27,657 nt of DNA, from positions 1 to 27,657 of the IMG/VR virus record IMGVR_UViG_3300043410_000997; one strand, given 5' to 3'. Positions within the stretch are counted from its first letter, which is position 1. The number at the start of each line of letters is the position of its first letter. The notes under the pieces were generated by a model. That model saw nothing but the letters and a program-made list of their open reading frames with translations, was not told where the DNA came from and did not search any database. The position numbers and the translations under genes are program-made. Positions 1 through 27,657 of this stretch are shown piece by piece. The DNA is from a virus.

Positions 1-99
1 ATGGAACAGTTTATTCCAGACGGACACCTTGAACATGAAGAATGCGATGACTGCCTCGTTATCCGTACTGTTATCGCCATGATCAAAGACGAGCAGTAG
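1..99 (+). CDS. Small acidic hypothetical protein (32 aa)
   Basis: A 32-residue frame opens with ATG at the first base of the window and ends with TAG directly before the next ATG. It is acidic and has a CDDC pair (C20, C23). Its ribosome binding site would lie outside the window, and the frame could also continue upstream, so it may be an internal ATG of a longer gene. The back-to-back junction with the next gene supports real translation. No family recognised. Confidence 0.45.
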   Translation: MEQFIPDGHLEHEECDDCLVIRTVIAMIKDEQ

Positions 100-333
100 A
101 TGAGTCGAGAAGAACACCTAAGAGAACTTGTCCGTCAGGGGCAAGCACTTTGCCAAGAGGACATTGACCTTGGGGCAAAACAAGAGCGTGAACGCATCAT
201 CAACCATTTGCAGGATGTTGTAAATAATTATCGTCAGCAGCTCAAAGATAAAAACCATGCCGAATGGACATTAGCCACCTATAAGACAGACCTAATAGAA
301 CTCGTAATCAAAACGATTAGGGAGATGGACTGA
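100..333 (+). CDS. Small hypothetical protein, charged helical (77 aa)
   Basis: The ATG follows the stop of the preceding frame directly. The product is very rich in Glu, Arg, Gln and Lys, and is predicted to be almost all alpha-helix. A GAKQERERII segment near residues 25-34 resembles the GRDEERKHIL segment of the next gene, so the two may be diverged tandem paralogs. No known domain recognised. It belongs to a run of small accessory genes upstream of the packaging genes. Confidence 0.6.
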   Translation: MSREEHLRELVRQGQALCQEDIDLGAKQERERIINHLQDVVNNYRQQLKDKNHAEWTLATYKTDLIELVIKTIREMD

Positions 334-545
334 TAGCTTACACCGAGGAACAATACCTGAAGAACACTCTTGACTCGTATCAAACCGGCAGACAGATCGG
401 CAGGGATGAAGAAAGAAAACACATCCTAGAATTGCTTACACAAAACCAACAAGACAATACCTGCAACTGCGGTACACAATGCACCCAATGGGATGCCGGT
501 TTCCAAGAAGCAATAAACCTAATCAAGAAAGACCCCAATGCCTAA
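330..545 (+). CDS. Small hypothetical protein, probable CTG start (about 71 aa)
   Basis: An open frame with no ATG, GTG or TTG near its beginning fills the gap between the preceding gene and the redoxin gene. An AGGGAG ribosome binding site at 319-324 sits 5 bases before a CTG at 330. That CTG overlaps the previous TGA as CTGA, copying the ATGA overlaps used elsewhere here. The protein has a GRQIGRDEERKHIL segment like its upstream neighbour, followed by a CNCGTQC motif that could bind metal. It overlaps the next gene by 8 bases. The start codon is inferred; the frame itself is well supported by lack of any other gene here. Confidence 0.45.
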   Translation: MIAYTEEQYLKNTLDSYQTGRQIGRDEERKHILELLTQNQQDNTCNCGTQCTQWDAGFQEAINLIKKDPNA

Positions 546-792
546 GATTCCAGTCACCGTCTACACCAAATCCAACTGCCCCCAATGCACGATGACGAAA
601 AAGAAGTTCGACCAACTCGGAATCATTTACCAAGAAATAAACCTAGAAGACAACCCCGCCAAAGTCGCTGAGTTCAAAGAGCGTGGTCTAATGGCTGCAC
701 CAATCGTCACCACCGACATCAAAGAATGGTCAGGGTTCAAGCTCGGCAAAATCGAATCACTAGCACACTACCTATTCAGCCAGGAACGCTAA
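538..792 (+). CDS. nrdH: NrdH-like glutaredoxin
   Basis: An 84-residue thioredoxin-fold protein. The redox motif CPQC is at residues 14-17, a cis-Pro segment AAPIV follows near residues 53-57, and a WSGFKLGKI segment matches the NrdH-specific WSGF signature. NrdH redoxins pass electrons from thioredoxin reductase to class Ib ribonucleotide reductase. No nrdE, nrdF or nrdI lies in this window, so it would serve a host enzyme or one encoded elsewhere on the phage genome. The start is a standard ATG overlapping the preceding frame, and its stop overlaps the next ATG. A general glutaredoxin-like role is the alternative. Confidence 0.88.
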   Translation: MPKIPVTVYTKSNCPQCTMTKKKFDQLGIIYQEINLEDNPAKVAEFKERGLMAAPIVTTDIKEWSGFKLGKIESLAHYLFSQER

Positions 793-962
793 TGCCCGTC
801 TACGAATACAAATGCCAAACCTGCACCAACACACGCACAGTCACACACGGCATAGAAGACAACTATCGAGCAACCTGCACTTGCGGCCAACCAATGATCA
901 AGGTCTACTATTCACCACCCATCATCTTCAAAGGAAACGGATGGGCGGCAAAAGAAAAATGA
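792..962 (+). CDS. FmdB-like zinc ribbon protein (56 aa)
   Basis: Begins MPVYEYKCQTC, the typical opening of FmdB/CxxC-CxxC regulatory-type zinc ribbons. Two cysteine pairs, CQTC and CTCG, would bind one zinc. I chose the ATG at 792 (TAATG overlap with the redoxin stop) over an upstream start in the same frame, because the zinc ribbon begins exactly there. Its TGA overlaps the next ATG as ATGA. The molecular role of these small phage proteins is not established. Confidence 0.75.
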   Translation: MPVYEYKCQTCTNTRTVTHGIEDNYRATCTCGQPMIKVYYSPPIIFKGNGWAAKEK

Positions 963-1288
963 AATTCCCCAAACCCTGCCTAGACTGCGGAACACTCTCA
1001 CTAGGTAACCGCTGCCCAACACATCAACAAGCAGTAGAAGACAGACACAACATAAGACGCGCAATCGTCAAACAAACCACAGGCCAATACTCAGGCAACT
1101 ACCAACGACTAGCCAAAATCATTCGCCAAACCACAATCATCTGCGCCATCTGCGGTGACGGAGCAAGACACAACGACCCCTGGCAAGCCGACCACAAAGA
1201 CCCATCCACACCAGTCAACAACCTAGAACAACTCCAAGGCGTACATGCATCCTGCAACCGCGCCAAAAGCAACAAACCCTCCACATGA
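959..1288 (+). CDS. HNH endonuclease next to terminase
   Basis: A 109-residue protein starting at the ATGA overlap at 959. A CxxC pair (CLDC) with further Cys and His lies at the N-terminus. The HNH core follows: CAIC, then ADHKDP with the catalytic His, then the N...H..CN motif in NNLEQLQGVHASCN. HNH genes immediately upstream of the small terminase gene are common in cos-type phages, where the protein works with terminase to nick DNA during packaging. Position and length fit that role. A longer start at 812 exists in the same frame but would overlap the zinc ribbon gene almost completely. Confidence 0.85.
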   Translation: MKFPKPCLDCGTLSLGNRCPTHQQAVEDRHNIRRAIVKQTTGQYSGNYQRLAKIIRQTTIICAICGDGARHNDPWQADHKDPSTPVNNLEQLQGVHASCNRAKSNKPST

Positions 1289-1398
1289 AAACGAGGGTAG
1301 GGGGGTAGATTCTGACAAACGCACCAAAGCCAAACCCCGAAGCCCGTTGGTGACGGCTGTCGGAAGTTCAAAACCTTGAAAAATGCTAGGGTTGAATC
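1289..1398 (+). other. Non-coding packaging-region gap, candidate cos site
   Basis: A 110-base gap between the HNH gene and the small terminase gene. It opens with a G-run (GGGTAGGGGGGTAG near 1298-1311), then a small hairpin CCGT/ACGG. AGGG at 1389-1392 is the ribosome binding site for the terminase gene. Cos sites of HNH-containing phages often lie here, but I cannot define the cut positions. Confidence 0.3.
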
Positions 1399-1836
1399 AT
1401 GCCTAATCCACCGAAGCCAGCTGAGTTGAAGATTTTGCAGGGCAATCCTGGTCAACATAAAATCCGTACTAATGATGCTTTAGCCCCGCTTGAGTATGGC
1501 TATACCGAACCTTTGCGTCCGCTTGGTGAGGTTGGCCAACAGTTTTGGGATTCTATTTTTGGTGCGGGTGAGTTGTGGATCAGTATTAAGACTGATACGG
1601 CTTTGGTGCAGATGGTTTGTGAGCAACTTGACAGGCGTGAGCGGTTGCGTCAGGTTTGGGAACTTGACCCGACTGATCGTGCAGCGAACATGAGTTTGAA
1701 TGAGGCTGAGAAGCAGATTATTCAGGGTTTCTCTTTGCTTGGGTTCTCGCCGGCTGACCGTACTCGTTTAGGTTTGGTTTCGGCTAAGACTAAGAGCAAG
1801 CTTGAGGAACTGATGGCGAGGAAGAATGCCCGCTAG
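1399..1836 (+). CDS. terS: Terminase small subunit (P27 family)
   Basis: A 145-residue protein with the characteristic P27-family opening MPNPPKPAELKILQGNPG. Small terminase binds the packaging site of phage DNA and presents it to the large subunit. The central part is helical, and the C-terminal helix is rich in Lys and Arg. The ATG has AGGG 6 bases upstream. The 3' end overlaps the large subunit gene by 11 bases, indicating coupled translation. Length matches the family. Confidence 0.92.
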   Translation: MPNPPKPAELKILQGNPGQHKIRTNDALAPLEYGYTEPLRPLGEVGQQFWDSIFGAGELWISIKTDTALVQMVCEQLDRRERLRQVWELDPTDRAANMSLNEAEKQIIQGFSLLGFSPADRTRLGLVSAKTKSKLEELMARKNAR

Positions 1837-3349
1837 TTGGCCACCTCGCTGGCTGACTCCTGTTGACCCTGACGCTATTGTGCGGGGTGATGGGGATTAT
1901 GCAGCCGATTTTGCTGAGTTGTTTGGCACTATCGGTAAGGATGGTGTGGCTGGTCGTGCTGGTGAGCCTCTAGTTTTGCGACCTTGGCAGCGTGAGTTAT
2001 TGCGGTGTTTGTATGCTCGTGACGAAGCGGGTGGCCTAATGGCTCAGACGGCTTTAATCGGTATGCCTCGTAAGAATGGTAAGTCAGCTCTTTCTAGTGC
2101 CGCCATCGGGCTATACAGCCTCTTAGCGGAGGGTATTAACGGTGGTGAGGTCGTTGCCGTAGCTGCCGAAAAGGAACAGGCTCGCATCGTTTTTGGTGAA
2201 GCGAAACGCATGGTCGAAAACTCAGAGTTGAACGACCTGGTCGAAGTGTATAAAGATTCAATCTTTGTACCGGCTACGCACTCAGTCTTCAAGGTTGTTT
2301 CGGCCGAAGCCTACTCTAAGGAAGGTTTGAACCCTAGCCGAGTCATCATGGATGAACTTCATGCACATAAGAACCGCGACTTGTTTGATGTGTTCTCGCT
2401 CGCTATGGGTAACCGAGGCAAAATCGGTCAGTTAGTGGCCATCACTACGGCTGGTGTGAAGTCTGATACGACTGGCCAAGACTCAATCGCTTACAGTCTT
2501 TACCAGTATGGGCAAAAGGTTGCTCGTGGTGAAGTAGTTGACTCATCGTTCTTTATGGCTTGGTGGGAAGCGAACCCTGACGCTGATCATCGTGACCCTG
2601 AAGCTTGGCGTGAAGCTAATCCTGGTTTTGGTGACATTGTGACTGAGGAAGACTTTGCTTCGTCTGTTCGCCGTACTCCTGAAGCCGAGTTCCGCACTAA
2701 ACGCTTGAATCAATGGGTGTCTTCTCAAATCAGTTGGTTGCCTAACGGCGCGTGGCAGCCTTTGGAAGCCGATGTGGACATTCGTGACCAAGAGATTATG
2801 TTGGGCTTTGACGGGTCGTTTAGTGGCGATACAAGCGTTATTGTGGGCTGTACCGTACCCGAAGGCGATGAGAAACCCCATGTTTTCTTAGTGAAGGCTT
2901 GGGAAAAAGACGAAAACATCCATGACGATACTTGGCGAGTACCTATTCAGGATGTTGAAGAAGCCATTATTGAGTTTTGTTCGACTCATAAAGTGCGTGA
3001 AGTTGCTTGTGACCCGTTCCGTTGGCAGCGTTCTATGGAAGTTTTAGCCGATGCTGGTATTCCAATCGTTGAGTATCCGTCTACATCTGCCCGCCGAATG
3101 GTCACTTCTTGTGCAAAGTTCTTCGATTATGTGACTGATAAACGCATGACGCATGACGGAAATCCTATGATTGCCCGGCATTTAGATAACGCTGTAACCA
3201 AGACTGATGCTCTCGGTGTGCGTATCGTGAAAGAGAATCGTGCGTCTAGCCGCCGTATCGACTGTGCTGTTGCAGCGGTCATTGCTTTAGATCGTGCAAC
3301 GAGCGGTAAACTTGAAACACAGGTTATACCTGAGTTCTTTTCTTTCTAA
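1826..3349 (+). CDS. terL: Terminase large subunit
   Basis: A 507-residue DNA packaging ATPase and nuclease. An N-terminal segment LRPWQRELLR is followed by the Walker A motif GMPRKNGKS near residues 79-87. The Walker B motif RVIMDE lies near 172-177. The C-terminal RNase H-like nuclease shows its acidic residues in GFDGSFSGD (about 328-335), ACDPFRW (about 395-401) and RIDCAVAA (about 478-485). It is full length, with no visible damage. The protein drives DNA into the prohead through the portal, encoded two genes downstream. Confidence 0.96.
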   Translation: MPASWPPRWLTPVDPDAIVRGDGDYAADFAELFGTIGKDGVAGRAGEPLVLRPWQRELLRCLYARDEAGGLMAQTALIGMPRKNGKSALSSAAIGLYSLLAEGINGGEVVAVAAEKEQARIVFGEAKRMVENSELNDLVEVYKDSIFVPATHSVFKVVSAEAYSKEGLNPSRVIMDELHAHKNRDLFDVFSLAMGNRGKIGQLVAITTAGVKSDTTGQDSIAYSLYQYGQKVARGEVVDSSFFMAWWEANPDADHRDPEAWREANPGFGDIVTEEDFASSVRRTPEAEFRTKRLNQWVSSQISWLPNGAWQPLEADVDIRDQEIMLGFDGSFSGDTSVIVGCTVPEGDEKPHVFLVKAWEKDENIHDDTWRVPIQDVEEAIIEFCSTHKVREVACDPFRWQRSMEVLADAGIPIVEYPSTSARRMVTSCAKFFDYVTDKRMTHDGNPMIARHLDNAVTKTDALGVRIVKENRASSRRIDCAVAAVIALDRATSGKLETQVIPEFFSF

Positions 3350-3358
3350 GGTGCGGTT

Positions 3359-3496
3359 ATGGTTGCTACGATTCTCCAAATTGCCGGTATCGGTTTGGTT
3401 GCTTTAGGTGCAGGGCTTTGGTTGCCCCCGCTCGGTGTTGTCGTTGCGGGTATTGGAGTGCTTTTATTCGGCCTTGCGCTGGAAAGGTCTAAGTAA
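3359..3496 (+). CDS. Small membrane protein between terminase and portal (45 aa)
   Basis: A 45-residue frame starting ATG at 3359 and ending TAA at 3494-3496, where it overlaps the portal ATG (TAATG). The product is nearly all hydrophobic: two membrane segments split by a WLPP turn (residues 21-24), then a short charged tail ALERSK. Similar tiny membrane proteins are found at this position in several actinobacterial phages. The function is unknown; a link to prohead assembly at the membrane or to superinfection control would be speculation. Confidence 0.7.
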   Translation: MVATILQIAGIGLVALGAGLWLPPLGVVVAGIGVLLFGLALERSK

Positions 3497-4788
3497 TGCT
3501 CAACAACTTGATTGAGAATCGTGCCATCAACTTCCAAACTGTTTGGGGTGCTGGTGGTGACTTGGCTATGGCGAATAACGCTGGAGTCATTGTCAACAAC
3601 AAGACTGCGTTTGAGATTGTTGCTTTCACTTCCGCCGTTAGCCTGATTGCTGACACTATTTCGACCCTGCCAGTTGACTGCTTCGTGCGTAATAACGGTG
3701 ACCGTAAGCCTTACCGACCTAAGCCAGCTTGGGTTGACCAGCCAGATGTCGACCAAACTAAGGCCGGTCACTACAACTCTGTTCTCGTAAGCCTGATGGT
3801 TGACGGTAACGCTTTCGTGCGAGTCTTCAGGGATCGTGCTGGCGAAGTCGTGAACCTTGTTTGCCTTGACCCTAGCACCGTAACTGTGAAGCGTAACGCT
3901 CTCGGTCGCAAGATTTTCGAGGTCGTAGGCGAAGACAAAGCTTTAGACGCTACTGACTTAATGCACATTACTGACTTGCTTGAGCCTGGTGCTTTGCGTG
4001 GCATGAGTCGTGTAACCCGTTTGGCTGATGCTCTTGGTGTTGCTACTGCTTTGCAACAGTATGCGGCTCGTTTCTTCGGTCAGGGTGCTTCGATGTCGGG
4101 TGTCATTGAGTATCCAGGTGCGCTTTCGGCACAACAGGCCAAGGATTTGTCTGACGCATTTGACGCACGTCACCGAGGTCTTTCCCGCGCTCACCGTACC
4201 GGCGTTATTTCGGGTGGTGCAAAGTTCAGTTCGACTCAGGTCACTAACGATGCTGCACAGTTCCTAGAGTCACGCCGTTTCGCTGTTGAGGAAATCGCTC
4301 GCCTCTATAACATTCCGTTGAGCATGATGGGTGTTCCAGGTACTCAGTCTTATGCTTCGGTTGAACAGAACGCCATTCAGTTCGTTACTCACACTCTGCG
4401 CCCTTACATTGAGAAACTTGAGTGGTCGTACAGCCGTCTATTGCCCGATAGTGCCTTCTTGAAGTTCAATGTGGATGGTTTGCTTCGCGGTGACTTCAAC
4501 AGCCGTATTCAGGCTTACAGCGTTGCTATTCAGGGCGGTTGGGAGTCAATCAACGACATTCGCCGTCTTGAAGATCAGTCACCAGTTGAGGGTGGCGATG
4601 TTTATCGTGTACCACTAGCCAATGTGAACCTGTCGGCTGCTGACATTCCTGAAATGGAAGGTAAAGTCGGTATGGCTACTGCCCTCATTGAAGCAGGTTT
4701 CGACCCCGCCGATGTTATGGCAAAGCTCGGTCTGCCAGCGATTCAGCACGATGGCGGCATTCCAACTACGCTTCAGGCTGGTGCTTAG
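3496..4788 (+). CDS. Portal protein (HK97 family)
   Basis: A 430-residue portal protein. The order (after terminase, before protease and capsid) and motifs fit the HK97-type portal family: the N-terminal segment FEIVAFTSAVSLIADTISTLPV, a central LYNIPLSMMG segment, and the downstream ASVEQNAIQFVTHTLRPYIEKLE helix. Twelve copies form the ring at one head vertex through which DNA enters and the tail attaches. The ATG overlaps the stop of the small membrane protein by one base. Confidence 0.95.
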   Translation: MLNNLIENRAINFQTVWGAGGDLAMANNAGVIVNNKTAFEIVAFTSAVSLIADTISTLPVDCFVRNNGDRKPYRPKPAWVDQPDVDQTKAGHYNSVLVSLMVDGNAFVRVFRDRAGEVVNLVCLDPSTVTVKRNALGRKIFEVVGEDKALDATDLMHITDLLEPGALRGMSRVTRLADALGVATALQQYAARFFGQGASMSGVIEYPGALSAQQAKDLSDAFDARHRGLSRAHRTGVISGGAKFSSTQVTNDAAQFLESRRFAVEEIARLYNIPLSMMGVPGTQSYASVEQNAIQFVTHTLRPYIEKLEWSYSRLLPDSAFLKFNVDGLLRGDFNSRIQAYSVAIQGGWESINDIRRLEDQSPVEGGDVYRVPLANVNLSAADIPEMEGKVGMATALIEAGFDPADVMAKLGLPAIQHDGGIPTTLQAGA

Positions 4789-5048
4789 TGGCTATTACGA
4801 CTGGCCAGATTCTAGTCGGTACTACACCGACTCAAATCGATGGCACTTCAAACAGCAACTTCAAAATCCACATCCATAACCTTGATAACACAGATACTTT
4901 GTACATCGGTAATGGTGATGTAACCGTTAGTGACGGTTTGGGTTTGCCAAAACTTGATTCGCTTGAGTTGAACTGTTATCCAGGTGAAAGCATTTGGGTA
5001 GTTTCGCCTAAAGCTGGTCATTTAGTTTCTTGGCTGAAGCAGGTTTAA
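4788..5048 (+). CDS. Small probable virion protein (86 aa)
   Basis: GTG start overlapping the portal TAG (TAGTG). The product has no hydrophobic signal, is rich in Thr, Asn, Gly and Asp, and looks like a compact beta-sandwich: the pattern IHIHNLDNTDTLYIGNGDVT resembles small beta-rich head or fibre proteins. Its place between portal and protease and its ungapped junctions point to a head-associated protein. A decoration or minor head role is inference. Confidence 0.7.
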   Translation: MAITTGQILVGTTPTQIDGTSNSNFKIHIHNLDNTDTLYIGNGDVTVSDGLGLPKLDSLELNCYPGESIWVVSPKAGHLVSWLKQV

Positions 5049-6590
5049 ATGCCGTATTCGATTACTGATAAGAACCCTGACTGCAATGGTTGGGCTGTTG
5101 TTGATCCTGATAATAAGGTTTTCGGTTGTCATTTGACTAAGGCTTCGGCTATTAAGCAGGCTGTTGCTATTAGTTTGGCTACTGATGAACCGTTTGTTGG
5201 TGAGCGTAAAGCTGACGGTAACCCTATTGTCATTGTGGACATTGATGGCACTCTGATTTATAGTGGCCGACTTAGCCAGCGAGTCTATGAATACGCTAAG
5301 AGTCTTGAGGGTGCGATTTACATTGTCACCGGTAGACCAGAGTCAGAGCGTGACGCTACGGCATCCGAACTGCATGATTTAGGTGTGTCTTACAGTCGTT
5401 TGATTATGAATCCAGGTTCAACAAGCGATTCGGTAGACTATAAAAAGGCTACTGCTGAGAAGTTGCTTGAAACTTTTAATGTTGTTGCCGCTATTGAGAA
5501 TAACCCTGATGCGCTTCGTGCGTATCGTTCGCTTGGTATTGATGCTATTGATCCTGCATCGATTCCAGAACAGAAGGCATTTATGACTGAACAAACCCGC
5601 GCACTACCGAGCGAAGTTGCTCTAGGTGATTTCGTTGCTTGGCTGGTACAGACTGAGGCTTTTGCTGGTCAGATTGTAGGCCTTGAGGGTGACATGGCTA
5701 AGGTCATGTTGTGGGATGACGAGGAAGATTGCTGGTCACCTATGGGCGTTGAAGCGAATGTTGCTATCAGTGAGTTGAAGGTCATTGATCCGCTGGTCGT
5801 AGAAGAAATGCCTACGCTAACCGAATCAAGCATTATTCCTACTCGCAGTAAGTGGTTGAACGCTGCTTACGCTATCAAGGCTCGTATCGAAGACGGTACT
5901 CCTGAAGCCCGTTCGCTAGGCAAGCACGAGATTCGCACTAAGCAGATGGAACTTCGTGCTATCGGTGATGGCATGACTTTTGAAGGTTATGCAGCCGTAT
6001 TCAACAGCCCTAGCGAGCCACTACCTTTCACCGAGATTGTTGCACCAGGAGCGTTCGCTCGTTCGTTGAAGTCACGCAACCGAATGATGTTGCTTTGGAA
6101 TCACGACACCAACGAGCCACTAGCCAGCACTCGTAACGGTTCGCTCCGCATGGTCGAAGACGCTACCGGTCTGAAGGTAACCGCTACCCTGCCTGATACT
6201 ACTCGTGGTCGTGATGTGGCCGAACTTGTGCGTACCGGTGTCATTGATTCGATGTCGTTTGGTTTCAGCGTGAAAAAGGATTCGTGGTCGACTGATGGTC
6301 AGACCCGTACCTTGCAAGATGTAACGCTCTACGAAGTGAGCCTTGTCAGCCAGCCAGCCTATGAGGGTACTGCGGGTAAGACTTCGGTTCGTGAAGCAGG
6401 TATCGATGCAGATGCTCTTGCTGATGCCCTCCAGCGTCTAGAAACTGGTGAGGAACTTTCCCGCGATCAGGCAACTATCATTAATCAGATAGTTGATAAA
6501 CTAAAGACCCCTGAAGAAGTAGACGCTATCGAAGCAGACCTGCTTGCTTTGAAGAAGAAGAAACTTGAGATTATGGAGATGTCTGCGTGA
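5049..6590 (+). CDS. Prohead protease fused to HAD-like phosphatase and SH3-like domain
   Basis: A 513-residue multidomain protein. Residues 1-50 form a small domain (DCNGWAVVDPDNKVFGCHLTK) also seen on other phage head proteases. Residues about 58-172 form a HAD-type phosphatase: VDIDGTL with D64 and D66, VTGRPE with T94, K132/K133, and IENNPDA around 149-155. Residues about 186-250 look like an SH3-like barrel. Residues about 293-450 are the U35 prohead protease, with H352 in WNHD and S403 in SMSFGF. The tail after 450 is charged and helical. The protease matures the capsid and clears scaffold. What the phosphatase acts on is unknown. It starts at an ATG directly after the preceding stop. 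Confidence 0.9.
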   Translation: MPYSITDKNPDCNGWAVVDPDNKVFGCHLTKASAIKQAVAISLATDEPFVGERKADGNPIVIVDIDGTLIYSGRLSQRVYEYAKSLEGAIYIVTGRPESERDATASELHDLGVSYSRLIMNPGSTSDSVDYKKATAEKLLETFNVVAAIENNPDALRAYRSLGIDAIDPASIPEQKAFMTEQTRALPSEVALGDFVAWLVQTEAFAGQIVGLEGDMAKVMLWDDEEDCWSPMGVEANVAISELKVIDPLVVEEMPTLTESSIIPTRSKWLNAAYAIKARIEDGTPEARSLGKHEIRTKQMELRAIGDGMTFEGYAAVFNSPSEPLPFTEIVAPGAFARSLKSRNRMMLLWNHDTNEPLASTRNGSLRMVEDATGLKVTATLPDTTRGRDVAELVRTGVIDSMSFGFSVKKDSWSTDGQTRTLQDVTLYEVSLVSQPAYEGTAGKTSVREAGIDADALADALQRLETGEELSRDQATIINQIVDKLKTPEEVDAIEADLLALKKKKLEIMEMSA

Positions 6591-6748
6591 GTTACTCAAA
6601 GGCTGAAATCCTCGCTGCTGTCGCTGTCGTTCGTGACCTTGCCGGTAACCCTGATGTTGGTGTTATTGCAGAGTTCCTAAACGATATTGAAAAGTCTTCC
6701 ACACCGGCCAAAGAAGTTCGCGTTGTGGATGCTAAGGAAAACCGCTAG
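6587..6748 (+). CDS. Small hypothetical protein (53 aa)
   Basis: GTG at 6587 overlaps the protease stop as GTGA. The product is 53 residues: a helical N-terminal half (SYSKAEILAAVAVVRDLAG) and a charged C-terminus (KEVRVVDAKENR). Translational coupling and head-operon position support a real gene. Short proteins with similar basic tails occur at this place in other HK97-like phages, but no function is known to me. Its stop codon lies at the edge of a hairpin. Confidence 0.65.
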   Translation: MSYSKAEILAAVAVVRDLAGNPDVGVIAEFLNDIEKSSTPAKEVRVVDAKENR

Positions 6749-6768
6749 TTTCCCCTTCCTAAGCGGTT
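6740..6768 (+). other. Hairpin overlapping the stop of the upstream gene
   Basis: AACCGCT (6740-6746) pairs perfectly with AGCGGTT (6762-6768) around a pyrimidine-rich 15-base loop. It directly precedes the terminator stem, whose 15-base loop is also pyrimidine-rich, so the two hairpins stand in tandem. It may stabilise the 3' end of the upstream transcript. Confidence 0.5.
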
Positions 6769-6770
6769 TC

Positions 6771-6815
6771 GACCCTGCCAGAGTTCCTTCCTTTCGCTGG
6801 CAGGGTCTTTCCTTT
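6771..6815 (+). terminator. Intrinsic terminator before capsid unit
   Basis: An 11-bp perfect stem, GACCCTGCCAG (6771-6781) with CTGGCAGGGTC (6797-6807), is followed by TTTCCTTT. It would end the packaging/portal/protease transcript and so isolate the capsid gene behind it. Confidence 0.8.
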
Positions 6816-6823
6816 GCTAAAAT
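6815..6823 (+). promoter_or_regulatory. Candidate extended -10 promoter for the capsid unit
   Basis: TGCTAAAAT reads as an extended -10 element (TGN then TAAAAT) immediately after the terminator. No convincing -35 box is present at the usual spacing. Transcription would begin near 6830 and cover the leader, the tmRNA-like RNA and the capsid gene. The terminator in front makes a new promoter here necessary for capsid expression. Confidence 0.5.
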
Positions 6824-6829
6824 AGACTC

Positions 6830-6909
6830 AAGCGCCCGCCCAAGCCTCTCAACGATGCGCACCTGGCTCACTTTGTGAGTGCTGATCTAGACAGTAGCGG
6901 GCTTCTTAT
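6830..6909 (+). promoter_or_regulatory. Structured leader upstream of the tmRNA-like RNA
   Basis: No credible coding frame. GCCCGC (6834-6839) can pair with GCGGGC (6897-6902), enclosing about 57 bases, and inside this a hairpin CTCAC/GTGAG (6867-6871 with 6875-6879) closes a TTT loop. The outer stem ends a few bases before the 5' end of the tmRNA-like element. It may be a separate folding domain or a precursor piece removed during 5' processing. Confidence 0.4.
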
Positions 6910-6992
6910 GGGTTTGGAATAGTTTCGATTACTGACTAAAACTCTCATGGAGAAGCAGTAAGACCAGGGTGCAACTCCCTGCAAATCCACCA
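6910..6992 (+). ncRNA. tmRNA-like (tRNA-like) RNA lacking a messenger domain
   Basis: An 83-base element folds like the tRNA-like domain of tmRNA. The acceptor stem is GGGTTTG (6910-6916) with CAAATCC (6982-6988), all seven positions paired, and the third pair is G:U, the alanine identity element G3:U70. Discriminator A (6989) and an encoded CCA (6990-6992) follow. The T-arm is CAGGG/CCCTG (6965-6969, 6977-6981) with the 7-base loop TGCAACT. Instead of a D-arm there is a TTTCGAT stretch (6923-6929), matching the conserved UUCGA segment of tmRNA. A helix TTACTG/CAGTAA (6929-6934, 6956-6961) stands where tmRNA helix 2 begins, and GTAAGACC leads into the T-arm as in tmRNA. The tag reading frame and pseudoknots are absent; only a small TCTC/GAGA hairpin caps the helix. 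Known: the tmRNA consensus. Inferred: that this is transcribed and functional. Confidence 0.75.
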
Positions 6993-7022
6993 TGTAAAGC
7001 GTGTATTAGACTTGAATAGACG

Positions 7023-7066
7023 GTTCAGCGTTTGCGCGGCCTCATACTGTTCAGCGTTTGCGCGGC
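7023..7066 (+). repeat. Two 18-bp direct repeats before the capsid gene
   Basis: GTTCAGCGTTTGCGCGGC occurs exactly at 7023-7040 and 7049-7066, a 26-bp period. Each copy contains GCG-TTTG-CGC, which could form a tiny hairpin in RNA. The two copies lie between the tmRNA-like element and the capsid ribosome binding site. The roughly 2.5-turn spacing would put two protein sites on nearly opposite helix faces; an RNA role is equally possible. Confidence 0.75.
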
Positions 7067-7101
7067 AGGTCAATTATTAATCCATTCCTAAAAGGAGAAT
7101 C

Positions 7102-8262
7102 ATGTCGGAGTTCATTAAGACTCAGGCTGAGGTTCGCAGCAACCTGATTGCTCAGATGCGTGAGGTTATTGACCTTGCTGAAGCTGAGAAGCGTGGTCTT
7201 ACTGCTGAGGACACTCAGAAAATCGCTCGTCTAGAAGCAGATATCGAAGCTCGTGACGCAGCAATCGAAACCGCTCAGAAGGTAGAGGCTCGTTCCGCTG
7301 CTGCTGCTGAGGCCGCTAACCAGTTCGTTCCTGCTGAGGTTGCTACCCGCACCGATGCAGACCTGTTCCGCGCTATCGCTCGTGGCGAGATGCGTAACGC
7401 AGAGTTCGCTCGTGAGAAGCGTGCCGCTCTGGTCAACAGCTCGAACACCGTTCCAACTGGTTTCTATGACCAGGTATTCCAGATCGCTACCCTTGTTGGC
7501 CCAATGCTGGCCACCTCGGAGGTTTTCAACACCACTTCGGGTGAAAACCTAGTTATCCCAACCGTAACCGCAATCAGCTCCTCGGCTGCTGTTTCGGCTG
7601 GTTCGGCCATCTCTGAGAGCAACCCAACCTTCAGCAGCATCACCCTTGGTGCTGACAAGTTTGGTGCGCTTGTATCCGTATCGAACGAGCTTCTTGCTGA
7701 CGCTGGTTTCGACATCTCGGCTTACATCGCTCAGGAGCTTGGTACTTCGCTCGGTGTAGCAATCAACACCGCGCTGACCACCGGTACTGCTGGTGTCGCT
7801 ACCTCGGCTGGTTCGGTTGTAACTGGTGGAACTGGTGTATCGGGTGCTTTCACTTACGAGAACATCATTGACCTCGTTTACGGTATCGCTGACGGTGCGC
7901 GTGTTCTTCCAGGTCTGGGCTTCCAGATGTCGAAGACCGGTATCGCTACCGCTCGTAAGCTGAAGGATGGCTCTGGCCGTTACATTTGGACTGACTCGGC
8001 TGTTGCTGGTCAGCCAGCACAGCTCCTCGGTTACTCGGTTTACGAGAACCCTGCCGTTGCTGCTGTTGCTACCGGTGCTAAGTCGGTTCTGTTCGGTCAC
8101 CTGCCTTCGTACAAGGTTCGTGTTGCTGGTGGAATCAATGTTGCTCAGTCTTCGGACTACGCATTCAACACCGATGTAACTACCTTCCGCGGTATTGTTC
8201 GTGTTGGTGGCGGTCTGACTCACGCAACTCACATTGGTTACTTCAAGGGTGGCGCAAGCTAA
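7102..8262 (+). CDS. Major capsid protein (HK97 gp5 fold)
   Basis: A 386-residue capsid protein. Residues 1 to about 75 are a charged coiled-coil delta domain that the prohead protease is expected to remove. The shell domain follows, with TGFYDQVFQIATLVGPML near residues 114-131 as in HK97-type capsids. A very strong ribosome binding site AAAGGAG lies 7 bases before the ATG. The codon choice is unusually rich in C-ending codons (ATC, ACC, AAC, TTC) compared with neighbours, as expected of the most abundant virion protein. It stands alone between two terminators. Confidence 0.95.
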   Translation: MSEFIKTQAEVRSNLIAQMREVIDLAEAEKRGLTAEDTQKIARLEADIEARDAAIETAQKVEARSAAAAEAANQFVPAEVATRTDADLFRAIARGEMRNAEFAREKRAALVNSSNTVPTGFYDQVFQIATLVGPMLATSEVFNTTSGENLVIPTVTAISSSAAVSAGSAISESNPTFSSITLGADKFGALVSVSNELLADAGFDISAYIAQELGTSLGVAINTALTTGTAGVATSAGSVVTGGTGVSGAFTYENIIDLVYGIADGARVLPGLGFQMSKTGIATARKLKDGSGRYIWTDSAVAGQPAQLLGYSVYENPAVAAVATGAKSVLFGHLPSYKVRVAGGINVAQSSDYAFNTDVTTFRGIVRVGGGLTHATHIGYFKGGAS

Positions 8263-8278
8263 ACCTTGTAACAAGCGG

Positions 8279-8320
8279 AAACCCCCTGAAGTGCGTAGGC
8301 TTCAGGGGGTTTCTTTATTA
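8279..8320 (+). terminator. Strong intrinsic terminator after capsid gene
   Basis: A 13-bp perfect stem, AAACCCCCTGAAG (8279-8291) with CTTCAGGGGGTTT (8300-8312), an 8-base loop, then TTTCTTTATT-type sequence. It ends the capsid transcript 17 bases after the stop codon. Confidence 0.92.
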
Positions 8321-8337
8321 CTAGATAAGGAGCGTAT

Positions 8338-8371
8338 TTGAACTTTTTATCTTGCATCAGTAGTCTATAAC
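8338..8371 (+). promoter_or_regulatory. Weak candidate promoter for glycosyltransferase operon
   Basis: The terminator in front means a promoter is needed between 8313 and 8393. TTGAAC at 8338-8343 and TATAAC at 8366-8371 resemble -35 and -10 boxes, but their 22-base spacing is too long for a standard sigma-70 promoter. TATAAC alone may be the -10 box. Confidence 0.2.
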
Positions 8372-8393
8372 TATTCGATTGAAAGGGAAAGCA

Positions 8394-9563
8394 TTGTCTA
8401 AGGGAACTATTTCTTGGTTTAGCAACTCGCCTCACGCTGCTACTGGTTATGGTCAGCAAACTTCACAGGTTGTTTCGCGTCTTGCTCGTGACGGCTACGA
8501 TGTAGCGGTTTTGTCTAACTATGGGCGTGAGGGCGGTAATGGGTCTTGGCTTTCGCCGTTCGGTGATCAGGTTACTGAGTATGGGCGTGGCTTTGACGCG
8601 TATTCGCAAGATGTGACAGCAATCAATCATGTGCATTGGAAGTCTAAGTTTCCTAAGCAGCGTGATGTGTTGATTACTCTTTACGATGTTTGGATTATGG
8701 CCGACAAGTATCAGGAACTAAACATTGCTTCCTGGGTTCCGGTTGACCATTCGCCTATTCCGCCGAAGGTTTTGGAATGGTTGCAGAAGTCTAATGTGAC
8801 TCCCATTGCTATGAGTAAGTTTGGTAAGTCTGAGATTGAACGGCACGGGGTTGAGTCGTTGTATGTGCCTCACGCTGTTGAGGATGTGTTCCAACCTACT
8901 TTCAAGCTTGAGGGTAAGCCAACTCGTGAATACATGGGTTTGAAGAAGTCTGAGTTTGTTGTGGGTATGAACGCAGCGAATAAGGCTTCGGGTTCTATGC
9001 ATCGTAAGGCTTTGGCTGAAAACTTTTTGGCGTTTGCTTTGTTCGCTAAGGATAAACCTGACGCTGTTTTGTATTTGCATACTGATGTGTTTGGTGCTGC
9101 TGGTGGCTGGAACATTCCTACTCTGCTTCAGGCTTGTGGTTTGAAGAAGGAACAGGTTTTGTTTGTGGATCAGTTGGGTTATCGTTACGGCTACACTCAG
9201 GCTGAACTAGCGGCCTTGTATACGACTATGGATGTTTATCTTGGTTGTTCGTATGGTGAGGGTTTTGGTGTGGGTACTATTGAGGCTCAGGCTTGTGGTA
9301 CTCGTGTGATTGTTTCTGATTTCGCTGCTTCGGCTGAGTTGTGTGGCGATGGTTGGAAAGTTGGCGGGCAACCATTCTGGGATGCTGCTCAGGCCACCTG
9401 GTTTAATGTGCCGAATGTTGCGAGCATTGTTCAGGCTTTGGAGGAAGCTTACGCAGCGGAGCGTGGTACTTCTGATAAGGCTTTGAAGTTCGCTGAACAG
9501 TATGGGGCAGACTTCGTGTACGAGAATCATTGGAAGCCTGTTCTAGCAGAGTTGTTGGCATGA
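8394..9563 (+). CDS. Glycosyltransferase (GT4-like, GT-B fold)
   Basis: A 389-residue GT-B-type glycosyltransferase. The C-terminal half has the GT4 donor-site signature YGEGFGVGTIEAQACG with the E-x7-E spacing, followed by GTRVIVSDFAASAEL. The N-terminus ISWFSNSPHAATGYGQQT fits the acceptor-domain glycine-rich loop. I chose the TTG at 8394, because AAAGGGA at 8382-8388 lies 5 bases upstream; a TTG at 8379 in the same frame lacks a good site. It transfers a sugar from a nucleotide-sugar. The acceptor is unknown: virion protein or host wall polymer are both possible. It overlaps the next gene by ATGA. Confidence 0.85.
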   Translation: MSKGTISWFSNSPHAATGYGQQTSQVVSRLARDGYDVAVLSNYGREGGNGSWLSPFGDQVTEYGRGFDAYSQDVTAINHVHWKSKFPKQRDVLITLYDVWIMADKYQELNIASWVPVDHSPIPPKVLEWLQKSNVTPIAMSKFGKSEIERHGVESLYVPHAVEDVFQPTFKLEGKPTREYMGLKKSEFVVGMNAANKASGSMHRKALAENFLAFALFAKDKPDAVLYLHTDVFGAAGGWNIPTLLQACGLKKEQVLFVDQLGYRYGYTQAELAALYTTMDVYLGCSYGEGFGVGTIEAQACGTRVIVSDFAASAELCGDGWKVGGQPFWDAAQATWFNVPNVASIVQALEEAYAAERGTSDKALKFAEQYGADFVYENHWKPVLAELLA

Positions 9564-10207
9564 TTCCTGTTCTAGGTTTCGCAACAGTAAAAAGGTTTGA
9601 TCTTGCACAACGCTTACTTGATTCCATTGACTATCCTGTGGAGCATCTCGTTATTGTCGATAATTCGGGCAGGGCTGAGTGGAATCCTGAGAAGCCTGTG
9701 TGGGCTGTCAATATGTGGATTATCCGCGTTCCTTTTGGTTTGGGTCTTGTCGGCGCATGGAATCTGATTGTCAAGTCGACTCCTCACGCACCTTATTGGG
9801 TGTTGGTGAATGATGACGCGTATTTTGAACCTGGTGCTTTGGAGATTGTTGAACGCGAAGTCGACACTAATGCCCTCAACTTTTTGAAGTGCAATCCTGA
9901 ATGGTCTGCCCCTGTGTTCGGTGAGGGAATGATTGAGAAGGTCGGTTTGTATGATGAACGCTTTTATCCGTTGTATTTCGATGACAACGATTTGGAGCGG
10001 CGTGTCATGCATCATGGTGTGCCTATTAAACGCATTGAAGCCGTAGTGCATCACGACAACTCCAGCACTCTGCATAGCGGGTATGAGCAGAAGAACTCTG
10101 TATCGTATGCGAATAATGATCGTATGTTCAAAAAGAAAATGATGGCTGAGGATTACACTCAGGGCGGTTGGTCATTGAAGATTCGGAGAGCAAACTCATG
10201 GGATTAA
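9560..10207 (+). CDS. Glycosyltransferase (GT2-like, GT-A fold)
   Basis: A 215-residue protein starting at the ATGA overlap with the preceding glycosyltransferase. The opening strand VLGFATVKRFDLAQRLLDSI and LVIVDNSG are typical of GT-A nucleotide-binding folds. VLVNDDAYF carries the DxD-like metal site near residues 87-89. The FDDNDLERR segment near 148-156 matches the acidic catalytic region of GT2 enzymes. It is shorter than many cellular GT2 enzymes, but all core motifs are visible. Likely partner of its neighbour in building one glycan. Sugar and acceptor unknown. Confidence 0.82.
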   Translation: MIPVLGFATVKRFDLAQRLLDSIDYPVEHLVIVDNSGRAEWNPEKPVWAVNMWIIRVPFGLGLVGAWNLIVKSTPHAPYWVLVNDDAYFEPGALEIVEREVDTNALNFLKCNPEWSAPVFGEGMIEKVGLYDERFYPLYFDDNDLERRVMHHGVPIKRIEAVVHHDNSSTLHSGYEQKNSVSYANNDRMFKKKMMAEDYTQGGWSLKIRRANSWD

Positions 10208-10629
10208 CTGTGTACACCGGAGGAACATTCGACCTGTTCCATGCCGGCCACGCAATGTTTCTTAGCCGTTGTGCCGAGCTTGGTTCTGTAATCGTTTCCC
10301 TAAATACAGACGAGTTCATTGCCACCTATAAAGGCAAACCACCTGTAATGACTTTCGAGGAACGACAGAATGTGTTGCTGGCTTGTAAGTATGTTGATGG
10401 TGTCGTGCCTAACTATGGTGGAGCAGATTCAAAGATTGCCATTGACATTGTTGAACCTGACCTGATTGTGATTGGTTCTGACTGGGCTAGGCGCGACTAT
10501 TATCGCCAAATGGGTTTCAATCAGGATTGGCTTGACGAACGCGGTATCGGTTTGGTTTACATTCCCTATACTGAAGGCATTTCTTCAACTGCTATCAAGA
10601 AACGGCTAGACGGTAAACTAGAAGCATAG
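10198..10629 (+). CDS. Cytidylyltransferase (glycerol-3-phosphate type, TagD-like)
   Basis: A 143-residue nucleotidyltransferase. GGTFDLFHAGH near residues 7-17 carries the HxGH motif, and GISSTAIKKRL near 128-138 is the C-terminal ISSTxIKxR signature of cytidylyltransferases. The family joins CTP to an alcohol phosphate such as glycerol 3-phosphate, giving CDP-glycerol, a donor for teichoic-acid-type polymers. I chose ATG 10198 because CGGAGAG lies 7 bases upstream and the fold begins right after it. It overlaps the GT2 gene by 10 bases. Substrate specificity cannot be read from sequence; an RfaE-like sugar-phosphate substrate is an alternative. Confidence 0.85.
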   Translation: MGLTVYTGGTFDLFHAGHAMFLSRCAELGSVIVSLNTDEFIATYKGKPPVMTFEERQNVLLACKYVDGVVPNYGGADSKIAIDIVEPDLIVIGSDWARRDYYRQMGFNQDWLDERGIGLVYIPYTEGISSTAIKKRLDGKLEA

Positions 10630-10648
10630 ATTTCTTGAAAGGCCACTA

Positions 10649-11278
10649 ATGGCAATTACCAATGGCTACTGCACACTTGCTCAAGTTAAGAGTTCACTCC
10701 GCATAACCGATAGCGTTGATGATGCTTTGCTGGAGTTGGCTATCGAAGCTGCTTCTCGTGAGATTGACGGCTTTACTGGTCGTGTCTTCTATTCGGCTGG
10801 TACTAGCTCGCGTTTCTTCACTCCGACTGCTGGTGACTTCTGCCCTATCGATGATGCTGTAAGCATTACTGAGGTTGCGACTGTTGGATCGGTGTTCGGC
10901 ACTTACGATTCTGTTTGGGCGAATCCAACCGCCGGCAACAATGATGGTGACTATCAGACCGAGCCTGTGAATAACGCTTACCCGACTGATGGTGTTGTTC
11001 AGCCCATTACTGGTCTTCGTGCTATCTACCAAAACTATTTTCCCATTATTGGTAATACTGCAACGGTGAAGGTGACTGGTTCTTGGGGTTGGTCGGCTGT
11101 TCCTACTGCTATCAAACAGGCTGCGGTTATCCAGGCTAGTCGTGTGTTCAAGCGTAATGATTCGCCTTTGGGTGTTGCTGGTTTCGGTGATTTCGGTGTT
11201 GTTCGTGTGAGCGGTTCGATTGATGCTGATGTGCGTCAACTGATTGAGCCTTACCGTCTGCTAAGGAACTTCGCCTAA
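10649..11278 (+). CDS. Head-tail connector protein (HK97 gp6-like)
   Basis: A 209-residue protein opening with YCTLAQVKSSLRITDSVDDALLELAIEAAS, the helical start of gp6-like connectors that sit beneath the portal. A beta-rich middle and a C-terminal helix ending QLIEPYRLLRNFA follow. GAAAGG lies about 8 bases before the ATG. Position just before the neck and tail genes supports the call. It is longer than the minimal family domain (about 100 residues), with an extended central beta region. Confidence 0.8.
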   Translation: MAITNGYCTLAQVKSSLRITDSVDDALLELAIEAASREIDGFTGRVFYSAGTSSRFFTPTAGDFCPIDDAVSITEVATVGSVFGTYDSVWANPTAGNNDGDYQTEPVNNAYPTDGVVQPITGLRAIYQNYFPIIGNTATVKVTGSWGWSAVPTAIKQAAVIQASRVFKRNDSPLGVAGFGDFGVVRVSGSIDADVRQLIEPYRLLRNFA

Positions 11279-11682
11279 TGTCGATTAGTGACCTCCGTAC
11301 AGGCCTTGCAACGAACCTAGCGACCATTTCAGGGCTTCGCACTAGCGCACTCGTAGTAGAGAACCCTAACCCGCCTATCGCCGTTATAGAGCCTCTAGGC
11401 ATCAACTTTGATACTGTTATGGCTCGTGGCCTTGACGAGTATTCTTTCAAAGTAACTGTCATTGTGGGTCGTGCTAGTGAACGCGCTGCACAAAACCTCA
11501 TCGACTCTTACTGCTCCAGCTCAGGTTCAGCATCGGTAAAAGGTGCGATAGAATCAGATAGGACACTTGGCGGAAAGGCTAACGATCTCCGAGTGACCGC
11601 ATTGAACTCTTATGGTTCAATAACAATCGGAGATGTACCTTATCTGGCAGCAGAGTTCGCTGTTACGGTATACGCAAACTAG
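11278..11682 (+). CDS. Probable neck or tail terminator protein
   Basis: A 134-residue protein whose ATG overlaps the connector stop (TAATG). The composition and pattern (N-terminal helix, strand VVENPNPPIAVIEP, strands FKVTVIVG, helix ASERAAQNLIDSYC) fit the alpha/beta fold of tail terminator and neck proteins. In siphovirus order, the gene just upstream of the tail tube gene is usually the tail terminator. This call rests mainly on position. Confidence 0.6.
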   Translation: MSISDLRTGLATNLATISGLRTSALVVENPNPPIAVIEPLGINFDTVMARGLDEYSFKVTVIVGRASERAAQNLIDSYCSSSGSASVKGAIESDRTLGGKANDLRVTALNSYGSITIGDVPYLAAEFAVTVYAN

Positions 11683-11691
11683 GAGAATAAA

Positions 11692-12108
11692 TTGGCTAAG
11701 TTTCTAGCTACTCAGTTCCAGGTTTCGCTCAATGGAACGGACTTGACCAGTTCGCTGCACAGCGTCACTCTGGATGTCACCTCGAACGAGGTTGACACCA
11801 CCACTTTCGGTACTTCCAGCACCGTTTACAAGACTGTTGCCGGCGGTATCCTTTCGGGTTCGGTCAAGCTTGACTTCTACCAGGACTACGCTGCTGGTTC
11901 GGTTGACGCAACCATCTGGCCTCTCATCAACACCGTTGGTACTGTTGTTATCAAGCCAAACGGAACAGCTGTTTCGGCAACCAACCCAAGCTACACCGTT
12001 ACTGCTCTCATCAACGGTTACACCCCTATTTCGGGCAACATCGGTGACCTCAGCTCGTTCTCGGTCACTTGGCCTACTTCGGGTACTGTAACCCGCGCAA
12101 CCGCCTAA
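11692..12108 (+). CDS. Major tail tube protein
   Basis: A 138-residue beta-rich protein with TTG start; AGGAG at 11681-11685 lies 6 bases upstream. LNGTDLTSSLHSVTLDVTSNEVDTTTFGT is the typical beginning of actinophage tail tube proteins, and GSVKLDFYQDYAAG is a conserved strand. Codon use is unusually rich in C-ending codons, like the capsid gene, consistent with high expression. It polymerises into the tube around the tape measure. Confidence 0.88.
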   Translation: MAKFLATQFQVSLNGTDLTSSLHSVTLDVTSNEVDTTTFGTSSTVYKTVAGGILSGSVKLDFYQDYAAGSVDATIWPLINTVGTVVIKPNGTAVSATNPSYTVTALINGYTPISGNIGDLSSFSVTWPTSGTVTRATA

Positions 12109-12140
12109 TAGCCTTTCCAAATAACTAAAAAGGATTTCAA

Positions 12141-12401
12141 GTGAAAATCAATCTACGCGTTGAGTTCATTTCGGGTGAAGTAAAAGAAGTTACTGCTTCT
12201 GCTGCTGATCTTGTTGCTTTCGAAGACAAGTTCAACCTGAGTATTGTTCGTCTTGAATCGGAGATGCGTATTACGCACCTGATTTTTCTTGCTTGGCACT
12301 CGCTACACCGTACTAAGCAAACTGATAAAGACTTCGATGCTTGGGTTGAACTTGTCGAAACAGTAGGTTCGTCTACTGTTGACCCAAAATCAAAGGGCTA
12401 G
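12141..12401 (+). CDS. Tail assembly chaperone, short form
   Basis: An 86-residue protein with GTG start (AAAGGA 8 bases upstream). It lies between the tail tube and tape measure genes, the canonical place of tail assembly chaperones. The N-terminus forms a small beta region (INLRVEFISGEVKEVTASAADLVAF), followed by a helical part. A -1 slip near its end gives a longer form. The short form is the G-like partner of phage lambda G/GT. Confidence 0.85.
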   Translation: MKINLRVEFISGEVKEVTASAADLVAFEDKFNLSIVRLESEMRITHLIFLAWHSLHRTKQTDKDFDAWVELVETVGSSTVDPKSKG

Positions 12402-12541
12402 GCGAGTCTTCTTCGCATTGGTTCATTGCCGGTCTTGCTTGCGAAACTGGTATTGCGCCTAGCCTGTTGATGCAGGAATCTGACCGTATGTTGTGGACTA
12501 TGGGCAAGTATTTGAATGCCCGTAATGCCCCGAAGTCTTAG
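12141..12541 (+). CDS. Tail assembly chaperone, long form by -1 frameshift (about 133 aa)
   Basis: Reading slips back one base at CCCAAAA (12383-12389) and continues in the -1 frame to TAG at 12539-12541. This adds about 50 residues beginning IKGLGESSSHWFIAGLACETG. The extension has no start codon or ribosome binding site of its own near its beginning, and it fills the gap before the next gene exactly. This matches the lambda GT-type fusion conserved in long-tailed phages; the extension recruits the tape measure protein. The coordinates span both frames. Confidence 0.85.
12383..12389 (+). other. -1 ribosomal frameshift slippery site
   Basis: C CCA AAA in the zero frame is the heptamer form X XXY YYZ, allowing both tRNAs to re-pair one base back (CCC AAA). 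It lies 9 bases before the zero-frame stop. A small hairpin GCGA/TCGC (12402-12405, 12413-12416) follows and could help. Confidence 0.85.
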
Positions 12542-13114
12542 GTGGGTTCTGTGAGCGAGTTAGAGTTCAAGCCGTTAGATATTGAACAGCCTATCGCTCA
12601 GTATTTGCGTGAGTTGAAGTCTGTTGATCCTGAGTTGCGTAAGCAGTTCACTAAGGATGCTAAGAGAATAGCTGTTCCGGTTCAGACGGCTATTAAGTCT
12701 ACTTTGCCTACTATTGCTCCGTTGTCGGGTATGTATGAACCTGGTCGCATGGGTTGGGATGTTGGTGTTCCCCATGATAAGACTGTCGTAAAGTTTAAGG
12801 GTACTCGTTCCCGCGAGAAGGCCGTTACTCCGTTGTTGAGTATTTGGGTTATGTCACCGCTTATTGCGATGTTGGATATGGCGGGTAAGGCTAGTCGTGG
12901 GCGTGATTCTGGTCGTTCGCGTGAGTATGACTATCGTGGTGGTAGGCGTAGACACCGTATAAACGGTCAGGGTCGATACATGATTGATAGGTTGGGTCGT
13001 AACCCTTCACGCTATGTTTATCCTGCTGGTGAGCGGGCTAGGGCTGCTATTGAGAATGAGCTAAAGGCTATCATTGATGTAGTAGCGAATCGAATAAATA
13101 GGCGGCTTGACTAA
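12542..13114 (+). CDS. Hypothetical tail-module protein (190 aa)
   Basis: GTG start directly after the chaperone stop; a second in-frame GTG at 12551 has AGGTGGG 4 bases upstream and may be the true start. The N-terminal helix (AQYLRELKSVDPELRKQFTKDAKRIA) is followed by a strongly basic middle (GRDSGRSREYDYRGGRRRHR near residues 119-138) and a C-terminal helix. Proteins in this place in some actinophages resemble HK97 gp10-type tail proteins, but I see no diagnostic motif. The basic stretch could bind DNA or RNA. Confidence 0.7.
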   Translation: MGSVSELEFKPLDIEQPIAQYLRELKSVDPELRKQFTKDAKRIAVPVQTAIKSTLPTIAPLSGMYEPGRMGWDVGVPHDKTVVKFKGTRSREKAVTPLLSIWVMSPLIAMLDMAGKASRGRDSGRSREYDYRGGRRRHRINGQGRYMIDRLGRNPSRYVYPAGERARAAIENELKAIIDVVANRINRRLD

Positions 13115-15537
13115 TGGCTATTGTTTTTCCCATTGCGTATAAAACTGACACTTCAGGTTTGAAGAAGGCTCAGAGTGAGTTTGGTCAGTTCGCTAAGGGT
13201 TTGAAGTCGACTCTGGGCGCGTTGGGTGTTGGTCTTGGTGTTGCTGAGGTCGCTAATCAGTTGCGTGACGCTGCTAAGGCTGCTGTTGAGGATTCTAAGA
13301 GCCAAGCTCTGCTCGCTAATGCCTTGAAGAATACTGTTGGTGCTAATGCTGATCAGATTGCTTCGGTTGAGCAGTCGATTTCGCAGATGCAGATGCAGGC
13401 TGCTGTTGCTGATGATGCTATCCGGCCAGCGTTTTCTTCGCTTGTTACTTCTACGCATGATGTGGCTCAGGCTACTGACCTTATGGGTGTTGCTCTTGAT
13501 TTGGCAGCCTATAAGGGTGTTGATTTGCAGACTGCTGCTGATGCTTTGGCTAAGGCTCATCAGGGTGTAACTAAGGGCTTGTTCCAGTTGATGCCGGAGT
13601 TGCGTAACTCGGCTAACTACATGGATACTTTGCGGGCTAATACTCGTGGTGCTGCTGAAGCTGCTGCGAACAATGATCCGTTCCAGCAGATGAGCATTGT
13701 TGTTCAGGATTTGCAGGAGCGTGTTGGTTATTATCTGCTCCCTGCTTTGAAGGATTTGGCTGCTTTCCTTCGGTCTAGTGATTTCGCTTCGGCTATGGAA
13801 GGTGCGTTCATCAACTTTGACCAGTTGAGTAAGGCTGCTTCTAACTTGTCTGGCATTATTCCTGGACTTAAGGGAAATATGCAGGACTTCTGGAAGTTCT
13901 TGGGTTCTGCTGGTACTTCTAACATTTTGACTCAGTTTGCTGGCCAGTTGAACCTGCTTAAGGTTCTTATGGATCGTTTGCAGGGTAAGAATACTACTGC
14001 AAATAACTCGCTGAGTGCTGAAGCTAGTCGTTTGACTAATGCGGCTAAGGCTTGGCAGATGAGTCAGGCTGGTGGTGGCGGTGTTGACTTAAAGCCGATT
14101 AACCCTAAGCCTGGTCAGGTTTACACTTACATGAACTATGCTGACGGCCAGAATCAGCCGGCGGTGTGGTGGACTCAGACTTGGACTGGTAAGACTTGGA
14201 CTAAGCCTGTCCGTATGACTTACAAGAGCGGTAGTGCAGGTTCTTCATCTAAGACTTCTACTGCTAATACTGCTGCCGCTGACGCGCTTGCACAGCGTAT
14301 CCAAGACATCAAAGATTTCAAGGACACGATTGCTACGAACCTTGAGGACTTGATTCCTACGACTCGTGTCACTTCGGAGATGGGTGAGTTCCAGCGTCAG
14401 GTCGTTGATGGCTTTGATGCGGTCGCTCAGTCGATGAAGGATGCTTTCGACAATAAGTTGATTACGGCTGAGGCTTTGGCTGTTTTCCAGAAGTATGCTG
14501 CCGGTGAGAAGGCTGCTTTGGAAACCATTGCGAAGGCTCGTGATGTGTTGTCGAAGAAGATTGACATTGCGAAGCAGTTGACTCAGAGTGTTCGTGATTT
14601 TGCGAACATTACTAGGTCGATTAATAGTCAGTCTGAATCTGTTACTGAGAGTTACACCAAGGTTATTGATGGTGTGAATGTAACGATTTCTAAGACTATG
14701 GAGGTCGCTAAGGCTACTGATGTTGTGGCCGCGTATAAGGCGATCATTGATAAGACTAAGAACTTTGCTACTAATCTGAAGGCGTTGAAGGCTGCTGGTT
14801 TGAATGGCCAGTTGTTTGCTCAGATTGTTTCGGCTGGTGTTGATGCTGGTGGTGAGACTGCGGCAGCGATTGTTGCTGGTGGTGCTGACACTATTGCTAG
14901 TTTGAATGATTTGTTTGGTCAGTTGGATGATACTGCGACTACGATTGCAGCGACTTCGACTGACATCATGTATCAGACTGGTCTTGACATTACTAATAGT
15001 TTCATTGATGGTTTGATGGCTCAGGATACGGCGTTGCAGAATGCTGCATCGACTTTGGCTACTAACTTCAATAATGCTTTCAAGAACGCTCTTGATGTCG
15101 CTGTGCCGTCTTCTGGTGGTGCAGGTGGTGGTGGTGGCGCAGTTGCGAATGTGTTTGAGAACGCGAACATTCCTTCGACTACTACTTCGGGTGCTGCTCT
15201 CGGTGATGCGATTGTTGCCGGTGTCTTGAACCCTATTCAGACTGTCGTTGAGAAGGTGACTACTGCAAGCCAGAATGTCGCTGATCTGTTGCCTAGTTAC
15301 ATGGGTTACGAGAAGTCTGCTTTGGCGGGTATGACTGTTGCTGCACCGTCTGTTCAAAGCTTCGCACCTGGTACGCTCCCTGCCTATATGTCTGCCGAGA
15401 TTGCAGCCATGTCACCTACCTATAACTTGACTGTGAATGCTGGTATGGGTTCTAACGGTAAGGACATTGGTTTGACTATTGTTCAGGCTTTGAGTCAGTA
15501 TGAGCGCACTAACGGCGCAGTGTATGTGAGGGCATAG
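13114..15537 (+). CDS. Tape measure protein
   Basis: An 807-residue, mostly helical protein, the longest gene here, placed after the chaperones. It starts with ATG overlapping the preceding stop. It has the Ala/Gln/Lys-rich heptads of tape measures. Using the usual 0.15 nm per residue, it predicts a tail of about 120 nm. Residues about 320-380 form a Gly-rich, Trp-rich segment (AVWWTQTWTGKTWTKP) unlike the rest and likely beta. The C-terminus (SPTYNLTVNAGMGSNGKD onward) resembles the conserved end of actinophage tape measures. The product sets tail length and is ejected with the DNA. Confidence 0.93.
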   Translation: MAIVFPIAYKTDTSGLKKAQSEFGQFAKGLKSTLGALGVGLGVAEVANQLRDAAKAAVEDSKSQALLANALKNTVGANADQIASVEQSISQMQMQAAVADDAIRPAFSSLVTSTHDVAQATDLMGVALDLAAYKGVDLQTAADALAKAHQGVTKGLFQLMPELRNSANYMDTLRANTRGAAEAAANNDPFQQMSIVVQDLQERVGYYLLPALKDLAAFLRSSDFASAMEGAFINFDQLSKAASNLSGIIPGLKGNMQDFWKFLGSAGTSNILTQFAGQLNLLKVLMDRLQGKNTTANNSLSAEASRLTNAAKAWQMSQAGGGGVDLKPINPKPGQVYTYMNYADGQNQPAVWWTQTWTGKTWTKPVRMTYKSGSAGSSSKTSTANTAAADALAQRIQDIKDFKDTIATNLEDLIPTTRVTSEMGEFQRQVVDGFDAVAQSMKDAFDNKLITAEALAVFQKYAAGEKAALETIAKARDVLSKKIDIAKQLTQSVRDFANITRSINSQSESVTESYTKVIDGVNVTISKTMEVAKATDVVAAYKAIIDKTKNFATNLKALKAAGLNGQLFAQIVSAGVDAGGETAAAIVAGGADTIASLNDLFGQLDDTATTIAATSTDIMYQTGLDITNSFIDGLMAQDTALQNAASTLATNFNNAFKNALDVAVPSSGGAGGGGGAVANVFENANIPSTTTSGAALGDAIVAGVLNPIQTVVEKVTTASQNVADLLPSYMGYEKSALAGMTVAAPSVQSFAPGTLPAYMSAEIAAMSPTYNLTVNAGMGSNGKDIGLTIVQALSQYERTNGAVYVRA

Positions 15538-16760
15538 TGTCTAGGCCTGTTCAAAAGGTTGAGCTTGGTTTCGGTGACAACGCTCCAGGTAACTGGTTTA
15601 CTTTGGATAACGCTACTCGTGGTGTTTTGGATGGTTCGACTTATGTGTTGTCGGGTGCGTCTTACTATGACATTACGCAGTATGTGAAGAATGTGTCGGT
15701 GCAGCGTGGTAAGAACCGCGAACTTGACCGTTTCAATGCTGGCCGTATCAGTATCACTGTCGATAACCGTACTCGTTTGTTTGACCCGACTTTCGCTGCA
15801 TCACCGTTTTATGGTCAGATCGTGCCGAGGCGTGACATTCGTTACACTGCCGGTACTGCTGTTCAGTTCACTGGTTTGGTTGATGACTGGAATCTTGACT
15901 ACACCCCTGACCGTCAGTCGACTGCTTCGGCTACGGGTTATGACGGGTTTTCGCTTCTCGCCGGTCAGGTGTTGACTGGTGGTACTGCTACTAGTCAGTT
16001 GTCGGGTGCGCGTATTAACGCGGTTTTGAATGACCCTAAAGTGAACTGGTCTGCGACTACTCGCGCGATTGATGCGGGTCAAGAGACTTTGCAGGCTGAT
16101 GTGATTGCAGCGAATCAGGATGTTATTTCGTACATTAATACGATTGAGCAGACTGAGCCTGGTGTGTTCTTTATGGATAAAAAGAACTTTGCGACTTTCA
16201 AGGATCGTGCTTCGATTGTTGCTTCTAGCACTGCACCTATTTTGGCTGATGATGGTTCGGGTATTCCTTACAGCCAGATTAAGGTTGTGTATGGTTCTGA
16301 GCTTCTATACAACCAGGTTGTTGCTACTCGTTTGAATGGTGGTACGGCTACTGCGAATGATGCGACTTCGCAAGCTGCTTATGGTATTCGTACTTGGGAA
16401 CTGAATGGGTTGCTGCATAATACTGATTTGGCGATGGCGAATCTTGCGGCTTATCTTGTGAATCAGTATTCGACTCCTGAGTTCCGCTTTGAATCTGTCG
16501 ATATTGTGTTGAATGATTTGACTCCAACTCAGCAGACTACTTTGTTGAATCTTGAGATTGGTCAGGTTTGCAACATTGTCTTTACCCCGAATGGTATTAC
16601 TCCAGCTATTAACAAGATGGCTGAAGTGTTGGGTATTAGTCACATTGTTGATGCTGAGGTTCATCGCATGGTTTTGAACTTCCAAACCCTTGACCTTGGT
16701 TTGTTTATTCTGGATGATACTAGGTTCGGTTTGCTAGACTTGAATTCGTTGGGATTATAG
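15537..16760 (+). CDS. Minor tail protein (distal tail / tail tip)
   Basis: A 407-residue protein; GTG overlaps the tape measure TAG. YDITQYVKNVSVQRGKNRELDRFNAGRI and VDNRTRLFDP are hallmark segments of a minor tail family that follows the tape measure in many actinobacterial phages. It probably forms the baseplate or tail tip. The fold looks beta-rich. No enzymatic motif is visible. The family assignment is good; the exact position in the tail is inference from gene order. Confidence 0.82.
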   Translation: MSRPVQKVELGFGDNAPGNWFTLDNATRGVLDGSTYVLSGASYYDITQYVKNVSVQRGKNRELDRFNAGRISITVDNRTRLFDPTFAASPFYGQIVPRRDIRYTAGTAVQFTGLVDDWNLDYTPDRQSTASATGYDGFSLLAGQVLTGGTATSQLSGARINAVLNDPKVNWSATTRAIDAGQETLQADVIAANQDVISYINTIEQTEPGVFFMDKKNFATFKDRASIVASSTAPILADDGSGIPYSQIKVVYGSELLYNQVVATRLNGGTATANDATSQAAYGIRTWELNGLLHNTDLAMANLAAYLVNQYSTPEFRFESVDIVLNDLTPTQQTTLLNLEIGQVCNIVFTPNGITPAINKMAEVLGISHIVDAEVHRMVLNFQTLDLGLFILDDTRFGLLDLNSLGL

Positions 16761-16770
16761 GAGTTTTATT

Positions 16771-17295
16771 ATGGCCGGTGCTGGCTGGAGAACATTTACT
16801 TCGGGTGCGGTTTTGACTGCTGCTCAGGTTCAGACTTATTTGCAGGATCAGGTTGTTCAGGTTTATGCGTCTACTTCTGCCCGTACTGCTGCTCTAGGTA
16901 CTTCTGTTAGTGCCGGTATGGTGTCGTTTATTACTGGTACTGAAGGCCTGGATGTTTACACTCACGGTTCGTGGACTGGTCTAAACTATTCGACTGTTCA
17001 GAATGGTACGGTTGCTGCCTATACTGCGACTGCGAACGATGCGAACACTCTCTATGTTTTGAGCTCGGCTTCGGCTCAGACTTTCACGATCCCTGACTTG
17101 TTTGATATTGGTGAGCGTGTGGATATTATTCGTGATGGTGCGGGTACTGTGACTATTGCTGCGGGTACTGGTATGACTACTTTGGCTGGTGCTGGTACGG
17201 CTAAGTCTTCGTTTACGATTAGTCAGCAGTATGGTGCTGCTTCGGTGACTAAGGTTGCAGCGAATTCGTATCGTATTGTTGGAAGTATTGCCTGA
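16771..17295 (+). CDS. Minor tail protein, fibre-like (174 aa)
   Basis: TAGGAG precedes the ATG. The opening GWRTFTSGAVLTAAQVQTYLQDQVVQVYAS is a motif seen at the start of many actinophage tail or fibre proteins and probably attaches to the tail tip. The C-terminal part (about residues 80-174) is a Thr/Ala/Gly-rich beta region (FTIPDLFDIGERVDIIRDGAGTVTI) typical of tail spikes and fibres. Its stop overlaps the next ATG. Confidence 0.75.
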   Translation: MAGAGWRTFTSGAVLTAAQVQTYLQDQVVQVYASTSARTAALGTSVSAGMVSFITGTEGLDVYTHGSWTGLNYSTVQNGTVAAYTATANDANTLYVLSSASAQTFTIPDLFDIGERVDIIRDGAGTVTIAAGTGMTTLAGAGTAKSSFTISQQYGAASVTKVAANSYRIVGSIA

Positions 17296-17840
17296 TGCCT
17301 TGGATGCCTTTGGGTTGGGTCGGGGCTTCAGGTGCGGTTTCAGGTGGCCCAACTTTTGAATTGATTAGTACGACTCTTGTTGGGTCTGCTGTTGCTTCCG
17401 TATCTTTTACCCTCACTTCTGCTCAACAGGCCGCTTACAAGCATTTGCAATTGCGTTTAACTGGTCAGCCTGTTGCTAATGGTGCAACTATGTGGGTGCA
17501 GTTCAATGGCGATAACGCTTCAAACTATAATCACCACTATTTGTATGGTAATGGTTCGACTGTGACTTCCGGTAATGGTGCTACTGCTAACGGTGTTCTT
17601 GTGGGTGGTGTTTCGGGTTTCGGTAATACTATTTTTATGGATGCAGTAATGGATATTCTGGATGTTCAATCAACTTCAAAAAATAAAACTACGCGTTGTT
17701 TGTCGGGTTCTTCGACTGAGATTGATTTGGCTTCTGGTTTGTGGCGTTCGACTGCTGCGATTAGTTCGTTGACGGTTTATTTCACAGGAACAAATGTGAA
17801 TACTAACAGCCGTTTTAGTTTGTATGGGGTGCGCGGCTAA
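17295..17840 (+). CDS. Tail fibre-like protein, paralog 1 of 3
   Basis: A 181-residue beta-rich protein, first of three adjacent genes sharing one plan: an opening ...LISTTLVGSAVASVSF, a middle WVQFNGDNASNYNHHYLYGNG, and an ending AISSLTVYF...SRFSLYGV. Coupled by one-base overlaps on both sides. The plan looks like a small jelly-roll or lectin-like module, and the place after the tail tip suggests receptor binding. No specific family recognised beyond this. Confidence 0.72.
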   Translation: MPWMPLGWVGASGAVSGGPTFELISTTLVGSAVASVSFTLTSAQQAAYKHLQLRLTGQPVANGATMWVQFNGDNASNYNHHYLYGNGSTVTSGNGATANGVLVGGVSGFGNTIFMDAVMDILDVQSTSKNKTTRCLSGSSTEIDLASGLWRSTAAISSLTVYFTGTNVNTNSRFSLYGVRG

Positions 17841-18313
17841 TGGCTAATGCTCATGTTTTGATTTCATCACAAACGGTTAGTTCGGCTGTAAATAGTATTT
17901 CATTTAACAGTATTCCCGGCATTTATCGTGATTTAATTTTAGTTGTCAACGGGACAACAGATGTATCCACCAACCCTCAATTGCAATTCAATGGTGATAC
18001 TGCAAACTTGTCATATCTGCGTATGGGTGGAAATGGCACTTCGATTTATTCATCAACAAATACTAATGCTGGTTATTTTGGTGATGTTTCTGCTGGGGAT
18101 ATCTCTATGATGATAGTTAATATTTTCGACTATGCTCAAACGGATAAACATAAAACTTCTCTAAGTCGTAGCGCCCCAGCAACGGCACAATCTTCTGCGT
18201 GGGTTACTAAATGGGCCTCAACGGCAACAATAACTTCGATGGTAGTCTTGTCTGGAATTAGCACAAACTGGTCTATTGGCGCGAAATTTTATCTTTACGG
18301 GGTATTAGCATGA
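17840..18313 (+). CDS. Tail fibre-like protein, paralog 2 of 3
   Basis: A 157-residue protein sharing the plan of its upstream neighbour: LISSQTVSSAVNSISFNSIPG at the start, LQFNGDTANLSYLRMGGNG in the middle, ITSMVVLSG...GAKFYLYGVLA at the end. Its base composition is more A/T-rich and uses TCA and ACA codons more often than the tail genes before it, which hints at separate acquisition or fast evolution. Start overlaps the preceding stop; its own stop overlaps the next start as ATGA. Confidence 0.7.
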   Translation: MANAHVLISSQTVSSAVNSISFNSIPGIYRDLILVVNGTTDVSTNPQLQFNGDTANLSYLRMGGNGTSIYSSTNTNAGYFGDVSAGDISMMIVNIFDYAQTDKHKTSLSRSAPATAQSSAWVTKWASTATITSMVVLSGISTNWSIGAKFYLYGVLA

Positions 18314-18807
18314 CCTATAACTTGATTTCAACGGTTACTGTTGGTGCGGGTGGTGCAGCCAGTATTGACTTCAACGGCATCAGCGGTTCGTTCACCGACC
18401 TCTTGCTGGTCTATTCCCTACGTGATAATCGAGCAGACTATACAAGCATTGTTGCACTCACAATAAATGGAGTGACAACCAATAGAGTTTGGCGAAACCT
18501 GACCGGAGGTAGTGGTACACCTAGTTCCAATAATGGTGCGACCTATTGGATTGGTTCAATCAATGGTGCTTTAGCAACTGCAAACACTTTTGCCAATGGT
18601 CAGACTTATATTCCAAATTATGCTGGTTCGACAAATAAAAGTATGAGTAGCGATACTGTTACTGAAACTAATGGTTCGCAAAGTGAAAACTCTATTTTTT
18701 CTAATCTTTGGTCGCAAACTTCAGCCATTACCAGTCTGAGCCTTGCGTGTCCTTTAGCAACGGCTTTCGCCCAATACTCCACCGCTTCTCTTTACGGAAT
18801 AAATTAA
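18310..18807 (+). CDS. Tail fibre-like protein, paralog 3 of 3
   Basis: A 165-residue protein starting at an ATGA overlap. It again begins YNLISTVTVGAGGAASIDFNGISGSFTDLLLVYSLRD and ends AITSLSLACP...YSTASLYGIN, matching the other two. The middle is longer and Ser/Asn/Thr-rich. The three genes probably arose by tandem duplication and encode alternative or hetero-oligomeric receptor-binding tips. The last gene of the tail operon before an insertion. Confidence 0.7.
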   Translation: MTYNLISTVTVGAGGAASIDFNGISGSFTDLLLVYSLRDNRADYTSIVALTINGVTTNRVWRNLTGGSGTPSSNNGATYWIGSINGALATANTFANGQTYIPNYAGSTNKSMSSDTVTETNGSQSENSIFSNLWSQTSAITSLSLACPLATAFAQYSTASLYGIN

Positions 18808-18816
18808 GGAATCGAA

Positions 18817-18840
18817 ATGACTGAAATTCTACAAAACTAA
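18817..18840 (+). pseudogene. Orphan copy of the start of the gene at 19502
   Basis: TTAAGGA, then ATG and seven codons reading MTEILQN, then TAA. The intact gene at 19502 starts MTEVLQK with almost the same bases and also has AAAGGA upstream. This is best read as the original ribosome binding site and start of that gene, separated by the inserted endonuclease gene, which brought its own copy. Confidence 0.6.
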
Positions 18841-18867
18841 TGTCATTATCTACGATAAAATAGTTGT

Positions 18868-19509
18868 ATGTGTTCTGTTGAAAACTGTACAACTCCGAGT
18901 CGTATTGTAAAAGGTTTCTGCCTAACTCACTACCGTCGGTGGAGAGTGACAGGCAATCCAAATAAAACCGTTTTTGATTTGCGCAGAGAAACCAAACAAA
19001 CAATCTGCCATATCGCGGACTGTGAAACAAAAATCTATATCCGTAATCTATGTCACAATCATTACCGTCGGTGGAAGAATTATGGCAATCCAGAAGCGAC
19101 TGAATTAAAATCAAGGCCTTATGGAACAAAAAAATGCATGATAGACGATTGTCAAAAGAAACACATGGCTAAAGGCTATTGTCAAATGCATTATTGTCGC
19201 TGGAAAAAATACGGTGACCCGATGATAACAAGGCAAAAAGGTTTTTCATTGGATACTGGCGGTTATGTTTGGAAGAATGGCATGGCTGAACATCGTTTAG
19301 TGATGGAGCAAGTTCTTAATCGTAAGTTATTGCCAGGTGAGAATGTCCATCACAGGAACGGTAATCGTCAAGATAATAGACCGGAGAATCTGGAGTTGTG
19401 GTCTGTTTCTCAGCCTCCGGGTCAGCGTGTTGAGGACAAGGTAAAATGGGCTTTAGAACTTATCGCTTTTTATGCTCCGGAAAGATTAAAGGATATTGAC
19501 AATGACTGA
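18868..19509 (+). CDS. HNH homing-type endonuclease with three zinc-finger repeats
   Basis: A 213-residue protein. Three repeats of the plan C-x4-C-x(n)-GxC-x2-HYRRW lie at about residues 2-25, 47-70 and 90-114, and probably bind zinc and DNA. The HNH core follows: AEHRLVMEQ, then GENVHHRNGNRQDNRPENLELW near 157-178. This is a typical free-standing phage homing endonuclease. The region is richer in A than its neighbours, has its own AT-rich upstream stretch (GATAAAATAG near 18853-18862) and splits a tail operon. Its 3' end overlaps the next gene by 8 bases and supplies that gene's ribosome binding site. Confidence 0.9.
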   Translation: MCSVENCTTPSRIVKGFCLTHYRRWRVTGNPNKTVFDLRRETKQTICHIADCETKIYIRNLCHNHYRRWKNYGNPEATELKSRPYGTKKCMIDDCQKKHMAKGYCQMHYCRWKKYGDPMITRQKGFSLDTGGYVWKNGMAEHRLVMEQVLNRKLLPGENVHHRNGNRQDNRPENLELWSVSQPPGQRVEDKVKWALELIAFYAPERLKDIDND

Positions 19510-19726
19510 AGTTTTGCAGAAGTTGGTTGTGGATTGTAGTTCGGGTGAGGCTACGTATGTACCGCTCACTCCAGAAGAGATTAGTCAGCGTGAAGCCGAT
19601 GCACAGGCTTACGCTGCGGAACAGGCTGCTCGTGAAGCAGAAGCCGCACAGAAGGCTACGGCCCGTGCAGCGTTGTTGAAGAAGTTGGGTATTACTGCTG
19701 AGGAAGCCGCGCTTCTCCTAGGTTAG
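19502..19726 (+). CDS. Small helical protein (74 aa)
   Basis: The ATG at 19502 has AAAGGA at 19488-19493, so I prefer it to a TTG six bases upstream. The product begins MTEVLQKLVVDCSSGE, then VPLTPEEISQREADAQAYAAEQAAREAEAAQKATARAALLKKLG, a long Ala/Glu helix. Small proteins of this plan occur downstream of tail-tip genes in actinophages; the function is not known. It overlaps the homing endonuclease end by 8 bases. Confidence 0.72.
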   Translation: MTEVLQKLVVDCSSGEATYVPLTPEEISQREADAQAYAAEQAAREAEAAQKATARAALLKKLGITAEEAALLLG

Positions 19727-19740
19727 AATAGTATTGCCGC

Positions 19741-19775
19741 CTACGCAACGGAATGAACCTGGAGCAGTTGCGTGG
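19741..19775 (+). promoter_or_regulatory. Hairpin covering the start codon of the holin-like gene
   Basis: CTACGCAAC (19741-19749) pairs with GTTGCGTGG (19767-19775): seven Watson-Crick pairs, one G:T and one more C:G pair. The GTG start (19772-19774) lies in the 3' arm, and GGAG (19760-19763) is in the 17-base loop. Closed, it would hide the start codon and delay translation. Confidence 0.55.
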
Positions 19776-20005
19776 ATGACATGACCCCTAAATGGGCTGT
19801 TGAATTGATGATCCGATTTGAGAAGTTGGATTCTAAGATTTCGGCGGCTGAGGAACGCAACTCTTTGCATTCTGAGTGGGCTACTCGTAGCATCAAGGAT
19901 TTTGAGATGCGTCTGCGCGCACTAGAGCAGTTCCGTTGGTTGTCAGTAGGTATTGCGCTTGCTGTCAGTACCTTGATTACTGTGATTGCGAAGTTGGTGG
20001 CTTAA
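19772..20005 (+). CDS. Holin-like membrane protein with coiled coil (77 aa)
   Basis: GTG start with GGAG 8 bases upstream; an ATG at 19781 is an alternative. Residues 1-52 are charged and helical (ELMIRFEKLDSKISAAEERN...), followed by one membrane segment near residues 54-76 (LSVGIALAVSTLITVIAKLVA). This coiled-coil-plus-C-terminal-anchor plan resembles XhlA-type lysis proteins. It is directly followed by the M23 peptidase gene. A holin or lysis-accessory role is inferred from context. Confidence 0.65.
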   Translation: MDDMTPKWAVELMIRFEKLDSKISAAEERNSLHSEWATRSIKDFEMRLRALEQFRWLSVGIALAVSTLITVIAKLVA

Positions 20006-20458
20006 ATGGGTGAAGTTGTGAAACGTAATTGGCGGCAGCCTCTTGACAAGTTCAAGATTACTTGCGTTTTCGGGTTGAAGGATGAATATCACCCGAATGG
20101 CCATCGGGGTACTGATTATGCGGGTGTTCCGGAGGGTACTCCGTTGAAGGCTGTCGCTGACGGTATGACGGTTGTTTTGAATAAGGGTGTCAAGGATTCG
20201 GCTGTTCTCGGCAATGTTTTGGTGTTGCAGATCGGGTCACGCTTTTTTGGTTACTGCCACATGAAGGAGCAGTCGGCTTTGAAGGTGGGTGACAAGGTGA
20301 ATGCTGGTGATGTTGTGGGCAAGATGGGTAATACTGGTTCTGCTTCGCATGGCGCACACCTGCACTTCACGCTTTCGGATACTGTCGCTGGTGTTTATAG
20401 CGGTACGGTTATGGATGCTCACCAGTTCCTTGAGGACAAGATTGCGGGCGAGAAATGA
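20006..20458 (+). CDS. M23 peptidase, probable endolysin
   Basis: A 150-residue LytM-type zinc peptidase. The metal ligands are visible: H33 and D37 in HRGTD and H120 in HLH (with H118), plus H85 near the active site. Such enzymes cut the peptide part of peptidoglycan. There is no signal peptide and no separate wall-binding domain; the protein is the bare catalytic domain. It lies between two membrane protein genes, so release through a holin is likely. The ATG directly follows the preceding stop. A tail-associated peptidase is less likely given context. Confidence 0.87.
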   Translation: MGEVVKRNWRQPLDKFKITCVFGLKDEYHPNGHRGTDYAGVPEGTPLKAVADGMTVVLNKGVKDSAVLGNVLVLQIGSRFFGYCHMKEQSALKVGDKVNAGDVVGKMGNTGSASHGAHLHFTLSDTVAGVYSGTVMDAHQFLEDKIAGEK

Positions 20459-20712
20459 GACTCCTCGGCAATGTTTTGATGCGTATCCTAGCAACCTTTG
20501 TAGCGTCTGTTCTCGGCACTATTGGTGCTGGTGCGTTGGTTGGTGCTAACCCATACATTTCGGCTTGTATCGGTGGTTTGCTGGCTGTCGCTAAAGTCGT
20601 TGAGCGTTTGTCTATTGCTTTTTTGGAGGATGGCAAGTTGTCGCTTGACGAGATTAATGCAGCGTTCAGCCAGGTTGTTCAGTTGAAGCAGTCTAAGAAT
20701 GAAGAAGTCTAA
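20455..20712 (+). CDS. Holin-like membrane protein (85 aa)
   Basis: ATGA overlap with the M23 peptidase gene. Two hydrophobic segments, about residues 8-30 (LMRILATFVASVLGTIGAGALVG) and 34-55, are followed by a charged C-terminal tail (FLEDGKLSLDEINAAFSQVVQLKQSKNEEV). Size and plan fit a class II-type holin. Its 3' end overlaps the next gene by 14 bases. Confidence 0.68.
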   Translation: MRLLGNVLMRILATFVASVLGTIGAGALVGANPYISACIGGLLAVAKVVERLSIAFLEDGKLSLDEINAAFSQVVQLKQSKNEEV

Positions 20713-22519
20713 GCTTCTTCTATCCGTCTTAGCGTTTTTTTTCCTACTGCAACTTTGGGTCGCTGCCCCTGCTCAAGCTGATTGGGTTGTCGGTATCGGC
20801 AATTTGCAGGGGTCTTGTGTTCAGTTTGATTGGCGTGGCGGTACTGCTTCTTATAGCGGTAGTGGTGCTGGCCAGTTTACTGTCGATGTGAATAACACTT
20901 TCGATAACACTATTGGCGGGGGTTCGACTTCTGATTCTTGGTCTATTTGGGTGAATGATCAGCAGGTTGTTTCTTCGACTGTGATTGAGCGTTCGCAGGT
21001 GTCTGTGCCGGTGTCGGATGATTGGACTGTGACGGTTCAGGGTATTGATGTTGGGTTTTGGGCTGGCTGGTATGGCACTCAGTTCTGTAACCCTGTTTTT
21101 ACGGCTGATGAAGTAGTTGTCGTTGATCCTGTTGTGCCGGTCTACACTCCTGCGCCGATTCCTACTGGTGACTATCGTTTGGATGAGGGTTGGGGTGCTG
21201 CGATTGCTGTTCCTGCGGGTATGGTGATTGACCGCGTTCAAGCTTGGTACGGTGACCCGAATGACGGCAATAACGGTGCTGACTGGTCGGCTCAATACAC
21301 AGAACAGTTGCATGGGTTATCTGTTGCTGATTTGAATTCAGGTAATTATTTTGGTGATCCTGTGCCTGGTGTGTATAAGGTGCTGATTGCGACTGTTTTC
21401 TTCGTAACTGATCCTAACTTTGTAAGCCCTGTACAGCCGTTGCCTAGCCCTGAACCTACAATCACTCCAGACCCTTCGCCATCGCCTGTTGTTGAGCCTC
21501 CTGTGACCGTTGAGCCTACTCCTGAACCTACGGTTGACCCTGTGCCTGAAATCGTGGTTTCTTCGTCTGACGTTAGGCCTGAGATTCCGCCTGTTCAAGA
21601 GGTTGTTGTGATTCCTGAACCTGCTCCTGTGCCTATCGTTATTGCGCCAGTCGTAATCCCTGAGCCAGTTGTTGTGCCACCGGTTGTCGAACCTATTCCT
21701 CAGCCGATTGTTGTTCCGCCAGTAATAGTTCCAGAACCTGTCGTTTCTCCACCAATAATTGAACCTGCTCCTGTACCTGTTCCAGAACCTGTCGTTGTTC
21801 CTGCACCTGATCCTGCTCCGATTGATGTGCGACCTGAAGAACCGCCGGTGACTGAGGTTGTGCCTGAACCAGTTGTCGAACCTGTTGTTGAACCTAGCCC
21901 AACTCCAACCGAGCCAGTCATTGAACCTAGCCCTAGCGAACCGGTTGTTGAACCTAGCCCAACTCCCTCAGAAACCGAAGCTCCTGCTTCACCTGAGCCA
22001 ACACCGAGCGAACCAACCGTTGCTCCAAGTCTGCCCGCCATTCCCGACCCAACAACTGAACCCTCTGCTGAACCAAAGCCAGTAATCGTTCCTGCTCCAC
22101 CGGTGCGAGAGCCAGTAATTGTTCCAACTCCACCTCACGAAGAAACGGTAAAGCCTGAGCCAGTAACCGCGCAAACATTGACACTCCCTGACAATCCAAG
22201 CCCGCAGGAGATTAGCGCAGTTATCAGCGAAGCTAATACGATTCTAGATTCTGCTGTGCAGGGTAGCCCCGAATATGAAAAGGCTTTAGAGGTTTTGGCT
22301 GAGGCTGCGGTCGCTGATGATCCTGAAGTGCCTGAAGAACTGTTGAGCATCCCTGGTGTTGGTCAGGCCGCTGTCGCAGTCTTACAAGCGTTCAATGCCC
22401 TCGGTAACTTGGGTGCTGACATTAGCCCTGCGGTGCGTAAGAAGTCGAAGCAGGTTGGTTCTGCGGTGATTGTTGTAGGAATTGCAGCATCTTCGGGTGC
22501 TGCTGTTAGGAGAAAATAG
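20699..22519 (+). CDS. Secreted proline-rich envelope protein (606 aa)
   Basis: A clear signal peptide: MKKSK, a hydrophobic core (LLLSVLAFFFLLQLWV), then a likely cut after APAQA at residue 27. Two beta-rich domains follow (about 28-130 and 155-245; several WxxW-like aromatic pairs). Residues about 250-500 are a long Pro/Glu/Val/Ser stretch with PEPVV, VEPSPTP and DVRPExPP repeats, likely a wall-spanning stalk. The C-terminal part (about 500-585) is helical (SPQEISAVISEANTILDSAV). The end has a hydrophobic segment and RRK. It is translated from within the holin-like gene. Function unknown; an envelope-exposed exclusion or lysis factor is inference. Confidence 0.85.
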   Translation: MKKSKLLLSVLAFFFLLQLWVAAPAQADWVVGIGNLQGSCVQFDWRGGTASYSGSGAGQFTVDVNNTFDNTIGGGSTSDSWSIWVNDQQVVSSTVIERSQVSVPVSDDWTVTVQGIDVGFWAGWYGTQFCNPVFTADEVVVVDPVVPVYTPAPIPTGDYRLDEGWGAAIAVPAGMVIDRVQAWYGDPNDGNNGADWSAQYTEQLHGLSVADLNSGNYFGDPVPGVYKVLIATVFFVTDPNFVSPVQPLPSPEPTITPDPSPSPVVEPPVTVEPTPEPTVDPVPEIVVSSSDVRPEIPPVQEVVVIPEPAPVPIVIAPVVIPEPVVVPPVVEPIPQPIVVPPVIVPEPVVSPPIIEPAPVPVPEPVVVPAPDPAPIDVRPEEPPVTEVVPEPVVEPVVEPSPTPTEPVIEPSPSEPVVEPSPTPSETEAPASPEPTPSEPTVAPSLPAIPDPTTEPSAEPKPVIVPAPPVREPVIVPTPPHEETVKPEPVTAQTLTLPDNPSPQEISAVISEANTILDSAVQGSPEYEKALEVLAEAAVADDPEVPEELLSIPGVGQAAVAVLQAFNALGNLGADISPAVRKKSKQVGSAVIVVGIAASSGAAVRRK

Positions 22520-22683
22520 TGAAGAAGTTTGTGAACGAGCAGCTCGGCCAGTTGTTTACCTTTGTGGGTTTGTTTACTGTGTGGGCTTGCTTGGAGGGTT
22601 CTTTGAAAACTGTCGTGGGTTGGGCTACTTTGGTTAGCCTGATTGTGTGGCTGGTTTCTTACCCTCTGCGGCGTGACGAGTAG
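22519..22683 (+). CDS. Small two-segment membrane protein (54 aa)
   Basis: GTG start overlapping the stop of the preceding gene (TAGTG). Two membrane segments (LFTFVGLFTVWACLEG and VVGWATLVSLIVWLVSYPL), N-terminal KKF and C-terminal RRDE. This resembles small holins and fits as the last gene of the lysis cassette. Its 3' end overlaps the convergent whiB gene by 25 bases. Confidence 0.65.
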   Translation: MKKFVNEQLGQLFTFVGLFTVWACLEGSLKTVVGWATLVSLIVWLVSYPLRRDE

Positions 22684-22949
22684 CTTCTGCGTTCTTCCGG
22701 CAGTAAGCCACCCCAAATGCCGTAAGGTTCGTTAGAGTCTAGGGCGTAGTCAAGGCATAAGTCTTGCACGATACAACGGTTGCAGATGGTTTTAGCGGTG
22801 CGGACTGCTGCTGTGTTTTGTCTTGATTCGTGAATGTCTGGGAAAAAAACTTCTGGCACTTGCTCGCATTCAACACCACTATTGTCAATGATTGCTTTTT
22901 GCAGTTCGATGAACTTTTTGTTCAGGTTTAAATGTCGTAGCCAAGTCAT
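22659..22949 (-). CDS. whiB: WhiB-like iron-sulfur transcription regulator
   Basis: A 96-residue WhiB-family protein. The four cluster cysteines are C28, C56, C59 and C65 (C-x27-C-x2-C-x5-C), followed by the turn GIWGG (77-81) and a basic tail RRSYSSRRR that contacts DNA. I chose ATG 22949, because TTAGGG lies about 9 bases upstream on that strand; an earlier ATG at 22991 would run into the divergent exonuclease gene. WhiB proteins are confined to actinobacteria and their phages. It is the only minus-strand gene, converging on the lysis cassette and diverging from the recombination operon, so it may regulate either. Confidence 0.93.
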   Translation of the reverse strand: MTWLRHLNLNKKFIELQKAIIDNSGVECEQVPEVFFPDIHESRQNTAAVRTAKTICNRCIVQDLCLDYALDSNEPYGIWGGLLPEERRSYSSRRRG

Positions 22950-22955
22950 AAAGTA

Positions 22956-22977
22956 AACCCTAACAAACGAAAGGGTT
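22956..22977 (+). promoter_or_regulatory. Inverted repeat between whiB and exonuclease gene
   Basis: AACCCT (22956-22961) and AGGGTT (22972-22977) form a 6-bp inverted repeat in the 31-base divergent gap. Each arm also serves as the ribosome binding site (AGGG) for the gene on its own side, so it may be an operator or a symmetric pair of translation signals. Confidence 0.45.
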
Positions 22978-22980
22978 GCT

Positions 22981-23841
22981 ATGGAACACAAGATTTTTGA
23001 CTTCGCTGAGATTGTAGGCGATTTTATTCCTGGTTCTGCTGAGTGGCATGAGGCTCGTAAGGGTTCGCTTGGTGGTAGCCAGATTGGTGCTGTTTTGGGG
23101 TTGAATCCTTGGGAGTCACCTTATACAGCATGGTTGAAGGTTACTGGGCAGATTGAGTCGAAGATCACGCCGTCTATGTCGATGCGGTTGGGTACGAAAC
23201 TTGAAGCTCCTATCCTAGAGATTTTCGAGGAGGAACATGACGGCAAGGTTTATACGACTGGCACTTACCGGCACAAGGTTGATACTTGGAAACACGCTAA
23301 CCCTGACGCTATTTATGAAGCCCCTGACGGCTCGCTAACGGTTGTTGAGGTCAAGTATTCGTCTGACTATTGGAGCGAACCACCTCGGCACTATGTGGCT
23401 CAAGTGAACTGGTATATGCACATTCTGGGTTTGAAGCGGGCTGTGATTGTTGCTTTGGCGGGTTCTTCGTATAAAGAGTTTTGGATTGATTATGACGAGT
23501 TCGCTATTGACTCGATGCTTGATCGGGTGAACGAGTTTTGGTCGTGTGTCACTCATTTGGTGAAGCCTGAGTTTGATGGGTCGGAGTCGACTTATCAGAG
23601 TGTTCGCCAGATGAATCGTGATGTGGTTGATGCAGAGTGTGAGTTGGGGTTTGGTGGTGTGCAGTTGTTGGAGGCTCGTAAGCGTTTCCTGGATGCGCAG
23701 CAGGAGTTGTGGTTGGCTCAGTCGAAGATTCTTGACGGTATGGGTGATGCGAAGTATGGTGTCATTGAGGGCGTTCGCGTTCTCTCTAGGCAGGTGGCTT
23801 CTAGTGGGTTGCCGTTTATTAAGTTCCTGAAGGGGAAATAA
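22981..23841 (+). CDS. YqaJ-like exonuclease (phage recombinase nuclease)
   Basis: A 286-residue protein of the lambda-exonuclease/YqaJ family. The N-terminal motif SAEWHEARKGSLGGSQIGAVLG matches the family start. The catalytic set is visible: E in MRLGTKLEAPI, D in HANPDAI, and E-x-K in VVEVKYS (near residues 122-128), with Q in HYVAQVNWYM. It digests one strand of double-stranded DNA ends to give 3' overhangs for annealing. GAAAGGG lies 6 bases before the ATG. The probable annealing protein is two genes downstream. Confidence 0.92.
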   Translation: MEHKIFDFAEIVGDFIPGSAEWHEARKGSLGGSQIGAVLGLNPWESPYTAWLKVTGQIESKITPSMSMRLGTKLEAPILEIFEEEHDGKVYTTGTYRHKVDTWKHANPDAIYEAPDGSLTVVEVKYSSDYWSEPPRHYVAQVNWYMHILGLKRAVIVALAGSSYKEFWIDYDEFAIDSMLDRVNEFWSCVTHLVKPEFDGSESTYQSVRQMNRDVVDAECELGFGGVQLLEARKRFLDAQQELWLAQSKILDGMGDAKYGVIEGVRVLSRQVASSGLPFIKFLKGK

Positions 23842-24009
23842 ATGTTGTGGTTGTTTATTGTTTTGGGGTCGGTGCAGTTCCTGACGCTCATTGCTTTGGC
23901 TTTGACTGTGCGTGAGTTGAGTCGGTTGAAGGTAATTGTGAACGGTATTTTGACTTTGACTGGCAGTCTGATTGATACAGTCAAGGCTCTCGCAGGGATG
24001 GTCAAGTAA
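23842..24009 (+). CDS. Small membrane protein (55 aa)
   Basis: ATG directly after the exonuclease stop; its TAA overlaps the next ATG. The first 23 residues form a membrane segment (LWLFIVLGSVQFLTLIALALTV), then an amphipathic helix. No family recognised. Its place between exonuclease and annealing protein genes is curious for a membrane protein. Confidence 0.6.
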   Translation: MLWLFIVLGSVQFLTLIALALTVRELSRLKVIVNGILTLTGSLIDTVKALAGMVK

Positions 24010-24542
24010 TGGCTGGCCGGTTCAATCTCGCTGACTACGAAACCGTTGAGCAGCGTATCCGCCGATTCTATGAAACACACCCTGACGGTCGAATCATTAC
24101 TGAAAATGTATCTACCCTGCAAGATCGGCAACTAGCAACCTGGGTGTTTAAGACAACTATCTTCCTTGATGAGGGTTCTCAAGCTGCTGGTTTGGCGAAG
24201 GCTACTGGGTTTGCGTCTGAGGTTGATGGCGGGTCGGGTGCGAATGCGACTTCGGCTTGCGAGAACTGCGAAACGAGTTCGATAGGCCGAGCATTAGCGA
24301 ACATGAACCTGTCGGGCAATAAGCGGGCTTCTCGTGAGGAAATGGCGAAAGTTGAACGCGGTGTAGAGAAACCTCTCGTAAACATTGCAGGGCAGGTCGC
24401 TGCTTTTGTTGAAGCGAAAGATTTAGAGGGTTTGCGTAAACTGTATGCACAAGCAGAACGCGCTGGAGTACCGGCATCAACTTTGAAGGTGATCACCGAT
24501 GGAGCAAATGGACTCAAGACAGCGCCGGATTCTGCTGGCTAG
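24009..24542 (+). CDS. Probable single-strand annealing protein
   Basis: A 177-residue protein. It opens RFNLADYETVEQRIRRFYETHPDGRI and has the segment TSACENCETSSIGRALANM (residues 81-99), which resembles the conserved ...IGRAL motif of phage recombination proteins of the ERF/Sak type. The C-terminal part is helical. Pairing with a YqaJ-like exonuclease supports an annealing role: phages usually encode the two together. I am confident that it is a conserved phage protein, less so of the exact family. Confidence 0.6.
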   Translation: MAGRFNLADYETVEQRIRRFYETHPDGRIITENVSTLQDRQLATWVFKTTIFLDEGSQAAGLAKATGFASEVDGGSGANATSACENCETSSIGRALANMNLSGNKRASREEMAKVERGVEKPLVNIAGQVAAFVEAKDLEGLRKLYAQAERAGVPASTLKVITDGANGLKTAPDSAG

Positions 24543-24705
24543 TGTCGTTGAGTTGAAGGAAGCAATGCAACTAGCGCAACTAACGGCTCAAAGCATTTGG
24601 TTGAAGGATTTGCAACGCTTGTATTTGGAGAGGAAAGCGAGGTTAGAGAATGGAAGACTTTACACCGAGCCAGGTGGTTTCGGAGTTGAATCGGATTCGG
24701 AGTGA
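24499..24705 (+). CDS. Small hypothetical protein (68 aa)
   Basis: ATG at 24499 with AAGGTGAT 6 bases upstream; overlaps the preceding gene by 44 bases. ATG 24508 with GGAG close by is an alternative start that reduces the overlap. The product is a charged helix (LLASVVELKEAMQLAQLTAQSIWLKDLQRLYLERKARLENG) with an acidic tail. No family recognised. Confidence 0.55.
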   Translation: MEQMDSRQRRILLASVVELKEAMQLAQLTAQSIWLKDLQRLYLERKARLENGRLYTEPGGFGVESDSE

Positions 24706-24988
24706 GGCCGCTAAAGGGGTTGATGCTTTGTATCTTGCTGAAGTGAAGTTGGCTGAGAAAGAGCAAGCGTACGAAATCGCCTTACAGAAGGCTTTTATCA
24801 TCGCTGAGGGTACTGTGGCGGATAGGACTGCGGTAAGCCGTCTACAAGCCTCTGAAGCCCGATTTGAGGCAGATGTGGCTAAGGCTGAACATAACCGTAT
24901 CAGAACGAAGTTGAAGCAACTTGAGTTGGCGCAAATGAGTGTGCAAACAATAGCGAAACAGGTTGAGTTGGGATACAAATTCTCGTGA
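24650..24988 (+). CDS. Hypothetical coiled-coil protein (112 aa)
   Basis: Starts ATG at 24650, overlapping the preceding gene by 56 bases. The product is one long charged helix with heptad-like spacing (LYLAEVKLAEKEQAYEIALQKAFIIAEG). Proteins like this are common in phage recombination operons next to the annealing protein, but without known function. The ribosome binding site may be GGTTAGAGAATGG-like, weak. Its stop overlaps the next GTG start. Confidence 0.65.
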   Translation: MEDFTPSQVVSELNRIRSEAAKGVDALYLAEVKLAEKEQAYEIALQKAFIIAEGTVADRTAVSRLQASEARFEADVAKAEHNRIRTKLKQLELAQMSVQTIAKQVELGYKFS

Positions 24989-25188
24989 GTGATCCAGTAA
25001 ACAGCCCCGACCACTACAACCGTTTCGGGGTGCAAGTTATAGAGATAACCGAACATTTATCATTCTGCATCGGCAATGTCGTAAAGTATTGTGCGCGAGC
25101 TGACTTCAAAGGGAACAAGTTGCAGGACTTGAAGAAAGCACGATGGTATTTGGAGCGGGAGATAGCTAGGTTAGAGCGTGACTCCTAA
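24985..25188 (+). CDS. DUF3310 protein
   Basis: A 67-residue protein starting GTG at the GTGA overlap. It is a full DUF3310 domain: VNSPDHYN at the start, then VIEITEHLSFCIGNVVKYCARADFKGN and DLKKARWYLEREIARLE. DUF3310 proteins are widespread in phages, sometimes annotated as nucleotide-metabolism related, but the activity is not settled. Confidence 0.9.
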   Translation: MSDPVNSPDHYNRFGVQVIEITEHLSFCIGNVVKYCARADFKGNKLQDLKKARWYLEREIARLERDS

Positions 25189-25519
25189 TGAGTTCAAAAA
25201 ATACTTACGGCGTGATCAGTATTGTTGGCATTGCGGTGCAACAGATGAAACGCTTATCCCGCAACATCGCGCTAATCGCGGTATGGGTAGCGTTAAATCT
25301 CGGAATCGGCCAAGCAATATTATTGTTTTATGTTCGGCGTTCAATCAGGCGATTGAATCAGACGCATCGAAGGCTGCTTTGGCAAAGGATTACGGCTGGA
25401 AGATATCGGGGCATGATAACCCGCTATTTATCCCGTTATTCGATGTGGTGAAGCGGGAGTGGTTTTTCTTGGATGACGAGTTTGGTAAGTTCGTCATGTA
25501 CAAGCCGCTGATAGAATAG
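25178..25519 (+). CDS. HNH-like zinc protein (113 aa)
   Basis: GTG start at 25178, overlapping DUF3310 by 11 bases. CWHCGATDETLIPQHRANRGMG (near residues 16-37) and RPSNIIVLCSAFNQAIESD look like a diverged HNH module: CxxC, then His, then N and C, with the final His of the classic motif missing. The C-terminal half is a conserved-looking beta region (IPLFDVVKREWFFLDDEFGKF). It may be a nuclease or only a DNA-binding relative. A different frame at 25188-25451 is a shadow. Confidence 0.7.
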   Translation: MTPNEFKKYLRRDQYCWHCGATDETLIPQHRANRGMGSVKSRNRPSNIIVLCSAFNQAIESDASKAALAKDYGWKISGHDNPLFIPLFDVVKREWFFLDDEFGKFVMYKPLIE

Positions 25520-25524
25520 AAGCA

Positions 25525-25579
25525 GGGCAGACCCCAACCAAGGAAAGTCTGCCCCGCAAACCAGTAATCAAGGTACTGG
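25525..25579 (+). terminator. Tandem hairpins, possible terminator without U-tract
   Basis: GGGCAGAC (25525-25532) pairs with GTCTGCCC (25547-25554), then CCAGTA (25561-25566) pairs with TACTGG (25574-25579). No run of T follows the first stem; a short ATTTT follows the second. They end about 40 bases before the next start codon. They may terminate, pause or protect the operon transcript. Confidence 0.4.
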
Positions 25580-25618
25580 CATTCCAATTTTACGGGATTG
25601 CCGGAGATTGGACAAACA

Positions 25619-26326
25619 TTGAGCATCATAAATCTGGCTCGCAAAGACAACCAGCCATTCACTCAAATCCCCAACCAGGTGATTCGTGATCCACGCATAA
25701 CCCCAAACGCTTTCCGACTCTTGGCCTACCTAATGAGCCATAAAGACGGATACGAACTGAACTATGAACAGATTGAAGTTCAGACTGGGATGGGTCGTTA
25801 CGCAATAAATGAAGCAGCGAAGCTTCTAGTTGAGTTGAAATGGCTTCAGGTTAATCGTCCGAAAATCGATGGCAAGTTTGCCTGTAAACAATGGGTTGTT
25901 TTGTCAAATGAAGCAAATGAATCCATCGCGGGTGATTCCATTGTGGAATCGCACCACATGGGGCAATCAACGGACAATAAAAGAACATCATTTAAAGAAG
26001 AACAATTAGAAAAAGAACAAGTAACTTATGTTCATTCTGACGATGAACAAGTCTTCATAGAATTTTGGAAGTTGTATCCTCGTAAGCAAGGCAAAGGTGC
26101 AGGTCGTAAAGCCTTCTCTAAAGCCTTGAAAGTAGTTTCTGCTGAAGAATTGATTGCTGCCTGTCAGCGGTTCAATGATGATCCGAATAGGCCAATCGAT
26201 ACTAAGTTTCTTCCGATGCCCGCTACATGGCTGAATGAGGAAAGATGGGGAGATGATCCTTATCCTGGTAGTAATCGTGTTACATCTCCGGAAGAAATCA
26301 AACGCATTGAGGAAGGGTATTTCTAA
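25619..26326 (+). CDS. Replication initiator-like winged-helix protein
   Basis: A protein of about 235 residues. The N-terminal half is a winged-helix DNA-binding region (NQVIRDPRITPNAFRLLAYLMSHKDGYELNYEQIEVQTGMGRYAINEAAKLLVELKWL). A polar linker follows. The C-terminal part (FIEFWKLYPRKQGKGAGRKAFSKAL ... MPATWLNEERW) is a module common on phage replication initiator and DnaD-like proteins. I prefer TTG 25619 to TTG 25598, because TTGGA lies 6 bases before it and none lies before the other; neither is certain. It likely recruits helicase to an origin not identified here. Confidence 0.75.
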   Translation: MSIINLARKDNQPFTQIPNQVIRDPRITPNAFRLLAYLMSHKDGYELNYEQIEVQTGMGRYAINEAAKLLVELKWLQVNRPKIDGKFACKQWVVLSNEANESIAGDSIVESHHMGQSTDNKRTSFKEEQLEKEQVTYVHSDDEQVFIEFWKLYPRKQGKGAGRKAFSKALKVVSAEELIAACQRFNDDPNRPIDTKFLPMPATWLNEERWGDDPYPGSNRVTSPEEIKRIEEGYF

Positions 26327-26766
26327 TGAACATTGTTGAATGCACCGAACTGGTGGAGAAGATTTTCGCTGTCGATGGCCGAGTAATAAACACTCAGGCT
26401 AGAGATGCTTGGTTCTCCGCTATCGGTCACTTAGATCGTGACTTGGCTGGTCAGGCCGCTAAAGCTTGTATCCAGGAGCAAACTCAGAAGATTGTTCCAG
26501 CCCATGTCATTGCCAAAGTCAAGGAAATGAAAAAGGATAAGGATGCTCGCCGGAACGATGAAGAAAAAATCGGTCGCAGATTCGGAGAAAACGCACCCAT
26601 CTGCACTCATGGCCTGATCCTCATCGGCTGTATGCCCTGCCAGAAACAACTCGCAGAAGAATCCCGCTGCCGACACAACCTATACCCCATCTACTGCGAC
26701 CATTGCCAACCACACTTCCAGCGACTATCTTGGACAGAGTGGCAACAACTCAAGGCAGTAATCTAA
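26326..26766 (+). CDS. Hypothetical protein, helicase-loader-like N-terminus and Cys-rich C-terminus
   Basis: A 146-residue protein; ATG overlaps the initiator stop. Residues 1-70 are a helical domain (TQARDAWFSAIGHLDRDLAGQAAKACIQEQTQKIVPAHVIAKVKEM) like small replication accessory proteins that follow initiators. The C-terminal part has two cysteine pairs plus His (CTHGLILIGCMPC, then CRHNLYPIYCDHC), likely two zinc sites. A helicase loader or primase partner is possible but inferred from position. The base composition is markedly richer in A and C than most of the window. Confidence 0.62.
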   Translation: MNIVECTELVEKIFAVDGRVINTQARDAWFSAIGHLDRDLAGQAAKACIQEQTQKIVPAHVIAKVKEMKKDKDARRNDEEKIGRRFGENAPICTHGLILIGCMPCQKQLAEESRCRHNLYPIYCDHCQPHFQRLSWTEWQQLKAVI

Positions 26767-26771
26767 AAGAT

Positions 26772-27029
26772 GTGGAACGCACTCTCTGCATACGTTGTGG
26801 AATCCCTTTGGATACCCGCAGGAAAGAACTATGCCTTGATTGCGGAAGCAAACCCTCTAAAACAATCACTTACGGTCAAGAAATCTGCATCCCTCACCGC
26901 GGGGATTTCGATGACTATGACCGCCCAATGTTAAACGGTGACTTATTCCTACCTGGAATAAGAACCTGCAACCACGCAGATTGCGTGAATCCGAATCATT
27001 GTCTAGGGTACGAACTAGACTCTGAATAA
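26772..27029 (+). CDS. HNH/zinc-finger-like small protein (85 aa)
   Basis: GTG at 26772 lies just after the preceding stop; earlier TTG codons in the same frame would overlap that gene by 64 bases. Two CxxC pairs (CIRC, CLDC) come first. The end (RTCNHADCVNPNHCLGY) resembles the C-terminal half of HNH_3-type nucleases, where the C/N-x-H motif binds zinc. It lacks a clear full HNH core and may be a reduced or non-catalytic relative. Rich in A and C like its upstream neighbour. Confidence 0.6.
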   Translation: MERTLCIRCGIPLDTRRKELCLDCGSKPSKTITYGQEICIPHRGDFDDYDRPMLNGDLFLPGIRTCNHADCVNPNHCLGYELDSE

Positions 27030-27048
27030 ATTGAAAGGAATGAAGCAG

Positions 27049-27366
27049 ATGGCTTTTATTACTATTCGTAACGGCAAGGTTACTTTCCCGAACGCGAAGG
27101 GTTTCACTTTGGTGGAGTCTTTCACTACTCGTGACGGTGATTTGGTTGAGAAGAAGTTTAAGGTGTGGACTGATGAGCAGGTTCGTGACGGTGAGGTTGT
27201 GACTGTTTCGGGTGTGTTCTCTGCGAAGGTCGCTGAATATAATGGCGTGACTTATGTTGAGGTTTCGGTGAATAAGCCGAAGCTTGATCGTGGGTTTGGT
27301 GGCGGTTCGCAGTTGGAGCAGAAGAAGGCGTATAACGCTATTCAGGCTGATGACGCACCGTTTTAG
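27049..27366 (+). CDS. Single-stranded DNA-binding-like protein (105 aa)
   Basis: I chose ATG 27049 because AAGGA at 27035-27039 lies 9 bases upstream. Residues 1-80 form a beta-rich OB-fold-like domain (AFITIRNGKVTFPNAKGFTLVESF ... VVTVSGVFSAKVAEYNGVTYVEVSV). The end, ADDAPF, matches the acidic tip (DDxPF) with which bacterial SSB proteins bind partners. The protein is short for SSB, so the assignment rests on the tail, the fold-like pattern and the replication neighbourhood. It overlaps the next gene by 17 bases. Confidence 0.7.
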   Translation: MAFITIRNGKVTFPNAKGFTLVESFTTRDGDLVEKKFKVWTDEQVRDGEVVTVSGVFSAKVAEYNGVTYVEVSVNKPKLDRGFGGGSQLEQKKAYNAIQADDAPF

Positions 27367-27657
27367 ACTTGCTTTTTTTGTTGCCGGTGTGCCGAAACCT
27401 CAAGGGTCTAAACGGTACATCGGCAACAATCGTTTTGTTGAGGCTAGTGATGTTAAGCCTTGGCGTAGGGCGATTGGGAAGGCCGCTGATGCTGCTTTGC
27501 TGACTTCGGATTTAACTCCGATTGATAAGCCAGTTGTGGTGTCAGCGGTTTTTTGTATGCCGAAACCTAAGACTGTGAATCGTTTGTGGCCGAGTGTTGC
27601 ACCTGATCTGGATAAGTTGCAACGGGCTTTGGGTGACGGTATGACTGTTGACGGCTC
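27350..27657 (+). CDS. RusA-like Holliday junction resolvase (partial, cut by window end)
   Basis: Starts ATG at 27350 within the SSB-like gene and runs open to the window end, giving 102 residues. AFFVAGVPKPQGSKRYIGNN, then VFCMPKPK and PDLDKLQRALGDGM match the RusA family, whose paired Asp residues bind metal (PDLDKL). RusA enzymes resolve recombination junctions and tidy branched DNA before packaging. The C-terminal part lies beyond the window. Confidence 0.85.
   Translation, partial: MTHRFRLAFFVAGVPKPQGSKRYIGNNRFVEASDVKPWRRAIGKAADAALLTSDLTPIDKPVVVSAVFCMPKPKTVNRLWPSVAPDLDKLQRALGDGMTVDG

Follow-up and report, generated by a model that had tools for sequence, protein, structure and literature searches.

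A tag-less tmRNA tRNA-like domain upstream of a phage capsid gene and its phage-borne accessory RNA family

The RNA encoded at positions 6910-6992 (+ strand) of the virus record IMGVR_UViG_3300043410_000997 is confirmed as a complete tmRNA tRNA-like domain (TLD) without messenger domain or pseudoknots; it is referred to here as a mini-tmRNA, and the whole 27,657-nt stretch analyzed as the window. We favor its interpretation as an accessory phage gene for a TLD-only, alanine-chargeable tmRNA that competes for SmpB and stalled ribosomes, a reading we consider fairly likely; such RNAs are probably carried by phages to jam the host rescue system during infection. This interpretation rests on the identity and structure of the element, the conservation of its alanine determinants, its organization as an autonomous cassette and its near-restriction to phages, all of which were observed in this analysis. 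The window is a 27.7-kb record of a freshwater-type phage with the gene order TerL, portal, protease and HK97 capsid.

The acceptor stem is formed by GGGUUUG (6910-6916) and CAAAUCC (6982-6988), with 7 of 7 pairs including G3.U70, and is followed by discriminator A (6989) and encoded CCA (6990-6992). UUCGA at 6924-6928, placed by alignment to RF00023, is the analog of the D-loop and replaces the D-arm; no D-stem is present. The D-region of tmRNA is the elbow that contacts SmpB. The segment 6929-6961 stands in place of the whole messenger domain and contains a helix where helix 2 of tmRNA begins (6929-6934/6956-6961), an internal loop ACUAAAA, and a hairpin CUC/GAG (6942-6944/6950-6952). A GTAAGACC lead-in precedes the T-arm CAGGG-UGCAACU-CCCUG (6965-6981; 5 bp, 7-nt loop), and 33 nt lie between UUCGA and GAC. 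Every part described in a first-pass annotation of the window is present. The folding energy is weak (z -1.5) and does not prove the element by itself.

RF00023, the standard tmRNA model, matched 6910-6992 end to end (model positions 1-374) with 33.5 bits and an E-value of 7.1e-12 (511 nt searched). This score is below the gathering score of 47 bits, which many relatives exceed (52-77 bits); a tmRNA match above it was found in 13 of 18 sampled carrier records. The permuted tmRNA model (RF04321) gave only 16.1 bits, tmRNA is the best model within the clan, and the halves are encoded in the standard order, not 3′ half first. The element lacks a cloverleaf with D-arm and anticodon arm and received no tRNA or tmRNA call from ARAGORN, which missed the relatives too; a BLASTN search of phages with the window region yielded no match. 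A covariance model (R1) was built from 22 other elements with the window excluded. It scored the window element at 59.1 bits, E-value 2.5e-13 (665 kb searched, with the element family as sole scorers), compared with about 33 bits at most for ordinary tRNAs and 31 bits for a weak match on a Clavibacter plasmid. The claim of the first-pass annotation that the tag frame and all pseudoknots are missing is confirmed: the messenger domain is deleted in the RF00023 alignment. A mini tag frame (TKTLMEKQ-stop in the window) was considered and rejected, as no frame carries a conserved stop (24-26 of 70 elements per frame). In anatomy the element is a TLD-only phage tmRNA of the DS6A kind, with a complete TLD, no messenger domain, and a gene located on a phage.

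Two collections of related elements were made. A search for UUCGA of the D-loop and a T-arm a short distance away matched at least 120 IMG/VR stretches; together with the loci of capsid homologs, these yielded 72 distinct short elements whose acceptors pair. The search pattern fixed UUCGA, GAC, and parts of the T-arm, so that these are invariant by construction in the set of 72. Statements on D-loop conservation therefore refer to a second collection, 29 distinct elements from two scans that started from the inner hairpin and T-arm alone. In that sample UUCGA was found in 22 of 29 elements and the remainder were mostly NUCGA. A few members of the family, namely those of Riptide (UUAGA), BRock, L139, and L163, have an altered motif. 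The family consensus reads GGGnCTGGATGGTTTCGAC, helix, AAARCCGCANGCGGAA hairpin, helix, GGAC, T-arm, CAGnTCCA.

The alanine identity pair G3.U70, present in the window element together with discriminator A (A73), was conserved in 71 of 72 elements of the first set and in 29 of 29 of the second, and A73 in all elements of both (72/72 and 29/29). Acceptor pairs 4-6 take many forms across the 72 elements. Neither determinant was part of any search pattern; the extraction script takes the best-pairing acceptor offset, which favors pairing generally, not a wobble at position 3. Near-invariance of G3.U70 and A73 is what selection for alanylation would predict, and charging by the host alanyl-tRNA synthetase (AlaRS) appears plausible on this ground.

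It had been suggested in the first-pass annotation that stems differ in sequence but keep their pairing, and the alignments agree. In the 22-sequence alignment, 95.4% of cells pair and both-sided changes occur in 14 of 21 pairs; among 15 distinct R1 matches, mostly from the capsid-adjacent family, they occur in 16 of 21 pairs, in an alignment that was fitted to R1 and so favors pairing. In both covariation tests 0 of 500 shuffles were as good as the observed alignment on nearly all measures, and in the 22-sequence alignment sliding the pairing partners abolished the signal. These patterns argue that the structure is under selection. They also speak to the proposal that the element is a relic of host tmRNA from integration at ssrA (att site), or a chance similarity. 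Integration in ssrA is frequent among phages, which then carry 3′ pieces of tmRNA, and Gordonia phage Yeezy, recovered by BLAST, has such a piece beside its integrase. In the mini-tmRNA family, however, both ends are present and co-vary over dozens of sequences, the acceptor is still paired after many double changes, and no integrase adjoins the window element. The relic explanation, already refuted by covariation, is scarcely credible.

The mini-tmRNA is essentially phage-borne. A related pattern matched only 15 stretches in genomes of bacterial and archaeal species, three of which are true elements by R1, and one of these (L210) adjoins phage head genes. In 296 Actinomycetota genomes R1 gave two matches, a strong one in an already known carrier and a borderline one. 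Among cultured phages, unannotated elements were identified in phiPsal1, BRock, LuckySocke, and GiJojo. In Pontimonas phage phiPsal1, 113 nt separate the element (RF00023, 54.6 bits) from the capsid gene downstream of it; the genome paper for phiPsal1 does not discuss the phage further. The elements of the Streptomyces phages LuckySocke, GiJojo, and BRock are located within tRNA arrays, that of GiJojo overlapping a called hypothetical protein. Streptomyces phage Riptide (PV654398) encodes a full tmRNA with tag (annotated at 94862-95128, locus 94862-95130) and an unannotated mini-tmRNA (83298-83374), and contig G009 likewise carries both (G009:C1:46486-46567 and 77588-77979). No SmpB gene was found in any of 42 carrier records; therefore, the SmpB partner must be that of the host.

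Several other sequences were noted during these searches. The BLAST matches in PA_L9 and Elezi were examined and not counted as mini-tmRNAs, and those in S-CRM01 and RpAliso look like permuted tmRNAs. On a number of T4-like contigs (L004, L039, L044, L095, and similar ones) a late-promoter-like TATAAATA precedes TTCGATGAAG... and the 3′ end of a tmRNA; these units are probably permuted or two-piece tmRNA genes. An Anaerolineae MAG (L233) carries two tandem mini-tmRNAs (G046:C61:16592-16668 and 16737-16800), the first with the inner hairpin and no UUCGA, the second with UUCGA and a plain hairpin. The capsid-upstream slot of L150 and L151 is occupied by a divergent tRNA-like sequence (acceptor GGGCTGT/GCAGTCC, G3.U70, T-arm, no UUCGA), which R1 missed.

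In the window, the neighbor of the mini-tmRNA is the HK97-type major capsid protein gene (7102-8262, + strand; PHROG 10/617, PF05065), which lies outside the RNA gene. The upstream protease operon ends in an intrinsic terminator (6771-6815, +; stem 6771-6781/6797-6807, 15-nt loop, T-rich tail 6808-6815), read from the sequence, and its equivalent is kept in relatives with and without the insert. Directly 3′ of the terminator is a putative -10 box for the mini-tmRNA gene, TAAAAT (6818-6823, +), assigned by position; relatives have TATACT, TACACT, TATTCT, or TAAAAT right behind the equivalent terminator. The predicted 5′ leader of the transcript (6830-6909, +) may form a stem (6834-6839/6897-6902), with a fold that is not significant (z -0.13), and RNase P-type 5′ maturation would be needed to remove it. 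A second putative -10 box, TAGACT (7007-7012, +), follows the mini-tmRNA and may belong to the capsid gene's own promoter; boxes of this type occur at equal distance to the capsid start in relatives without mini-tmRNA, which suggests that the capsid mRNA starts 3′ of 6992. A simple promoter and terminator scan, which left out loops longer than 8 nt, found no match in the window; the 15-nt loop of the terminator and the weakness of the -35 boxes account for this, and the signals were assigned by position and empty sites instead. The phiPsal1 capsid is 50% identical to that of the window, and the host may accordingly be sought among Microbacteriaceae-like actinobacteria.

Two other features of this region were observed. 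The capsid 5′ UTR contains two copies of a hairpin-like repeat, GTTCNGNGTNTNCNCGGC (7023-7040 and 7049-7066), that is also found in the inspected leaders of capsid relatives with or without mini-tmRNA, and in similar form in phiPsal1; changes in its stems appear compensatory, as in a conserved capsid-mRNA element. The ORF at 5049-6590 joins an N-terminal HAD acid-phosphatase/polynucleotide-kinase-like domain (PF03767, phrog_415) to the prohead protease (S78).

The first-pass annotation had placed the element in the leader of the capsid gene and proposed that it acts on the capsid mRNA in cis, as a processing signal or as a sensor of translation state. It does keep its place, 80-130 nt ahead of the capsid start, in many phages with capsid identities as low as 44%, and it is similarly placed in phiPsal1. 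However, in three empty-site pairs with near-identical flanks (L198/L154, L139/L138, L137/L187) the relative lacking the insert retains terminator, capsid promoter, and leader intact. The inserted cassette, about 97 nt long at the least and about 370 nt at the most, opens with its own -10-like box and occupies exactly the interval from the T-tract of the upstream terminator to the -10 region of the capsid gene. In L139 and L163 an intrinsic terminator right behind the mini-tmRNA 3′ end separates it from the capsid gene. Elsewhere, elements lie in tRNA arrays or ahead of genes for TerL, portal, helicase, primase, or exonuclease, and at least six gains or losses are seen on the capsid tree. The element is thus a separate accessory cassette of -10 box, RNA and sometimes terminator, upstream of a separate putative capsid promoter, so the leader position was wrong and the two cis-acting roles are not supported; a capsid leader function is very improbable. 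TATAAT-like hexamers are enriched 5-9 nt upstream of the first G of the element (9 of 375 positions versus roughly 0.3% elsewhere), so transcription should start at the RNA 5′ end in several phages. Past mini-tmRNA and terminator, L139 (~2010-2200) and L163 (~3770-3900) have a second promoter-RNA-terminator-like unit (GCTATACT ... AACCATAAATTTGTCTGTGAGATACCAGAGGGG...), possibly another small RNA gene that entered the same site.

As a decoy of trans-translation, the mini-tmRNA would be transcribed from its own putative promoter and matured in the manner of a tRNA. The alanine identity pair would allow charging by host AlaRS, and the D-loop/T-loop elbow would bind host SmpB, joined by EF-Tu once charged. 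The RNA may then rival host tmRNA for access to SmpB and to stalled ribosomes. With no tag template the reaction would end untagged, and trans-translation would be inhibited or bypassed in infection, presumably to the benefit of the phage. A decoy role had been among the suggestions of the first-pass annotation and now has a published precedent. A TLD-only tmRNA has been attributed to mycobacteriophage DS6A (Mao et al., 2009), and a similar molecule is described as a strong inhibitor of tmRNA in E. coli, chargeable or not (PMC4131195, PMC11915505). The decoy is favored because carriers lack SmpB and because of this inhibition (PMC11915505); location in tRNA arrays, own -10-like boxes, the terminators of L139 and L163, and the repeated gains or losses were also counted for it. 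A full tmRNA in Riptide and G009 sits oddly with simple shutdown of trans-translation. Since an uncharged TLD inhibits too, near-universal G3.U70 exceeds what titration of SmpB needs; this and the few members with altered UUCGA count against the decoy. The near-invariant alanine identity and the joint presence of full and mini-tmRNA in Riptide and G009 suggest more than a sponge.

The main rival is an active role without template, in which charged mini-tmRNA and SmpB enter stalled ribosomes, take over the nascent chain, add at least one alanine untemplated and free or mark the ribosomes without a degradation tag. It is the main rival because polyalanine synthesis by SmpB and a TLD fragment has been reported in vitro with no mRNA present (Shimizu and Ueda, 2006, as cited in PMC3929946). 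A pure SmpB sponge would not need the near-exceptionless alanine identity, and tag-less mitochondrial tmRNAs are conserved along with SmpB (PMC11915505). However, the one result obtained in vivo with a similar molecule was that tmRNA is inhibited (PMC4131195), and product turnover has no support in this analysis; we regard this role of the element as rather unlikely. To the broader proposal, that a large and hitherto overlooked phage accessory RNA family consists of alanine-charged, template-less rescue or anti-tagging factors working with host SmpB and not of mere sponges, we give a little more credence, though still as a tentative idea; it would explain both the alanine identity and the co-carriage of full and mini-tmRNA in some phages. 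The alanine identity, the members inside tRNA arrays, and the accessory distribution would also suit a decoy outside trans-translation, directed at AlaRS or a tRNA-cutting host defense or serving as alanine donor for a non-ribosomal reaction. Retention of the tmRNA-type D-region and GAC lead-in without an anticodon arm preserves the features that face SmpB, though, and no consistent partner gene was seen near the loci inspected, making such a target improbable.

Several known RNAs resemble the decoy candidate described here. The TLD-only tmRNA of DS6A (tmRNA Website tmID 11587; Mao et al., 2009), the sole phage case mentioned in PMC4131195 and PMC11915505, is likened to the window family through its published description. 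Standard tmRNA (RF00023) shares both TLD halves, G3.U70, UUCGA, GAC, T-arm, and CCA, whereas the window element is without ~290 nt that comprise tag frame, resume codon, and all pseudoknots. The permuted two-piece tmRNAs (RF04321), such as that of phage Melnitz (PMC9004378), have a homologous TLD, but the window RNA is one uninterrupted molecule in standard order. The tag-less tmRNAs of mitochondria and Mallomonadaceae plastids (RF02544; Jacob, 2004; PMC11915505) likewise have a TLD without messenger domain that is retained by selection; unlike the phage RNAs they are organelle-encoded, and the mitochondrial ones are usually permuted and co-occur with a dedicated SmpB. A separate origin of the organelle RNAs may be presumed.

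The kind of molecule is already known from DS6A; new are its breadth, the inner-hairpin consensus, the organization as an autonomous cassette for which natural empty sites exist, and the conserved charging identity. One TLD-only phage tmRNA had been on record, as a curiosity. The present results suggest that such RNAs are an accessory class of wide distribution, with members in cultured Streptomyces phages, in a Microbacteriaceae phage, and in many phages from the environment. ARAGORN-based annotation is blind to this class. Because the alanine identity is near-invariant, a single-pair mutant could separate SmpB titration from an active charged role. If mini-tmRNAs do block or reroute trans-translation, ribosome rescue would be a battleground between phage and host that is open to genetic test.
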